A stretch of 64,000 bases of DNA from Microbacterium sp. BK668 (GTDB lineage Bacteria > Actinomycetota > Actinomycetes > Actinomycetales > Microbacteriaceae). The notes beneath the pieces are model-generated. The model had not been told where the DNA came from and made no database searches. It saw only the letters and a list, made by a program, of their open reading frames with translations. Positions 1-64,000 of the stretch are shown in pieces; within the stretch, counting starts at the first letter, position 1, and each line of letters opens with the position of its first letter. Where the stretch lies: positions 372,001-436,000 of the forward strand of contig NZ_SNWG01000001.1 in assembly GCF_004362195.1 (NCBI RefSeq), given 5' to 3'. Made by a program: the position numbers and the translations under genes.

Positions 1-2
1 CC

Positions 3-41
3 GGCCTCGTGGGGACCATGCTCCAGGCGTTCCGCGGATGA
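3..41 (+). CDS. 3' end of an unidentified upstream gene (partial)
   Basis: The first bases read in frame as a short tail ending FRG and a TGA stop at 39-41. That stop overlaps the ATG of the next gene in an ATGA junction, so the two are probably co-transcribed and translationally coupled. Only 12 residues are visible, too few for any family assignment. Confidence 0.3.
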   Translation, partial: GLVGTMLQAFRG

Positions 42-1675
42 CACCTTCGCGGCGCGGCGGCGACCTCGCCGCCGACTACATCGTCGTCGGCGCGGGCTCC
101 GCCGGGGCCGCCCTGGCCGCGCGGCTGAGCGAGGACCCGGGCGTCTCGGTGCTCCTGCTGGAGGCCGGCGGGCCCGACACGGCCCTGCCGCTGCACGTTC
201 CGGCCGCCTTCAAGGCGCTCTTCCGCGGCGAGTACGACTGGTCGTACGACACCGTCCCCCAGCGCGAGCTCGAGGACCGCGCGATCTACTGGCCGCGTGG
301 CAAGACGCTCGGCGGCTCATCGTCGCTCAACGCGATGATGTGGATCCGCGGGTTCGCGGCGGACTACGACGAGTGGGCGGACGTCGCCGGCCCCGCCTGG
401 TCGTGGAACGCCCTCGTCCCGTACTTCCGGCGGGTGGAGCGGACGGAGGACCCGGTCGACGAGACGCAGGGCAGTGACGGAGCGCAGCACGTCGAGCACC
501 AGCGCGATCCCCGCCCGCACACGGCGTCCTTCCTCAGGGCGGCGGCCGAGCGGGGGCATCCCGTCACCCCGCCGAACCTCGCGAGCGGTCAGGGGTTCGC
601 CCAGACGATGGTCTCGCAGCGCCGCGGCGCGCGGGCGTCGACAGCCGATGCGTACCTCCGTCCGGCCGCTGGACGACGCAGCCTCCGGGTGGTGACGCGC
701 GCCCACGTCCGGTCGGTCACCTTCGATCGAGCCACCGCCGAGAAGCCGCGTGCGACGGGGGTCTACGTCGAGATCGACGGCATCCCCCGGCATGCCCTCG
801 CGACCCGCGAGGTCGTACTCGCCGGCGGCGCCGTCAACACCCCCCAGCTCCTGCTGCTGAGCGGGATCGGACCCTCCGATCACCTCGCCGGGCACGGCAT
901 CCCGGTCCTCGTGCACAGTCCGGAGGTCGGCGCGAATCTCCAGGACCACCTGGTCGCGGGGCTCGCGCCGGCCGCGAAGGGCGGCACGCTCTACACCGCG
1001 GAGAGGCTGACCGAGCTCGCCCGCTATCTCGCGGCGAGGCGGGGGATGCTGACGTCCAACGTCGGGGAGGCCTACGGCTTCATCCGGACCGAGGTGGCCG
1101 ACCGCGCCGGCATGGCCGCGAACCTGCCGGACATCGAGATCATCTTCGCCCCGGCGCCGTACGTGGGGGAGGGGCTCGTCCCGCTGCCGGCCGAGGGGCT
1201 CACGGTCGGAGCGATCCTCCTCCGGCCGCGCAGCCGGGGCACGATCCGGCTCGCCTCCGCCGACCCGACGGTGAAGCCCCTCATCGACCCCGGCTACCTG
1301 ACCGACCCGGACGGCATCGACCGCGCCACGATGCTCGCCGGACTCGCCGAGTGCGAACGGCTCATCGCGACCGATGCCCTTCGTGCCGTCACGACGGGCG
1401 AGTGGGTGCAGCCCGAGGGCGGCGAGCGCATGAGCGCCCAGGAGCGGGCCGAGCTGTCCCTGCGCCGCTATTCGCACACCCTCTATCACCCGGTCGGGAC
1501 TGCGCGGATGGGGACGGACGCCGCGTCCGTCGTCGACCCCGAGCTGCGCGTCCGCGGAGTGGACGGGCTCCGCGTCGCCGACGCATCCGTCATCCCCACG
1601 ATCATCCGCGGTCACACCAACGCTCCTGCGATCGTCATCGGCGAGCGGGCGGCCGACCTCATCCGGGGTCGGTGA
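38..1675 (+). CDS. GMC-family FAD-dependent oxidoreductase (choline dehydrogenase-like)
   Basis: 545 aa, full length for a glucose-methanol-choline oxidoreductase. The FAD-binding Rossmann motif VGAGSAG is at residues 17-23. The first GMC signature is around 85-101 (PRGKTLGGSSSLNA). The second is GGAVNTPQLLLLSGIG near 268. The C-terminal catalytic region has HTLYHPVGTARMG and RGHTNAPA, supplying the His and Asn of the active site. The family oxidises primary alcohols such as choline, and the substrate cannot be read from sequence. The ATG overlaps the stop of the preceding gene (ATGA). No signal peptide, so probably cytosolic. Confidence 0.9.
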   Translation: MTPSRRGGDLAADYIVVGAGSAGAALAARLSEDPGVSVLLLEAGGPDTALPLHVPAAFKALFRGEYDWSYDTVPQRELEDRAIYWPRGKTLGGSSSLNAMMWIRGFAADYDEWADVAGPAWSWNALVPYFRRVERTEDPVDETQGSDGAQHVEHQRDPRPHTASFLRAAAERGHPVTPPNLASGQGFAQTMVSQRRGARASTADAYLRPAAGRRSLRVVTRAHVRSVTFDRATAEKPRATGVYVEIDGIPRHALATREVVLAGGAVNTPQLLLLSGIGPSDHLAGHGIPVLVHSPEVGANLQDHLVAGLAPAAKGGTLYTAERLTELARYLAARRGMLTSNVGEAYGFIRTEVADRAGMAANLPDIEIIFAPAPYVGEGLVPLPAEGLTVGAILLRPRSRGTIRLASADPTVKPLIDPGYLTDPDGIDRATMLAGLAECERLIATDALRAVTTGEWVQPEGGERMSAQERAELSLRRYSHTLYHPVGTARMGTDAASVVDPELRVRGVDGLRVADASVIPTIIRGHTNAPAIVIGERAADLIRGR

Positions 1676-1696
1676 TCGAAGGGCTCCTGACCAGGA

Positions 1697-1710
1697 CCCC
1701 TGATCAGGGG
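1697..1710. terminator. Palindrome between convergent genes
   Basis: The perfect 14-bp palindrome CCCCTGATCAGGGG sits in the 40-bp gap between the GMC oxidoreductase and the convergent prolyl aminopeptidase. It could act as a weak bidirectional terminator. It has no loop and no T-run, so this is tentative. Confidence 0.35.
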
Positions 1711-1715
1711 CTCGA

Positions 1716-2693
1716 TCAGGCTGCGAAGCGGTCGGTGGCCTCGCGCAGCGCCCGGGCGATGCCGGGCTCCGACGCCGCATGCCCGGCATCCGGGATGATC
1801 ACGAGCTCGGCCTCCGGCCACGCGCGGTGGAGGTCCCACGCCGTCATGGGCGGCGTGCACACGTCGTAGCGACCCTGCACGATGACGGCGGGGACGTCGC
1901 GGATCGCGTCCACGCCCGCGATGAGCTGCCCCTCCTCGAACCAGCCGCCGTGCATGAAGAAGTGGTTCTCGATCCGCGCGAAGGCGACGGCCTTCTTCGG
2001 ATCGGTCATCGTCGCGACGAGGTCGGGATTGGGCAGGAGCGTGAGGGTCGAGGCCTCCCAGCGGGTCCACGCCAGGCCCGCCGGCTCGTGGACGGCCGGA
2101 TCGGGGTCGGCCAGCCGACGCGCGTAGGCCTCGATCATGCGCGAGCGCTCCAGCACGGGGATGGGCGCGAGGAACTCCTCCCACAGGTCGGGGAAGACCG
2201 CCGACGCCCCGCCCTCGTAGAACCACTCCAGCTCCATGCGACGGAGCGTGAAGACCCCGCGCAGCACGAGCTCACTCACCGACGTCGGGTGCGCCTGCGC
2301 GTACGCGAGGGCCAGGGCGCTCCCCCACGACCCGCCGAACACCTGCCACCGCTCGATGCCCAGGTTGCGCCGCAGCAGCTCGATGTCGGCGACGAGGTGC
2401 CACGTCGTGTTGAAGCGCAGGTCGGCGTCCGGTTCGCTCGCGTGCGGGGTGCTGCGTCCGCAGCCGCGCTGGTCGAGCAGCACGATGCGGTACCTCTCGG
2501 GATCGAAGAACCGGCGATGCCACGGCGATGTCCCCCCGCCGGGACCGCCGTGCAGGAAGACGACCGGCTTGCCCTCCGGATTGCCGCTCTGCTCCCAGTA
2601 CACCCGCTGACCGTCCCCCACGATCAGCTGACCGCGCTCGTACGGCTTGATCCGGGGGTAGAGGATGTCGTCGAGGTGCGCGGGAGGGCTCAT
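1716..2693 (-). CDS. pip: Proline iminopeptidase (prolyl aminopeptidase, S33 family)
   Basis: 325 aa alpha/beta hydrolase that removes N-terminal proline from peptides in the cytosol. Visible features are the oxyanion-hole loop HGGPGGG (48-54), the family stretch DQRGCGRSTPH (74-84) and the nucleophile elbow GGSWGS with Ser122. The acid Asp lies in a YDVCTPP stretch and the His in a GHAASEPG stretch near the C-terminus. The ATG at 2693 overlaps the stop of the upstream zinc metallopeptidase gene (ATGA), which fixes the start. The frame stays open upstream, but only because it runs through that gene. Confidence 0.93.
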   Translation of the reverse strand: MSPPAHLDDILYPRIKPYERGQLIVGDGQRVYWEQSGNPEGKPVVFLHGGPGGGTSPWHRRFFDPERYRIVLLDQRGCGRSTPHASEPDADLRFNTTWHLVADIELLRRNLGIERWQVFGGSWGSALALAYAQAHPTSVSELVLRGVFTLRRMELEWFYEGGASAVFPDLWEEFLAPIPVLERSRMIEAYARRLADPDPAVHEPAGLAWTRWEASTLTLLPNPDLVATMTDPKKAVAFARIENHFFMHGGWFEEGQLIAGVDAIRDVPAVIVQGRYDVCTPPMTAWDLHRAWPEAELVIIPDAGHAASEPGIARALREATDRFAA

Positions 2694-3562
2694 AGCCGGC
2701 TTCCGGAGACCGAGAAGGTGTCGCAGGCCTGGTAGCCGCCCTGATACCCGGTCTCGAACCAGCGCTCCCGCTGCTCGCTCGAGCCGTGGGTCCAGGACTC
2801 CGGGTTCACGGGCGCTCCCGACTCGCGCTGGATGTGGTCGTCGCCCACCGACTGCGCGGCGTTGATCGCGTCGCGCACCTGCTCGGGCGTCGGCCGCTGG
2901 AGGAATGCGACGCCGTTCTCGTCCGTCTGCTCGCCCGCGTGCGCGACCCACGCCCCCGCGAGGCAGTCCGCCTGCAGCTCGGTGCGCACGCCGTTGCTGT
3001 CGGGCCCCGATCCGTTGTCGGGGTAGCGGTCCATGACGCCGCTCAGGTGCTGGATGTGGTGGCCGTACTCGTGCGCGAGCACGTAGAGCTGGGCGAGCGG
3101 GCCCGCGGTCGCGTCGAACCGCTCGCGCAGAAGCGCGAAGAACGTCGGATCGACGTACACCGTCTCCTCGGGCGGGCAGTAGAAGGGCCCCGTGGCGTTG
3201 GAGGCGGTCCCGCATGCGGTCGAGGTCTGTCCATCGACGATGATGAGCTGCGGCTGCCGATAGCCCTCGATGTTCTCCGACCAGTACTGGTCGAGATTGA
3301 GGGATGCCGCGGCGAGCCTGCAGTCGTCGCGCGCGTTCGCATCCGAGCCGGTCTCGCAGTTCGCGACCTCGCTCTCCTGGCCGCTGCCCCCGCCACCGGT
3401 GAGCGGGCCGACGACCCCCGAGATGTCCGTACCGGTGAAGAGGCTGAACAGCAGCACCGCGAGCGCACCGAGACCCGCGACGCCGCCGCCGGCGACTGCG
3501 ACCCCGGCACCGCGGCGCTTCGCCGTGTTGCCCCCGACCCGGGCGTTGTCGTTGAACGTCAT
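2690..3562 (-). CDS. YpfJ-type neutral zinc metallopeptidase, membrane anchored
   Basis: 290 aa. Basic N-terminus, one transmembrane segment at about residues 18-42, a glycine/serine-rich linker, then a metallopeptidase domain. The zinc-site HEYGHHIQ (HExxH) is followed by a second cluster with [11 protein letters not shown]. These are marks of the putative neutral zinc metallopeptidase family related to E. coli YpfJ. Cysteines in the outer domain suggest an extracytoplasmic fold. The start [11 protein letters not shown] is preferred because the extension to 3676 overlaps the divergent mdh start. The stop overlaps the start of pip. Confidence 0.88.
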
Positions 3563-3644
3563 GGGGTCACGGTACCCCGAGCGGCCCGCCCGCACTCGAA
3601 ACGGCGCCCCCCTTGCGCACAGGCCCGGGAATAGGCTCGGTGCC

Positions 3645-4655
3645 ATGGCGACCTCACCCACGACCGTGACGATCACGGGCGCCGGCGGCCAGATCGGCTA
3701 CGCCCTGCTGTTCCGGATCGCCGCCGGCGACATGCTGGGGCCCGATCGCCCCGTGCGTCTGCGGCTCCTCGAGATCCCCCAGGGCCTGCGCTCGGCGGAG
3801 GGTGCGGCCCTCGAGCTCCAGGACTGCGCCTTCCCGCTTCTCGAGGACGTCGAGGTCACCGACGATCCGCGCACGGCGTTCGAGGGGTGCAGCGTCGGTC
3901 TTCTCGTCGGCGCTCGGCCGCGGGGACCGGGCATGGAGCGCGCCGATCTGCTGGCCGCCAACGCCGGCATCTTCGGACCTCAGGGCGAGGCGATCGGCGA
4001 GGCCGCGGCATCCGACGTCCGGGTCGTCGTCGTGGGCAACCCGGCCAACACGAACGCGCTTCTCGCCTCGGCGCGCGCCGGCGCCGTGCCCGCGGATCGC
4101 TTCACGGCGCTCACGCGTCTCGATCACAACCGCGCGGTCGCGCAGCTCATCGAGGCGCTCGACGTCCGCGCCGACGAGATCGAGGGCGTCGCGATCTGGG
4201 GGAATCACTCGGCCACGCAGTTCCCCGACGTCTCGCATGCGACGGCGCGAGGAGTGCCCGTCGTCGACGCTCTGGCCGAGCGGCTCGGCGGCCGAGACGC
4301 TGCGATCGACTGGCTCGACGAGAGCTTCGTCCCGCGCGTCGCCAAGCGCGGCGCCGAGATCATCGAGGTCCGGGGCTCGTCGTCGGTCGCCTCGGCCGCG
4401 AACGCGGCGATCGAGCACGTGCGTGACGAGCAGGCCGGCACCGGCCCCCGGTGGACCTCCGCCGCCGTCGTCTCCCGGGGGGAGTACGGCGTCCCGGAGG
4501 GACTCGTCTGCTCGTTCCCCGTGACCTCCGGCGGCTCGGGCTATCGCGTGGTGGAGGGCCTCGACCTCGACGATCGATCGCGCGCGCGGTTCGAGGCATC
4601 CGTCGCCGAACTGGTGGCGGAGCGCGACGCCGTACGCGCGCTCGGCGTCCTCTGA
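3645..4655 (+). CDS. mdh: Malate dehydrogenase (NAD-dependent, group 2 type)
   Basis: 336 aa TCA-cycle enzyme interconverting malate and oxaloacetate. NAD-binding loop GAGGQIG at 12-18, the substrate-binding loop carrying Arg91 and Arg99 ([11 protein letters not shown]), Asp160 in LTRLDHNRA, and catalytic His188 in [18 protein letters not shown] hexamer at 3632-3637 ends 7 nt before the ATG, and there is no Shine-Dalgarno sequence, so the transcript may be leaderless. The antiporter gene follows 3 nt downstream. Confidence 0.95.
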
Positions 4656-4658
4656 TCG

Positions 4659-6428
4659 ATGGAGGCCCTCGTCCTAGCCGTCGTCGCGATCCTCGCGATC
4701 GCGGTGACGACGGCCATCGCCCCGAAGGTCCGGATCGCGGGGCCGCTGCTGCTCGTGGGCCTCGGCCTCGGCGTGAGCCTTCTGCCGTTCGTCCCGGCGT
4801 TCACGGTGGACCCCGAGATCATCCTCGTCGGCATCCTCCCGCCGCTGCTGTACTCGGCGGCGGTCCAGCTGCCCGCGATCGAGTTCCGCCGGGACTTCGG
4901 CGCCGTGGCCGGACTCTCGGTGCTCCTCGTTCTGCTGAGCTCGGTCGCGCTCGCTTTCTTCTTCTCGGCCGTCGTGCCGGGACTGGGCTTCTACCTCGCG
5001 CTGGCACTCGGGGCGATCCTGAGCCCGACGGATGCCGTCGCGACCGCCATCGTGCGGCGGCTCGGCATCTCCCGGCGCGTCGTGACGCTCCTCGAGGGTG
5101 AGAGCCTGCTGAACGACGCGACCTCCCTCGTGATCCTCCGCGTCGCCGTCGCGATCGCCGTGACCGGGAGCGTTCCCGAGGGGGGCGTGCTCGGGTCGTT
5201 CCTCTGGGGCGTCTTCATCGCCGTCGTGATCGGCGCCGTGGTGGGCTGGATCAACCTCCGCATCCGCCACCTCGTGCACAACTCCGCGGCGAACACGGCG
5301 ATCGGCATCGTCGTCCCCTTCATCGCATACATCCCCACCGAGCAGCTGGAGGGGTCGGGGCTCGTCGCCGCCGTGGTCGCCGGCATCGTCACGGGTCAGG
5401 GCGCCGCGCGCTGGTTCACGCCCGAGCAGCGACTGTCGGACGAGCTCAACTGGCGGACGATCGAACTCGTGCTCGAAGGCGGGGTCTTCCTGCTCATGGG
5501 CCTGGAGCTCAAAGATCTGCTCCTGGCCAACTTCGAGGACGAGCAGGGCATCGGACACGCGGCGTGGCTCGCGGTGACGGCGTTCGGGATCATCCTGGCG
5601 GTGCGGGCCGCCTACGTCTCGCTCCTCGTGTGGCTGCAGAGCCGGCGCGCCCGGCGGAAGCTGGCGTCGCGAGACAGACTCCAGTCGTTCCATGAGCGCA
5701 TCGACGCCATCGAGAGCGGCGCACTGCCACCGCCGGGCCGTGGGGCGCCTCCGGGGCGGACGGCGCGGCCGGAGCCGCGCCGGACGGATCCCGAGCGCCG
5801 GCAGCGCCGCATCGGCATGATGCGCACGCGCGTCTCCCGCGCGCTCGCCGACCTGGACTACTACCAGGCGTCGCCGCTCGGCTGGAAGCACGGGACGGTC
5901 ATCGTCTGGGCCGGGATGCGCGGCGTCGTCACCCTCGCGGCCGCGCAGACGCTTCCGGTCGAGACATCGGACCGGCCGCTGCTCGTCTTCGTCGCCTTCC
6001 TCGTCGCGGTGGGGAGCCTCATGCTCCAGGGACTCACGCTTCCGTGGCTGGTCAGGATGCTGCGCATCGACGACTCCGCGGCCGACACCGTCAGCCGGGC
6101 AGAGCAGGTGCGTCTCGACGACGAGCTCCGCCGGGCCGCGGCATCCGCGCTCTCCGGCCCGGCCCTCGCCAAGCGCGACGGCTCGGCCTTCCCGGCGGAT
6201 CTCGTCGAGCGCGTCGGATCTCGGCTCGTCGAGCCTCCCGACGACGCCGAGACCGCCGCCGTCCGCGAGGTGCTCGAGCTTCGGCTGGCGATGATCGAGG
6301 TGATGCGGCGCCGGCTCACCGAGCTGTCGTCGGGCGGCATCTACAGCACCGCCGTTCTGCGGCACGCCCTCGCAGAGCTCGACGCGGATCAGCTGAGCCT
6401 CGAGCTGCGCCTCGAGGACGGTGACTGA
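4659..6428 (+). CDS. Na+/H+ antiporter (CPA1 family)
   Basis: 589 aa. About 400 N-terminal residues form 10-12 membrane helices with CPA1 landmarks: ILPPLLYSAAV, LSPTDAVAT and EGESLLNDATS. The helix after GWKHGTVIVWAGMRGVVTLA is also typical of the family. A roughly 70-residue charged cytoplasmic insertion (residues about 325-400, rich in Arg and Pro) lies before the last helices. A soluble tail of about 120 residues with coiled-coil potential ends the protein. It probably exchanges Na+ or K+ for protons. The start is 3 nt after mdh, so coupled translation is likely. Confidence 0.9.
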   Translation: MEALVLAVVAILAIAVTTAIAPKVRIAGPLLLVGLGLGVSLLPFVPAFTVDPEIILVGILPPLLYSAAVQLPAIEFRRDFGAVAGLSVLLVLLSSVALAFFFSAVVPGLGFYLALALGAILSPTDAVATAIVRRLGISRRVVTLLEGESLLNDATSLVILRVAVAIAVTGSVPEGGVLGSFLWGVFIAVVIGAVVGWINLRIRHLVHNSAANTAIGIVVPFIAYIPTEQLEGSGLVAAVVAGIVTGQGAARWFTPEQRLSDELNWRTIELVLEGGVFLLMGLELKDLLLANFEDEQGIGHAAWLAVTAFGIILAVRAAYVSLLVWLQSRRARRKLASRDRLQSFHERIDAIESGALPPPGRGAPPGRTARPEPRRTDPERRQRRIGMMRTRVSRALADLDYYQASPLGWKHGTVIVWAGMRGVVTLAAAQTLPVETSDRPLLVFVAFLVAVGSLMLQGLTLPWLVRMLRIDDSAADTVSRAEQVRLDDELRRAAASALSGPALAKRDGSAFPADLVERVGSRLVEPPDDAETAAVREVLELRLAMIEVMRRRLTELSSGGIYSTAVLRHALAELDADQLSLELRLEDGD

Positions 6429-6487
6429 TCGGCTTCTGCGTCACTGAAGGCGCGCTTCGCGAGGCACAATGGGAGCGGAGGTGCGCC

Positions 6488-6952
6488 ATGGCGGAGCTGT
6501 TCGAGACGACGGAGCCTGCGGCCGTGCGCGCCGAGACGGCTCCGCTCCACCTGCCGCACGCGGCCACGGAGTGCCCGAAGTGCTTCACGGAGCTGCAGCG
6601 CGACCGGGACTGGTGGCTCGCGCGGCCGGCGGGATCCCGCCTCGTCGGACTGGTCGTCGCACGCGACGACATGCCCTCGATCGTCGAGCAGCGCGACGAG
6701 CTGACCCGCTTCGGCGTGCCGATCGAAGGATTCCGCCACCCCGCGCCCGAGACGCTCGAGTCGTGGGAGGAGCGCCTCTTCCGGCTCTTCGGCCGGCTCA
6801 CGCGCGGCGATGTGCTGGTGGTGACGAACGTCCACGCTCTCGGCCGCGACACCGACGAGGAGACGCGCACGATCGCGGAGCTCGCCCGACGGGGGGTCGT
6901 CGTCAAAGTGCTGCGCCACGGCGCCCGCCACCTCCACGACGCCCTCGGCTGA
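6488..6952 (+). CDS. Resolvase-fold orphan lacking the catalytic serine
   Basis: 154 aa. Residues about 103-140 (RGDVLVVTNVHALGRDTDEE and onward) resemble the serine-recombinase N-terminal motif PGDTLVVWKLDRLGRS, and RLVGLVVARDD near 50 occupies the place of the usual YARVS strand. The catalytic serine is absent, and no DNA-binding C-terminal domain is present. It therefore looks like a degenerate or repurposed resolvase fold with no expected recombinase activity. A GGAGG Shine-Dalgarno 7 nt upstream supports this start. No role is assigned. Confidence 0.7.
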   Translation: MAELFETTEPAAVRAETAPLHLPHAATECPKCFTELQRDRDWWLARPAGSRLVGLVVARDDMPSIVEQRDELTRFGVPIEGFRHPAPETLESWEERLFRLFGRLTRGDVLVVTNVHALGRDTDEETRTIAELARRGVVVKVLRHGARHLHDALG

Positions 6953-7033
6953 CGCTCAGCGCCCGGGCGGTTCCGGCCGTCGAGCGAGGGGCGCGAAGCG
7001 CCGCATACGGAACGCGCCGCACCCCGAGAAGCC

Positions 7034-9397
<2,364 letters not shown>

Positions 9398-9460
9398 GTG
9401 CCCTCCTCGGCCGGCTGAAACCCCCGCCAGTCTGCCGCACACCGAGGACACCTCGCGTCC

Positions 9461-10135
9461 TCAGTCGGCGGGCCGCGCTCCCACGAGCTGAAGCAGCACC
9501 ACGGTGTTGTCGGGAGCGCGGGCGTTCGGATCCCACCCCTCCGGGCGGAAGCAGGTCACCAGCGCGAGGCGGCCCGGGACGATCGCGGCGACGCGGGGAT
9601 CCTGCGTGAAGTCGGGCTTCGACATCGTGAGGATCTCGTCGACGCGGTAGACCAGCTCGCCGTTCGACGTCGTGAGGGTGGCCTCGTCGCCCGGTCGCAC
9701 GCTCTTCAGGTCGTTGAACACCGCCGGCTCGATCCAGGAGTGGCCGAAGATGTAGACCGTGTTGCGGGCGTCGGTGCCGGGCATGGGATCGGCGACGCCG
9801 GAGTACCACGAGATCGTGTCCAGTCCGGCGGGGTTGATCCCGCCCTCGGCCGCGGCGTCGTCCGCCGTGTACTCCTCGACGGGTCCGTCGATCCGGGCCG
9901 CCGGGAAGACGAGCCGGGTGGGCACGGCGACAGGCACCAGCCCGAGGGCGGCCGACGGCGAAGGGGCCGCCGGGGACGGCGTGGCGGACGGTGGGGGCGC
10001 CTGCGTGGTCGTCGGCGCCGATCCGGCGAGGCCCGCGTCGTCCTGCCGGGGTGTCGCACACCCCGGCAGGACGACGCAGACGGCGAGGGCCGCGGCGACG
10101 AGCGCCCCGCGGGCGCGGGTCGCTCCGTGGATCAT
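9461..10135 (-). CDS. Class F-like sortase, lipoprotein-type N-terminus
   Basis: 224 aa. A signal segment ends in VVLPGCA, a plausible lipobox with Cys. A Pro/Thr/Ser-rich linker of about 40 residues follows, and then a sortase domain with catalytic His in IFGHSW, Cys in LVTCF and Arg in DPNARAP. It probably joins a cell-surface substrate to the envelope from outside the membrane. The ATG overlaps the stop of the upstream gene (ATGA), so enzyme and candidate substrate are made together. Confidence 0.85.
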   Translation of the reverse strand: MIHGATRARGALVAAALAVCVVLPGCATPRQDDAGLAGSAPTTTQAPPPSATPSPAAPSPSAALGLVPVAVPTRLVFPAARIDGPVEEYTADDAAAEGGINPAGLDTISWYSGVADPMPGTDARNTVYIFGHSWIEPAVFNDLKSVRPGDEATLTTSNGELVYRVDEILTMSKPDFTQDPRVAAIVPGRLALVTCFRPEGWDPNARAPDNTVVLLQLVGARPAD

Positions 10136-10830
10136 CGGCGCGTGAGCGATCCCGTCACTCGGCCGCCGATGGCGGCGGCGAGGATCGCTCCGATCGTCAC
10201 GGCGAAGCCGAGGAGCGGCGACGGGGACGAACCCGCGAGCTCCGCGCCGTCGGTCTTGGCCGCGGGGAGCTTGTTGGTGGCGACGGGCTGCGTGGTGCCG
10301 GGGACCGGCGCCGTGGTGCCGCCGTCGGTCGGCGTGACCACGACGGGCGGTGTGACGGGGTCGACCGGCGGAGGCGGCGGCGGGGCGTCGCAGCCGACGA
10401 CCGTGATGCGCGGGTCGGGGTACGAGAGAGGCTCGCCGATCCAGTCGGGCGCGGTCGCCTCGAGACTGCCGAAGCCGAACGCGAAGGCGATCGCGCCGCC
10501 TCCGAGGTCGGCGCACGTGCGACCGGCGAGCACCCGGTAGTAGGTCTTCTCCTCATCGGGTTGGTAGAGCTCCGGCCCGTAGCTGTAGCGCTGGCCGTCG
10601 ACATCCTGGACGATGGCAGCGCCGTAGGCCGGGACCGTGGACAGACTGTGCGTCCAGACCTCTACCGACACCGAGCCGGGGGTGACGCTGAAGTCCAGTG
10701 TCACGCGGCCCTCGCCGCTGATGGTCTCGTCCGCCGCGGAAGCCGCCCCAGTGGCTCCTACTGCGCTGAGAAGTCCGACGACGACGGCTACCGCCGCCAG
10801 ACTCGATGCACGAACATGCTTGTACTTCAC
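10132..10830 (-). CDS. Secreted surface protein, candidate sortase substrate
   Basis: 232 aa. N-terminal signal peptide (cleavage probably after ASA near residue 33), a beta-rich domain with two cysteines, then a proline/threonine spacer with PPPPPPVDP. The C-terminus is a hydrophobic helix ending SLTRR, preceded by KLPAAKTDGAEL. This layout (motif, helix, basic tail) is a sorting signal, but the motif is not a clean LPxTG or LAxTG. Starts with GTG after GAGGGGG. Directly coupled to the sortase, so probably its dedicated substrate. The function of the domain is unknown. Confidence 0.75.
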   Translation of the reverse strand: MKYKHVRASSLAAVAVVVGLLSAVGATGAASAADETISGEGRVTLDFSVTPGSVSVEVWTHSLSTVPAYGAAIVQDVDGQRYSYGPELYQPDEEKTYYRVLAGRTCADLGGGAIAFAFGFGSLEATAPDWIGEPLSYPDPRITVVGCDAPPPPPPVDPVTPPVVVTPTDGGTTAPVPGTTQPVATNKLPAAKTDGAELAGSSPSPLLGFAVTIGAILAAAIGGRVTGSLTRR

Positions 10831-10977
10831 GAGTTGCCCCCTCAGTGAACTCGGGTGATTCGGGATGCGGCGAGGGGCGATTCGGAACGACCCCGGCGGT
10901 CCGAATGGCAGCCCCGCCGAGTCAGCTGTGTTGCTCGCTGCGCCGAAGCTATCAGCGGAAACTGCACCGCTTTGTTA

Positions 10978-10995
10978 CGAACGGGTGACCGTTCG
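10978..10995. promoter_or_regulatory. Small dyad upstream of the sortase operon
   Basis: CGAACGG, a four-base spacer and CCGTTCG form a perfect 7-bp inverted repeat, about 150 bp before the surface-protein start and 60 bp beyond the end of tag. It may be a regulator site or the terminator of tag. The rest of the 227-bp gap (10831-11057) shows no further gene. Confidence 0.35.
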
Positions 10996-11057
10996 GATTC
11001 GGTGCGCGGAAGGGAGCGTGATCCGACGACGGGACGGCGGGCGGCCCGGCCGCGGGT

Positions 11058-11633
11058 TCACCCGGCGCGCCAGCACCCCTCGATGTGGTCGTCGACCATC
11101 CCGGTCGACTGCATGAGCGCGTAGATCGTCGTCGGCCCGACGAATCGGAAGCCTCGCGTGCGCAGGGCGCGGGACGCGGCATCCGACTCCGATGTCGTGG
11201 CGGGCACGTCGGCCAAGCTCTGCGGGCGCGGTCGCTCGGTGGAGGGGGCGAACGACCACAGCAGCTCGTCGAGCTCTCCCTCGCACATCGCCGTGACGAT
11301 CCGGGCGTTGGCGATCGTGGCGAGGATCTTGGCGCGATTGCGCACGATCCCCGCGTCGCCCATGAGCCGCTCGACATCGTCGTCGTCGAAGCGCGCGACG
11401 GCCCCGGGCTCGAAGCCCGCGAAGACCTCACGGAACCGCGGGCGCTTGCGCAGGATGGTGATCCACGACAGCCCGGCCTGGAAGCCCTCGAGGCTCATCT
11501 TCTCGAACAGCGCCCGGTCGCCGTGGAGGGGGGTGCCCCACTCCTCGTCGTGGTAGCGGCGGTATTCGGCGTCGTCGCCGACCCAGGCGCAGCGGGCGAC
11601 CCCGTCGGGATCCGTGCGGAGGGCGGCGTTCAT
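11058..11633 (-). CDS. tag: DNA-3-methyladenine glycosylase I
   Basis: 191 aa base-excision repair enzyme removing 3-methyladenine. The zinc ligands expected for Tag are present in the right pattern: Cys15, His28, His183 and Cys187 (HIEGC). Other family stretches are RCAWVGDDAEYRRYHDEEWG, GFQAGLSWITILRKR and the NRAKI segment. Complete and the usual length. Confidence 0.95.
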   Translation of the reverse strand: MNAALRTDPDGVARCAWVGDDAEYRRYHDEEWGTPLHGDRALFEKMSLEGFQAGLSWITILRKRPRFREVFAGFEPGAVARFDDDDVERLMGDAGIVRNRAKILATIANARIVTAMCEGELDELLWSFAPSTERPRPQSLADVPATTSESDAASRALRTRGFRFVGPTTIYALMQSTGMVDDHIEGCWRAG

Positions 11634-11702
11634 CCCGACAGCCTAGGACCGCCCGCCGACATGCGACCGGCGGGTCGGCGTCGACGCGGGGCGGAACGAC
11701 GC

Positions 11703-11730
11703 GGCCCCGCCCGCGCGCGCGGACGGGGCC
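11703..11730. terminator. GC-rich hairpin after the acyl-CoA oxidase gene
   Basis: GGCCCCG at 11703-11709 pairs with CGGGGCC at 11724-11730, with further internal C/G pairing. It lies 18 nt beyond the stop of the leftward acyl-CoA oxidase-like gene. There is no U-run, which is normal for such hairpins in high-GC actinobacteria. Confidence 0.55.
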
Positions 11731-11747
11731 GGTGGCCGACGGCCGGA

Positions 11748-13850
11748 CTACTTCTTGAGGGACTTCTCCGAGATGGGAGCGCTGCCCGACGCCGCGAGCG
11801 CCGCATAGTACGCGGCCGCCTCGGTCTGGCGATCGGCCTCGGCTCCGGAGGCGATGGGGGCGCGCACGTGCTCGGGCGCGAACCCGAAGGCGTCGACGAG
11901 GTCCTGAGCGTGCGGACGCAGCCGCGCGCACAGCCGGTCGATGTACGCGGAGACGGCGCCGGCGCGCTGTGCCGAGAGGCGGCCGTGGATGAGGTACCAC
12001 GCGAGGTGCTTCTCGATCAGGCTGAGGCCGAAGAGGTCGCGCAGCCAGACGAGGACGCGCCTGGTGCCCTCGTCGGTGACGGCGTTGACCGCGTCGGTGA
12101 ACGCCTCCCACTGCAGCAGCTCGCCGTGCGCCCGTGCCGCCTCGATGAGCTCGGCCTGATTGGCGTTGAAGAGCGCAGCCGCCTCTTCTCGCGAGAGCTT
12201 GGACGCCGGGCGCAGACGTCCCGCGATGTCGGCGATCATCTGCTGCACACGACCCGACAGCAGCTCGTGCTGCTGGTCGGCGCGCAGGCCCAGCTCGACC
12301 GAGCGCGCCGTCGAGCCGAAGTCGGCGACGGACTGGCCGAGCTGGCGCAGGCCCGCGCCGTGGAAGACCTTGCCCGCGGTCTGGCCGACCGCGATGCGGG
12401 CGAGGGCCGCGGCATCCTTCCCCTTGAACTGCTTGGCGTAGTCCGACAGGAGCCGCTTGCCCACGAGCTGCAGGAGGACGTTGTTGTCCCCCTCGAACGT
12501 GACGTATACGTCCAGGTCCTGGTGCAGCCCTACGAGCCGGTTCTCGGCGAGGAAGCCCGCGCCCCCGCACGCCTCGCGGCACTCCTGGATCGTGTCGAGG
12601 GCGTTCCACGTCGAGAGCGGCTTGAGCGCCGCCGCGAGGGTCTCGAGGTCTTCGCGCTCCGCGGATGTGTCGGTGCGGCCGCTGAAGACGCCGTCGAACT
12701 TCCTCAGCAGCTCATCGTGCGAGAAGAACTGCGCGTACGTCTGGGCCAGACGCGGGAGCAGGCGCCGCTGGTGCTTGCCGTAGTCCAGCAGCACGACCTC
12801 GGGCGTGCCGGCACCGGAGTCGAACTGACGCCGCTGGTTGGCGTAGGTGACGGCGATGTACTCGGCGAGAGCGGCAGCGGTCGTGGCGGCGCCGTCGAGC
12901 GACACGCGTCCCTGCACGAGGGCTCCGAGCATCGTGAAGAAGCGCCGGCCCGGGGTCGGGATGTCGCTGGAATAGGTGCCGTCGGCGGCGACGTCGCCGT
13001 AGCGGTTGAGCAGGTTCGTCCGGGGGATGCGGACGTGGTCGAAGTGCAGGCGCCCGTTGTCGATGCCGTTGAGGCCGCCCTTGACGCCGTCGTCCTCGCC
13101 GCCGATGCCGGGGAGGAACTCGCCCGCATCGTCGCGCAGCGGCACGAAGAAGCAATGCACGCCGTAGTTGACGCCGCCGGTGATCAGCTGCGCGAAGACC
13201 GTCGCGGCCTTGCCGTGCAGCGCCGCGTTGCCGAGGTAGTCCTTCCACGCCGCGCGGAACGGCGTGTGGATGACGAACTCCTCGGTGTCGGGGTCGTACG
13301 TCGCCGTCGTGCCGATCGCGGCGACGTCGGAGCCGTGGCCGGTCTCGGTCATGGCGAAGGCGCCGGGGAGATCGAGGCTCATGACGGCGGGAAGCCACCT
13401 GTCGTGGTGCTCCTTGGTGCCGAGCTGGTGGATCGCCGAGCCGAAGAGGCCCCACTGCACGCCCGACTTGATCTGAAGGCTGGGGTCGGCCAGCACGAGC
13501 TCCTGGAATCCGGCGATGTTGGCGCCGTTGTCGTTGTGCCCGCCGTACTCTTCGGGGTACGCCCGGCGGGAGCCTCCCGCGTCGACGAGGGCGTGCAGCT
13601 GCGCGAGAACTCGCTCCCGGTGCTCGGGCATCGGCTGGCCCTCGACGCGCCAGAAGGCCGGGTCCTTGATCACCTCGCGCGCTTCCCGGCGCGTGGCGGC
13701 CCACGTGCCCAGGATCAGATCGGTCACGCGAGCGATGTCGATGCGGGGCTCGGATGCCTCGGCGGCGGTGTGCGGCGCGGTGGGCGCACCCCCTGCCGGC
13801 GTGCGCTTGCTCGTGGCGGGCTTCTTGGGACGGACGGCGGCGTCAGCCAT
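11748..13850 (-). CDS. Acyl-CoA oxidase/dehydrogenase-like flavoprotein
   Basis: 700 aa, longer than standard acyl-CoA dehydrogenases (about 390) and matching the acyl-CoA oxidase architecture. An N-terminal tail rich in Ala/Pro/Lys is followed by the middle-domain motif AMTETGHGSDVAA (FAD/substrate contact). The helical region carries EACGGAGFLAENR and TFEGDNNVLLQLVGKRLL, whose Glu is in the catalytic-base position. It probably acts in fatty acid beta-oxidation on acyl-CoA. Monocistronic, with the next gene divergent. Confidence 0.9.
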   Translation of the reverse strand: MADAAVRPKKPATSKRTPAGGAPTAPHTAAEASEPRIDIARVTDLILGTWAATRREAREVIKDPAFWRVEGQPMPEHRERVLAQLHALVDAGGSRRAYPEEYGGHNDNGANIAGFQELVLADPSLQIKSGVQWGLFGSAIHQLGTKEHHDRWLPAVMSLDLPGAFAMTETGHGSDVAAIGTTATYDPDTEEFVIHTPFRAAWKDYLGNAALHGKAATVFAQLITGGVNYGVHCFFVPLRDDAGEFLPGIGGEDDGVKGGLNGIDNGRLHFDHVRIPRTNLLNRYGDVAADGTYSSDIPTPGRRFFTMLGALVQGRVSLDGAATTAAALAEYIAVTYANQRRQFDSGAGTPEVVLLDYGKHQRRLLPRLAQTYAQFFSHDELLRKFDGVFSGRTDTSAEREDLETLAAALKPLSTWNALDTIQECREACGGAGFLAENRLVGLHQDLDVYVTFEGDNNVLLQLVGKRLLSDYAKQFKGKDAAALARIAVGQTAGKVFHGAGLRQLGQSVADFGSTARSVELGLRADQQHELLSGRVQQMIADIAGRLRPASKLSREEAAALFNANQAELIEAARAHGELLQWEAFTDAVNAVTDEGTRRVLVWLRDLFGLSLIEKHLAWYLIHGRLSAQRAGAVSAYIDRLCARLRPHAQDLVDAFGFAPEHVRAPIASGAEADRQTEAAAYYAALAASGSAPISEKSLKK

Positions 13851-14006
13851 GTTTCACCTTTCGGCGCGGAACGGGAAAGTCAGGATTCAACGGTAGGAGT
13901 CCCACAACGTCGGCCCTAATCGGTTGGCTGGAGATCACAAGGATGCCGCGCCGCCGATCGGTGCTCGATTGTGCGAACCTGACATCCGGCCCATCGACGC
14001 GGCTGA

Positions 14007-14076
14007 GAACAGGCGATCTGCCCGAGGCAGGACCTTCGGGCGCGGAATCATCCGGCCTTGGGCAGATCGCCTGTTC
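14007..14076. repeat. Long perfect inverted repeat (21-bp arms) in a divergent intergenic region
   Basis: Positions 14007-14023 are the exact reverse complement of 14060-14076 (17 bp, beginning GAACAGGCGATC). Allowing one G-T pair the arms extend to 14027 and 14056, giving a 21-bp stem with a 28-nt loop. It lies between two diverging genes, so it is not an ordinary terminator. It could be a small structured RNA, a miniature mobile element or a repeat family member. Confidence 0.75.
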
Positions 14077-14117
14077 CGGCGCTGCGTACCGCCCTGCGGG
14101 GTGGGGGTCGCCACGCC

Positions 14118-14123
14118 TAGACT
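14118..14123 (+). promoter_or_regulatory. -10 hexamer of a leaderless promoter
   Basis: TAGACT ends 6 nt before the GTG at 14130, and there is no Shine-Dalgarno sequence. This is the spacing expected for leaderless actinobacterial mRNAs. It would drive the GNAT, GNAT-GH16 and heliorhodopsin-like genes together. Confidence 0.5.
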
Positions 14124-14129
14124 TCCGGC

Positions 14130-14639
14130 GTGAGCTCGGTGGCAGCATCCCCCCACCTCTCCCTCGAGCCCTGGCGGGCCGAGGACCTCGCTGTGCTCGC
14201 ACGGGCGAACACCGCTGAGATGACGCGGTTCCTCGGCGGGATCGAATCGCACGACGAACTCGCGGCACGGCATGAGCAGTACCTCGCGTTCGCCGACTCC
14301 GGCGAGGGAGCGATGTTCCGCATCGAGATCGACGGGATCCCCGCGGGCTACGCGGGCTGGTGGCTCGAACAGCACGATGGGGCGCCCGCCTATGAGATCG
14401 GCTGCGCCGTCGAGCCGGCGTGGCAGGGACGCGGCGTCGCGACCGAGGCGCTCACCCGCGTGGTGATGGCCGCCGCGGCTCGCAGAGACCACCCGGTGGT
14501 GGGGTATGCGGGGGCGGGGAACGCGGCATCCAACGCCCTCTGCCGCCGGATCGGGTTCGAACTGCGCGGCACCGGTGTCTTCCCGGCCCCCGAGGGGGAC
14601 ATGCCCGTCAACATCTGGATCTTCGAGGCGATGCGATGA
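14130..14639 (+). CDS. GNAT family N-acetyltransferase
   Basis: 169 aa. The acetyl-CoA-binding motif Q/RxxGxG/A appears as QGRGVA after EPAW, and the late segment AGNAASNALCRRIGFELRG is the usual substrate-side helix and strand. The protein is clearly paralogous to the N-terminal half of the next gene (shared MTR[FY]LG, DEL.ARHE, MFRIE.DG.PAG and ENAASNALCRR-like blocks). The pair therefore arose by tandem duplication. The acceptor substrate is unknown. First gene of an apparent three-gene operon, ending in an ATGA overlap. Confidence 0.88.
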   Translation: MSSVAASPHLSLEPWRAEDLAVLARANTAEMTRFLGGIESHDELAARHEQYLAFADSGEGAMFRIEIDGIPAGYAGWWLEQHDGAPAYEIGCAVEPAWQGRGVATEALTRVVMAAAARRDHPVVGYAGAGNAASNALCRRIGFELRGTGVFPAPEGDMPVNIWIFEAMR

Positions 14640-15913
14640 GCGTCACGATCGCGCCCTGGGGGCCGGATGACCTGCCCCTGCTCGAGCGGCTCAACACCCC
14701 GGAGATGACCCGGTACCTCGGTCGCCCCGAGAACAGCGACGAACTTCTCGCCCGGCATGAGCGCTACCTCCTGTCGTGGGAGGCCGGGCACGCGCGCATG
14801 TTCCGGATCGAGGTCGACGGCGAGCCCGCCGGCGGCATCGGATGGTGGACGGTCGAGCACGACGGCATGCCCGCCTACGAGACCGGATGGAGCGTCGTCC
14901 CCGAGTTCCAGGGTCGCGGCGTCGCCGGAGCGGCGCTGAGGCTGGTGATCGGCGGAGTGCGGGAGGCCGGCGATCGGCACCTGCTCGTGGCGTACCCCGG
15001 CGTCGAGAACGCCGCGTCGAACGCGCTGTGCCGCCGGGCGGGCTTCGAGCACCGCGGATCCGCGAGCCGGCCCTGGCGTGACGGCGAGCTGACCTTCAAC
15101 GTCTGGGTGCTCGACATGTCGCCGCTCGACCTCACCGGCCGGACGCCCGACATCGAGGAGCGCTTCGACGAGGGCGTCCTCGACGAGACGCTGTGGTGGC
15201 CCTTCTACACCCCGCACTGGTCCTCCCGCGAGCGGGCGGCGGCGCGCTACACGGTGGGAGCACCGGGCCTGGAGCTGCGGATCGAGGCGGAGACGCCGCC
15301 CTGGGCTCCGGACCTCGACGGCGAGCTGCGCGTGTCGCATCTGCAGACCGGCCAGTCGTCGGGTCCGCTCGGCTCCGGGATCGGGCAGCACCGGTTCCGA
15401 CCCGGTCTCGTCGTTCGCGAGGCGCAGCCGGAGCGCAGGCTCTGGCTCGCCCGGTTCGGCGTCGTCGAGGCGCGGCTCGCCGCCATCCATCACCCGGACG
15501 CGATGGTCGCGCTCTGGCCGATCGGCTTCGAGGACGCCCCGGACGACTGCGGCGAGATCTGCATCGCCGAGATCTTCGGGGCCGAGATCGACGACACGGG
15601 AGGATGGGTCGGAGTCGGCGTCAAGCCGCAGAACGACCCGCGCCTGAGCGAGGACTTCGAGAAGATCCGCGTCGACGGCGACCTCACGCAGTTCCACGAG
15701 TACGCCGTCGAGTGGACGCCGGAGCGCCTGCGCTTCTTCATCGACCACCGATGGGTCAAGACGGTCGCGCAGACCATCGACTACCCCGTGCAGCTCATGC
15801 TCGACGTGTACGAGTTCCCGCCCGCGGAGGGGGAACGGGATGCCGCGGCGCTGCCGCACCGGTTCCGCGTGGCGTGGGTGCGCACGTACCCGCCGGCGAC
15901 GTCCGGTCGCTGA
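14636..15913 (+). CDS. Fusion of GNAT acetyltransferase and GH16-like beta-glucanase domain
   Basis: 425 aa. Residues 1-158 are a GNAT domain (QGRGVAG near 92, ENAASNALCRRAGFEHRG 124-141). From about 163 a second domain follows with the concanavalin-like layout of glycoside hydrolase family 16: DETLWWPFYTPHWSS, then VALWPIGFED, then GEICIAEIFGAEID, and FHEYAVEWTPERLRFFID. The GH16 catalytic motif ExDxxE appears as Glu307-I-Cys309-I-A-Glu312, so the central Asp is Cys. Both Glu are kept. There is no signal peptide, so it is cytosolic as written. The internal ATG at 15116 lies at the domain border but has no ribosome site. Starts in an ATGA overlap. Confidence 0.82.
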   Translation: MSVTIAPWGPDDLPLLERLNTPEMTRYLGRPENSDELLARHERYLLSWEAGHARMFRIEVDGEPAGGIGWWTVEHDGMPAYETGWSVVPEFQGRGVAGAALRLVIGGVREAGDRHLLVAYPGVENAASNALCRRAGFEHRGSASRPWRDGELTFNVWVLDMSPLDLTGRTPDIEERFDEGVLDETLWWPFYTPHWSSRERAAARYTVGAPGLELRIEAETPPWAPDLDGELRVSHLQTGQSSGPLGSGIGQHRFRPGLVVREAQPERRLWLARFGVVEARLAAIHHPDAMVALWPIGFEDAPDDCGEICIAEIFGAEIDDTGGWVGVGVKPQNDPRLSEDFEKIRVDGDLTQFHEYAVEWTPERLRFFIDHRWVKTVAQTIDYPVQLMLDVYEFPPAEGERDAAALPHRFRVAWVRTYPPATSGR

Positions 15914-15914
15914 G

Positions 15915-16673
15915 ATGTCGACGGGTCGGACTCCGCGTCGGCGGCCCCGGGCCGCTGAGCTGCCGCTCGTGCTCGCGGCGGCGGCGTACGGCGTCGAGGC
16001 GGTCGTGCTCGCGATCGTGCTGACGACGAGCGGTGCCCGCGCGCAGGCTCCGGTCGTCGCCACCTTCCGTGCCGGGCAGGATGCCGTGACCGCCGTGATC
16101 GCGACGGTCGATCTGGGCTACGCCCTCGTGGCACTGCTCGCCGGCGGCGCCGTGGCCCACGCGCTGGCCGCGGCATCCGCTCGCTCGGAAGCGCGAGCCG
16201 CGGCGGCCCAGGCATCCCGCACCTCTCCGGCCACGCGTGGCACGGATGCGCTGCTCGTGGCCGGCTGGTCGCAGGGGGCGGCGATCCTGACGTTCCTCGT
16301 CGCGCAGGCGAACGGCATCGCCGAGCTGACGTCGCTCGTCCCGATCTATGCGGCCACGGGCGTGGCGGTGGTGCTCGTGGGGATCGATCCGGGCACTGCT
16401 CCCACCTGGCGTCGGCCCGGCGCGTGGGGCGCCGTGGTGGGGATCGTGCCGTGGGGCGTCATCGGGTTCTCGCAGATCGGAGCGGGGGTCGCCGCCGGCG
16501 ATGTCGGCATCGGCGTGCGGGCGGTCACGCTGGCGGCGCTCGCGATCGTCGCGGTGGGCTGGGTGTGCGCGTGGCGCCGGACGCCGGCAACCTCCGCGCG
16601 GGCGCTCGGCACGATGACGGTCGGGCTCTCGGTCGTCGCGTGGCTCGCGGTCGCGATGCTCGTGCTCGCCTGA
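15915..16673 (+). CDS. Heliorhodopsin-like seven-helix membrane protein without retinal lysine
   Basis: 252 aa with about seven hydrophobic helices (about 16-38, 57-87, 110-133, 138-160, 172-198, 200-222, 232-252). Two blocks match heliorhodopsin 48C12 as I remember it: LVAQANGIAELTSLVPIYA against LIAQICGIADIVALLAIFG, and VVGIVPW against IAGIVPW. His82 matches the conserved His of helix 2. At the retinal lysine in helix 7, 48C12 has LSLVAK and this protein has LSVVAW (Trp243). The whole sequence contains no lysine. The counterion Glu position reads Gly117. It cannot bind retinal by a Schiff base. The start is 1 nt after the GNAT-GH16 stop, so same transcript. Confidence 0.72.
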   Translation: MSTGRTPRRRPRAAELPLVLAAAAYGVEAVVLAIVLTTSGARAQAPVVATFRAGQDAVTAVIATVDLGYALVALLAGGAVAHALAAASARSEARAAAAQASRTSPATRGTDALLVAGWSQGAAILTFLVAQANGIAELTSLVPIYAATGVAVVLVGIDPGTAPTWRRPGAWGAVVGIVPWGVIGFSQIGAGVAAGDVGIGVRAVTLAALAIVAVGWVCAWRRTPATSARALGTMTVGLSVVAWLAVAMLVLA

Positions 16674-16724
16674 CCCGACGGGGCGCGCCGACGGGGCGTG
16701 CCGGCACGGCTCGCCGGTGCGGCT

Positions 16725-16763
16725 CGCCGTCGCGGCCCACCGTCGCGGCCCGCCGTCGCGGCG
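16725..16763. repeat. Three 13-bp GC-rich tandem repeats
   Basis: Three units of C(G/A)CCGTCGCGGC(C/G) follow the heliorhodopsin-like gene, preceded by two CCGACGGGGCG copies. They fill the 104-bp gap before the convergent fhs end. Probably simple repeat expansion, possibly helping termination. Confidence 0.6.
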
Positions 16764-16777
16764 GGGGACCGCGGCCG

Positions 16778-18472
16778 CTAGAAGAGTCCGACGATCCGCC
16801 CCGCGTCGTCGACGTCGATCGTGTTCGCGGCCGGCTCCGCGGGGAGGCCCGGCATCGTCATGATGTCGCCGCAGATCATGACGACGAACTTCGCCCCGGC
16901 GGCGAGCCGGACCTCGCGGATGTCGACGACGTGCCCGCTCGGGGCTCCCCGCAGTCGCGGATCGGTCGAGAACGAGTACTGCGTCTTCGCGACGCAGACG
17001 GGGTAGTGGCCGTAGCCGTCGTCCTGCAGGCGGCGGATCTGCGCGCGCACGGCGGTCGACGCGGTGATGTCGGCCGCGCCGTAGACGCGGGTGGCGATCG
17101 TGCGCATCTTCTCCCACAGCGTCGCCTCGTCCGCGTACGTGAAGCGGAGATCGCCGGGCTCGTCGCAGAGCCGGACGACTTCGCGCGCGAGCTCTTCCGC
17201 GCCCGCACCGCCCTCGGCGAAGTGCCTGGCGACGATCGCCGTCGAGCCGGCGCGCTCGACGGCCGCGATGAGGGCCGAGACCTCGGCATCCGTGTCTTCC
17301 GCCCGGTGGTTGATCGCCACGACGGCCGGCAGGCCCCACGTCTCGCGCACCGTCGTCAGATGACGGATCAGGTTGACCGTGCCGTGCTCGAGGGCCGCGA
17401 CGTTCTCGACGGGCAGATCTGCGACCTCGACACCGCCGTGGTACTTCATGGCGCGGACCGTGGCGACGATGACCGCCGCGGATGGGCGAAGGCCCGTGGA
17501 GCGGCAGAGGATGTCGACGAACTTCTCGGCTCCGAGGTCGGCGCCGAACCCGGCCTCCGTCACGACGTAGTCGGCGAGCCGAAGGGCCGATCGGGTCGCG
17601 ATGGCGGAGTTGCACCCGTGCGCGATGTTGGCGAAGGGGCCGCCATGGACGAGGGCCGGCGTGTGCTCGAGAGTCTGCACGAGGTTCGGGGCGAGAGCGT
17701 CACGGAGGATCGCCGTCATCGCGCCTTGCGCGTGGAGGTCTCGCGCCGTGACGGGCCGGCGCTCACGTGTGTAGCCGATGACGATGTCGCCGAGGCGCTC
17801 CTTGAGATCGGCGATGCCGGTCGCGAGGCAGAACACGGCCATCACCTCGCTCGCGACGACGATGTCGAAGCCCGACTCGCGCGGGTAGCCGTTGCCGGGC
17901 CCGCCGAGCCCGGTCACGACGTCGCGCAGCGCGCGATCGTTGACGTCGAGGACGCGGCGCCAGGTGACCCGCCGCACGTCGATGCCGAGCGCGTTGCCCT
18001 GATGGATGTGGTTGTCGATGAGCGCCGCGAGGAGGTTCGTCGCCACGGCGATGGCCGAGAAGTCTCCGGTGAAGTGGAGGTTGATGTCCTCCATCGGCAC
18101 GATCTGCGCGTATCCGCCGCCGGCTGCGCCCCCCTTCATGCCGAAGACGGGGCCGAGCGCGGGCTCGCGGAGGCACACCACGGCCCGCTGGCCGATGCGC
18201 GTGAGGGCGTCGCCGAGGCCGACCGTCGTGGTGGTCTTCCCCTCGCCCGCCGGTGTGGGCGAGACCGCCGTCACGAGGACGAGCCTGCCCTGCGGCCGAT
18301 CGTGGAGGGACTCGAGGTGGTCGAGCGAGATCTTCGCCTTGTGGCGGCCGTACGGCTCGAGGCTCTCCTCCGGGATGCCGAGCCGGGCGGCGATCTGCGC
18401 GATGGGCAGCATCTCGGCCGCCTGCGCGATCTCGATGTTGCTGAGACCCACGAGCCCTCCATCCGTCTTCAT
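16778..18472 (-). CDS. fhs: Formate-tetrahydrofolate ligase
   Basis: 564 aa, the normal length. It makes 10-formyl-THF from formate, THF and ATP for one-carbon metabolism. The P-loop-like [18 protein letters not shown] is near residue 70, [14 protein letters not shown] follows, and the long family stretch HFTGDFSAI appears later. Start [12 protein letters not shown] is chosen because the 35-residue extension to 18577 is low-complexity and lies in the repeat cluster. Confidence 0.96.
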
Positions 18473-18501
18473 CGACGACGCTGTCGCCAGCCTACGGCGC
18501 C

Positions 18502-18705
18502 GGATGCCTCGGCCGCCGTCCGACGCCGCCGTCCGACGCCGCGCTTCACCTGGCGCAAACCGCCGGGTGCGCGGCATCCGAGCGACGAAACGCGCCCAAT
18601 CAACGGGGGGATGCCGCGGCCGCCGTCCGACGCCGCCGTCCGACGCCGCGCTTCACCTGGCGCACACCGCCGGGTCCGCGGCATCCGAGCGACGAAACGC
18701 GCCCA
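18502..18705. repeat. 97-bp direct repeat, two copies, 107-bp period
   Basis: 18502-18598 and 18609-18705 match at 94 of 97 positions by eye. Each copy begins with GGATGCC(T/G)CGGC and carries GCGGCATCC near its end, so each unit is flanked by an inverted motif. The 360-bp gap 18473-18832 between fhs and recQ holds these repeats and the shorter ones after them, and no convincing gene. Confidence 0.85.
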
Positions 18706-18713
18706 GTGAACAG

Positions 18714-18806
18714 GGGGGATGCCGCAGCAAGTGGACGGGAGGCCTGCCTCGGCAAGTGGACGGGAGGGATGCCGCGGCCAGTGAAGAGTGGGGATGCCGC
18801 GGCAAG
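18714..18806. repeat. Short degenerate repeats with GGGATGCCGC and AAGTGGACGGGAG units
   Basis: After the 97-bp copies, GGGATGCCGC(A/G)GC occurs near 18717, 18767 and 18791, and GCAAGTGGACGGGAG occurs twice (near 18727 and 18752). These are broken-down copies of one unit of about 25-35 bp. No coding sense is apparent. Confidence 0.65.
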
Positions 18807-18832
18807 GGACCGGACCCGGGGCCTTCCGAGCC

Positions 18833-20842
18833 TCAGGCGGCGGCGACGACCGCGAGCACGGCCTCGCCGTAGGTCTCGCGCTTCTTCGCGCCGATGCCCG
18901 CGATGCCGTCGAGGTCGCTCAGCGCGGCCGGGCGGGCCGCGGCGAGCGCGCGCAGCGTCGCGTCGTTGAAGACGACGTACGCCGGCACGCCCTGGGCCCG
19001 GGCGGTCTCGGCACGCCAGGCCCGGAGTGCCTCGAACAGGCCGCGGTCCTCGGGCTCGATCGTCTCGGACACGGTCGCACGGCGGACGCCAGACGACCCG
19101 CCCCGCCGGCCGAGCACATCACGGCGGAGGGGCACCTGCCGATCTCCGCGGAGCACGTCGGCCGCCGCCTCGCCGAGCCCGAGGGTGCCGTATTCGCCGC
19201 GCGAGACGAGGAGGCCCTGCGCGAGCAGCTGCCGCACGACTCCGCGCCAGTCCTGCTCGGAGAGATCGGCGCCGATCCCGAAGGTCGCGAGGTCGTCGTG
19301 GCGCTGCTGCCGCACGCGGTCGGTCAGGTTCCCTCGCAGGATGTCGATGTGCTGGCCGGCGCCGAACGACTGCCCGCGCTCCCGCTGCAGTCGCACGATC
19401 GTCGACATGAGCTTCTGCGCCGCGACGGTGCCGTCCCAGGTCTCGGGGGGCTGGAGGCACGTGTCGCAGTTGCCGCACGGCTCGGACTCCTGGCCGAAGT
19501 AGGCGAGCAGGTTCTGGCGACGGCACGACACCGTCTCGCACAGCGCGAGCATCGCGTCGAGGTGCTGCCCCAGGCGCATCTTGAAGGCGCGGTCGCCGGG
19601 GCTCTGGTCGATGAGCCGGCGCTGCTGCACGACGTCGCCGAGGCCGTACGCCATCCAGGCCACCGCCGGTTCGCCGTCGCGGCCGGCACGACCCGTCTCC
19701 TGGTAGTACCCCTCGACGGACTTCGGCAGGTCGACGTGCGCGACGAACCGCACGTCCGGCTTGTCGATCCCCATACCGAAGGCGATCGTCGCGACCATGA
19801 CGATGTTCTCCTCGCGGAGGAACCGGGCCTGATGATGCGCGCGGACCGCGGAGTCGAGACCCGCATGGTACGGCAGCGCCTCGATCCCTTGGCTCTGCAG
19901 GTACTCGGCCAGCTGCTCGACCGACTTGCGGCTCAGGGCGTAGACGATGCCGGCGGTCCCCTCGTCGGGGATCGCCTCGCGCAGGGCGCGGATGAAGGCG
20001 ACGAGCTGCTTGCGCGGCTCGTTCTTCGGCTCGATCCGGTACTGGATGTTGGGGCGGTCGAAGCTCGCGACGAAGTGCCGGGCGTCCGGGAGGCTCAGCC
20101 GCTTCGTGAGCTCGCGGTGCGTCTCCCGCGTCGCCGTCGCCGTGAGGGCCAGGCGGGGCACGCCGGGGAATCGCTCTCCGAGGTCGCCGAGCGCGAGGTA
20201 GTCGGGCCGGAAGTCGTGCCCCCACTGCGAGACGCAGTGCGCCTCGTCGATCGCGATGACGCTCAGCCTGCCGCGCTGCAGCAGAGACGTGGTGGATGCC
20301 GCGGACAGGCGCTCCGGGGCCACGTAGAGGAGGTCGAGCTCTCCTGCGAGATACGCCTGCTCCACCGCGCCGCGCTCGCCGGGAGACTGCGTGGAGTTGA
20401 GATAGGCCGCGCGCACGCCGTTGGCCAGGAGCGCGTCGACCTGATCGTGCATGAGGGCGATCAGCGGACTGATGACGAGCCCCGTGCCGGGCCGCGCGAG
20501 CGCCGGGACCTGGTACGTCACGCTCTTGCCGCCGCCGGTCGGCATGAGGACGACGGCGTCGCCGCCGGCGATGACATGCTCGACGATCGCCGCCTGCTCG
20601 CCGCGGAACGTGTCGTACCCGTAGACCTCGTGCAGGATCGCGCGAGGGTCGGCGCCGACGAGATCGCGCTGTCGCCCCGCGGCACCCGCGGGCACTCCGG
20701 CGGGGGCGGCCGGTCCCGACCCCCACGCGTCGTCGGGCGGCGCGTCGAGGTCGTCGGGCGGAACGAGGTCGTCGGGACTCCACGCCAGATCGGCGTACGG
20801 GTCGGCGTCCCACGACGAGGAGGAGCCGGGTCGGGGAGTCAC
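18833..20842 (-). CDS. recQ: RecQ-family ATP-dependent DNA helicase
   Basis: 669 aa. A 65-residue acidic/proline-rich N-terminal region precedes the helicase. Motif I is MPTGGGKSVTYQ, motif II is DEAHCVSQWGHDFRPDY (the RecQ signature), and motif VI is QETGRAGRDG. The RecQ-C zinc region has CRRQNLLAYFG and CGNCDTC. An HRDC domain closes the protein (VFNDATLRALA, GIAGIGAKKRE). It acts in recombination and fork repair. The start at 20842 is GTG; a later start is possible because the first 65 residues are not conserved. Confidence 0.93.
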   Translation of the reverse strand: MTPRPGSSSSWDADPYADLAWSPDDLVPPDDLDAPPDDAWGSGPAAPAGVPAGAAGRQRDLVGADPRAILHEVYGYDTFRGEQAAIVEHVIAGGDAVVLMPTGGGKSVTYQVPALARPGTGLVISPLIALMHDQVDALLANGVRAAYLNSTQSPGERGAVEQAYLAGELDLLYVAPERLSAASTTSLLQRGRLSVIAIDEAHCVSQWGHDFRPDYLALGDLGERFPGVPRLALTATATRETHRELTKRLSLPDARHFVASFDRPNIQYRIEPKNEPRKQLVAFIRALREAIPDEGTAGIVYALSRKSVEQLAEYLQSQGIEALPYHAGLDSAVRAHHQARFLREENIVMVATIAFGMGIDKPDVRFVAHVDLPKSVEGYYQETGRAGRDGEPAVAWMAYGLGDVVQQRRLIDQSPGDRAFKMRLGQHLDAMLALCETVSCRRQNLLAYFGQESEPCGNCDTCLQPPETWDGTVAAQKLMSTIVRLQRERGQSFGAGQHIDILRGNLTDRVRQQRHDDLATFGIGADLSEQDWRGVVRQLLAQGLLVSRGEYGTLGLGEAAADVLRGDRQVPLRRDVLGRRGGSSGVRRATVSETIEPEDRGLFEALRAWRAETARAQGVPAYVVFNDATLRALAAARPAALSDLDGIAGIGAKKRETYGEAVLAVVAAA

Positions 20843-20935
20843 CTCTTCACGATAACCGCGTGCGCGGACAGCGCGTGGGCCGCGGCATCAATCCCTCGTC
20901 TCCCCGGCGGCGCGACGGCTGGGGAGGACAGGTGC

Positions 20936-23530
20936 TCAGAGCCGGAGGACCTGCGTGATCCGCACCACGGCCGTCCCCGCCTCCTCGGACGCGGCGAGGT
21001 CGACCTCGCCGCGGATCCGCCAGTCGTGATCGCCGGCGGGGTCGTCGAGGATCTGCTCGACGCGCCACACGCCGGAGGATGCGGCATCCGCCTCGTCGAT
21101 CTCGACCAGCCGCGGCGAGCGCGCGGCACCGCCGGTCAGGAGCTCGTCGTGCTCGTCGTAGTAGGCGTCCAACGCTGCGGGCCAGTCCACCTCGGGGTCG
21201 AGCGCCTCCAGCTCGTCGTCCCTCTGGAGCGCCGCGAGCTGCACACGGCGGAACAGCTCGTTGCGCACGAGCACGACGAAGGCCCGGCGATTGGTGAGCA
21301 CAGAGGGCGGAGCGGGCGGGACGACCGGCGCATCCGGCGACGCCGCCGGATTGACGAGCGCCTCCCACTCGTCGACGAGGCTCGAGTCGACCTGACGCAC
21401 GAGCTCGCCGAGCCAGGCGACCAGGTCGTGCAGCGACTCCGTCTGCGCCTCGGCCGGCACGGTCTGACGGATCGCGCGGTAGGCGTCGCTCAGGTAGCGG
21501 AGCACGAGGCCCTCGCTGCGGGCGAGCTGGTAGGTGGAGATGAACTCCGCGAACGACAGCGCGCGCTCGAACATGTCGCGCACGACGGACTTGGGCGAGA
21601 GCTCGAAGTCCCGCACCCACGGCTGGCTCGACGCGAAGACCTCGTACGCCTGGGCGAGGAGCTCTTCGAGCGGCTTCGGATAGGTCACGTCCTCGAGGGC
21701 GTCCATCCGCTCCTCGTAGTCGAGACCCTCGCGCTTCATCGCCGCGACGGCCTCGCCGCGCGCGAGGAACTGCTGCTGAGACAGCACGGGCCGCGGGTCG
21801 TCGAGCGTCGCCTCGATGACGCTCACGACGTCGAGGGCGTAATGACCGGTCCCCGCGCTGCGGCGGAGCCCTTCCGCCGGTCGGAGATCGCCGCCCGCGT
21901 CGGAGGATTCGGGCGGATCGATCCGGCGGCGAGGCGAGTCTCCGACGTCGGCCGGGTCGAGCAGATCGATCGCGGCGAGCGCGAACGGCGACAGGGGCTG
22001 GTTGAGGGCGAAGTTCGGCTGGAGGTCGACCGTGAGGCGGATCTCCCCGCTCGCGCGGTCGATCTCGACGACGTCGGCGGCCAGCAGCGTGCGGAAGATC
22101 GCCAGAGCCCGCCGGGCCAGGTCGAACTGCCGGGCGCGCGGCTCGTGATTGTCGCGGACGAGGGCGCGCACATTCTCGAAGACGTCGCCGCCGCGCGCGA
22201 TGACGTTGATGAGCATCGCCGCCGTGAGCTGCAGCTGCGGCACGAGCGGCTCGGGCTCTGCCGCGACGAGTCGCTCGAAGGATGCCTCGCCCCAGTTCAC
22301 GAAGCCCTGCGGGGCCTTCTTGCGCACGACCTTCTTGAGCTTCTTCGGGTCGCTTCCGGCCTTGGCCACGGCGACCGCGTTCTCGATCTCGTGCTCCGGC
22401 GCCATGACGACGACGGTTCCCGCGGTGTCGTACCCCGCACGGCCGGCTCGGCCGGCGACCTGATGAAACTCGCGGGCGGTGAGCTGCCGCATCCGCTGCC
22501 CGTCGTACTTGGCGAGCGCCGTGATGAGGACCGTGCGGATGGGGACGTTGATGCCGACGCCGAGCGTGTCGGTGCCGCAGATGACGCGCAGCAGTCCGCG
22601 CTGCGCGAGGGTCTCGACCAGGCGCCGATAGCGGGGGAGCATGCCGGCGTGATGCACCCCGATCCCCGCGCGGACGTAGCGCGAGAGGGTGCGGCCGAAG
22701 GCCGTCGTGAAGCGGAACCCGCCGATCGCGTCGGCGATCGCGTCCCGCTGCTCGCGCGACACGATGCGCACCGACGACAGCGCCTGGGCTCGCTCCATCG
22801 CGGCCGCCTGGGAGAAGTGCACGATGTAGACCGGCGCCTGCCCCGTCTGGAGCAGCTCTTCGACGGTCTCGTGCACGGGCGTGCGCGCGTAGGAGAAGTG
22901 CAGCGGCACCGGCCGCTCGACGCCGGTGATGCGGGCGACCGGCCGTCCGGTGCGGCGCTCGAGGTCCTCGGCGATCGTCGTGACGTCGCCGAGGGTGGCC
23001 GACATGAGGATGAACTGCGCACGGCGCAGCAGGAGCAGGGGCACCTGCCACGCCCAGCCCCGGTCGGGATCGCCGTAGTAGTGGAACTCGTCCATGACGA
23101 CCTGGTCGACCGGGGCGTCCGGGCCCTGGCGCAGGGCGAGGTTCGCGAGGATCTCGGCCGTGCAGCACACGATCGGGGCGTCGGGGTTCACGGACGAGTC
23201 GCCGGTCACCATTCCCACGTTGCCCGCGCCGAAGATGTCCGCGAGAGCGAAGAACTTCTCGCTCACGAGGGCCTTGATGGGAGCCGTGTAGTAGGTGCGG
23301 CCCCCGCGCGAGAGCGCGTGGGCGTGCGCCGCGATCGCGACGAGCGACTTGCCCGTCCCGGTCGGCGTCGACAGGATGACGTGGGAGCCCGACACGATCT
23401 CGATGACCGCCTCGTCCTGCGCGGGGTACAGGGCGAAGCCGCGGTCGCCGGCCCACTCGACGAAGCCGGTGTACGCGGCATCCGGATCCGCCCCCGCGGG
23501 CACGGCGTCGAGCAGATTCAGCGGCACCAC
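20936..23530 (-). CDS. Ski2-like DEAD/DEAH-box helicase with DUF3516-type C-terminus
   Basis: 864 aa from the GTG start (VVPLNLLDA). Helicase motifs: STPTGTGKSLVA (I), MDEFHYYGDPDRG (II, with Phe in place of the usual DExH pattern), LMSATLGD (III), and the C-terminal motif HQVAGRAGRAGYDT (VI). A PKKLKKVVRKKAPQGFVNW segment and a long helical region follow, as in actinobacterial Ski2-like helicases. It probably acts in RNA turnover. Upstream TTG at 23554 adds eight non-conserved residues, so GTG at 23530 is preferred. It precedes recQ in the same direction. Confidence 0.9.
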   Translation of the reverse strand: MVPLNLLDAVPAGADPDAAYTGFVEWAGDRGFALYPAQDEAVIEIVSGSHVILSTPTGTGKSLVAIAAHAHALSRGGRTYYTAPIKALVSEKFFALADIFGAGNVGMVTGDSSVNPDAPIVCCTAEILANLALRQGPDAPVDQVVMDEFHYYGDPDRGWAWQVPLLLLRRAQFILMSATLGDVTTIAEDLERRTGRPVARITGVERPVPLHFSYARTPVHETVEELLQTGQAPVYIVHFSQAAAMERAQALSSVRIVSREQRDAIADAIGGFRFTTAFGRTLSRYVRAGIGVHHAGMLPRYRRLVETLAQRGLLRVICGTDTLGVGINVPIRTVLITALAKYDGQRMRQLTAREFHQVAGRAGRAGYDTAGTVVVMAPEHEIENAVAVAKAGSDPKKLKKVVRKKAPQGFVNWGEASFERLVAAEPEPLVPQLQLTAAMLINVIARGGDVFENVRALVRDNHEPRARQFDLARRALAIFRTLLAADVVEIDRASGEIRLTVDLQPNFALNQPLSPFALAAIDLLDPADVGDSPRRRIDPPESSDAGGDLRPAEGLRRSAGTGHYALDVVSVIEATLDDPRPVLSQQQFLARGEAVAAMKREGLDYEERMDALEDVTYPKPLEELLAQAYEVFASSQPWVRDFELSPKSVVRDMFERALSFAEFISTYQLARSEGLVLRYLSDAYRAIRQTVPAEAQTESLHDLVAWLGELVRQVDSSLVDEWEALVNPAASPDAPVVPPAPPSVLTNRRAFVVLVRNELFRRVQLAALQRDDELEALDPEVDWPAALDAYYDEHDELLTGGAARSPRLVEIDEADAASSGVWRVEQILDDPAGDHDWRIRGEVDLAASEEAGTAVVRITQVLRL

Positions 23531-23596
23531 CCGAGTCTGCCAGGGTCGCGGCAACGTCCCGCCCCCGGCAGACGACGGGATGCTCGAGCCGGGGCC

Positions 23597-23652
23597 GAGG
23601 GCTAGGGCACGAGGGCTAGGGCACGAGGGCTAGGGCACGAGGGCTAGGGCAC
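23597..23652. repeat. 14-bp tandem repeat x4 spanning a stop codon
   Basis: Four perfect GAGGGCTAGGGCAC units (23597-23610, 23611-23624, 23625-23638, 23639-23652) and a partial fifth. The last complete copy carries the TAG stop of the GDSL hydrolase gene. Because 14 is not a multiple of three, copy changes shift the frame of the duplicated tail but leave the stop intact. Confidence 0.9.
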
Positions 23653-24513
23653 GAGGGCGTCGGCGATGAGCGCGGCCCAGGCCTGCTGGCCGGCCGTGTT
23701 CGGGTGCAGCCCGCGATCCGACGTCGTCTTGCCCGACACGAGCCCGCTGATCCACCGGTCGCCCGTGTCGCACAGGCCGTGGCCGTCGAAGCCCGCCGCG
23801 ACGTCGACGAACAGGATGCCGGGGTCGCCGGTCTGCTGCTGGTAACCCGCGACGCCTCCCGCCACGGCGGCGTTCACGCCCTCGATGAAGGAGTTGACCA
23901 GCATCGTCTGCTCCGCCGTGAACTTGACGGGGGCGCCCTGCGAAGCGCCGACGGCGCAGAAGTTCGTGACGTCGCCGAACAGGAGCGGATACCCCGTCAC
24001 GACGATCTGCGCGTTCGGCGCGGCCGTGCGGATCGCCCCGATGATCGTGGCGATCTGGACGGGCAGCGCCTGCACCGCCTGCTGTGCCGCCAGCAGCGCC
24101 TGCTGGCACGAGAGCGGGTCGCCGTTCTCGCCGCAGGCCGCAAGACCCGCCCCCCAGTCGACGTTGTTGAAGCCCGCCGTCAAGGTCACGAGCTGCGTCG
24201 CGGGTCCGAGGTCTCCCGTGGCGGCGAGCGTCGCGACCTGCAGGAGGACGTCGTCGGTGTCGGCACCGGCGCAGGCGGCGGAGACGACCGAGGTGCCGAG
24301 GCTTGCCGCGAGCACGGAGGGATACGCCTTCTTCGAGCGCAGGCACGACTGGTCGACGTAGGGCAGGTTGCCCGTGCCGGCCGCCTCGGAGTCGCCGAGC
24401 GCGACGTACGGCGACCCGGCGGGTTCGACGGACTGTGCGGCGGGCGCGACGGCCAGCGCCATCCCGGCCGCGAGGCCGAGCGCCGCGAGCGCGGCGATGA
24501 TGCGTCGTTTCAT
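23644..24513 (-). CDS. Secreted SGNH/GDSL-family hydrolase (lipase/esterase-like)
   Basis: 289 aa. Signal peptide at 1-27 or so (MKRRIIAALAALGLAAG... APAAQS). Block I is YVALGDSEAAG, with the nucleophile Ser in GDS. Block III is TAGFNN, and the C-terminal GLHPNTAGQQAWA provides the catalytic His. Six or more cysteines suggest disulphides outside the cell. The family cleaves lipids, esters or acetylated glycans. Shine-Dalgarno GAAGGGG is 4 nt before the ATG. The C-terminus lies in the 14-bp repeat tract. Confidence 0.9.
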   Translation of the reverse strand: MKRRIIAALAALGLAAGMALAVAPAAQSVEPAGSPYVALGDSEAAGTGNLPYVDQSCLRSKKAYPSVLAASLGTSVVSAACAGADTDDVLLQVATLAATGDLGPATQLVTLTAGFNNVDWGAGLAACGENGDPLSCQQALLAAQQAVQALPVQIATIIGAIRTAAPNAQIVVTGYPLLFGDVTNFCAVGASQGAPVKFTAEQTMLVNSFIEGVNAAVAGGVAGYQQQTGDPGILFVDVAAGFDGHGLCDTGDRWISGLVSGKTTSDRGLHPNTAGQQAWAALIADALVP

Positions 24514-24676
24514 GATTCCCCTTCGAATCGCGCGAACGGTCTGTTCACTCCCCAAGAGCGGTGCGCGGACGGATGCCGTGCACGAGGCAGACGATAGACC
24601 CGTGCCGCGGCATCCACCAGGCCCCTGCCGTGGCGGAAACGGTGCGGCGCGCTTACCGTGGGGTGACGACGAAAGG

Positions 24677-25003
24677 ATGCCTGTGGCCGACCTGCCTGAT
24701 GACGTCACCGTGACCCGCAACGACACCGCGCACCGCTACGAGATCCGCGTGGGCGACACGGTCGCCGGCTTCACGATGTTCCGCACGGATCCACAGGGTC
24801 GCCTGCACTTCCCGCACACCGAGGTGGATCCCTCCTTCCGTGGGCGGGGCCTCGCGCAGCGGCTGGTCGGCGACGCCATGACCGATGTCGCGGCCCGCGG
24901 CGAGACGGTCGTGCCGCACTGCCCGGTCGTGTCCGCGTACCTGCGCGGCCAGGACGTGCCGGGACTCTCCGTGGACTGGCCCGAGCACCCGCGGCCGGAA
25001 TGA
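24677..25003 (+). CDS. Small GNAT-type N-acetyltransferase (YjdJ-like)
   Basis: 108 aa, the single-domain short GNAT type. RLHFPHTEVDPSFRGRGLAQRLVGDAM contains the acetyl-CoA motif RGRGLA, and VVPHCPVVSAYLR is the usual C-terminal block. GAAAGG directly abuts the ATG at 24677, so the GTG at 24683 (MADLPDD, 106 aa) has better spacing and may be the real start. Pirin follows 10 nt downstream. Confidence 0.87.
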   Translation: MPVADLPDDVTVTRNDTAHRYEIRVGDTVAGFTMFRTDPQGRLHFPHTEVDPSFRGRGLAQRLVGDAMTDVAARGETVVPHCPVVSAYLRGQDVPGLSVDWPEHPRPE

Positions 25004-25013
25004 GCGCGCGATC

Positions 25014-25997
25014 ATGACCCGTCTCGACGCCGAGGCGCCCGAGCTCGCCCAGGCAGCCGGTGCGTGCGGTCCGCGGGCGCTGCTGCTGGAGTCCCGCGAG
25101 GTGCCGCTCGGCGGCGTGCGCGCGATGGCCGTCCACCGGGCGCTCCCCCAGCGCGACCTGCCCACGGTCGGCGCCTGGTGCTTCCTCGACCGCTTCGGCC
25201 CGCAGGAGACGAAGATGCGCGTCGAGCCGCATCCGCACATCGGTCTGCAGACCGTCACCTGGCCCTTCGCCGGCGACGTGCGCCATCGCGACTCGGTCGG
25301 CAGCGACGTCGTCGTCCGGCGCGGCGCGCTCAACCTCATGACCAGCGGTGCCGGCATCTCCCACTCCGAGTACTCGGTCGGGGAGGACGCCGTGCCCCTC
25401 GACGCACTGCAGCTGTGGGTCGCGCTGCCGGAGTCGCGACGGCACGGAGATCCCGCCTTCGAGCGTCACGAGGAGCTGCCTCGTCTCCCCCTCGAGGCGA
25501 CCCGCGGCGACGCCGGCGCGGCGATCGTCGTCATGGGAGCGCTGGGGGGCGTCGTCTCCCCGGCGTCGGCGTACACGCCGATCGTCGGGGCGGAGCTGCA
25601 GATCCCGGCGGGCTCGCGCGTGCGCCTCCCGCTCGATCCGTCGTGGGAGTACGCGCTCGTGGGGGTCGAGGGGGTCGCTCGAATAGCGACGGATGCCGCG
25701 GCATCCGTCGACCTCGACCGCAGCCATCTGCTCTACCTCGGCATGGACCGCGAGGAGCTCGAGATCGAGGCGCCGGGCGGCGCGGCGCTGTTCCTCCTCG
25801 GCGGGGAGCCCTTCGAGGACGACATCGTCATGTGGTGGAACTTCGTCGGGCGCTCCCACGAGGAGATCGTCGAGGCGCGGAGCGCGTGGGAGTCGGGCTC
25901 GGATCGCTTCGGCCACGTCGTCGACCACGGCGACGAACGCATCCCGGCACCGCCCATGCCGGCGGTCCGCCTCACGCAGCGGCGGCGCCGGGTGTGA
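25014..25997 (+). CDS. Pirin family protein
   Basis: 327 aa, two cupin domains. Metal ligands are visible in VEPHPHIGLQT (His pair) and in MTSGAGISHSEYS (His and Glu). Pirins are iron-containing; some have quercetinase activity and others are regulatory, and the sequence does not decide. The perfect palindrome GGATGCCGCGGCATCC occurs inside the coding region at 25691-25706. Confidence 0.9.
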   Translation: MTRLDAEAPELAQAAGACGPRALLLESREVPLGGVRAMAVHRALPQRDLPTVGAWCFLDRFGPQETKMRVEPHPHIGLQTVTWPFAGDVRHRDSVGSDVVVRRGALNLMTSGAGISHSEYSVGEDAVPLDALQLWVALPESRRHGDPAFERHEELPRLPLEATRGDAGAAIVVMGALGGVVSPASAYTPIVGAELQIPAGSRVRLPLDPSWEYALVGVEGVARIATDAAASVDLDRSHLLYLGMDREELEIEAPGGAALFLLGGEPFEDDIVMWWNFVGRSHEEIVEARSAWESGSDRFGHVVDHGDERIPAPPMPAVRLTQRRRRV

Positions 25998-26347
25998 CCC
26001 GACGAGAGGAAGCGAAGGGGTCTGCCCGCCCTCCGTCCCGTGCCGGTTCGCGGGAGCCGGTCGGAGTGCCCCGTGCGGCGTCGACGCCAGGGATGCCCGT
26101 CGTGCCGGGCGAGGCGAGGTGGGCGGCCATCGTCCAGGATCTCGCCGGGAGGGGTGTGACGGCGACGCCCACGCTCGTCGAAGCGACCGCCGTCACATGG
26201 CCGGACGGCTCGCTGGGCTGTCCCCGGCCGGGCTTCTCGTACACGCAGGCGATCGTCGAGGGCCTGCGCGTCATCGTGGAGGCGGGGGGCGCGACCTACG
26301 ACTACCGATTCGGGCGCGGTGATGTGCCCCGGCTCTGCCGGCGCTGA
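25994..26347 (+). CDS. Small conserved hypothetical protein (WPDGSLGCPRPG type)
   Basis: 117 aa from the GTG at 25994, which overlaps the pirin stop as GTGA. An ATG at 26093 would give 84 aa and contains the whole conserved part. The C-terminal block AVTWPDGSLGCPRPGFSYTQ, then VIVEAGGATYDYRFGR and a final Cys, recurs in many bacteria next to diverse genes. I recall no known function. Its two cysteines could form a disulphide, but no signal peptide is seen. Confidence 0.65.
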   Translation: MTRREEAKGSARPPSRAGSREPVGVPRAASTPGMPVVPGEARWAAIVQDLAGRGVTATPTLVEATAVTWPDGSLGCPRPGFSYTQAIVEGLRVIVEAGGATYDYRFGRGDVPRLCRR

Positions 26348-26365
26348 AGGCCCCGCAGGCGATGA

Positions 26366-26399
26366 GAGGGGCGCCCGGGTGTGCACCCGGACGCCCCTC
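26366..26399. terminator. Bidirectional hairpin between convergent genes
   Basis: GAGGGGCG at 26366-26373 pairs with CGCCCCTC at 26392-26399, and an inner CCGGGTG/CACCCGG stem stacks on it with one mismatch. It separates the small rightward gene from the leftward subtilase. Confidence 0.75.
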
Positions 26400-26413
26400 G
26401 CGGCTCGAGTCGG

Positions 26414-29400
26414 TCAGGGAACCGTCACCGACACGGTCGTCCGCACCTGCGAGTCGCCATAGCGGACGACGCCGAGGTAGCTGCCCGCACTGAGACCGGA
26501 CCACGAGAGCGAGTAGCTCGTCGGGACCGACTGCTGGGCAGGGAGCGGGTTCGGCGACGCCGTCAGCGAGCCGACGCCGCCGGCGCTGACGAGGGCGCTC
26601 GTGGTCTTCCACGTGAACGGCGACGTGAAGGAGAACACGTCCGCGGAGACGACGTACCAGCCGGCGGGCGGCGCCGCGATCTCGACGGCCTCGTCCGCCG
26701 AGCCGGAGGCCGACTGCCACGCCTTGTCATAGGTCGTGGAGTCCTGTCCGCCGACGAGGTGGTAGACCGTCAGGTCGAGGTCGGATCCGGTGTCGTCCGA
26801 CGAGTCGATCGCGAAGCGGGCCAGCTCGGTGCCCGGCTTGACCTCGACGAGTACATTGGTCGTGCCGTTCGTCGCGGCGCCCGTCGCCTCGGTGCCATCG
26901 ATGATGACGTTCTGAGGCGCGAGACCGAACACGTTGAGCGGCAGCGACCCCGAGACGCCGGGCGTGACGTCGACCTTCACGCTGCCGTTCGCGCCGGCTG
27001 CGGCGACCGACTTCGGCGCGTCGGCGGTCACGGGGAACACTGCGATGGGCGAACGAACCGACGTGGCGCCGTTCTTCCAGGTGAGGAAGCCCTTCGTCCA
27101 CGCCTCCACGGGAGCGGTCGAGTTCGTCAGCGTGACCGTGAAGGTCTGCGTGCCTCCCTCGGCGATCGTGAAGGACGACGGCGACACGACGGCGTCGACG
27201 CCGGGGAGGTCGACCGAGGCGGTGTAGGTGCCCGCCTTCGTCGCCGTGACGGTGCGCGTGATCGTCTGCGATCCGGCGAGCGAGCCGACACCCATCGAAG
27301 CGAGGTTGAGGTTGCTCGGGTCGGTGGCGCTGACGCCGTTGAAGATGTCCTGCCCGAGAGCTCCCTCGAGGTAGGACGCCCAGTCGGCCGGACCGTTGAG
27401 GTACAGCAGGCCGGCGTCGAAGTACTTCGTCGGATCGACGTGTCCGGCGCCCTGCGTGAACGGGTCGGTGACGGGCGCACCCGCTGCGTCGACGAGGTTG
27501 TACGCCGTCGTCATGAGCGCGGACTTGACCTCGGAGGGCGACGCCTTGGGACGCTCGCCGAGGTAGAGGGCGCCGAGACCGGCGACGTGCGGCGACGACA
27601 TCGACGTTCCCGACATGAAGTCGAAGGTCGGCGCCTTGCCTGCCGCGTTGCCGGTCGCGGCGATGATGGCCACGCCGGGAGCCGACACGTCGGGCTTGAT
27701 CACGTCGCTGCCGTCGGCGAGCATCGGGCCGCGGCTCGAGAACCCGGCGATCTGGGGCGTGGGCGTGACCTCGCCCGACACGTTGTCGCCGACGAGCGTG
27801 ATCGGAAGGTCCGTGCCGCTGCGCACGTAGTCGACGACCTGCGAGTAGTAGACGTTCGACAGGTGCACGGTCGGAATGGAGTGGAAGTCGTTGTCCAGCG
27901 AGTTCGCGCCCTTGGGGTCGTTCACGAGCACCATGCCGATGCCCCCCGCCGCCTTGACGACGTCCGACTTCTCGACGCGCGCGTTGACGCCGCGGACGCA
28001 GACCACGATGTGGCCCGCGGCCTTGGCCGGGTCGATCGATCCGGGGAGGCAGAGCTCGGGCGTCGTGGCCCCGGCCACGCCGATGTCGCCGGCGAAGACG
28101 GACGGTCCGGTCACCTGCTTGCCGAACGGCACCGACACCGAAGCGCCGGCGTGGTTGAAGCCGGGAAACTGGACCGTGCCCTCGTAGGTCGGGATGGTGG
28201 ATGCCGCGACCGTCGTGTACCAGGGGGACGCGTGGTCGGCCGTCGACGCGCCCGGGCCGGAGTTGCCCGCGCTCACCGCGACGAAGACACCCGCAGCGGC
28301 CGCGTTGAAGAACGACACGTCCTCGGCCTGCAGAACGGTCGAGGCCGACCCGCCGCCGATCGAGTAGTTGATCACGTCCACGCCGTCGGCGACGGCTGCA
28401 TCGATGGCCGCGAGCAGATCGCTCCCGGCGCAGATGTCGTCCTCGGTCGCGAGGGAGTCGGGGCCGCCGTAGCAGGCCTTGTACGCCGCGACCTTGGCGG
28501 CCGGCGCCACCCCCGAGATCTTGCCGAAGTCGATGCCCTGGACCGTCGCCTTCGTGCCGAAGTTGCCCGCCGCGGTGCTCGCCGTGTGGGAGCCGTGGCC
28601 CTCGAAGTCACGGGGCGATGCGAAGTCGGACTTGAAGGAGAATCCCGACGCCTTGGCACCGGCGTTGAAGTACTTGGCGCCGACGATCTTGGTCGAGTAG
28701 TCCTGCCGGCCCCACTGCTCGCCCGCCACCCGCTGCGAGCGGAAGAGGTTGCCGTCGGCCTTCTGGAAGACGACCGTGTCGCCGGCGAGGTACGGCTCGG
28801 CGCTCGGCTTGCTGCCGAGCTTCGCGCCCGCGAAAGCGGGGTTCTCCGGCGCGATGCCGGTGTCCACGACACCGACGACGATGCCCTTGCCCGCCTCGGC
28901 AGTGCCGCCCGCGGCATCCCACACGCCACCGAGCCCCGTGTCGCGGCTGCCCAGTCCCAGGTACTCGGTCGACGGCACCGCCGCCGTCGGGTGCTTGATC
29001 TCGTCGGGGAAGACGCCCAGCACGTTCTTGTCCACGCTGAGCGAGGCCACCTGATCGCCCGTGAGGGTCGCGCTGAAGCCGTTGAGGGTCACCTGATACG
29101 TGATGTCGGGGGTGACGCCCGCTGCCGCCGCGAAGTCCGCCTGCTCCTTCTTGAGGTGGGCGACGTACTTCTGCGAGTTGGCCGAATGCGCGTCGAGCTG
29201 GTTGCCCTTGCCCGGCTTCGTCGGGGCGATGCCGTTGACGCCGCCCTCATAGGTGGCCAGCGGCGCGTCCTTGAGCAGGACGATGTAGTGGCCGTTGGCG
29301 GCATTCGCCGGGACCGGGGCTTTCACCTCCCCCGCGGGCGCGGCAGCGAAGCTGGCTGTGGCGGTGCTGGCGAACAGGACGGCGAGTGTGACGACCGCCC

Positions 29401-29425
29401 CTGCGCGCACGGAGGATAGACCCAT
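26414..29425 (-). CDS. Secreted subtilisin-like serine protease (S8) with PA-domain insertion
   Basis: 1003 aa. Signal peptide about 1-28. An I9 propeptide about 46-140 (YIVLLKDAPLATYEGG). Catalytic Asp188 (VVDTGI), His277 (EGHGSHTAS) and Ser608 (SGTSMSSPHVAG). A protease-associated insertion lies between the His and Ser segments (about 420-545, with VVCVRGV and GMVLVND). About 380 C-terminal residues form Fn3/PPC-like beta domains. No sorting signal is visible, so it is probably released or loosely attached. Start MGLSSVRAG has GGGGAG upstream; the frame continues to 29596 without conserved sequence. Confidence 0.94.
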   Translation of the reverse strand: MGLSSVRAGAVVTLAVLFASTATASFAAAPAGEVKAPVPANAANGHYIVLLKDAPLATYEGGVNGIAPTKPGKGNQLDAHSANSQKYVAHLKKEQADFAAAAGVTPDITYQVTLNGFSATLTGDQVASLSVDKNVLGVFPDEIKHPTAAVPSTEYLGLGSRDTGLGGVWDAAGGTAEAGKGIVVGVVDTGIAPENPAFAGAKLGSKPSAEPYLAGDTVVFQKADGNLFRSQRVAGEQWGRQDYSTKIVGAKYFNAGAKASGFSFKSDFASPRDFEGHGSHTASTAAGNFGTKATVQGIDFGKISGVAPAAKVAAYKACYGGPDSLATEDDICAGSDLLAAIDAAVADGVDVINYSIGGGSASTVLQAEDVSFFNAAAAGVFVAVSAGNSGPGASTADHASPWYTTVAASTIPTYEGTVQFPGFNHAGASVSVPFGKQVTGPSVFAGDIGVAGATTPELCLPGSIDPAKAAGHIVVCVRGVNARVEKSDVVKAAGGIGMVLVNDPKGANSLDNDFHSIPTVHLSNVYYSQVVDYVRSGTDLPITLVGDNVSGEVTPTPQIAGFSSRGPMLADGSDVIKPDVSAPGVAIIAATGNAAGKAPTFDFMSGTSMSSPHVAGLGALYLGERPKASPSEVKSALMTTAYNLVDAAGAPVTDPFTQGAGHVDPTKYFDAGLLYLNGPADWASYLEGALGQDIFNGVSATDPSNLNLASMGVGSLAGSQTITRTVTATKAGTYTASVDLPGVDAVVSPSSFTIAEGGTQTFTVTLTNSTAPVEAWTKGFLTWKNGATSVRSPIAVFPVTADAPKSVAAAGANGSVKVDVTPGVSGSLPLNVFGLAPQNVIIDGTEATGAATNGTTNVLVEVKPGTELARFAIDSSDDTGSDLDLTVYHLVGGQDSTTYDKAWQSASGSADEAVEIAAPPAGWYVVSADVFSFTSPFTWKTTSALVSAGGVGSLTASPNPLPAQQSVPTSYSLSWSGLSAGSYLGVVRYGDSQVRTTVSVTVP

Positions 29426-29559
29426 CGATGTGACTCCCCAAGGATTCAGCAGTGAAGTGGGAGTTGTGCGGCGTCTTCGGCGCACAACGAAAGCAAACGT
29501 AACCCACGGGTGCGACACCGCCAACGATCGAACATGAGAAACGCATGAGCCAGCCCCGG

Positions 29560-29565
29560 TATTCT
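29560..29565 (+). promoter_or_regulatory. -10 hexamer deciding the start of the upstream S-like gene
   Basis: TATTCT ends 6 nt before ATG 29572. This leaderless spacing favours 29572 over the in-frame ATG at 29545, which lies upstream of the hexamer. Confidence 0.5.
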
Positions 29566-29571
29566 GAGCAG

Positions 29572-30123
29572 ATGGCCCCTCGCCGCCACCTTTCAACGAG
29601 CGTCCTGCTCACCTGTGCGGCCATCGGCGTCGCGACAGGCGTGCTGGGCGGCCTCGCCGGCTGGGTCACGCCCGTCGTCCTGGCGACCCTGCCGATCCTC
29701 TACGGCTTCGTGCTGGGGGCGCACGTGCTCCCCGGCATCATCGCGCAGGAGCTCATCCGCCTTCCTTGGGTCGCACTGATCTCGCACGTCATCGCGGCGC
29801 TGGTCGCCAGCGCGATGGCGCCGCAGTGGGCGTTCCGCTTCCTCGGCACGGCCATCCTCTTCGGCGGCATCCAGGAGATCGTCGCGGCCCTCACCCGCTA
29901 CCGGGTCTGGAGCGCGTGGCGCTTCTTCGTATCGGCGATCGTGATCGGCATCCTCGTGGCCGTCGTCGTCGCGTTCGCAGCGCACCTGGCGACCCTCGCT
30001 CTCTGGGCGCAGATCGTGTACCTCGCGCTGGCCGTGCTCGGACCGGTCGCCTGGACCGCGGTCGGCCTCGGGATCGGCGCGGCGCTGCGGCGCGCCGGCG
30101 TCGCGCGTCGCGCGCGCCACTGA
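29572..30123 (+). CDS. ECF-type substrate-specificity (S component-like) membrane protein, paralog 1
   Basis: 183 aa with about five or six membrane helices. It shares with the protein at 33854 an N-terminal LLTCAAIGVA block, a central L(P)xxIAxxL block, a RxWxxW(R/Q) stretch and the tail AGVAR(R/L)AR. Size and topology fit the YkoE-like S components of energy-coupling factor importers. It lies just upstream of the ECF ATPase but is separated from it by 122 bp holding iron boxes, so it probably has its own promoter. Substrate unknown. Confidence 0.7.
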   Translation: MAPRRHLSTSVLLTCAAIGVATGVLGGLAGWVTPVVLATLPILYGFVLGAHVLPGIIAQELIRLPWVALISHVIAALVASAMAPQWAFRFLGTAILFGGIQEIVAALTRYRVWSAWRFFVSAIVIGILVAVVVAFAAHLATLALWAQIVYLALAVLGPVAWTAVGLGIGAALRRAGVARRARH

Positions 30124-30194
30124 GGCGGAAGCCGTCCGGGCCGGCGTCGCGGCGTGCGCGTCTCGCCTTCGAGACACCCGGCTTCGCATCCAGG

Positions 30195-30228
30195 TAAGGG
30201 CAGGCTAAGTTAGGGGAGACTAATCTCG
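30195..30228 (+). promoter_or_regulatory. Two overlapping DtxR/IdeR-like iron boxes at the ECF operon promoter
   Basis: Against the IdeR/DtxR consensus TTAGGTTAGGCTAACCTAA, positions 30195-30213 match 13 of 19 (including the unbroken AGGCTAA core) and 30210-30228 also match 13 of 19 (TTAG-N6-CTAA). The second overlaps TAATCT at 30221-30226, a good -10, 19 nt before the GTG. Such AT-rich symmetry is rare in this 70% GC sequence. Iron-dependent repression of the downstream operon is the natural reading. Confidence 0.65.
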
Positions 30229-30245
30229 CCATCCCTGGGAAGACC

Positions 30246-32090
30246 GTGACCGCTCCGCGACCCGCGACTTCCGCCGCGCTCGCCGCGGTGGGCGCCTCCA
30301 CGCCGCTCCTGTCCGTGCGCGGTCTCGCGATCACGCACGAAGGGGCAGACGCCGCGACCCCCGCCGGAGTCGGCTTCGACGTGCGCGCCGGCGAGGTCGT
30401 GCTCGTCCTCGGCCCGAGCGGGTCGGGCAAGTCGACGCTCGCCCTCGCGATCAACGGCCTGATCCCGCAGGCGGTGCCCGCCGATGTCCGGGGCGAGGTC
30501 GTCGTGGACGGCATCGTCGCCGCGGAGGCGACGGTCGCCCGGCTCAGCACCCGCGTGGGTATGGTCTTCCAGGATCCCGACGCGCAGCTCGTGACGGGAA
30601 CGGTCCTCGATGAGGTGGCGTTCGGGCCGGAGAACCTCCGGATGCCGGTGGCCGAGGTGCTCGCCCGGTCCGAGGACGCGCTGCGCCGCGTCGGCCTGTG
30701 GGAGCGCCGGCGCGACAATCCCGACCGCCTCTCGGGCGGCGGTCGCCAGCGGCTCGCCATCGCGTGCGCCCTGGCGATGGGCTCGCCGCTCCTCGTGCTG
30801 GACGAGCCGACGGCGAACCTCGATCCGCAGGGCATCGACGAGGTCTATGCGGCGCTCGGGTCGCTGCTCGCCGACGGCGACCGCGCGGTCCTCCTGATCG
30901 AGCACAATCTCGATGCGGCCGTCGGCCTCGTCGACCGCGTCGTCGTGCTGGATGCCGACGGCCGGCTCGTGGCCGACGGGTCGGTCGACGACGTGCTGCG
31001 CGGCCGCGCCGAGGAGCTCCACGAGATGGGGGTGTGGCTTCCCACCTCCACACTCGCCGCGCTGCGCCTGCGGGCCGCGGGGTACGACCTCGAGCCTCTG
31101 CCGCTGACTCCCGCCGAGCTCCGCGACTGCCTCGAGGCGTCACCGGCACCGCGCGTCGCGGGGACGACCGGCGGGGTCTCGTCTCGGCCCGGTCGCTCGA
31201 CGGCCGGTGGTTCCGCGTCCCGGGTCGCCGAGCGGGGGAGCCCATCGACCGAGACGAAGCGCGCCGTGCCCTCGGGACCGGCGGAGCCCCTTCTCCGCGT
31301 CCGGGATCTCACCCTCACCCGGGGTCGCGCCCGTATCCTCCACGGGATCGATCTCGACGTGGGCCGCGGGGAGTTCGTGGCGGTCGTCGGCGCGAACGGC
31401 GCGGGCAAGACGAGCCTCATCCAGGCGCTCGCGGGCGTGGTTCCTCCTCCGCGCGGCGCGGTGCGGATCGGCGATCTCGACGTCGGCAGGAGCGACGCGC
31501 GCGCCCTCGCGTCGCGCATCGGCTTCGTCTTCCAGAACCCCGAGCACCAGTTCATCTCGCACACCGTGTTCGACGAGCTCGCGCACGGCCTGCGCCTGCA
31601 GCGTCTCCCCGAGGACGAGGTCCGCGCCCGCACCGAGCACGTGCTGGAGCGGTTCGGCCTCGCGGCGAAGGCGACGGTCCATCCCTTCCTGCTCTCGGGA
31701 GGCCAGAAGCGCCGGCTCTCGGTGGGCACCGCCCTCGTCGCCGGGGCCCCCGTGCTCGCGCTCGACGAGCCGACGTTCGGGCAGGACCGGGCGCGCGCCG
31801 ACGAACTCCTCCGGCTCCTGGCCGAGCTCAACGCCGAGGGAACCACGATCATCGTCGTGACCCACGACATGCAGCTGGTCACCGAGCACGCCGACCGCAC
31901 GGTCGTGCTCGCCGACGGCCGGATCCTCACGCAGGGCGCGACCGCCGAGGTCTTCGCCGACGCGGCGCTGCTCGAAAGCGCAGGCCTGAGGCAGCCGCCT
32001 CTGCGACGCGCCCTGCAAGGGCTGACGCGGCATCCCGATCTCGCCCGCGTCACTCGCCTCGCCGATCTTCCGGGAGGTGAGCCGCGATGA
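30246..32090 (+). CDS. ECF transporter fused double ATPase (A1-A2)
   Basis: 614 aa, two ABC ATPase domains in one chain. Domain 1 has Walker A GPSGSGKST, signature LSGGGRQRLA and LVLDEPTANLDP. Domain 2 has GANGAGKTS, LSGGQKRRLS and LALDEPTFGQD. A linker of about 65 residues joins them (near 300-345). The second glycine pair in the first signature (SGGGR) is slightly unusual. The architecture is YkoD-like. GTG start preceded by the iron boxes. The stop overlaps the T-component ATG (ATGA). Confidence 0.93.
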   Translation: MTAPRPATSAALAAVGASTPLLSVRGLAITHEGADAATPAGVGFDVRAGEVVLVLGPSGSGKSTLALAINGLIPQAVPADVRGEVVVDGIVAAEATVARLSTRVGMVFQDPDAQLVTGTVLDEVAFGPENLRMPVAEVLARSEDALRRVGLWERRRDNPDRLSGGGRQRLAIACALAMGSPLLVLDEPTANLDPQGIDEVYAALGSLLADGDRAVLLIEHNLDAAVGLVDRVVVLDADGRLVADGSVDDVLRGRAEELHEMGVWLPTSTLAALRLRAAGYDLEPLPLTPAELRDCLEASPAPRVAGTTGGVSSRPGRSTAGGSASRVAERGSPSTETKRAVPSGPAEPLLRVRDLTLTRGRARILHGIDLDVGRGEFVAVVGANGAGKTSLIQALAGVVPPPRGAVRIGDLDVGRSDARALASRIGFVFQNPEHQFISHTVFDELAHGLRLQRLPEDEVRARTEHVLERFGLAAKATVHPFLLSGGQKRRLSVGTALVAGAPVLALDEPTFGQDRARADELLRLLAELNAEGTTIIVVTHDMQLVTEHADRTVVLADGRILTQGATAEVFADAALLESAGLRQPPLRRALQGLTRHPDLARVTRLADLPGGEPR

Positions 32091-32917
32091 CCCTCACCGC
32101 TCCCGCCGCCGCGCCATCCGATCCGTACGCCGAAGCACCCTCGGCGTCGCCCATCCGCTTCCTCTATCGCCTCAATCCGGTCGCGAAGCTCGCGGCCCCC
32201 GCTCCGGCGATGGTGCTGCTCGTGTTCGTGCGGGATGCCGCGACCCCTGCCGCCTTCCTCGCGCTCGCGTACGCTCTGCTGCTGGTCGGCGTCCGCATGA
32301 CGCGCCGCCTCGCCCTCGTGCTCTTCGTCGGGCTGCCGATCGGGATGTTCGTCATCGGTCTCGGCTTCTCGCTGTGGACGGATCCGACGCGCATCGACGC
32401 GGGCGACGCCGTCGCCCGCGTCGGCGGCTGGACGATCTACCTCGGCATGCTCGAGACCGGCTTCGGGACGGCACTGCGCCTGGGCGCGATCGTGGCGCTC
32501 TCCCTCCTCGTCGGCCTGAGCACGACCGGACCCGACCTCGCCCGCTCCTTCGTGCAGCAGCTGCGGGTGCCCTACCGCATCGGCTACACGGCGCTCGCGG
32601 CTCTCCGCTTCGTGCCGCGGTTCGGTACGGAGCTCGAGGTCATCCGGCAGGCTCATCGGGTTCGCGGCGCGCACGGCGGCCGGGGTCCGATCGCCGCGAT
32701 CGCCCGCTGGTCGGGATACATCGTGCCGCTGCTGGCGGGCGCCATCCGTCACGCCGAACGAGTGGCCCTGGCGATGGATGCCCGCGCCTTCGGCGCCTAC
32801 CCCGATCGCACCGAGCGCCACCTGGTGCCCTGGCGGGTCCGCGACACCGTCTTCGTGGCGGCTTTCCTCCTCGTCTCGACGGCGATCTTCTGGCTGTTCT
32901 TCCCCTGGGGCCTGTGA
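32087..32917 (+). CDS. ECF transporter T component
   Basis: 276 aa membrane protein of the CbiQ/EcfT family. The N-terminal segment FLYRLNPVAKLAAP is the family's first motif. The coupling segment is RAHRVRGAHGG-like (HRVRGAHGGRGP), and MDARAFGAYPDRTE carries the second coupling Ala-Arg-Gly/Ala motif. About five transmembrane helices. Overlaps the ATPase gene by ATGA. It completes a transporter with the ATPase and an S component. Confidence 0.92.
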   Translation: MTLTAPAAAPSDPYAEAPSASPIRFLYRLNPVAKLAAPAPAMVLLVFVRDAATPAAFLALAYALLLVGVRMTRRLALVLFVGLPIGMFVIGLGFSLWTDPTRIDAGDAVARVGGWTIYLGMLETGFGTALRLGAIVALSLLVGLSTTGPDLARSFVQQLRVPYRIGYTALAALRFVPRFGTELEVIRQAHRVRGAHGGRGPIAAIARWSGYIVPLLAGAIRHAERVALAMDARAFGAYPDRTERHLVPWRVRDTVFVAAFLLVSTAIFWLFFPWGL

Positions 32918-32919
32918 GT

Positions 32920-32934
32920 CCCCCCCCCCCCCCC
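32920..32934 (+). repeat. 15-nt poly-C tract
   Basis: Fifteen consecutive C bases lie 2 nt after the T-component stop and 38 nt before the start of the siderophore-interacting protein gene. It is the longest homopolymer noticed in the window. It may vary in length by slippage, or its length may be a sequencing artefact. Confidence 0.85.
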
Positions 32935-32972
32935 GGCCGCAGCAGCAGGGCCGGATCGCGAAAGGAGCCTGC

Positions 32973-33857
32973 ATGGCCTCGTCCAGCCGTCTCGTCAAGC
33001 CCGAGAGCCAGGACCTCCTGCACCTGCGGGTGCAGAGGTGCGCTCGCCTCTCCGAGCACTGGATGCGCATCACGCTCGGGGGAGGCGACATCGAGCGGTT
33101 CCAGCCGATGGGCTTCGACCAGTGGTTCCGCATCTTCCTCCCCGTCGGCGGCGACGAGGGACTGGACCGGGTGCCCGCGAAGGCCAACCGGCTCTTCGGC
33201 TACCTCAAGTACCTGCGCATCCCGGACGGAGTGCGGCCGGTCATGCGGAGCTACAGCGTGCGCGCCTTCCGCCCGGCCACGTCCGAGCGCGGCGCCGAGC
33301 TCGATATCGACTTCGTGCTGCACGGCTCGCGCGCCGACGGCACGGCCGGACCGGCCTCGAGCTGGGCAGAGGGGTGCACGCCGGGTGAGAGCGTCGTCGT
33401 CATCGACGAGGGCCTCGCCTTCAACCCCGAGCGCGGCACAGACCGCGTGCTGCTCCTCGCCGACGAGACGGGCCTTCCCGCGGTGTCGTCGATCTGCGCG
33501 AGCCTGCCGCCCCATGCCTCGGGCCTGGCCGTCGTCGAGGTGCCGCACACCGAGGACGCTCTCGCCTTCGCGCACCCGGAGGGGATCGAGGTGCGATGGA
33601 TCGTGCGGGAGCACGACGTCAAGCCGGGTGAGCCGGCGCTCCACGCTCTGCGCGAACTCGGCGACGGCGACCTGCCGGCCCACCCCTTCCACGCCTACAT
33701 CGTCGGCGAGCAGGCGCTGCCGACGAGCGCGCGGCGGCACCTGATCGCCGAGCGCGGGGTGGAGAAGGACCGCGTGAGCTTCTGCGGCTACTGGCGCGCC
33801 GGCGCCGCGTCGCCCACGCCGAAGTCCCGGCTGGAGACATCGGCGGCACGCCCGTGA
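32973..33857 (+). CDS. Siderophore-interacting protein (SIP-family FAD flavoreductase)
   Basis: 294 aa. FAD-binding beta-barrel with RSYSVRAFRP near residues 92-101, the region expected to bind flavin, then DFVLHG and the NAD(P)H-binding part (LLLADETGLPAVSSI, GEQALPTSARRHL) ending with VSFCGYWRAG. The family reduces ferric siderophores to release iron in the cytosol. Shine-Dalgarno AAAGGAG, 5 nt spacing, fixes ATG 32973. The longer frame through the poly-C tract is not used. GTGA overlap with the next gene. Its place inside the iron-box operon argues for an iron substrate. Confidence 0.92.
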   Translation: MASSSRLVKPESQDLLHLRVQRCARLSEHWMRITLGGGDIERFQPMGFDQWFRIFLPVGGDEGLDRVPAKANRLFGYLKYLRIPDGVRPVMRSYSVRAFRPATSERGAELDIDFVLHGSRADGTAGPASSWAEGCTPGESVVVIDEGLAFNPERGTDRVLLLADETGLPAVSSICASLPPHASGLAVVEVPHTEDALAFAHPEGIEVRWIVREHDVKPGEPALHALRELGDGDLPAHPFHAYIVGEQALPTSARRHLIAERGVEKDRVSFCGYWRAGAASPTPKSRLETSAARP

Positions 33858-34399
33858 GCCGCGCGACGACGGCGTATCTGCTGACGTGCGCCGCCATCGG
33901 CGTCGCAGGCGGCGTCATGCTCTGGGGCGCCGGGTGGGTCTCGACCGTCCTCTTCGCGACGGTGCCATTCGTCTCGGTCGGCATCGCGGGCCTCTGGCTG
34001 CTCCCCGCGACGATCGCCCTGCGCCTCCTCGAGCGTCCGCTCGCCGGCATCCTCGTCGGCGTCATCTCGGGGCTCGTCGTCTTCCCGTTCCTCGGCGCCG
34101 CGCTGTGGTGGGCGTTCTTCGCCGAGCTCGCGTTCCTCGTGACCCTCTATCGGTCGTGGCGCACGTGGCAGTACTACGCCGGCGCGGTGTTCACCGGCGT
34201 GGTGTACCCGGTGCTCGCGGCGGCGTCGTTCGACCTCTGGGCGATGGCCCCGTGGGCGATGGCCGCCTTCTTCGCTCTCACGATCGCCTCCTGTCTGGCG
34301 GGCGTGGGCCTGGGCATCCTCGTCGCCGACCGCCTGCGCTCCGCGGGGGTCGCAAGGCTCGCCCGCCGCCGGGTCACGGCCGTCTCCGACTCGTCCTGA
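33854..34399 (+). CDS. ECF-type S component-like membrane protein, paralog 2
   Basis: 181 aa, about five or six helices. It starts with GTG in a GTGA overlap with the SIP gene, so it is the last gene of the ATPase-T-SIP-S operon. It is paralogous to 29572-30123 (LLTCAAIGVAGGV, LYRSWRTWQYY, AGVARLARRR). It is probably the substrate-binding unit of the iron-regulated importer. The ligand (heme, siderophore or a vitamin) cannot be told from sequence. Confidence 0.7.
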   Translation: MSRATTAYLLTCAAIGVAGGVMLWGAGWVSTVLFATVPFVSVGIAGLWLLPATIALRLLERPLAGILVGVISGLVVFPFLGAALWWAFFAELAFLVTLYRSWRTWQYYAGAVFTGVVYPVLAAASFDLWAMAPWAMAAFFALTIASCLAGVGLGILVADRLRSAGVARLARRRVTAVSDSS

Positions 34400-34448
34400 C
34401 CCCGCGATGAGAGCATCGAAGATCCCACACGGCCGCATCCCCGCGCAC

Positions 34449-34454
34449 TAGAAT
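34449..34454 (+). promoter_or_regulatory. Candidate -10 of the LCP gene
   Basis: TAGAAT lies 33 nt before the LCP start, in the 88-bp gap after the ECF operon. Unlike the leaderless cases, a short 5' UTR would follow. Confidence 0.4.
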
Positions 34455-34487
34455 TCCGGCAATCCGACGGCACGGGGGACGCGCGGG

Positions 34488-35765
34488 ATGGCAAGACGAC
34501 GACGTACCGTCGCGCGGCATGCGCGGCTGCCTTCGCCGCGCCCGCTCGGCCAGTTCTTGACGATCGTCGGCGTCTGCCTGGCCGTGCTCGCCGTGAGCCT
34601 CGGCGGCGTGGCCGCCTACGCGACGTACGACTTGGCGGCGAGCTTCGCCGACGAGATCGTCGACATCCCCGACCAGGAGCCGGTGCCGCCCGACATCGGC
34701 GCGATCGAGGGCGGGGTCAACATCCTCGTGACGGGCATCGACGAGTGCGAGGAGGAGTTCAAGAGCATCTTCGGAGATCGCTGCACGGGTGCCGACAGCA
34801 CGACCGAGCTCAACGACGTCAATCTCCTCGTCCACATCGGCGACAATCCGCGGCGCGTCACCGTCGTCTCGTTCCCGCGAGATCTTCTCGTGCCGATCCC
34901 CTCCTGCACCGGTGCGGACGGCTCCACGACGGGCGGGGGCACGGACCAGATCAACACCGCCTACCAGTACGGCGGCCTCGGGTGCGTCATGAAGACGGTC
35001 TCCGACATGAGCGACCTCAACATCCCGTTCGGCGCCGTCGTGACCTTCGGCGGCGTCATCCGGGTGACCGACGCCTTAGGTGGTGTGGAGGTGTGCCTGG
35101 CGCGAGGCATCCGGGATCGCAACACGGGACTCGACCTGGGCGCCGGCACGCACACGGTGGCCGGGGTGACGGCGCTGCAGTTCCTCCGCACGCGGTACGG
35201 GGTCGGTGACGGCAGCGACCTCGGCCGCATCTCCAACCAGCAGCAGTACATGTCGCGCCTCGCCCACAAGCTCGTGAGCGAGGACGTGCTCGGCAATCCC
35301 GCCCAGCTCTACAAGCTCGCCACGGTCGCCCTCGACAACGTCACCCCGACGCGTTCGCTCGCCAGCCCGCTGACGCTCGTGCAGATCGCTCTGGCCGTCA
35401 AGGATGTGCCGTTCGACGAGATCGTCTTCGTGCAGTACCCGACCTTCACCGACGCATCCGACCCCAACCGTCTGCGCCCGGACTACGCCTCGGCCGAGAT
35501 CCTCTGGCAGGCGCTGCGCGACAACCGGCCGCTCGAGATCACGGGCGACGTCGGTGCGCGCGGCGGCGTCGTGGATGTGACGCCGACGGATGCGGCATCC
35601 CCGCCGCCCACAGCAACGACACCTCCCTCGACACCGCCCTCGACACCGGGGCAGACGCCGAGCCCGACCCCGACTCCGACGGAGGCAGCCGTCGCCCTCC
35701 CGCCTGCCATCACGGGCTCGACCGCAGCCCAGCAGACCTGCAGCGGAGGCAACGTCCGCGGCTGA
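34488..35765 (+). CDS. LytR-CpsA-Psr (LCP) family cell-wall glycopolymer ligase
   Basis: 425 aa. Basic cytoplasmic start, one transmembrane helix (about 24-47), then the LCP domain: ILVTGIDE, DVNLLVHIGDNPRRVTVVSFPRDL with the key Arg and Asp, INTAYQYGG, VVTFGGVI and LRTRYGVGDGSDLGRISNQQ. A proline/threonine/serine-rich tail of about 60 residues ends the protein. LCP enzymes transfer wall polymers from lipid carriers to peptidoglycan. It converges with the acyl-CoA dehydrogenase only 6 nt away. Confidence 0.93.
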   Translation: MARRRRTVARHARLPSPRPLGQFLTIVGVCLAVLAVSLGGVAAYATYDLAASFADEIVDIPDQEPVPPDIGAIEGGVNILVTGIDECEEEFKSIFGDRCTGADSTTELNDVNLLVHIGDNPRRVTVVSFPRDLLVPIPSCTGADGSTTGGGTDQINTAYQYGGLGCVMKTVSDMSDLNIPFGAVVTFGGVIRVTDALGGVEVCLARGIRDRNTGLDLGAGTHTVAGVTALQFLRTRYGVGDGSDLGRISNQQQYMSRLAHKLVSEDVLGNPAQLYKLATVALDNVTPTRSLASPLTLVQIALAVKDVPFDEIVFVQYPTFTDASDPNRLRPDYASAEILWQALRDNRPLEITGDVGARGGVVDVTPTDAASPPPTATTPPSTPPSTPGQTPSPTPTPTEAAVALPPAITGSTAAQQTCSGGNVRG

Positions 35766-35771
35766 GGCGGC

Positions 35772-36935
35772 TCAGCGCTTGCCGGCCAGCTGGCGACCGA
35801 CGATCTCGCGCATGATCTCGTTGGTGCCCCCGTAGATGCGGTGCACGCGGGCGTCGAGGAACGCGCGGGCGATCGGATACTCCGTGATGTACCCGTATCC
35901 GCCGTGCAGCTGCACGCACGTGTCGAGCACATCCCATTCGCGCTCGGTCGCCCAGAACTTGATCTTCGCCGCCTCCTCGGCCGACAGCCTGCCGTCCTTG
36001 TACGCCAGCATCGCCCGGTCCATGTACGCCCAGAGCGCGTCGACCGTGGCCGAGACATCCGCCAGCTTGAAGCGCGAGTTCTGGAAGTCGATGATCCGCT
36101 CGCCGAACGCCTCGCGGCTCCTGGTGTAGTCGAGCGTCCAATCCAGCCCCGCCTGCGCGCCCGCAGCCGCCGCGACGGCGATCGAGAGCCGCTCCAGCGG
36201 CAGGTTCATCATGAGCTGCACGAAGCCCATGCCCTCCTTGCCGCTGATGAGGTTCTCCTCCGGCACGAAGACGTCGGTGAACGACAGCTCGGCGGTGTCG
36301 TGGCCGTGGAAGCCCATCTTGTGGAGCTTCTTGCCGTGGTCGAAGCCGGCCATGCCGTTCTCGATGAGCAGGAGGCTGAAGGCGTCGGGGCGATTGCCCT
36401 CGCCGGTCTTGACGAAGGTGACGAGGACGTCGGCGGTCTTGCCGCTCGAGATGAACGTCTTGGCGCCGTTGACGATGTAGCCGCCCTCCGCGCGCCTGGC
36501 CGTCGTCTTGATGCCGCGCAGGTCGCTGCCGGCTCCGGGCTCGGTCATCGCCAGGGCGCCGATGATCTCGCCGGTGGCCATGCCCGGCAGCCACTTCTCC
36601 TTCTGCTCCTGCGTGCCCATGTGCACGAGGTAGGGGACGGCCAGGTCGTCCTGGATCCCGAGGGCGCCCGCGAGCGAGCCCGCGCCGGCCTTGATGACCT
36701 CTTCGTTGACGACCGCGCGGAAACGGTAGTCCTGCAGCATCCCGGCGCCGCCGAACTCCTCCGGCACAGACAGGCCGATGACGCCGGCGTCCCCGGCCGC
36801 GCGCAGCGTGGCTCGATCGACCTCGCCCTCGGCGTCCCAGCGCTCGCGCGCCTCGTTCGTGACGTAGCGCTTGCAGAACTCCTTGACGACGTCGCGGAAC
36901 GCTTCGTGGTCTTCGTCGTAGATGTCGCGCTCCAT
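35772..36935 (-). CDS. Acyl-CoA dehydrogenase
   Basis: 387 aa, the standard length. FAD contact AMTEPGAGSDLRGI, substrate region AGAQAGLDWTLDYTRSREAFGE, and catalytic Glu in RIYGGTNEIMREIVGR. The C-terminal helix region includes TCVQLHGGYGYITEYP. Acts in fatty acid or branched acyl-CoA oxidation. A dyad sits upstream of the start, suggesting regulator control. Confidence 0.95.
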   Translation of the reverse strand: MERDIYDEDHEAFRDVVKEFCKRYVTNEARERWDAEGEVDRATLRAAGDAGVIGLSVPEEFGGAGMLQDYRFRAVVNEEVIKAGAGSLAGALGIQDDLAVPYLVHMGTQEQKEKWLPGMATGEIIGALAMTEPGAGSDLRGIKTTARRAEGGYIVNGAKTFISSGKTADVLVTFVKTGEGNRPDAFSLLLIENGMAGFDHGKKLHKMGFHGHDTAELSFTDVFVPEENLISGKEGMGFVQLMMNLPLERLSIAVAAAAGAQAGLDWTLDYTRSREAFGERIIDFQNSRFKLADVSATVDALWAYMDRAMLAYKDGRLSAEEAAKIKFWATEREWDVLDTCVQLHGGYGYITEYPIARAFLDARVHRIYGGTNEIMREIVGRQLAGKR

Positions 36936-36964
36936 TGCGGTTCCTTCCTCGCACCCTGAAGTGA

Positions 36965-36976
36965 ATGGGATCCCAT
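36965..36976. promoter_or_regulatory. 12-bp palindrome upstream of acyl-CoA dehydrogenase
   Basis: ATGGGATCCCAT is a perfect dyad 30 nt before the ATG at 36935, inside a looser TGAAGT...ACTTCA pair (36957-36962, 36982-36987). The position suits a repressor such as a TetR-type fatty-acid regulator, but no regulator gene is adjacent. Confidence 0.45.
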
Positions 36977-37016
36977 CCCAGACTTCATGGTACTGAGTGC
37001 CAGGCAGATCGGCGCC

Positions 37017-38039
37017 TCAGTCGGCGTAGGAGGGGGCGGGCGGGAGTCCGAAGAACTCCTCGAGCGTCCGCCAGCCGCCCGCGTGATACGCCGCCGCGAG
37101 CTCCCGGCCGATGTACCGGAGGTGCCACGGCTCGGGCGAGTACCCCGTGATCGACGTGCACTCGGCCTCGTACCGGACGATCCAGCCGAACTCCCACGCG
37201 TGAGCGGCGATCCATTGCTGCTGCGTCGTGCCGGCGAACGCCTCGAGGCCGACGCATCCCGGCGAGCACGCCGTCACGTCGGCGGCGAGCCCCGACTGGT
37301 GCTCGCTGAACCCCGGGCGCGCGCTCACCATGTCGGCGCCCTGCACGCCCTTGACCGACACGAGGCGCTGGTAGGTCGTGCGCTGCGTCCGGTAGGAGCG
37401 GTATCCGCTGTCGAGCCCCAGCTCCCCGGCTCCGGCCGCCGAGGCGGCGGCGAACATGTCGCTGAGGGCGGCCGCGGCATCCGGGCGGAGATTCGCCGTC
37501 GAGATCTCGCGCACGGGCGGGCGCGCGAGCGACGACGGCTGATGGTCGACGGGATCGAACGGCCGCAGCTTGTTGACGACGACCCACACCCGGCCGGGGT
37601 CCGACAAAGACACGCATCCGGCAGCGCCGGCGGAGACCGAGGTGCGGAAGGCCTCCGCGCCCCCCGCGGCGGCGATCGCCGCGGCGTCGTCGCCCGCGGC
37701 GAGAGCGTCGGTGAACGCCGGGATGCCGCAGAGGTCCACGATCGCCGGTGCCAGCGCGACCGAGGGAGCCGGGATGGCCTCGACGGCCTGCGGCAGGGGC
37801 ACAGGCGTCGCCGACGGCGTCGGAGCGGCGGCGAGCCGCTCGTCGCGAACAGGCCCCGCGGCCGTGAGAGCGGAGGTGACGGCGGCCGCACCGCCCACGA
37901 CGAGCGCGATGCCCGCGACCGCTGCGAAGACGACGCCGAGCCGGGCAGCCCGGCGAGCCCGCGCATGACGCGCGGGCGCGGGCGGAGCTGTGAAGAGGTG
38001 CGCCGCGCGGGCTTCGCGACGCGTGACCGGAGGCGTCAC
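37017..38039 (-). CDS. M15-family D-alanyl-D-alanine carboxypeptidase (VanY-like)
   Basis: 340 aa. Basic N-terminus and one membrane helix (about 32-55), a linker of about 35 residues rich in Pro/Thr/Ala, then a helical region and the M15 domain. Zinc and catalytic residues: SEHQSGLAADV (SxHxxGxAxD) and EPWHLRYIG. GYRSYRTQRTTYQR is also family typical. It trims the terminal D-Ala of peptidoglycan peptides outside the membrane. Confidence 0.93.
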   Translation of the reverse strand: MTPPVTRREARAAHLFTAPPAPARHARARRAARLGVVFAAVAGIALVVGGAAAVTSALTAAGPVRDERLAAAPTPSATPVPLPQAVEAIPAPSVALAPAIVDLCGIPAFTDALAAGDDAAAIAAAGGAEAFRTSVSAGAAGCVSLSDPGRVWVVVNKLRPFDPVDHQPSSLARPPVREISTANLRPDAAAALSDMFAAASAAGAGELGLDSGYRSYRTQRTTYQRLVSVKGVQGADMVSARPGFSEHQSGLAADVTACSPGCVGLEAFAGTTQQQWIAAHAWEFGWIVRYEAECTSITGYSPEPWHLRYIGRELAAAYHAGGWRTLEEFFGLPPAPSYAD

Positions 38040-38080
38040 CCCGCCATTGTGCCCTGCCGACCTGGGAGCGGCCGTCGGCA

Positions 38081-38125
38081 GGCGCGATTCTCACCGACTC
38101 GTCATCGCGCCTTTGTTCGAGTCGG
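38081..38125. other. Interlocked inverted repeats (possible pseudoknot)
   Basis: GGCGCGAT (38081-38088) pairs with ATCGCGCC (38104-38111), and CCGACTC (38094-38100) pairs with GAGTCGG (38119-38125). The order a-b-a'-b' is that of an H-type pseudoknot. On the minus strand it would lie in the leader of the M15 gene, 42 nt before its start. On the plus strand it lies just upstream of a TTGACG hexamer at 38127. Confidence 0.5.
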
Positions 38126-38161
38126 CTTGACGCGGCATCGTATTTCTGTTCGACTGTAGGC

Positions 38162-39238
38162 ATGCGGTGGCAGGGTCAGGAGCTAGGGGTTCCGGATGCC
38201 GCGGCCCTCCCCGGGCTCGAGCACCTGAACGGTCTCGTCCGCTCCGTCACGACGCCGGAGTTCTCGGGGGTGACCTTTCACGAGGTCATGGCCAAGAGCG
38301 CGCTCAACCACGTCCCCGGGGCCTCGGCGATGCCCTTCGACTGGACGGTGAACCCATACCGCGGCTGCCAGCACGCATGCGTCTACTGCTTCGCCCGGGG
38401 GACGCACGAGTACCTCGAGTTCGACACCGGGCACGACTTCGACTCGCAGATCGTCGTGAAGATCAACGTCGCCGACGTGCTGCGCAGAGAGGTCGCGCGG
38501 GGCAGCTGGGAGCGCGAACCGGTCGCGCTCGGCACCAACACCGATCCGTATCAGCGCGCCGAGGGGCGGTACCGGCTGATGCCCGGGATCGTCTCGGCGC
38601 TGGCCGACTCCGGCACCCCCTTCTCGATCCTCACCAAGGGGTCGCTGCTGCGGCGGGATCTGCCGCTGCTGCAGGATGCCGCGGCATCCGTGCCGGTCAC
38701 GATCGCCATGTCGATCGCGGTGTTCGACGACGCGGTGCAGAAGCTCATCGAGCCCGGCACGCCCACGACGGCGGCACGGCTCGAGACCGTGCGGGCTGCG
38801 ACCGACGCGGGCTTCCGGGTGACGGTGTTCCTCATGCCGATCCTCCCTCACCTGACCGACTCGGTGCCTCTGCTCGACGACGCCCTGCGCCGGATCAAAG
38901 AGGCGGGAGCGTGGCGGGTCGTCTACGGCGCGCTGCATCTGAGGCCCGGCGTGAAGCCGTGGTTCCTGCAGTGGCTGCAGCGCGAGCACCCGGAGCTCGT
39001 GTCGTCGTACCTGGGCCTCTACCCCGGCGCCTCGACCTACGCGCCGAAGGCCTACCGGTCGTGGCTCGCCAAGCGCGTGCAGCCGCTGCTGCGCGTGCAC
39101 GGACTGGGCGGGCAGGCCGAGGACGACTCGCCTCGCCGCGGTCCCGTGCCGGGCATGGCATCCCGTACGCAGGTGGTCACGACCTCGCGCGGCCGCGCGG
39201 CCGCCGCGCGCCAGGCGGGACCCGCGATGCTCTTCTGA
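38162..39238 (+). CDS. Rv2578c-family radical SAM protein
   Basis: 358 aa. The iron-sulphur cluster motif is CQHACVYC (C-x3-C-x2-C), preceded by NPYRGCQ, with FARGTHEYLEFD next. VALGTNTDPYQRAEGRYRLM, FSILTKGSLLRRDL and FLMPILPHLTDS follow, as in the SplB-like actinobacterial family of Rv2578c. The reaction is unknown. The C-terminal 50 residues are basic and not conserved. Transcribed away from the M15 gene. Confidence 0.93.
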   Translation: MRWQGQELGVPDAAALPGLEHLNGLVRSVTTPEFSGVTFHEVMAKSALNHVPGASAMPFDWTVNPYRGCQHACVYCFARGTHEYLEFDTGHDFDSQIVVKINVADVLRREVARGSWEREPVALGTNTDPYQRAEGRYRLMPGIVSALADSGTPFSILTKGSLLRRDLPLLQDAAASVPVTIAMSIAVFDDAVQKLIEPGTPTTAARLETVRAATDAGFRVTVFLMPILPHLTDSVPLLDDALRRIKEAGAWRVVYGALHLRPGVKPWFLQWLQREHPELVSSYLGLYPGASTYAPKAYRSWLAKRVQPLLRVHGLGGQAEDDSPRRGPVPGMASRTQVVTTSRGRAAAARQAGPAMLF

Positions 39239-39330
39239 CCGCCGCGCTGCCCGCCGCCGTCCGCCGAGCGCCCGCACTCTTCCGGGCGACGGTCGGGAGC
39301 GCGAGACTGATCGCGGCGGAGGGAGCCGCG

Positions 39331-40599
39331 ATGGGGCGCTTCATGATCACGGCGATGCCGTTCACCGGACACGTCGTGCCGCTCCTCGCCGTCGCGAGCG
39401 CGCTGCGCGCCCGAGGGCACGATGTGCGGTTCTACACCGGATCCGCGTTCCGGGAGCGCGTCGAGGCATCCGGTGCGACTCTCGTGCCGTGGCGTGCGGC
39501 CCCCGACTTCGACGAGAACGATCTGCCCGCGACCTTCCCGCGCCTCGTCGGCAAGAAGGGTCTCGGTCAGCTGCTGATCAACGTCGCCGACCTCTTCATG
39601 GGCACCGCGCCGCAGCAGGTCGAAGACCTCGAGGCGGAGTGGACGCGGGATCCGTGGGACGTCCTAGCCGCCGACGAGGTCTCGATCGGATCTGTGCTCG
39701 CGGCCGAGCGCCTCGGGTTCGCGTGGGCCACCGTCGCCGTGCTGCCCCTGAACATGCCGGGGACGCAGGGGCCGCCGAGCGGGTTGGGGCTCGCACCGGG
39801 GCGGAACCCGCTGACGAAGACCCGCGACGCGGCGCTGCGGGCCGCCGTCCCCCTCCTGTCGCGCCCGCTCCGCAAGCCGCTGGCGGACGCGCGCGCGGCC
39901 GCCGGGCTGCCACCGTCCCGGCTCACGATGGATCGGATCGTCTTCTCGCCACGCCTCGTGGTGGCCAGCGGCTCGACCTCGCTCGACTACCGGCGACGGG
40001 ACCGCCCGCCCTCGGTGGAGTTCGTCGGTCGGCTCCTCCCGCCGACGGACGGGCCGGCCGAGCTCCCGGGCTGGTGGGACGACCTCCGTGGTCGCCGGAT
40101 CGTGCACGTGACGCAGGGGACGCAGAACGTCGACCCGGCCGATCTCATCGCTCCCGCGCTCGATGCGCTCGCCGACCGGGACGACCTCGTCGTCGTGGTC
40201 GCGACGGGCGTGCGCGGCCGCGACATCCTGCCCTTCCCGGTGCCGTCGAACGCCCGCGTCGCCGGATTCCTCCCGTACGGCGAGCTCCTGCCGCTCGTCG
40301 AGATCGTCGTCACCAACGGAGGCTGGGGCGGAACCCTCGCCGCGCTCTCGCACGGAATCCCCCTCGCCGTCGCGGGAGGCGACCTCGACAAGCCCGAGAT
40401 CGCGGCGCGGGTGGCGTGGGCGGGCGCGGGCGTCGACCTCCGGACCGGAACCCCGTCCGCCTCCGCCGTCCGAGCGGCTGTCGGGCGGATCGAGACGGAT
40501 GCCTCGTTCCGCGCCGCGGCCGAGCGGGTGGGGCAGGAGCTGCGGTCGCTCGGCGGCGCCCCGCGCGCGGCCGCGCTGCTCGAGGGGCTTCTCGCCTGA
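39331..40599 (+). CDS. GT1-type glycosyltransferase (MGT/UGT superfamily)
   Basis: 422 aa. N-terminal acceptor domain with MITAMPFTGHVVPLLAVASAL, and a C-terminal NDP-sugar domain. GTQNVDPADL matches the nucleotide-sugar loop. The donor signature reads TNGGWGGTLAALSHGIP, with Asn where HGGxGT usually has His. These enzymes glycosylate small hydrophobic compounds or macrolides. The start MGRFMITAMP is supported by GGCGGAGGGAG upstream. Confidence 0.87.
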   Translation: MGRFMITAMPFTGHVVPLLAVASALRARGHDVRFYTGSAFRERVEASGATLVPWRAAPDFDENDLPATFPRLVGKKGLGQLLINVADLFMGTAPQQVEDLEAEWTRDPWDVLAADEVSIGSVLAAERLGFAWATVAVLPLNMPGTQGPPSGLGLAPGRNPLTKTRDAALRAAVPLLSRPLRKPLADARAAAGLPPSRLTMDRIVFSPRLVVASGSTSLDYRRRDRPPSVEFVGRLLPPTDGPAELPGWWDDLRGRRIVHVTQGTQNVDPADLIAPALDALADRDDLVVVVATGVRGRDILPFPVPSNARVAGFLPYGELLPLVEIVVTNGGWGGTLAALSHGIPLAVAGGDLDKPEIAARVAWAGAGVDLRTGTPSASAVRAAVGRIETDASFRAAAERVGQELRSLGGAPRAAALLEGLLA

Positions 40600-40630
40600 G
40601 CATCCGTCCCTCGTCACGGCCGGAGGAAGA

Positions 40631-40677
40631 CGAGCGGGCGGAGGACGATCCGGCTGGAATCGTCCTCCGCCCGCTCG
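40631..40677. terminator. Strong bidirectional terminator hairpin
   Basis: A perfect 19-bp stem (40631-40649 with 40659-40677) and a 9-nt loop lie between two convergent genes, a glycosyltransferase and a DEAD-box helicase. No T-run is needed to see its position as a shared terminator. Confidence 0.85.
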
Positions 40678-40728
40678 ATGTCCTCCGCTCGCCTTGCGTG
40701 GCAGGCGAGGTGGTGCGGATCAGGCCCC

Positions 40729-42795
40729 TCAGGCGACGGGGTCGACCTGCCGGCCCGCGAGCTCTTCGATGAGGTCGTCGCCGAGGCGCACCTCTTCGAA
40801 CGGGGCGTCGATCTCGGCGCGGTCGAGAAGCTCCGTCATGCGGCGGCGACGCTGGCGCGTCACGAGCGTCACGACGGTGCCCGAGCGGCCGGCGCGGCCG
40901 GTGCGGCCCGAGCGGTGCAGGTACGTCTTGTACTCGTCCGGCGCGTCGGCCTGGATGACGAGATCGATGTCATCGACGTGGATGCCTCGTGCCGCGACAT
41001 CCGTGGCCACCAGCACGCTGACCCGACCCGACGTGAGGCGCTCCAGGTTGCGCGTGCGCTTGGCCTGGTTGAGGTCGCCGTGGAGGGCCACCGCGTGGAT
41101 GCCGGCGTCGTCGAACTGCTCGGCGAGCATCTCGGCGTAGGCGCGGGTGCGGGCGAAGACGAGCGTCTTTCCGTCGCGGTCGACGAGCGAGCCGAGGATC
41201 TCGGCCTTGTCGCGATGGTCGATCACGAGCACGCGGTGGTCGATCGTTCCGGAGTCCTGATCTTCGCCGGCGACCTCGTAGACGGCCGGGTCGACGAGGA
41301 ACTCGTCGACGAGGCCGGCGACCTCGCGGTCGAGGGTCGCCGAGAAGAGGAGCTTCTGCGAGCCCTCGTCGGTCAGCCGCAGGATGCGCTGCACCGGCTC
41401 GAAGAAGCCGAGCTCGCACATGTGGTCGGCCTCGTCGAGCACCGCGATGCGGACCTCGGAGAGGTCGAGCTTGCCCTGCTCGACGAGATCCTCGATGCGG
41501 CCGGGCGTGCCGATGATGATGTCGACGCCCTTCTTGAGCGCGCCGACCTGGCGGGCCTGCGGCACGCCGCCGTAGATCTGCGTCGTGAAGAGGCCGACCG
41601 AGCGCGCGATCGGCTGGATCGTGCGGTCGATCTGGAGCGCCAGCTCGCGGGTCGGCGCCAGGATCAGGGCCTTCGGCGAGCGGCCGAACTCGCGGCGCTG
41701 GCCGGCCTGGGAGCGCAGGATCGACTCGACGAGCGGCGCGCCGAAGGCGATCGTCTTGCCCGAGCCGGTGCGGCCGCGGGCGAGGACGTCCTTGCCCTCG
41801 AGGATCGCAGGGATCGTCGAAGCCTGGATGGGGAACGGCGACGCGGCACCGAGGTCTGCGAGGACGCGGACGATGTTGTCGCCGAGCCCGAGATCGCCGA
41901 ACGAGGTGCCGGCGACGTCCTCGGCCTGCACGGCCTCTGCCTGCAGGCGCTCGTGGACGACGTCGACGCGGTCTTCGTGCGCCTTGTCGCGGACGGGCGC
42001 GGCGTTCCAGTCCGAGCGGCCGGGGCCGTCGTTGCGGCGCGGGCGGTCGTCGTACGAGCGGGCGGGTCGGTCGTCCCGGCGCGGACGATCGTCGTACGAG
42101 CGCGCGGGCCGGTCGTCCCGGCGCGGACGATCGTCGTACGAGCGCGCGGGCCGGTCGTCCCGGCGCGGACGGTCGTCGTAGGAGCGCGCGGGCCGGTCGT
42201 CCCGGCGGGGACGGTCGTCGTACGAGCGCGAGGGGCGGTCGTCGTAGGCGCGGCGCGGGCGGTCGTCCGATCGGTACGAGGGGCGGGCGTCTCCGAACGT
42301 CCGGCGGTCGTCGCGATCGACGCGGTCGAGCCGCTGGGAGCGGTCCGCGCGCCCGCGGTCATCGTAGGAGCGGGCCGGACGGTCGCCGTGGTCGCGGCGC
42401 GGACGGTCGTCGAACGTCCGCACCGGACGGTCGCCGTAGTCGCGGCGCGGGCGCTCCTCGAACGAGCGGGCGGGGCGGTCGTCGCGGTCGTAGCGGTCGT
42501 ACCGGGGGCGGTCGCCGTGGCCACGGCCGGAGGCGCCGCTCGCCTGGCTGCGGATCCCGTGCGCCTGCTCGCGGCCGGCCTTCTCCTGCGCGGTCCAGCG
42601 ACGCTTCGCGGGCGCCTCGGCCGACTCGGGCCGGTAGCCGCGGTGGCCGGGGCTCTTGCTGCCGGGCTTCGCCGGGCGATCGGCCGAGGGTCCGTCGGTC
42701 CGGCGCTTGCGGTCCTGGAAGCTGGTCTTGGCGCCGTAGCGCGGCTCGAAGTTCTTGGCGGGTCGTCCGCCGGCGGGCTTCTTGTTCTTGGGCAT
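40729..42795 (-). CDS. DEAD-box ATP-dependent RNA helicase with Arg/Asp repeat N-terminus
   Basis: 688 aa. Residues 1 to about 290 are basic and then low-complexity (RSYDDRPRRDDRPA-type). The helicase core starts near 300: RGRTGSGKT (I), APTRELALQ (Ia), DEAD within VLDEADHMCE (II), FSATLD (III), HRSGRTGRAGRSG (VI). It probably unwinds structured RNA; RGG/RDD-like tails often bind RNA and can promote condensate formation. Start MPKNKKPAGGRPAK is chosen; the frame to 42912 lacks conserved sequence. The 266-bp region 42796-43061 holds no visible gene. Confidence 0.92.
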   Translation of the reverse strand: MPKNKKPAGGRPAKNFEPRYGAKTSFQDRKRRTDGPSADRPAKPGSKSPGHRGYRPESAEAPAKRRWTAQEKAGREQAHGIRSQASGASGRGHGDRPRYDRYDRDDRPARSFEERPRRDYGDRPVRTFDDRPRRDHGDRPARSYDDRGRADRSQRLDRVDRDDRRTFGDARPSYRSDDRPRRAYDDRPSRSYDDRPRRDDRPARSYDDRPRRDDRPARSYDDRPRRDDRPARSYDDRPRRDDRPARSYDDRPRRNDGPGRSDWNAAPVRDKAHEDRVDVVHERLQAEAVQAEDVAGTSFGDLGLGDNIVRVLADLGAASPFPIQASTIPAILEGKDVLARGRTGSGKTIAFGAPLVESILRSQAGQRREFGRSPKALILAPTRELALQIDRTIQPIARSVGLFTTQIYGGVPQARQVGALKKGVDIIIGTPGRIEDLVEQGKLDLSEVRIAVLDEADHMCELGFFEPVQRILRLTDEGSQKLLFSATLDREVAGLVDEFLVDPAVYEVAGEDQDSGTIDHRVLVIDHRDKAEILGSLVDRDGKTLVFARTRAYAEMLAEQFDDAGIHAVALHGDLNQAKRTRNLERLTSGRVSVLVATDVAARGIHVDDIDLVIQADAPDEYKTYLHRSGRTGRAGRSGTVVTLVTRQRRRRMTELLDRAEIDAPFEEVRLGDDLIEELAGRQVDPVA
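42051..42242. repeat. 42-bp in-frame tandem repeats encoding 14-residue units
   Basis: Units begin at 42051, 42093, 42135, 42177 and 42219, anchored by CGTACGAGCG or CGTAGGAGCG. The minus strand encodes RSYDDRPRRDDRPA repeats inside the DEAD-box helicase tail. Because 42 is a multiple of three, copy number can vary without breaking the frame. Confidence 0.9.
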
Positions 42796-43061
42796 GGGTG
42801 TGTCCTTCTGGGTTCTCTCGCACGAGAACAGCACTCCTCGACGCGCACGCAGGCGCTGCCGCTCGCGGCGGCATGGAGTAACCCGGACTACCGTCGGCCG
42901 GGGGCCATTCACAGTGATGGTCGTCGGAGCGGATTCGCTCCCACCATCGGCCCCTTGGACTCACAAACCCATCCGCGCGCACAGCGCGGCGTCCAGAGCC
43001 GACCTCCCTACGCTACCCGACTCGCCTGGGAGGATGCCCGGCGGGCGGGAGAATGGATGGC

Positions 43062-43679
43062 ATGGCCGAGCTCGACTCCCACCCGATCACCGTCGCGATC
43101 GAGCGACGGATCGACCCCGACCGCACGATCGAGGCGACGAGCTGGATGCAGGCGGGCACCGACCTCGCGACGGGCTTCCCCGGCTTCCTCGGCTCGGGCT
43201 GGGTGCGCGCCGGAGAGGGATCCGACCTCTGGTACATGCTGTACCGCTTCCGCGACATGGCCACGCTCGAGGCCTGGGAGGACTCCGCGCAGCGCTCGTG
43301 GTGGCTCGACTCCGGGCGCCCGTTCGCGAGCGAAGTGCGTGTCGAGCGTCGAACCGGTATCGAGGGCTGGTTCGATGCGCCGCTGGCCACGTCCATCGAG
43401 ACGCGGCACGTCGACCGGGCGACGGCGCCTGCGACCGGGCCCATCCAGCAGCCGATCCCCGCCGCGCCGCCGCGCTGGAAGCAGGCCGTCACGATCTGGC
43501 TCGGCTTCTTCCCGACCAACCTCCTCGCGTCGTGGCTCCTCGGATTCCTTCCGGGCTTCGCCGACTGGCCGCTGTGGGCCCGGGTGCTGCTCGCGACCGT
43601 CCTGCTCACCCCCGTCATGACCTACCTCGTGCTTCCGTGGATCACGCGGGCGCTGCGTCCATGGCTCCAGAAAGGCTGA
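43062..43679 (+). CDS. Antibiotic-biosynthesis monooxygenase-like protein with C-terminal membrane helices
   Basis: 205 aa. The first 95 residues have ABM-fold (dimeric alpha+beta barrel) features: a strand ITVAIERRI, a WMQAG helix, GFLGSGWVRAG and LWYMLYRFRDMATLEAWEDS. The C-terminal 75 residues hold two membrane helices (WLGFFPTNLLASWLLGF and VLLATVLLTPVMTYLVLP). A GAGAAT hexamer lies 7 nt before ATG 43062, matching leaderless spacing, so this start is preferred to ATG 43053. Reaction unknown. Confidence 0.75.
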   Translation: MAELDSHPITVAIERRIDPDRTIEATSWMQAGTDLATGFPGFLGSGWVRAGEGSDLWYMLYRFRDMATLEAWEDSAQRSWWLDSGRPFASEVRVERRTGIEGWFDAPLATSIETRHVDRATAPATGPIQQPIPAAPPRWKQAVTIWLGFFPTNLLASWLLGFLPGFADWPLWARVLLATVLLTPVMTYLVLPWITRALRPWLQKG

Positions 43680-43680
43680 C

Positions 43681-44610
43681 ATGACCGAGACCCACTACCC
43701 CACCGGCGAGCAGTACGTGCTTGCCTCGACCGACGGCCGCGTCACGGCCGAGATCGTCCAGGTGGGGGCGGCCCTCCGCGCCCTCGCCGTCGACGGTGTC
43801 GACCTCGTGCCGCGCTATCCCCTCGACATCCCCGCGCCCGCCGGGTCGGGGATGGTGCTCGTGCCGTGGCCGAACCGCGTGCGCGGCGGCCGATGGACGC
43901 AGCGCGGTGAGACCCGTCAGCTGGCGATCACCGAGCCCGCCACCGGGAATGCGTCGCACGGCCTGCTGCGGTTCGCGTCGTACACCGCGGCGGCGCAGAG
44001 CGCATCGTCCGTGACGCTCGCCCATCCCGTCGTCCCGCAGACCGGGTATCCGTTCCACCTCGGCACGAGCGTCACGTACGTGCTCGACGACGCCGGGCTC
44101 GCCGTGATGCACGCCGTCACCAACCTCGGCCGCGACGACGCACCGGTCGCTCTCGGAGCGCACCCCTACCTCTGCATCGGCGACGTCGACACGGCCGACC
44201 TGACGCTGCGCGCGTCGGGCTCGACGCGCTTCGTCGCCGACGAGCAGAAGGTGCCGGTCGCGCAGGAGCCCGTGGATGCCGCGACCGACCTGCGCTCGGG
44301 CCGTCGCGTCGGCGAGCTGGACCTCGACACCGCGTTCGGCGACCTGTCCCCGGACCCCGACGGTCGGGTCCGCACGACGCTCACGGCGCCGGACGGCCGG
44401 CGTGTGACCCTGTGGCAGGGGCGGGGCTTCGACTATGTGCAGATCTTCACCACCGACCGGTACCCGGGCCACGAGCTCGCGCTGGCGGTCGAGCCCATGA
44501 CGGCCCCGGCCGACGCGCTGAACTCCGGTCGGGGCCTGCGCTGGCTCGCGCCCGGGGAGTCGTGGGAGCTGGAGTGGGGCATCGACTTCGACGCCCGACC
44601 GAACGACTGA
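43681..44610 (+). CDS. Aldose 1-epimerase (galactose mutarotase-like)
   Basis: 309 aa. Family landmarks: VPWPNRVRGGRW, NASHGLLR with a catalytic His, VALGAHPYLCIGD with the second His, LDLDTAFGDL and VEPMTAPADALNSG near the C-terminal Glu. Interconverts sugar anomers. Starts 1 nt after the preceding stop, so probably one transcript. Confidence 0.92.
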   Translation: MTETHYPTGEQYVLASTDGRVTAEIVQVGAALRALAVDGVDLVPRYPLDIPAPAGSGMVLVPWPNRVRGGRWTQRGETRQLAITEPATGNASHGLLRFASYTAAAQSASSVTLAHPVVPQTGYPFHLGTSVTYVLDDAGLAVMHAVTNLGRDDAPVALGAHPYLCIGDVDTADLTLRASGSTRFVADEQKVPVAQEPVDAATDLRSGRRVGELDLDTAFGDLSPDPDGRVRTTLTAPDGRRVTLWQGRGFDYVQIFTTDRYPGHELALAVEPMTAPADALNSGRGLRWLAPGESWELEWGIDFDARPND

Positions 44611-44664
44611 TCGCCGCGGCGGAACCACCCGCCGAGGGTGAGAGCGCCGACAGGTCCCGCCGCT

Positions 44665-44670
44665 TACACT
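44665..44670 (+). promoter_or_regulatory. -10 hexamer of a leaderless DUF998 gene
   Basis: TACACT ends 6 nt before ATG 44677, with no Shine-Dalgarno sequence. Confidence 0.5.
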
Positions 44671-44676
44671 GGCGCC

Positions 44677-45786
44677 ATGCCCGAGCACCTCGCCTCCGCA
44701 CCGGGAACGGATCCGCTGATCCCGCCGTCCTCGTCTGCGGCGAACGCCCCCGCCCCCAGCCTCCGCGTCATCAACGAGGCCCTCACCGCCGGACTCGCCG
44801 CCGCCGTCGTCGGTGTGGTGCTGGGTCTGGTCGTCAGCGCCGTGCGGCCGAACCTCCCGCTGTCGGGGGTGGGCTCGTTCGGCGAGATCTCCGCCCTCGC
44901 CGCCGGAGCGGTCGCCGCGGCCTCGACAGGCACCGCCTACTGGCGGTCGCGGCATTCGCCTGGCCAGGAGTGGCGACTCACGCTCGCCCCCTGGCGGTTC
45001 GCGGTCAATGCCGTCTCGGTCGTGATCGTCCACACGATCCTCGCGATCCTCGGGACGATCGCGCTCTACTACGTCCTCGGCCAGGGGTTCATCGGGCTCA
45101 CGATGGAGCCGTTCTGGGCTGCCGTGCTGATGGCCGTCAACCTCTTCCTCGCCGCCCACCTCGGCTACGTGTCGGCGTCCCGCATGACGACGCAGCGGAT
45201 GTCGACGCTCCTCGTCTCGTTCATCGGCATCGGGGCGCTGACCGCGACCATCACGGCGCCCGAGGCCGACTGGTGGACCTACCACTTCAGCCAGCTCGGC
45301 ACCTTCGACACCGTGTCGAGCTGGATCTTCAACGGCACGCTCATCGCCGGTGGTCTCCTGGTCACGACGTTCGCCGTCTACGTCGCCAACGACATGCGCG
45401 CCCTCGTGGATCGAGGCATCCTCACCAATCCGCACAGTCCCCGCACCGTCTCGGCGGTCTTCGTAGTCATGGGCGTCATGCTGGCGTTCGTGGGCATCGT
45501 GCCCGTCGACGTGAACCTGGTGATCCACAACCTCGCCGCGACGGGCATGGCCGTCGTCTTCCTCGGCCTCCTCATCGCCGCGCCGCGTGTGCTGCGGGGG
45601 ATGCCGCGCACCTTCTTCGTCACGACGTGGGGATTCCTCGCGGCTCTGGTGATCTCGGTCGCGCTGTTCGTCGTCGGCTACTTCGGCCTCACGGCTTTCG
45701 AGATCATCGTCTTCTCGCTCGTCTTCGCCTGGATCGCGGTGTTCATCCGGTTCCTCGGCGTCGCCGGACTGCGGGCGTCCGCGTGA
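44677..45786 (+). CDS. DUF998-type polytopic membrane protein, copy 1
   Basis: 369 aa with about nine hydrophobic segments after a 28-residue soluble start. It contains ITAPEADWWTYHFSQLGTFD followed by a membrane segment, a block shared with the next gene (TDSEWWTLHFSELGTHRDLS). DUF998 proteins have no firm function. The two copies probably arose by duplication, with copy 1 longer by an N-terminal half of about 150 residues. Confidence 0.8.
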   Translation: MPEHLASAPGTDPLIPPSSSAANAPAPSLRVINEALTAGLAAAVVGVVLGLVVSAVRPNLPLSGVGSFGEISALAAGAVAAASTGTAYWRSRHSPGQEWRLTLAPWRFAVNAVSVVIVHTILAILGTIALYYVLGQGFIGLTMEPFWAAVLMAVNLFLAAHLGYVSASRMTTQRMSTLLVSFIGIGALTATITAPEADWWTYHFSQLGTFDTVSSWIFNGTLIAGGLLVTTFAVYVANDMRALVDRGILTNPHSPRTVSAVFVVMGVMLAFVGIVPVDVNLVIHNLAATGMAVVFLGLLIAAPRVLRGMPRTFFVTTWGFLAALVISVALFVVGYFGLTAFEIIVFSLVFAWIAVFIRFLGVAGLRASA

Positions 45787-45997
45787 GGGATGCCTCGTCC
45801 TCGACGGGTGGGTTCGGATCACCCCTCAGGGATTCCGCCACGCGCTCCGATACAGTGGACACCAGGGGCGTGATGCGGTATTGGGGTTGGCGTGCTCTCG
45901 CCCAAAGGAGAGCGTATCGCCCGTAGCGCCTGGACAGACCGCCCGACCGGGGAGCTTGTCGGCACGCCGGTCGGCTTGACTTGTGTGTGGTGACCCG
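45787..45997 (+). other. Intergenic region with inverted repeat and possible short leader ORF
   Basis: 211 bp between the DUF998 genes. It holds CCGACC and GGTCGG arms (about 45947 and 45970), and a 17-codon frame from 45870 ending in a TAG (RYWGWRALAQRRAYRP). Nothing else is recognised, and the short frame is probably chance. Confidence 0.3.
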
Positions 45998-47080
45998 ATG
46001 TCTTCGACCATCCAGGCCGTTACCCGGCGCCCGGTATGGGCCCCGGCCTACCTCGTCAGCGCGGACCTCTTCCGAGGTTCCCGCGCCGATTCGCGGCAGC
46101 TCGCAATCACCTCGGTCGTGCTCCTTGTGCTGGGAACGGCGATCGCCGTCGCGACGACGACCGACTCCGAGTGGTGGACGCTGCACTTCAGCGAGCTGGG
46201 CACGCATCGCGACCTGTCCGGAGCGGCCTTCAACATCGGCGCCATGTCGGCAGGCGGGCTGCTCGTCGTCTTCGCCGCCCGCGTGCGGCAGGAACTCGGC
46301 GTGATCCTGCACCGGCTGGAGGCGGCCGTGCATGCGGGGACGCACGTCGCGCGACTCCTCGTCGCCCTCATCGTCTCCTTCGGCGGTCACCTCGCCCTCG
46401 TCGGCCTCGTGCCCCTCAATGTCGACACCGCACTGCACGAGCGGGGGGCGTCCGGGACGATGCTGTCGTTCCTCGGCATCCTCGTCATCATGCTCGCGAG
46501 CCCGTGGACGCCCCGGCGCGTGCGCTGGATCTCGGCGGGGATCGCCGTCGTGCTGGTGCCGGCGATCGTGGTCTTCGTCCTGGGGCTCATCACGCTCGCC
46601 CTGCTCGAGATCATCGGGTTCGGCCTCATCTTCGTCTGGCTCGTGACCTTCAGCACGGCCCTGCGGAACGCCTCGAGCGGGACGACCCGCCGCCGGGGGC
46701 GGGCCGAGGCGCCGGCGCCGGCGCGTCGGAGCAGGCTCACCCGGGTCACGGCTCGCGGCGCCGCCTCCGCGTCTGCTGCACGGGTGCTGCCGGGGTCAGT
46801 CCTGACGCGAGCAGACTCGACGGCTCCGCGGCCGGCCCAGGTGCGGCGGGCACGGTCGCAGGTACCGGCTGCGCTGCCGCCGTCGCCGACGGCAGGCTCG
46901 AGGGGCCTTCGCCCTTCCCGCCCCGGCCCGGCGCGGCATCCGTCCCGCCCGTCCTCCGCGCCTCTCGGCGTTCGCGCGCCCCTTCCACGAGGTTGTACAG
47001 GGTCGGCAGCACGAGCAGTGTCAGCACGGTCGACGAGATCAGGCCTCCGATCACGACGATCGCCAGCGGCTGCGAGATGA
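45998..47080 (+). CDS. DUF998-type membrane protein, copy 2, with long antisense-overlapping tail
   Basis: 360 aa as read. Residues 1-225 hold about six membrane segments and the EWWTLHFSELGTH block. From about residue 235 the chain is Arg/Ala/Pro/Ser-rich with no conservation visible, and 335 bp (46746-47080) overlap the opposite-strand RND exporter gene. The true C-terminus may be the full tail, or a lost stop. ATG 45998 is preferred to the GTG at 45983. Confidence 0.7.
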   Translation: MSSTIQAVTRRPVWAPAYLVSADLFRGSRADSRQLAITSVVLLVLGTAIAVATTTDSEWWTLHFSELGTHRDLSGAAFNIGAMSAGGLLVVFAARVRQELGVILHRLEAAVHAGTHVARLLVALIVSFGGHLALVGLVPLNVDTALHERGASGTMLSFLGILVIMLASPWTPRRVRWISAGIAVVLVPAIVVFVLGLITLALLEIIGFGLIFVWLVTFSTALRNASSGTTRRRGRAEAPAPARRSRLTRVTARGAASASAARVLPGSVLTRADSTAPRPAQVRRARSQVPAALPPSPTAGSRGLRPSRPGPARHPSRPSSAPLGVRAPLPRGCTGSAARAVSARSTRSGLRSRRSPAAAR

Positions 47081-50069
47081 AGCCGCCGTGCCCCGTGATG
47101 CCGAGCGCCATCGGGGTCAGCGCGAAGATCGTCGCGAGCGCCGTCATGAGGATCGGCCGCAGTCGTCGTGAGCCGCCGGCGATCGTCGCGTCGTTCGACG
47201 ACAGCCCCTTCTCGCGGTACTGGTTCACGAGGTCGACGAGCACGATCGCGTTCGTCACGACGATGCCGATGAGCATGAGCACGCCGATGAGCGATGCGAC
47301 GCCGAGCGGCACCCCCGTGAGGATCTGCAGCAGGATCGCCCCGGTCGCCGCGAATGGCACCGAGATGAGCAGCAGCAGCGGCTGCCGCAGCGACTTGAAC
47401 GTCGCGACCATCACGATGTAGACGATGAGGATCGCCGCCAGCAGGGCCAGGCCCAGCTGGGAGAAGGCGTCCTGCTGCTGCGTTACGACGCCGCCGATCT
47501 CGGCCTCGGTGCCCGTGGGCAGATCCACCGCGCCCAGAGCCGTGCTGATCGAGGCGGATGCCGCGTTGAGGTCGTCGGTCGACGGGGTCACCGTGACCGT
47601 CGCGGTGCGCTGCCCGCGCTGCGTCGTGATGGACGTCGGCCCCTCCGACTCCTCCACCGTCGCGACCTGGCTGAGCGGGATCGGTCCTGTCGCGCTCGGG
47701 ATCTGGAGCTGCTGCAGCTGCTCGATCGTGGTGGGCGGCTCCGGCACCGCGAGATAGACCGTGAGCGCCGTGTCGTCGATCTCGACCGTGCCGATCGAAC
47801 GCGGCTGCATCGTGTTGGAGACGAGCGCTCCGACGGCGACCTCCGAGAGGCCGAGCTGCGCCGCGGCGTCGCGGTCGACCGTCACGGCGACGTAGGGGAG
47901 GGATGCCGAGAGGTTGCTCGTGACCTGGCCGACGCCCTCGGCCTCCTGGACGCCCTCGACGACGCCATCCGTCGCCTCCTGCAGGGTGGTCTGGTCGGGC
48001 GCGGTGACATCGATCTCGATGTCGCTCGAGCCGAATCCGCCGCCGCCCGACGCGACCGCGACCGTGCCGACGTCGTCGAGGTCGGCGATCGCCGACTGCA
48101 CGTCTTCGCGCACCTGCACCTGATCGGCGTCGGGGTCGGTCGTCACGGAGTAGGTGATGCCGCCGCTCGCCCCGCGGAAGGCGTCGCGCAGCGCCGAGCC
48201 GCTCGAGCCGATCGAGGTCTGCACGGTCTCGATGCCCTCGACTCCGAGGATGGCGTCCTCCACCTTCCGCGCAGCCTCGTCCTGGGCGTCGAGGCTCGCG
48301 GCCGGCCCGACCTCCTGCGTCACGGTGAAGGTGTTCTGACCCGAGTCGCCGAGGAAGTTGGTCTTCATGAGCGGTGCGAGCGCGATCGTGCCGATGAGCA
48401 CCACGACGGCGAGGGCCAGGGTGATCCAGGAATGCCGGAGCGTCCAGCCCAGCACCGGCAGATAGGCCTTCTGCAGGCGGGTCGGCGGCGCGTCGGGCGC
48501 CTCCGGGTCGACCTCGCGGCCGGCCGCGTCGAGCACCGGCTTGCCGGGCTTGAGGAACCAATAGGCGAGCACGGGCACGATCGTGAGCGCGACCAGCAGC
48601 GAGGCGGACATCGCGATCGTGACGGTCAGCGCGAACGGCCGGAACAGCTCTCCCGTGACATCGCCGACGAAGGCGATCGGAAGGAAGACGGCGACGGTCG
48701 TGATCGTGGAGGCCGTGATGGCCGCTGCGACCTCCCGCACGGCGCGGATGATCGACGGCAGCTTCTCGGCGTCGCCGACATAGTGGCGCTTGATGTTCTC
48801 GATGACGACGATCGCGTCGTCCACGACGCGTCCGATCGCGATCGTCAGCGCGCCGAGCGTCAGGATGTTGAGCGAGTAACCGAAGGCCTGGATGCCGATG
48901 AAGGTGATGAGCACGCTCGTCGGGATCGAGATCGCCGTCACGAGCGTCGCGCGCACCGACAGCAGGAAGACGAGGATGACGAGCACGGCGAAGAAGAGAC
49001 CGAGCAGCCCCTCCTGCGCGAGCGAGTCGATCGACTGCTGGATGTACGGCGCCTGATCGAAGACGATCGTGAACTCGGCCTCCTCGCCGATGGCGTCCTG
49101 CAGGTCGGGGATCGCCGCGGTGACCGCCTCCGAGACCTCGACCGTGTTGGCCGCCGGCAGCTTCGTGACGGCGATCGTGAGGGCGGGCTCGCCGTTGACG
49201 CGCGAGATCGAGGTCACGGGGTCCTGCTCCTGCGCGACGGTCGCGACATCCGCGATCGTCACGGCGCCGGCGCGCGCCTGCTCGGGCGTCGAGGGGACGA
49301 GCGGCAGCGCCGCGATCTCGTCGGCCGACGACAGCTTGGCTCCGGTCTGCACCGTCAGCGTCTGCTCCCCCTCGGTCACCGTGCCGCCGGGGAAGAGCAC
49401 GCCGTTCTGCTCGAGGGCGTCCGAGATCGCCTGCTGGGTGTACCCGGCCGCGGCGAGGGCCGCGGCATCCGGGGTGATGGTGACCCGCTCGCCGCGACCG
49501 CCCACGATCTGCGCGGAGCTCACCCCGTCGATGTCTTCGAGATCGGGGATGACGGATGCCTCGAGCTGCGCCTGGATCGTCGCCTCGTCGTCGTATCCCG
49601 TGACGGCGAGCTGGATGACAGGGAGGTCGTCGAACGAGAACGAGACCACGTTGGGCTCGACGTCGGGGGGAAGGTCGCTCTTGATGCGGTTGATCGCCTG
49701 CGTGATCTTCTGCTCGGCGGTGGCGAGATCGGTGCCGTAGGTGAACGACGCCTGGATGATGGAGGCGTTCGTCGAGCTCGTCGCGGTGGTGGTCTCGAGG
49801 CCGGGAATGCCCTGGATCGCGGCCTCGATCGGCGTCGACACGTCGTTGCTGACGACGTCGGGAGACGCGCCGGGGTACGTCGTGACGATCGAGAGCTGGG
49901 GGAACTCGATGGAGGGGATCAGCTCCTGCTTGAGATTCACGAGCGCGAGCCCGCCGAAGACGGCGGCGACGATCGTGATCAGCGCGATGAGGGCGCGATT
50001 TCTGAGGCTCAGGACGGCGAGGTTCGACACGGGTGCCTTCGCTGGATGCTGGGTGACTGCCGGGAACAC
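46746..50069 (-). CDS. RND-family efflux transporter (AcrB/HAE-type)
   Basis: 1107 aa. N-terminal helix with ALIALITIVAAVFGGLAL, large periplasmic-type loop, then GRVVDDAIVVIENIKRH (TM4 proton-relay Asp pair). The second half repeats this layout, with PIALSQ-like loops and the ISVPFAATG stretch near TM11. It should export hydrophobic or amphiphilic compounds using the proton gradient. The final 70 residues are low-complexity and overlap the DUF998 frame. A GTG at 50027 (VSNLAVLSLRNRA) is an alternative start. Confidence 0.93.
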   Translation of the reverse strand: MFPAVTQHPAKAPVSNLAVLSLRNRALIALITIVAAVFGGLALVNLKQELIPSIEFPQLSIVTTYPGASPDVVSNDVSTPIEAAIQGIPGLETTTATSSTNASIIQASFTYGTDLATAEQKITQAINRIKSDLPPDVEPNVVSFSFDDLPVIQLAVTGYDDEATIQAQLEASVIPDLEDIDGVSSAQIVGGRGERVTITPDAAALAAAGYTQQAISDALEQNGVLFPGGTVTEGEQTLTVQTGAKLSSADEIAALPLVPSTPEQARAGAVTIADVATVAQEQDPVTSISRVNGEPALTIAVTKLPAANTVEVSEAVTAAIPDLQDAIGEEAEFTIVFDQAPYIQQSIDSLAQEGLLGLFFAVLVILVFLLSVRATLVTAISIPTSVLITFIGIQAFGYSLNILTLGALTIAIGRVVDDAIVVIENIKRHYVGDAEKLPSIIRAVREVAAAITASTITTVAVFLPIAFVGDVTGELFRPFALTVTIAMSASLLVALTIVPVLAYWFLKPGKPVLDAAGREVDPEAPDAPPTRLQKAYLPVLGWTLRHSWITLALAVVVLIGTIALAPLMKTNFLGDSGQNTFTVTQEVGPAASLDAQDEAARKVEDAILGVEGIETVQTSIGSSGSALRDAFRGASGGITYSVTTDPDADQVQVREDVQSAIADLDDVGTVAVASGGGGFGSSDIEIDVTAPDQTTLQEATDGVVEGVQEAEGVGQVTSNLSASLPYVAVTVDRDAAAQLGLSEVAVGALVSNTMQPRSIGTVEIDDTALTVYLAVPEPPTTIEQLQQLQIPSATGPIPLSQVATVEESEGPTSITTQRGQRTATVTVTPSTDDLNAASASISTALGAVDLPTGTEAEIGGVVTQQQDAFSQLGLALLAAILIVYIVMVATFKSLRQPLLLLISVPFAATGAILLQILTGVPLGVASLIGVLMLIGIVVTNAIVLVDLVNQYREKGLSSNDATIAGGSRRLRPILMTALATIFALTPMALGITGHGGFISQPLAIVVIGGLISSTVLTLLVLPTLYNLVEGARERREARRTGGTDAAPGRGGKGEGPSSLPSATAAAQPVPATVPAAPGPAAEPSSLLASGLTPAAPVQQTRRRRREP

Positions 50070-50102
50070 GGCTCCGCCCCACCCGGTGCCGAGTGATGCG
50101 GC

Positions 50103-50133
50103 CGATACGCGGATGTATCGAGCCTCAGTATCG
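50103..50133 (-). promoter_or_regulatory. Dyad and direct repeats upstream of the RND exporter
   Basis: CGATAC-N6-GTATCG (50103-50120) is an inverted repeat, and GTATCG recurs at 50128-50133. They lie 35-65 bp before the exporter start, where a TetR- or MarR-type repressor could bind. A GATACT hexamer on the minus strand lies within this block and could be the -10. Confidence 0.5.
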
Positions 50134-50183
50134 CACGGTGAAACACGCGGTCTCGCCGCGGATCGTCTCCTTTCGGCGAGCGC

Positions 50184-50576
50184 TCAGCCGGCGATCCAGC
50201 CCGCCAGGAGCCGGCCCAGGCCGACGCCGATCGCCGCGGCGGCGACGGATGCGGCGAGGGTCCCGACGAGGTTCAGCCACGCCCAGTCCCGGCGACCTCG
50301 CCGCCCGAGCAGCACGGTCTCGACGGAGACGGTGCTGAAGGTCGTGAATCCGCCGAGGAGGCCCACGCCGATCGCGGTCGCCCACGAGGCGTCGACAAGC
50401 GCGGCGAGGCCCGTGAGCAGTCCCAGCCCGAAGGAGCCCGTGACGTTCACCACGAGGATCCCGACGGGGAACGCGCCGCGCCGCCCGCGCATGACGAGCG
50501 CGTCCACCGCGTAGCGCAGGCCGGCGCCGAGGCCACCCGCTCCGGCGACGACGAGGATCAGCATCCACCCGGTCAT
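50184..50576 (-). CDS. crcB: CrcB/Fluc fluoride channel subunit
   Basis: 130 aa, four membrane helices. Conserved blocks: GLGAGLRYAVD, FPVGILVVNVTGSFGLGLL (the Asn used for fluoride), and GGFTTFSTVSVE with the two Thr/Ser positions of the pore. Its ATG overlaps the upstream crcB stop (ATGA), so the two subunits are co-made and probably form a heterodimeric channel. Confidence 0.95.
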   Translation of the reverse strand: MTGWMLILVVAGAGGLGAGLRYAVDALVMRGRRGAFPVGILVVNVTGSFGLGLLTGLAALVDASWATAIGVGLLGGFTTFSTVSVETVLLGRRGRRDWAWLNLVGTLAASVAAAAIGVGLGRLLAGWIAG

Positions 50577-51004
50577 TCGGCCACCTCCGGCGGCTCGATA
50601 CGCGCGCGCACACCGACGATCCCGTGCCCGAGCCGGAGCCCGATCCCCGCCGCGAGCACCCCGCCGAAGAGGGAGACGGCCGCGAGGGCGAGACTGAGCA
50701 CGGGGGCCGTACCGCCGAGCTCGACGACGTGGACGGCGAAGGCGCTGTAGGTCGTGAAGCCGCCGAGCACCCCCGTGCCGAAGAAGGCGCGGGTGAGGGG
50801 GCGGCTGTCCCCGATCCACCCGACGACGAGGCCGAGGAGGAGCGACCCCGCGAGGTTGATGACGAGCGTGGCGGCCGGCACCGCGAAGGCGTCGTCCACG
50901 GCGCCGAGTGGGACGACGAAGAGCGTGCGCAGCGCGACCCCGATCGCGCCGCCCAGCACCACCGCGACGAACGCGGCCGGCGTGAACGCGCGCGTGCGGG
51001 CCAT
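50573..51004 (-). CDS. crcB: CrcB/Fluc fluoride channel subunit (paralog)
   Basis: 143 aa, same fold: GAIGVALRTLFV, ATLVINLAGSLLLGLV and GGFTTYSAFAVH. A soluble C-terminal tail follows. It is the first gene of the pair. No fluoride riboswitch pattern was found in the 52-bp gap before it. Confidence 0.95.
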   Translation of the reverse strand: MARTRAFTPAAFVAVVLGGAIGVALRTLFVVPLGAVDDAFAVPAATLVINLAGSLLLGLVVGWIGDSRPLTRAFFGTGVLGGFTTYSAFAVHVVELGGTAPVLSLALAAVSLFGGVLAAGIGLRLGHGIVGVRARIEPPEVAE

Positions 51005-51056
51005 GGCGCCACTGTACGAGCGACATCGCGCCCCGCCGGGTACGCGCGCCGGGCGA

Positions 51057-52019
51057 TCAGGGGCTGAGGAGCTTGCGGATCGCCGATTCGGGCGAGACAT
51101 CCAGGTCGAGCAGCCGCCCGCGCTCGTACAGCTTGAACACCCGAGGATCGATGTAGCTCGAGCGAGCCACGGAGGGGGTGTTGCCGAGCGCCTCCGCCGT
51201 CGCGCGCACGGCGAGCAGCTCGGCGCGCTTGCGGTCGCGCTCCGTGTCGACCGTCCCGATACGGGCGAGGGCATCGGCGGCGAGTATCGTCCCGCGGAGG
51301 GTGCGGAAGTCCTTCGCGGTGAAGCGCTCCCCCGTCAGGGTGCGGATGTGGGTGTTGACCTCGCTCGGGGTCAGCGTCAGCCGTCGGCGGCCGCGCCGGT
51401 ACCACAGCAGATGCGCGCTCTGCTTTCCGACGCGGAGCTCGTCGATCGCCGGGGCGAGCTCGCCGTCGTCGATCTCGATGTACGCCCGCTGCCCGCTCTT
51501 GGCGGGGAACGACAGGGTGACGACGGACGCCTCGACCGAGGCATCCCGTCTCAGCAGCGTCGTGAGGCCGCGGCTGCCGTGCCGCTCGAGGTACCTCGCC
51601 GACCCGATGCGGGGCGCGCCTTCGTCGAGGAGCCGGAACGAGACGGCCAGCACCTTCTCACGCGTGAGACCTTCCGTGCGCAGCGCCGTCGTGACGCGAC
51701 GGCGCGCGGAGGGCAGGGCCTGGGCGAGCTCGAGCGCCCGCGCGTACTTGCCCTTGTCGCGCCGTTCGCGCCAGCGGGGGTGATACAGGTACTGGCGCCT
51801 GCCCGCGTCATCCGTCCCCACCGCCTGGATGTGACCGAACGGATTCGTCGAGATCCACACGTCCTCCCACGCCGGGGGGATGACGAGCTCGGAGATGCGC
51901 TCACGGTCGTCGTCGCTCGCGGCGGATCCGTCCGGTGCGACGTAGCGGAAGCCCGACCCCGCGCGCACGCGGCGGATGCCCGGGTCCTGGCCCGGTCGCA
52001 CGCGGGTCAGCCGTGCCAC
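51057..52019 (-). CDS. DNA topoisomerase IB
   Basis: 320 aa from the GTG at 52019. N-terminal domain (GSGFRYVAPDGS, PPAWEDVWISTNPFGHIQAVG) and catalytic domain with RRDKGKY, ERFTAKDFRTLRGTILA (Lys/Arg ligands), and Tyr289 in ARSSYIDPRVFKLYERG as the nucleophile. This is the bacterial and viral-like small type IB family that relaxes supercoils without ATP. The frame stays open to 52301 but the extension lacks conserved sequence. Confidence 0.92.
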   Translation of the reverse strand: MARLTRVRPGQDPGIRRVRAGSGFRYVAPDGSAASDDDRERISELVIPPAWEDVWISTNPFGHIQAVGTDDAGRRQYLYHPRWRERRDKGKYARALELAQALPSARRRVTTALRTEGLTREKVLAVSFRLLDEGAPRIGSARYLERHGSRGLTTLLRRDASVEASVVTLSFPAKSGQRAYIEIDDGELAPAIDELRVGKQSAHLLWYRRGRRRLTLTPSEVNTHIRTLTGERFTAKDFRTLRGTILAADALARIGTVDTERDRKRAELLAVRATAEALGNTPSVARSSYIDPRVFKLYERGRLLDLDVSPESAIRKLLSP

Positions 52020-52194
52020 AGCGGCCGCCCCTAGCGGCTGCGGAGCATGTCGATGAGCCCCGCTTCCCGTGTGCCGGAACCGATCGAGCCGTGTGGTCGA
52101 GGCATGGCGCGATCCCCCTTCCCGAGTCCGTCGTCTGAACGCTATTTCGCGGGCATGCCGGTGACGGGGGGATTGACAGCGGCGACCGCCACCA

Positions 52195-52235
52195 CTAGCC
52201 GCCACCGCGGACACGCGGTTCAACCGGGCGGCTAG
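52195..52235. other. Nested hairpin between topoisomerase IB and the small membrane protein gene
   Basis: CTAGCCGCC (52195-52203) pairs with GGCGGCTAG (52227-52235), with an inner CCGCG/CGCGG stem. A TTGACA hexamer at 52173-52178 with 17-bp spacing to TAGCCG may be a promoter pointing right. The 338-bp gap 52020-52357 shows nothing else I can name. Confidence 0.45.
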
Positions 52236-52357
52236 CACCGCCGTTCCCGCGGCGTCAAGGCCCTCCCTGCCGATGCTCGGCGATGCCACGGTTGTTTCCA
52301 TGCCAACCCAGGCATCCGCTCACCCGAGCGGCCCCCACAGGAGAAGGAGCCCCCCTC

Positions 52358-52525
52358 ATGAACCTGGCCCTGATCATCATCATCGTCATCGCGATCATCC
52401 TTGCGATCGTCGGCGGACTGAACTCCGCCCTGAACTGGCTGCTATGGGTGGCGATCATCGTGGGCATCATCGCCCTGATCGTCTTCCTGTTCCGACTCAT
52501 CAGCGGCGGACGAAACCGCGTGTAA
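52358..52525 (+). CDS. Small hydrophobic membrane protein
   Basis: 55 aa, almost all hydrophobic: two helices (ALIIIIVIAIILAIVGG and WLLWVAIIVGIIALIVFLFRLI) around a short NSALN loop, with a basic GGRNRV tail. A GAGAAGGAG ribosome site lies about 10 nt upstream. This resembles small stress-inducible DUF-type membrane peptides, but no specific family can be assigned. Confidence 0.75.
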   Translation: MNLALIIIIVIAIILAIVGGLNSALNWLLWVAIIVGIIALIVFLFRLISGGRNRV

Positions 52526-52656
52526 GGCATCCCCCTGGTGGGCTCCGCGCATCGGGCGCGCGGAGCCCACTGCCATGCTGACGCCGGTCGGCGGCCCAGG
52601 GGGGCGCCAGCCGGCCGGCGTCGCAGGGGCCCGCGTCGGCTCAGGCAGGACGCGCA

Positions 52657-52693
52657 GAAGAGCGGATGCCCGAGCTTCGGGCATCCGCTCTTC
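52657..52693. terminator. Perfect 17-bp hairpin between convergent genes
   Basis: 52657-52673 is the exact complement of 52677-52693 around a 3-nt centre. It carries the genus-typical GCGGATGCCC / GGGCATCCGC arms. It separates the rightward small membrane protein from the leftward MerR regulator. Confidence 0.85.
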
Positions 52694-52710
52694 GTGTCTC
52701 CGCCGGCGGT

Positions 52711-53469
52711 CTAGAGGTTGGCCTCGGCGTAGGTGCGGAGTGCGTCGCGGACGAACTCAGCCCCGTGTGCGCCGCCGTAGTTCTTCCCGAACCGCGGATC
52801 GGCCGCGTACATCTCACCGAGGCCGATGACGTATCCCTTGACGTCTCCGCCGGGCGTCCCGGCGGGGGTGCCCGGGATGCCGGTCAGCCACTCCACATGG
52901 CGGCGGGCGAGATCCTGGGCTTCAGCGCTGTCGGGCGCGACACCCGACTCGGCGGCGGCGATCCACGCACGGCCGAGTGACTCGGTGCTGGTCCCCCATT
53001 GCGCCTTCTCGGCGGCGGTCATGCCGCGCCACCAGGCGTCGGAGCGCGCGTAGGCGTCCTTCCCCCAGCGCTCCTCGACCTCGTCCCGGTACTGCGTGTG
53101 GTCGAAGCCGTCGAACATGTTCTCTGCCATCAGTCGTTCACCTCCTCTCAAGGCGTCGATGGTGTTCTCGACCGACGCGATCTGCCGGACGAGCCGCTCC
53201 TGCTCCTGGCGCAGCCACGCGAGGTGGCCCTCCAGCGCGCTCGCTTCGGAGGTCGGCCGCGCGAGCACTTCGGCGACCTGCGGCAGGCCGAGGCCGAGCT
53301 CGCGCAGGAGCAGGATGCGCTGCAGCCGGACGAGAGCAGCCTCGTCGTACTGCCGATAGCCGTTCGAGCCGATGCTCGACGGCGGCAGGAGGCCGATGTC
53401 GTCGTAGTGACGCAGCGTGCGACTGGTCGTCCCCGCCAGCCGGGCGATCTGCTGGATGGACCACTCCAT
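52711..53469 (-). CDS. MerR-family regulator with TipAS drug-recognition domain
   Basis: 252 aa. N-terminal winged helix-turn-helix (IQQIARLAGTTSRTLRHYDDIGLLPPS, residues 5-31), a dimerisation coil (to about 110), then a TipAS-like domain (about 130-252) with the WWRGMTAAEKAQW and GYVIGLGEMYAADPRF blocks. TipA-type proteins activate their own promoter upon binding thiopeptides or similar compounds. A typical MerR promoter lies upstream of it. Divergent from the DUF4097-PadR operon. Confidence 0.93.
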   Translation of the reverse strand: MEWSIQQIARLAGTTSRTLRHYDDIGLLPPSSIGSNGYRQYDEAALVRLQRILLLRELGLGLPQVAEVLARPTSEASALEGHLAWLRQEQERLVRQIASVENTIDALRGGERLMAENMFDGFDHTQYRDEVEERWGKDAYARSDAWWRGMTAAEKAQWGTSTESLGRAWIAAAESGVAPDSAEAQDLARRHVEWLTGIPGTPAGTPGGDVKGYVIGLGEMYAADPRFGKNYGGAHGAEFVRDALRTYAEANL

Positions 53470-53495
53470 GGTCTTCCTCTCTTCTCCTTCCTACG

Positions 53496-53526
53496 ACGGT
53501 AGAGGTTGACGCAGCGTCAAGGTCAA
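53496..53526 (-). promoter_or_regulatory. MerR-type self-promoter with 19-bp spacer and central dyad
   Basis: On the minus strand TTGACC (53526-53521) is followed after exactly 19 bp by TACCGT (53501-53496). The spacer contains TTGACGCTGCGTCAA, a perfect dyad at 53506-53520. A long 19-bp spacer with a dyad is the standard MerR-activated promoter layout, so the upstream regulator probably activates itself. Confidence 0.7.
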
Positions 53527-53547
53527 GCGCACCGTTCGCAGAGAAGG

Positions 53548-53603
53548 TTGACATACTCGCGATATATCGTGTTACCCTCGCTGTCACGCGATATATCGCG
53601 AGT
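53548..53603 (+). promoter_or_regulatory. Promoter with two PadR-type operators
   Basis: A perfect -35 TTGACA (53548-53553) precedes a 17-bp spacer occupied by CGCGATATATCGTG (53558-53571), the first dyad. The second dyad, CGCGATATATCGCG (53587-53600), is perfect. Centres are 29 bp apart. They lie 24-70 bp before the DUF4097 start, so the PadR protein encoded at the end of this operon probably represses it. Confidence 0.8.
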
Positions 53604-53626
53604 CAGCCCCGAAGAAGGAGAACCTC

Positions 53627-54535
53627 ATGACTCTCGAGAAGTGGATCATCCACCCTGGTGAGACGCGCGTCATCGACATCGAGGACGTGCGCAAGCTCAA
53701 GATCGGCCTCGTCGGCGGCCAGATCGACGTCGTCGCGCACGACGAGCCCGGCGTCCGCATCGAGGTGCACGCCGTGACGATCAAAGACCTGCGCATCGAG
53801 GCGACGGGCGACGTCGTCGAGATCGACCACCCGCAGCTGCGCTGGGACAACTTCCTCGAGGTCTTCCGCAACTTCGGCGCGGGCGGCCCGAAGGCCGAGA
53901 TCAGCGTCGCGGTTCCGCGGGACATCGCCCTGAACCTCGGGGTCGTGACCGCGAGCGCACTCGTGTCCGGCATCCGCAGCGACGTCAAGCTCAACACGGT
54001 GTCGGGCGACATCATCGCCGACGGCATCGTGGGCGACGCGTCGGTCAACGCGGTGTCGGGCGACGTGCAGATCCGCGAGCTCACCGGGAGCCTCAACGCG
54101 AACAGCGTCTCCGGCGCCGTCGCCGCGACGGGGTCGCTGCGCAAGGCCACGGTCGACACCGTCTCGGGCGCCGTGCTGGTCGACTCGGCCGGAGAGATGC
54201 ACTCCGTCAACATCAACACCGTCGCCGGAAGCGCGACGATCCGCCTCGACGAGGGCCTCCCCGCCAACTACGCGGTGCGCAGCGTCAGCGGCCGCGTGCA
54301 GGTCGACGGCACCGTCCGCTCCGGCCACGGCTCGTTCACGACGAACTACACCGGCTCGGTCGGCGAGCTGAGCGGCACCTTCGCCGACGTGCGCGCCAAC
54401 ACCGTCTCGGGCGACGTCACGGTGCTCCGCCGGGCGGCCGTCACGACGCTCGACGACGGCGCGCGCGCCCCCGAGGTCGAGAACGGCTCCGGCACCGACA
54501 GCGCGATCGACGCCCCGAACGAGGGAGCCTGGTGA
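53627..54535 (+). CDS. DUF4097-family beta-helix protein
   Basis: 302 aa. Repeating beta strands with VSG-containing turns (TVSGDI, AVSGDV, SVSGAV, TVSGAV, SVSGRV, TVSGDV), characteristic of DUF4097/adhesin-like right-handed beta-helix proteins. No signal peptide or membrane helix. These genes are commonly paired with PadR regulators, as here, and may sense or buffer envelope or ligand signals. The stop overlaps the padR start. Confidence 0.85.
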   Translation: MTLEKWIIHPGETRVIDIEDVRKLKIGLVGGQIDVVAHDEPGVRIEVHAVTIKDLRIEATGDVVEIDHPQLRWDNFLEVFRNFGAGGPKAEISVAVPRDIALNLGVVTASALVSGIRSDVKLNTVSGDIIADGIVGDASVNAVSGDVQIRELTGSLNANSVSGAVAATGSLRKATVDTVSGAVLVDSAGEMHSVNINTVAGSATIRLDEGLPANYAVRSVSGRVQVDGTVRSGHGSFTTNYTGSVGELSGTFADVRANTVSGDVTVLRRAAVTTLDDGARAPEVENGSGTDSAIDAPNEGAW

Positions 54536-55155
54536 TGCCTCCCGTCTTCTCCCACGGCGATCTGCGCCTGTACCTGCTCAATCTCCTCGACGAGGGACCG
54601 CGGCACGGCTACGACATCATGCAGGCGCTGTCCGACCGCACCGGAGGCACGTACACCCCGAGCGCCGGCACGATCTACCCGCGGCTGGCGAAGCTCGAGG
54701 AAGAGGGGCTCGTCAGCAAGACGGTCGACGGTCGCAAGACGATCTATCGCATCACCCCGGCGGGCCACGCCGAGGTCGAGGCGCGCGCCGGAGATCTGGA
54801 AGGCATCGAGGCGGGGCTGGCCGACTCCGTGCGGCTCATCGCCGAGGAGGTGCGCGGCAGCGTCCGCGAGGCGATGAAGAGCCTGCGCGCCGACCTCGCC
54901 GCCGCGGCGCAGGATGAGCGGGCGGGCACGCGGACGATGACGGATGCCTCGCCTCCCGGCGACGACCCCCGCGTGCACAGTCGCGAGCAGCTGCACCGGG
55001 CCGAGGCGGCCGTCGCCGAGTTCCGCGCCCGCGTCCGCAGCGACCTGCGCACGCACGTCGCCCGCGGCGGGATGCTCGCCGCGTCGATCGTGGACGACCT
55101 CGAGTCGGCCCTCGACGACGCCGCCCGTTCCGTCACGCGCGCGCTGCGCGGCTGA
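54532..55155 (+). CDS. PadR-family transcriptional regulator
   Basis: 207 aa. The PadR winged helix is at residues about 5-80 (LNLLDEGPRHGYDIMQALSDRTGG, PSAGTIYPRLAKLEEEGLVS, DGRKTIYRITPAGH). A long charged coiled C-terminal part follows (Ala/Arg/Glu-rich), longer than the usual one-helix dimerisation segment. GTG start in a GTGA overlap; the ATG at 54535 is an alternative. Probable regulator of its own operon through the two dyads upstream. Confidence 0.93.
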   Translation: MMPPVFSHGDLRLYLLNLLDEGPRHGYDIMQALSDRTGGTYTPSAGTIYPRLAKLEEEGLVSKTVDGRKTIYRITPAGHAEVEARAGDLEGIEAGLADSVRLIAEEVRGSVREAMKSLRADLAAAAQDERAGTRTMTDASPPGDDPRVHSREQLHRAEAAVAEFRARVRSDLRTHVARGGMLAASIVDDLESALDDAARSVTRALRG

Positions 55156-55211
55156 CCGCCCCGCCCGGGGACCAGGTCCCGCGCATCGGCGAGACCCGCG
55201 TCGAGATCACG

Positions 55212-55248
55212 GGAATGGCGGGTGGGACAGCATCCCGCCCGTCATTCC
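55212..55248. terminator. Bidirectional hairpin
   Basis: A stem of about 16 pairs with two G-T wobbles (55212-55227 with 55233-55248) lies between the padR end and the convergent universal stress protein gene. Confidence 0.75.
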
Positions 55249-55270
55249 TGCGATCTGGACGGGCCGGCCG

Positions 55271-55810
55271 TCAGGAGGGCCAGATCTCCTGATCGTCGGG
55301 GACCGGCTCGCCGAGCGGCACGACGAGGATCGGCCGGTGCTGGCGGTGCGCGAGGCGCGCCGCGACCGAGCCGGTGAAGAACTCGCGGATGGACTCGCCG
55401 ATGCCCCGCTTGCGCGTGCCCACCACGATGAGCCGCGCATCGATCTCTTCGGCGAGGTGCTTGATGGCCAGGGCGGGGTCTCCGACGAGCTGACGGATGC
55501 TCCACGAGAGGTCGGCTTCCCCGAGGACGGCCTCGGTCTCGCTGCGCACCCGGCCGAGGTCGGCTTCGCCGCCCCCGATGTTCATGTCGATCGGAGCGGT
55601 GTGCACGTACCCGTCGGGATCCTCGTATGTGACGAAGCGCGTGACATCCACGTGCACGACGAGCAGCGGCGCGCCGAAGGCCCTCGCATAGCGCGCCGCC
55701 TCCTTCACGACGCGCGCGGGCTCGCCGGGCACGACCCCGACGATCACGGCGCCGCGCACGGCGTCGCCTTCGCTCGCACTGCTCGGAACCTCGGATGCCT
55801 CATCCGCCAT
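55271..55810 (-). CDS. Universal stress protein (UspA family)
   Basis: 179 aa, one Usp domain. Start strand AVIVGVVPG, middle LVGDPALAIKHLAEEIDARLIVVGTRKRG, and the nucleotide motif G-x2-x-G-x9-G(S/T) appears as GTRKRGIGESIREFFTGSV. It should bind ATP/AMP and respond to stress or dormancy. Start MADEASEVP; the longer frame to 56197 overlaps DUF3073 on the other strand. Confidence 0.92.
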   Translation of the reverse strand: MADEASEVPSSASEGDAVRGAVIVGVVPGEPARVVKEAARYARAFGAPLLVVHVDVTRFVTYEDPDGYVHTAPIDMNIGGGEADLGRVRSETEAVLGEADLSWSIRQLVGDPALAIKHLAEEIDARLIVVGTRKRGIGESIREFFTGSVAARLAHRQHRPILVVPLGEPVPDDQEIWPS

Positions 55811-55977
55811 TGGTCCATCGCCCCTTCCGCATGGGTGTGGAGCCGCCGGTGCCCCGATGCTCCGTGTTATTCTGAATGCTACTCTTACCGGCTCCCCGGC
55901 CGGATCGTGATTGGGCGGGCGAGAGCCGGCGGAACACTCCGCGAACAGCCCGCGGCTCAGAAATGAGGGGGTCTCGC

Positions 55978-56154
55978 ATGGGGCGTGGCCGTCAGAAGGC
56001 GAAGCACACCAAGATCGCTCGCGAACTGAAGTCGTACAGCCCGAGCGTGAACTACGCTGCGCTCGAGCGCGAACTCGGTCATCCGGACGACGAGCAGTAC
56101 GTCGACAAGTGGGCCGACCAGTACGCCGACGAATACGAGGACGAGAAGGCCTGA
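55978..56154 (+). CDS. DUF3073 domain-containing protein
   Basis: 58 aa. MGRGRQKAKHTKIARELKSY and the acidic C-terminus DEYEDEKA are the hallmarks of this actinobacterial family (Rv0810c). A GAGGGGG ribosome site precedes it. In mycobacteria it lies next to purF-purM, and the purine genes are near here too, which supports genuine synteny. Function unknown. Confidence 0.93.
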   Translation: MGRGRQKAKHTKIARELKSYSPSVNYAALERELGHPDDEQYVDKWADQYADEYEDEKA

Positions 56155-56179
56155 CCGCTTCGCGGATCCTTCTCGCCGT

Positions 56180-56219
56180 GCGCTGAGCCCCGGCCACCGC
56201 TGCCGGCGGGTCTCAGCGC
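56180..56219. terminator. Hairpin between DUF3073 and the MFS transporter
   Basis: GCGCTGAG (56180-56187) pairs with CTCAGCGC (56212-56219), with GC-rich sequence between. It sits between the DUF3073 stop and the convergent transporter stop. Confidence 0.6.
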
Positions 56220-56236
56220 CCACTCGCGTGCGCGGG

Positions 56237-57499
<1,263 letters not shown>

Positions 57500-57554
57500 C
57501 GAGGAAGCCCGCGTTCGGCCTCCCGCGGGCGGTGGAGGCCCGCGTGTCGGCCGA

Positions 57555-59015
57555 TCAAGACTCCTGCGACCCCTCGACCCAGGCGAGATACTCCTCCGAC
57601 ACCGTGCCGGTCACGTAGCGGCCGTCGAAGCAGCTCATGTCGAGGTCGTCGATGTCGGAGCCCTCGAGGATGGCCGCCTTCAGGTCTTCGACCTCCTGGT
57701 AGACGATGTAGTCGGCGCCGAGCTCCCGGGCGATCTCGGGAATCGTGCGGCCGTGCGCGACGAGCTCGTGACGCGAGGGCATGTTGATGCCGTAGACGTG
57801 CGGGTAACGGACGGGTGGAGCGGCCGAGGCGAACGTCACGCTCCGGGCCCCGGCATCCCGCGCCATCTGGATGATCTCCTTCGACGTCGTGCCCCGCACG
57901 ATCGAGTCGTCGATGAGGAGCACGTTCTTGCCCTTGAACTCCGTCGACATGGCGTTGAGCTTCTGCCGGACGCTCTTCTTGCGCACCGCCTGACCCGGCA
58001 TGATGAACGTCCGGCCGACGTAGCGGTTCTTGTAGAAGCCCTCGCGGTACTCGACGCCCAGCTTGCGCGCGACCTGCATCGCGGCGGGGCGCGACGAGTC
58101 GGGGATCGGCATGACGACGTCGATCGCGCCCTTCGGCGTGTACTTCGCGATCGTGTCGGCCAGGCGCTCGCCCATGCGCAGGCGCGCCTCGTAGACCGAG
58201 ATGCCGTTCATCACGGAGTCGGGACGGGCGAGATAGACGTACTCGAACGAGCAGGGCGCGAGCTGGGCGGCGGGCGCGCACTGCTTGGTGTGCAGGTGCC
58301 CGTCCAGATCGACGAACACGGCCTCGCCGGGATCGACGTCGCGCACGACCTCGAACCCCCCGTTCTCGAGGACGAGCGATTCGGAGGCGACGATCCACTC
58401 GTATCCGCCGGTCTCGGCGGGCCGCGTGCCGATGATGAGCGGACGGATGCCGAAGGGGTCGCGGAAGGCCAGCAGGCCGTAGCCGGCGAGCAGCGCGATG
58501 GCGGCGTACGAGCCCTCGACGCGCTCGTGCACGCGCGCGACCGCGTCGAAGACCTGCTCGGGGTCGAGGCGCAGGCCCGTGATCGAGGACTGCAGCTCGT
58601 TGGCCAGCACGTTGACGAGCAGCTCGGTGTCGGAGCTGGTGTTGAGGTGCCGGCGGTCCTTGTGGAAGAGCTCGTCGGTGAGCTCGCGCGTGTTGGTGAG
58701 GTTGCCGTTGTGGACGAGGACGATGCCGTACGGGGCGTTGACGTAGAAGGGCTGCGCCTCCTCCTCGCTCGACGCCGTGCCCTTCGTCGCGTACCGGACG
58801 TGGCCGAGGCCGATGTCGCCGAGGAGGGATCGCATGTCGCGCGTGCGGAACGCCTCGCGCACCTGGCCGCGCTGCTTGGTCATGTGGAAGACGCCGTTGC
58901 GCTCCGCCGTCGCGATGCCCGTCGAGTCCTGCCCGCGATGCTGCAGCAGGAGGAGGGCGTCGTAGATCTCCTGGTTGACGGATCCCTGGCCGACCATCCC
59001 GACGATTCCGCACAT
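57555..59015 (-). CDS. purF: Amidophosphoribosyltransferase
   Basis: 486 aa, first committed purine step. N-terminal glutaminase with the nucleophile Cys2 (MCGIVGMVGQG), then the phosphoribosyltransferase part with VLLIDDSIVRGTTSKE (PRPP loop) and DVVMPIPDSSRPAAM. It begins 6 nt after the purM stop, so the two are one operon. Confidence 0.96.
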   Translation of the reverse strand: MCGIVGMVGQGSVNQEIYDALLLLQHRGQDSTGIATAERNGVFHMTKQRGQVREAFRTRDMRSLLGDIGLGHVRYATKGTASSEEEAQPFYVNAPYGIVLVHNGNLTNTRELTDELFHKDRRHLNTSSDTELLVNVLANELQSSITGLRLDPEQVFDAVARVHERVEGSYAAIALLAGYGLLAFRDPFGIRPLIIGTRPAETGGYEWIVASESLVLENGGFEVVRDVDPGEAVFVDLDGHLHTKQCAPAAQLAPCSFEYVYLARPDSVMNGISVYEARLRMGERLADTIAKYTPKGAIDVVMPIPDSSRPAAMQVARKLGVEYREGFYKNRYVGRTFIMPGQAVRKKSVRQKLNAMSTEFKGKNVLLIDDSIVRGTTSKEIIQMARDAGARSVTFASAAPPVRYPHVYGINMPSRHELVAHGRTIPEIARELGADYIVYQEVEDLKAAILEGSDIDDLDMSCFDGRYVTGTVSEEYLAWVEGSQES

Positions 59016-59021
59016 GGGGTG

Positions 59022-60191
59022 TTACTTCGCTCCGTCTTCGTACGTGCCCACGAGGCGCACCGCCCCGCCGTCGACGCCCTTTGCGCCCTGCTCGAACGCG
59101 CCCTCGGGACGCGCTCCGTCGCTCACGACGCCGACCTGCCACGTCGTCACGCCCTCCGCCGAGAGAAGGGACGCCGCGGCCTCCGCGTGATCGGCGGACA
59201 CGACCGCGAGGAAGCCGATGCCCAGGTTCCATGTGCCCTCGGTCTGCTCGAGGGCGAGGTCGCCGAGGTCGGCGAGGACGCGGAAGACGGGCGGCGGCGA
59301 CCACGTCGAGCGGTCGACCTCGGTCCACGTGTGCTGCGGCAGCACGCGCGCGAGGTTGGCGGCGATTCCGCCGCCGGTCACATGACTGAGCGCGTGCACG
59401 CCGGCGTCCGTGCCGCCGGCCGACTCGAGAAGGCGAAGAAGCGGCGCCGTGTAGAGGCGCGTCGGCTCGAGAAGCGTCTCGCCCCACGTCGCGCCGAAGT
59501 CCGCCGCGTTGTCGCCGTACTGGATGCCGGCCCGGGCGACGATGTGGCGCACGAGGCTGTATCCGTTGGAGTGGAGGCCGCTCGAGGCGAGCGCGAGGAC
59601 GACGTCGCCGGGGCGCACCCGGTCGGCTCCCAGCACGGCGTCGGCCTCGACGACGCCGGTGGCGGCGCCGGCCACGTCGTAGTCGTTCGGGCCCAGGAGC
59701 CCGGGGTGCTCGGCCGTCTCGCCGCCGACGAGGGCCGTGCCCGTCTCGGCGCAGCCGTCGGCGATGCCCCGCACGATGTCGGCGATGCGCTGCGGGAAGA
59801 CCTTGCCCGTCGCGATGTAGTCGGTCATGAAGAGCGGCTTCGCTCCCACCACGACGATGTCGTCGACCACCATGCCGACGAGGTCGCGGCCGATCGTGTC
59901 GTGCTTGTCGATCGCCTGGGCGATCGCGACCTTCGTGCCGACGCCGTCGGTGCTGGTCGCGAGGAGCGGCTTGCGGTACGCGTGCAGGAACGACGCGTCG
60001 TAGAGCCCGGCGAAGCCGCCGACGCCGCCGAGCACCTCGCGTCCCTGCGTCCGGCGTACGGCCGACTTCATCAGCTCGACCGCCAGGTCGCCGGCAGCGG
60101 TGTCGACCCCGGCTTCGGCGTAGGGGTCGGAGGTGTGTGCGGATTCGGCGGGGGCGCCCGGCGCGGGCGCATCGTCGGTGGGAGATGCCAC
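59022..60191 (-). CDS. purM: Phosphoribosylformylglycinamidine cyclo-ligase (AIR synthetase)
   Basis: 389 aa, fifth purine step. LLATSTDGVGTKVAIA, DLVGMVVDDIVVVGAKPLFMTDY, ALVGGETAEHPGLL and LSHVTGGGIAANLARVLP are the AIR synthetase motifs. An N-terminal extension of about 25 residues is Ala/Pro-rich. purM is read before purF, the reverse of the usual mycobacterial order. Confidence 0.96.
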   Translation of the reverse strand: MASPTDDAPAPGAPAESAHTSDPYAEAGVDTAAGDLAVELMKSAVRRTQGREVLGGVGGFAGLYDASFLHAYRKPLLATSTDGVGTKVAIAQAIDKHDTIGRDLVGMVVDDIVVVGAKPLFMTDYIATGKVFPQRIADIVRGIADGCAETGTALVGGETAEHPGLLGPNDYDVAGAATGVVEADAVLGADRVRPGDVVLALASSGLHSNGYSLVRHIVARAGIQYGDNAADFGATWGETLLEPTRLYTAPLLRLLESAGGTDAGVHALSHVTGGGIAANLARVLPQHTWTEVDRSTWSPPPVFRVLADLGDLALEQTEGTWNLGIGFLAVVSADHAEAAASLLSAEGVTTWQVGVVSDGARPEGAFEQGAKGVDGGAVRLVGTYEDGAK

Positions 60192-60336
60192 CTCCCCAGC
60201 CTACCGGCGGCGCACCTGAGCGGACGCCCGGCCGCCGACCCCCGGCATCCCTCCTCCCAGAGCATGAGCCTCCTCCTGGGCGCCGGGCACCCGCGTCCGG
60301 CCGAGTTCTCGGCGCTCCGATGAAGGCTCACGGTTT

Positions 60337-60342
60337 TAGAAT
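60337..60342 (+). promoter_or_regulatory. -10 hexamer deciding the start of the next gene
   Basis: TAGAAT ends 7 nt before ATG 60350. It favours 60350 over the upstream ATGs at 60320 and 60341 by the leaderless rule seen elsewhere in the window. Confidence 0.5.
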
Positions 60343-60349
60343 GATCGGC

Positions 60350-60961
60350 ATGGGCAGCGCCGGGGCACCGGAGTGGGTGATTCGCGAGGACGCGAGTCAG
60401 CCCGTCCTGCTCGCCCTCTACCTGCGCCAGGTGCTCGGCATCCGCTCCCCCGACGAGCTGCCGCAGCTGCGCGGCATCCCGTCCCGCCCGCAGAACCGGG
60501 ACGACGACGCACACGCGCGCCTCGAGCGGCAGTGGCGCGAGTACTGGGCGATGACGGTCGAGCCGCAGGCCCATCCGTCGCCCGTCCCCCTCGATCTCGT
60601 CGAGGGGTTCGACACGCTCGTGGCGCTCCCGCTGGAAGGATCCGACGACCTCCGGCAGGCGATGGCGCCCCACGCGGCCGAAGCCGTCGCCTACTCGCAG
60701 TCCGCGAAGGAGCGCTACCGCAAGGAGGCGGCCGCGAAGCCCGGGGTCTCGTACCGGGCGTACGCGAGCGCGATCGCCGAGCACGAGCGACAGGTCGGCC
60801 GCCGCGCGCACTCGTTCGAGCTGAACGTCCAGGTGCTGCCGCTCGCGCAGCGCGGCGTGTGGTGGATCGGATCTCTCACGATCGCCGTCACCGACGGATT
60901 GCGGGGGGATGTCGCGGCCTTCGACGCCGCGATCCACCCGATCATCGCCGAGCTCGCCTGA
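60350..60961 (+). CDS. Conserved protein of unknown function
   Basis: 203 aa, soluble, with EWVIREDASQPVLLALYLRQ at the start and FDTLVALPLEGSDDLRQAMAPH in the middle. The C-terminus is VWWIGSLTIAVTDGLRGDV followed by the helix AFDAAIHPIIAEL. No motifs I can tie to a function. It lies opposite purM and ends 3 nt from the convergent small membrane protein gene. Confidence 0.75.
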   Translation: MGSAGAPEWVIREDASQPVLLALYLRQVLGIRSPDELPQLRGIPSRPQNRDDDAHARLERQWREYWAMTVEPQAHPSPVPLDLVEGFDTLVALPLEGSDDLRQAMAPHAAEAVAYSQSAKERYRKEAAAKPGVSYRAYASAIAEHERQVGRRAHSFELNVQVLPLAQRGVWWIGSLTIAVTDGLRGDVAAFDAAIHPIIAELA

Positions 60962-60964
60962 AGA

Positions 60965-61309
60965 TCAGCCGGCGTCGGGTTCCTGGACCGTCTCGCGGTC
61001 CACGCGCACCTCGCGCGTGCGCGTCCGGCTCACGCGGTCGAGGATGAGCGCGAGGATCGCGAAGACCGCGACGCCCGCCGTCACGCAGATCAGGGCGAGG
61101 AAGCCGAAGACCTGGCCCGTCGAGTAGATGAGGCCGGTGTTGTCGCTCACGGCGCTCGAGCCGTCGAACGCGAAGGTGAGGATGAGCGCCGTCAGCAGCC
61201 CGAGCCCCGCACCGGCGATCAGGAACACCGAGAACTTCGGCGCGCGCCGGACACGGAGGGTCTGAGGACCGGATCCGGGTGTCAGCGGAGGGCGGGGCGT
61301 GTCGGGCAT
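60965..61309 (-). CDS. Small two-helix membrane protein, conserved hypothetical
   Basis: 114 aa. Proline-rich 20-residue start, two helices (FSVFLIAGAGLGLLTALILTFAF and GFLALICVTAGVAVFAILALIL), basic tail. Third gene of a leftward run with 61317-61775 and the SCP ortholog. No function assigned. Confidence 0.75.
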   Translation of the reverse strand: MPDTPRPPLTPGSGPQTLRVRRAPKFSVFLIAGAGLGLLTALILTFAFDGSSAVSDNTGLIYSTGQVFGFLALICVTAGVAVFAILALILDRVSRTRTREVRVDRETVQEPDAG

Positions 61310-61316
61310 GTCTCCA

Positions 61317-61775
61317 TCATCTCTCAGGCCGTCGCCGCGGAGGCTCGCCGCCCTCGTCCTCCTCGCCGCGGAGCCACCAGGGCACCTCGTCGGTCATGGG
61401 CGAGCTGAGGTCGTCGGTGATGATCGTCCGGTGCTCCGTGATGACGGGACGGACCCGGTGGCCGGCGATGCGATCGAGCACGATCACGATCGTCGCCGCG
61501 ACGAGCAGCGCGAACGCGCACCAGATGACGGCGAGGACGCCGAAGGTCCACATGATGCCGGACGGCTGCGACGCGAGCGGGTCGCCCGGTGCCGCGCCGG
61601 CGCTCGAGAGGGCCGTGTGGACGCCTGCGACCGCCAGGCCGGCGAAGACGCTTCCGAGCAGGATGCGGCCGTACCGCGGGGCCCGACGGAGCGCGCCGGA
61701 CTCCCACTCCTCGTCGACGACGTGCTCATCGGCACGGTCGTCCTCGCCGGCAGCACCGGCGGGCGTGCGACCCAT
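61317..61775 (-). CDS. Two-helix membrane protein, conserved hypothetical
   Basis: 152 aa. An acidic N-terminus, two membrane helices (YGRILLGSVFAGLAVAGVHTAL and IMWTFGVLAVIWCAFALLVAATIVIVL), and an acidic C-terminal tail (GEEDEGGEPP). Start MGRTPAGAAGED at 61775. Similar layout to the next gene downstream, 7 nt away. Confidence 0.75.
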   Translation of the reverse strand: MGRTPAGAAGEDDRADEHVVDEEWESGALRRAPRYGRILLGSVFAGLAVAGVHTALSSAGAAPGDPLASQPSGIMWTFGVLAVIWCAFALLVAATIVIVLDRIAGHRVRPVITEHRTIITDDLSSPMTDEVPWWLRGEEDEGGEPPRRRPER

Positions 61776-61851
61776 GCTGCAATCATCCCACCGCAGGAGC
61801 CTCGCGGACCCGGCTGACGCCGGAAGGGCGTCGGGCGATCGCGCGCTCCGG

Positions 61852-62220
61852 TCAGGGTCGCAGCGGCAGCAGGTCGGAGAGGTCGGACCGGGTGCCCGAA
61901 GCGCGGATGCGGCCGGCGGACGCGGCATCCGTCCAGTGCTCGGCGCCGGTCGCGACGGCGATCCACGTGTCGGGGTCGGTCTCGACGACGTTCGGCGGCG
62001 TGCCCCGCGTATGGCGGGGACCCTCGATCACCTGCGCCGCGCCGAAGGGCGGCACGCGCATCTCGACGGAGTTGCCGGGCGCCTTCTCGACGAGGAGCTG
62101 CAGGAGATAGCGGACAGCCGTCGCGAGATCGGTGCGCGACGCGCGGGTGGATGCCGCGGCCGCCGCCCGCACCGCGTCCAGCGCCGCCCGCCCCTCGTCG
62201 ACGCGGATCTTCTTCGCCAC
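61852..62220 (-). CDS. Bacterial sterol-carrier (SCP) ortholog family protein
   Basis: 122 aa. DLATAVRYLLQLLVEKAPGNSVEMRVPPFGAAQVIEGPRHTRGTPPNVVE and a DPDTWIAVATG block match the actinobacterial SCP-like family often found near purF/purM. Probably binds a small hydrophobic ligand. It is the first gene of the three-gene leftward run, divergent from the injection-system genes. Confidence 0.85.
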   Translation of the reverse strand: MAKKIRVDEGRAALDAVRAAAAASTRASRTDLATAVRYLLQLLVEKAPGNSVEMRVPPFGAAQVIEGPRHTRGTPPNVVETDPDTWIAVATGAEHWTDAASAGRIRASGTRSDLSDLLPLRP

Positions 62221-62250
62221 TCCCCCACGCTACGCCCGCGCACGCGCGCG

Positions 62251-62279
62251 GTGACGCAGCGGTGACGCTCCCGTGACGC
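62251..62279 (+). promoter_or_regulatory. Three GTGACGC repeats at exact 11-bp spacing
   Basis: GTGACGC begins at 62251, 62262 and 62273. One turn of DNA separates each, which is the arrangement bound by OmpR/PhoB-type response regulators (for example pho boxes: about 7 conserved bases every 11 bp). They lie 49-77 bp before the first contractile-system gene, in a 107-bp divergent gap. Confidence 0.7.
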
Positions 62280-62327
62280 AGACGGGTCCACACTCCGGGG
62301 CATCGACGATTCGATCGGAGTGCCGCC

Positions 62328-63185
62328 ATGGCAACTGCAACGGCCGACGTGATCGGCTCCACCCCGCTCAGCTTCGGCAACGCCTCCGGCGCGCAGGAGG
62401 TCGTGCCGCTGTCGGCCTTCGAGTTCAGCGGTTCCGACATCCGCCTGAAGACCGCATGGCAGGGCGGCTTCGACGCCGGCGAGCAGACGACGCTCCTCGC
62501 CGTCGCGAAGGCGCGCGCGGCCGTCGGCGAGCTGACGAAGCCACCCGTTCCGCCCCCCGCTGCCGCCCTCGCCGTCACGGCCGCCCACGCGGGGCCGGAG
62601 GGCAACGGCATCACCGTCTCCGTGCAGGTCGAGAAGAATGCTCCGGCGCTCGAGGCGGAGATCACGCTCTCGGCCGTCGAAGTCGACACCTGGACGGGTC
62701 TCGCAGACGGCGACGCGGCGGCGTTCCGCATCGGCGTGGATGCCCCCACCGGTGCCGACGGCGATCCCCCGGGCGCCACGGGCCTCATCGCGGTCAAGAA
62801 GGGCTCGACGGGCGCGAGCGCCAAGCCCGCGGTCGCCAAGACCGGCGTGCTGAAGAAGGCCACCGACGTCGAGCTGAAGGACGAGGACGACGAGGTCGTC
62901 TGCACGATCAGGCCGCGCTCGGACTACGCCGGCAAGGACGGCCTGTCGTACGAGGTCACGAAGAACGGCGCGACGTTCTCGATCACGGTGACGTACGACT
63001 CCACGAAGGAGGCGGGGACGCAGAGTCCCGTGACCCTCCTGACGCTCGGCGATGTCGCCGATCCCGTCGCCTACCTCGTGACGGTGGGCGCACCGCCGCG
63101 CGGCGCGGCGCTTCCCGCGGACTCGTCCGCTCAGCTGTCCGGCGGCGCCGAGGGCCTCGCGGCCGGCGGCCTGCTCTACACGTGA
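62328..63185 (+). CDS. Sheath-domain-like structural protein of a contractile injection system
   Basis: 285 aa, no cysteine-rich or signal segment. The stretch AHAGPEGNGITVSVQVEK resembles the GxxGNxIxVxV strand pair of tail sheath insertion domains, and the last lines LSGGAEGLAAGGLLYT resemble a sheath ...LSGG-DG... element. It ends 18 nt before the sheath gene, same strand. It is probably a small structural protein of the same particle; no closer family could be named. Confidence 0.6.
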   Translation: MATATADVIGSTPLSFGNASGAQEVVPLSAFEFSGSDIRLKTAWQGGFDAGEQTTLLAVAKARAAVGELTKPPVPPPAAALAVTAAHAGPEGNGITVSVQVEKNAPALEAEITLSAVEVDTWTGLADGDAAAFRIGVDAPTGADGDPPGATGLIAVKKGSTGASAKPAVAKTGVLKKATDVELKDEDDEVVCTIRPRSDYAGKDGLSYEVTKNGATFSITVTYDSTKEAGTQSPVTLLTLGDVADPVAYLVTVGAPPRGAALPADSSAQLSGGAEGLAAGGLLYT

Positions 63186-63203
63186 TCCAGAGGGGACACG
63201 CGC

Positions 63204-64000
63204 ATGCCCATCACACCCACCTATCCGGGCCTCTACGTCGAGGAGATCCTGAGCAACTCCCGCACGATCACGGGGGCTCCGACATCCGTCACGGTCTTCA
63301 TGGGATACACCCACCCCTTCAAGACCAGGCCCCAGCACTACGGCGCCGCGGTGCAGATCTTCAGCTTCGCCGACTACGAGCGGGAGTTCGGGGGTCTCTT
63401 CAACGTCGACTGGCTCGCCGATGACGTCGGGCGCGCGGTGTACCAGTTCTTCGCCAACGGCGGAGCGATCGCCTGGGTCGTGCCGTTGCTGCCGCAGTGG
63501 CACGACCTCGGGGGCGGGCCGACGACACCGGTCGCCGCCCCGAGTCTGCAGATCGGCACGGCCGCCGACGGCATCGTCTTCACCGGGCGGGAGCCGGTGG
63601 ACGCGCAGCACGAGCTCACGGTGTCGATCACGAACCTGCGGGCGAGCGACCCCGTCGGAGCGCCCGCGGCGCTCGACCTCGCCGATCTGACGCTCGCCTA
63701 CGCCGGGCGCGCAGAGACGTTCCGGCGTGTGACGCTCAACCCGGCGCCCCCGGCGGCGGATGCCGAGAACACCCTCGAGGCCCGGCTCGGCACGACGGCA
63801 GCGCCGGTGTCGAGCCTCGTCACGGTCGCGCCGACGACCGCGTACCCGACGACCTGGCCCGCAGCGCTCGGCGCGACACCGCTCGCGTCGAACCTTCCGG
63901 CCGCGCCCTTCACGTCGTTCAGCCCCGGCGACTTCGCCGACGCGTTCGAGCCCGAGAAGGCCCTCGACAAGATCCCCATCTTCAACCTCCTGCTGACACC
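63204..64000 (+). CDS. Contractile tail sheath protein (CIS/phage-tail-like), truncated by window end
   Basis: 265 codons visible, no stop. The N-terminus PTYPGLYVEEILSNSRTITG and SVTVFMGYT match the start of contractile sheath proteins (PGVYVEE...). Middle: FSFADYEREFGGLF, VYQFFANGGAIAWVV (AVxxFFxNGG). The C-terminal part (subtilisin-like sheath core) lies beyond the window. With the preceding gene it marks a contractile injection system. AGAGGGG precedes ATG 63204. Confidence 0.9.
   Translation, partial: MPITPTYPGLYVEEILSNSRTITGAPTSVTVFMGYTHPFKTRPQHYGAAVQIFSFADYEREFGGLFNVDWLADDVGRAVYQFFANGGAIAWVVPLLPQWHDLGGGPTTPVAAPSLQIGTAADGIVFTGREPVDAQHELTVSITNLRASDPVGAPAALDLADLTLAYAGRAETFRRVTLNPAPPAADAENTLEARLGTTAAPVSSLVTVAPTTAYPTTWPAALGATPLASNLPAAPFTSFSPGDFADAFEPEKALDKIPIFNLLLT

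Follow-up and report, generated by a model that had tools for sequence, protein, structure and literature searches.

The gene considered here (Table 1) lies in a window of 64,000 nucleotides from Microbacterium sp. BK668, that is, the whole stretch of DNA that was analyzed, and its ATG falls one base past the stop codon of an upstream acetyltransferase/GH16-like frame. The encoded protein has no lysine among its 252 residues, just as the first-pass annotation had claimed; with the 1.9% lysine pooled from five neighboring proteins, 4.7 lysines are expected and the chance of zero is about 0.009. A public annotation of this protein (P0002) starts at residue 19. Third-codon-position GC is 0.90, matching the neighboring genes, and is 0.64 in a long antisense frame. 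Two consecutive acetyltransferase frames occupy window positions 14130-15913 (+), the second of which runs in frame into a GH16-like domain, so that a single 424-aa frame carries both PF13302 and PF00722.

Table 1. Coordinates in the window of the gene, its predicted structural elements, and the codons at key heliorhodopsin (HeR) positions
Feature	Positions	Strand	Basis
Lysine-less heliorhodopsin-related protein, 252 aa + stop	15915..16673	+	Open reading frame with ATG at 15915
Beta hairpin of the A-B loop, between helices 1 and 2 (residues 44-66)	16044..16112	+	Predicted model
His82, equivalent to HeR His80	16158..16160	+	Alignment columns
Gly117, equivalent to HeR counterion Glu107	16263..16265	+	Alignment columns
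Predicted helix 7 (residues 228-251)	16596..16667	+	Predicted model
Leu238, equivalent to HeR retinal Lys241	16626..16628	+	hhalign, MAFFT, structural alignment ends
Trp243, equivalent to HeR Trp246	16641..16643	+	hhalign, MAFFT, structural alignment ends

Taken as a single sequence, the protein gives borderline evidence of HeR homology, because it scores below the curated cut-offs of both PF18761 (E = 4e-5; 23.5 bits against 26.7) and the NCBIfam HeR model NF038020 (24 bits against 100), and its top PDB match, 48C12, has E = 0.066. The Pfam search proposed at first pass thus returned a heliorhodopsin match, short of the family's own cut-off, and the suspected similarity becomes decisive once relatives are added. 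A profile of 34 lysine-less rows has six PDB matches at E up to 10, all of them heliorhodopsins (best E = 4.2e-36; 48C12, E = 4.6e-36), with an alignment that spans helix 7. Compared by hhalign with 12 canonical HeRs, the same profile scores 99.9% (E = 3.5e-36), and a 15-row close set against canonical HeRs scores 98.6% (E = 5.2e-16). The hhalign (3.5e-36) and 48C12 values rule out chance resemblance, and homology to solved heliorhodopsins is full length at the profile level. Identity to 21 canonical rows is 16-25%. At E <= 0.01, 32 of the 34 profile members match PF18761 and all 34 match NF038020; one additionally matches another family, weakly. For the protein itself no other family appears in Pfam and NCBIfam scans at E <= 0.01, and the type-1 rhodopsin family PF01036 gives no row at E up to 10 and no match in its genome at E up to 1. 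A first protein search found 14 proteins besides its own and a search with the 34-row profile found 44 (best 7998 candidates scored in each), and a genome search found 25 loci, mostly from Microbacteriaceae, including three canonical HeRs from Saccharibacteria and Patescibacteria; a 62-row alignment (A4) was built from a subset of the collected proteins. At 24 bits against NCBI's 100-bit naming cut-off such a gene is easily missed, and several lysine-less members are annotated as 'hypothetical protein'.

The predicted model has seven helices and a beta hairpin in the A-B loop, a feature described as unique to HeRs, which form dimers (PMC9385722). In the structural comparison proposed at first pass, the model aligns on 48C12, with model residue 252 on 48C12 residue 255. 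Positively charged loop residues number ten inside and two outside, a charge count with the pattern of an N-inside protein, and the N-terminus is thus probably inside the cell. Alignment columns place His82 at the conserved helix-2 histidine and Gly117 at the counterion glutamate, both as first assigned. The first-pass annotation had also put Trp243 at the retinal lysine position, which is five residues off; this is ruled out by two hhalign profile alignments and by the residue ranges of the structural alignment (252 on 255), all of which place Leu238 there. Apolar residues replace Lys241, Glu107, Arg104, Ser237, and Ser76 of HeRs. These data support the conclusion that the protein cannot form a retinal Schiff base. 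The earlier claim that retinal chemistry is excluded therefore stands for the covalent linkage and does not extend to retinal or a carotenoid bound non-covalently. A sequencing error at the lysine codon is ruled out by relatives in many genera that likewise have no lysine there. Of the internal relay of HeRs, the protein retains the Glu28-Ser239-Trp243 end, and the relay is not intact because His23 is replaced by Tyr and Gln26 by Glu.

We found that this protein belongs to a family of lysine-less relatives. A profile search of 398 Microbacteriaceae genomes gave matches in 84 (best six candidates scored per genome), and among 96 distinct Microbacteriaceae sequences 63 have Lys at position 241, 32 have another residue, and one ends before it. 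Recording the helix-7 residue across homologs, as the first-pass annotation had proposed, thus reveals lysine-less members in 32 of the 95 sequences that cover the position. These come from 32 genomes, including that of BK668, and ten of the 32 also carry a canonical HeR. His23, Ser76, His80, Arg104, Glu107, and Ser237 are conserved in each of the 63 sequences that have the lysine, which is missing from all 86 aligned noncanonical rows. The BK668 genome has no second PF18761 match, and the gene was found in none of 34 same-genus genomes. Beyond the family, a phylum-wide sample of 396 genomes has matches in 108, BK668 included (best six candidates per genome); 106 other loci comprise 102 with the lysine, three (L198, L199, and L200) that fall short of the position, and one (L201) with no matching frame, in a count that leaves out three fragmentary places (G586, G787, and G565). 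An order-wide sample of 297 genomes gave 22 matches besides this gene (best nine candidates per genome), all with the lysine, one of which (G197) is itself from Microbacteriaceae. Because every position-covering match elsewhere has the lysine, the lysine-less family is seen only in Microbacteriaceae among the genomes sampled; with six or nine candidates scored per genome, second copies may be missed. Incomplete HeR matches outside Microbacteriaceae occur at L198 (G584), L199 (G675), and L173 (G820), with one internal stop each in those of G675 and G820.

Two trees bear on the origin of the family. In both, a single branch parts lysine from no-lysine rows, with support of 100/95 in a 91-row tree and 100/94 in a 104-row tree, values to be read with caution for the long branches and uneven residue composition of both trees and the unsettled bootstrap of the smaller one. 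The columns for Lys241, His80, and Glu107 were excluded from both trees, and that for Arg104 from the 91-row tree as well. The underlying 107-row set omits fragments under 200 aa, L022, L027, L028, P0051, and 14 near-identical canonical loci; the 91-row tree omits 16 further near-copies, and the 104-row tree uses 60 of 90 thinned rows, from 122. The 104-row tree also splits non-Microbacteriaceae HeRs from the Microbacteriaceae canonical and lysine-less rows (94/86). The topology fits a HeR duplication in or near Microbacteriaceae followed by one loss of the lysine, since a single change suffices in both trees, and repeated losses may have been artificially grouped together. A diverged HeR of Cryobacterium algoritolerans (L020, 7779-8600) still carries the lysine together with Glu107 and His80; it falls between the canonical and lysine-less groups in the trees, adjoining the canonical, and is possibly a pre-loss form. 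Arginine occupies the lysine position in two other genes: one in G123 (L072, 2630-3349), which retains His80 and Glu107, lies on a long branch on the canonical side, and shares its genome with a canonical HeR, and one in Cryobacterium breve (L022, 7276-8450), a HeR-type gene spread over two frames that looks broken.

The lysine-less proteins differ in the residues that replace the light-reaction core. From a residue table we defined, post hoc, three classes among the 86 lysine-less rows (near-copies included), with eight rows outside all three. Class I (37 rows) has Arg80 together with Glu or Asp at 107, with Arg104 in 32, Glu or Asp at 230 in 31, and His23 changed to Leu in 19. Class II, which includes the BK668 protein, has 12 rows, all with Gly107, Trp108, Gly111, Met237, and Trp246, with Val or Leu at 241 and Tyr23 in 11; the counterion, Ser76, Ser237, and Met115 are all replaced, and the relay end is kept as Gln or Glu at 26 in all 12 and Ser242 in 11. 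Class III (29 rows), whose named members place it in the Microcella lineage, has His104, Val108, Thr115, Asp149, and Ala241 throughout. An acid is present at 107 in all 37 Arg80 rows, and Arg80 in none of the 46 acid-free rows among the 86. A separate cross-tabulation omitted 11 gapped rows of 95. On the tree, five independent supported pairs are available, of which two or three agree, none is opposite, and two or three show no difference (p = 0.25-0.5), and the Arg80/Glu107 coupling is suggestive only. Simulations of 48C12 report that the proton passes from the Schiff base to Glu107 and then His80, with a His80-Glu107 salt bridge, and that the relay reaches His23, Gln26, and Trp246 (PMC9726877). 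By analogy, Arg80 with Glu107 in class I would permanently copy the protonated-His80/Glu107 state of light-activated HeR. A tentative and on balance doubtful scenario is that Microbacteriaceae duplicated a HeR and lost its lysine once, and that the resulting family of receptors works without light and has at least three rebuilt cores; class I would be natural, permanently switched-on HeRs and class II a neutral form driven by a ligand or partner.

Gene neighbors offer few clues as to function. By-eye inspection of 43 loci revealed no conserved partner gene recurring across genera, a weak negative from noisy data, as two rounds of automatic gene calling failed to recover even the HeR gene in nine and 11 of these GC-rich loci. 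The only shared chromosomal context that recurs around lysine-less genes, again by eye, is in the Microcella lineage. At five loci (L017, L069, L074, L079, and L081) a glycosyltransferase-like gene lies upstream and the same 274-286-aa gene downstream, on one strand. In Frigoribacterium (L012, L018, and L019), ABC ATPase-like and permease-like frames lie approximately 0.9-2.1 kb upstream on the same strand (by eye), recalling the pairing of a HeR with an ABC transporter (PMC11109279).

What, then, does the protein do? The branch of lysine-less heliorhodopsins is real and conserved, and it is most likely light-independent; the protein probably works without light because the lysine that holds retinal is missing. 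The first-pass suggestion of a light-independent role or a different ligand on a retained fold is thus supported as likely, the covalent retinal site being gone and the HeR fold predicted. We put at about an even chance the reading that this member of a HeR-derived Microbacteriaceae family without the retinal lysine is a light-independent membrane receptor or regulator. Homology, predicted fold, the missing lysine, the family, and constraint in related pairs are all computed here; the membrane topology and the signaling role are what we infer from them. In the proposed mechanism, a seven-helix, N-inside protein would retain the HeR fold, the A-B hairpin, and the relay end (Glu28, Ser239, and Trp243), with the light-reaction core exchanged for apolar residues; a partner protein or small hydrophobic ligand would substitute for the photon, and the resulting change would travel along the relay between helices A and G. 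Such a scaffold, with its relay end and the hairpin through which dimers form, could exert its effect simply by binding. The BK668 genome, in which no BCD, RPE65, type-1 rhodopsin, or second HeR was matched, also speaks for this reading. Canonical HeRs work through partner proteins: one is reported to raise glutamine synthetase activity in vitro, with kcat/Km increasing 1.52-fold in the dark and 2.24-fold in the light (PMC9529153), another controls an ABC transporter (PMC11109279), and reorientation of Trp246 has been proposed as the HeR output (PMC9385722). Against a light-independent receptor, the growth effect of HeR is reported as absent in cells without added retinal (PMC9529153); the absence of a recurring partner gene from the noisy neighborhood data, a weaker constraint than in canonical HeRs, the presence of BCD in 20 of 32 hosts (both below), and the altered relay also count against it.

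An unlikely but serious alternative is a different, non-signaling job, with the old retinal cavity used by a carrier, a channel, or a lipid or carotenoid chaperone. The loss of core polar residues and the fixation of new ones in helices 3-6 (N133, G181, Q187, T205, L209, and W220) would suit such a role, as would a structural match to 8cnk, a type-1 opsin that holds decanoate and no retinal. However, that match (E = 0.039) shares fold, not function; the case is one of fold comparison, with no transport or binding motif found and no other Pfam or NCBIfam family at E <= 0.01.

Selective constraint addresses the rather improbable explanation that the gene is a relaxed, drifting HeR leftover with little or no function. 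Nine lysine-less pairs have dN/dS values of 0.17-0.40, two to six times those of three canonical pairs (0.06-0.12), a rough comparison in that canonical dS is up to 1.8 and the pairs were hand-picked among close relatives, all from outside class II; the nearest DNA relative of the BK668 gene has 116 of 229 residues identical. The lysine-less genes are thus under selection, but less tightly than the canonical ones. This relaxation, together with the patchy presence of the gene (0 of 34 same-genus genomes) and the broken relatives L022 and L007, is as expected of drift. Nonetheless, dN/dS is well under 1 in all nine lysine-less pairs, the reading frame is intact, and its codon-position GC is ordinary. 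Decay alone is insufficient as an explanation because 11 positions are fixed in at least 80% on a residue other than the commonest in 21 canonical rows. Four of the 11 (N133, G181, T205, and L209) are invariant in every lysine-less row that is not gapped at the position, N133 being frequent in canonical rows too.

Retinal supply bears on the very doubtful proposition that the protein still senses light through retinal or a carotenoid held non-covalently. In its favor, BCD is present in 20 of 32 lysine-less hosts versus seven of 48 canonical-only hosts searched, which rules out a restriction of lysine-less genes to hosts unable to make retinal, and class II keeps the helix-5 Pro-Trp and Trp246. 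However, BCD hosts may use the enzyme for other rhodopsins, the BK668 genome has no BCD, RPE65, or type-1 rhodopsin match, and in class II the counterion, Ser76, Ser237, and Met115 are replaced as noted. With BCD mixed across hosts, retinal supply neither separates the groups nor by itself argues for retinal independence. It is most improbable that the protein is a helper subunit for a canonical heliorhodopsin, as HeR dimerization (PMC9385722), the role proposed for Rh-noK (PMC10308929), and co-occurrence in ten of 32 hosts might suggest, since 22 of 32 hosts, BK668 included, gave no canonical HeR match (best six candidates per genome).

Compared with the type 3 rhodopsins 48C12 and TaHeR, the protein keeps the A-B hairpin fold, the N-inside charge pattern, the helix-5 Pro-Trp, His80, and Trp246, but it has no Lys241, Glu107, or Arg104, has no lysine at all, and falls under both curated cut-offs. 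The closest parallels are among type-1 proteins. Haloarchaeal opsin-related proteins (ORPs) are likewise paralogs with an opsin fold in which a different residue (Arg in group A, and Leu or some other hydrophobic one in group B) takes the place of the retinal lysine, and are proposed non-light sensors, but they are archaeal and often lie beside chemotaxis transducers (PMC4915679), whereas the family here is type 3, from Microbacteriaceae, and without a recognized partner. Rh-noK and freshwater FArhodopsins are also natural rhodopsin relatives without the lysine, but are relatives of type-1 proton pumps, Rh-noK being in tandem with a pump gene (PMC10308929). We found no description of a lysine-less heliorhodopsin in the available portions of the open-licence literature, and one may be published elsewhere; the accessible text of PMC8612252, PMC12422013, PMC7807009, PMC9448325, PMC8591293, and PMC12227055 has no mention of it. 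The family is easy to overlook because of its low NCBI scores, 'hypothetical protein' labels, and the filter of a large survey that retained helix-7-lysine sequences only (PMC9601134).

A chromophore-free family built on the HeR scaffold separates the scaffold's job from that of light. Some genomes pair a lysine-less and a normal HeR side by side, and the different cores lend themselves readily to testing; should Arg80 proteins in the dark act like light-activated HeR, this would directly support the proposed His80 relay. The family would also bring to type 3 a concept already put forward for type 1, that of opsins serving as receptors for signals other than light.
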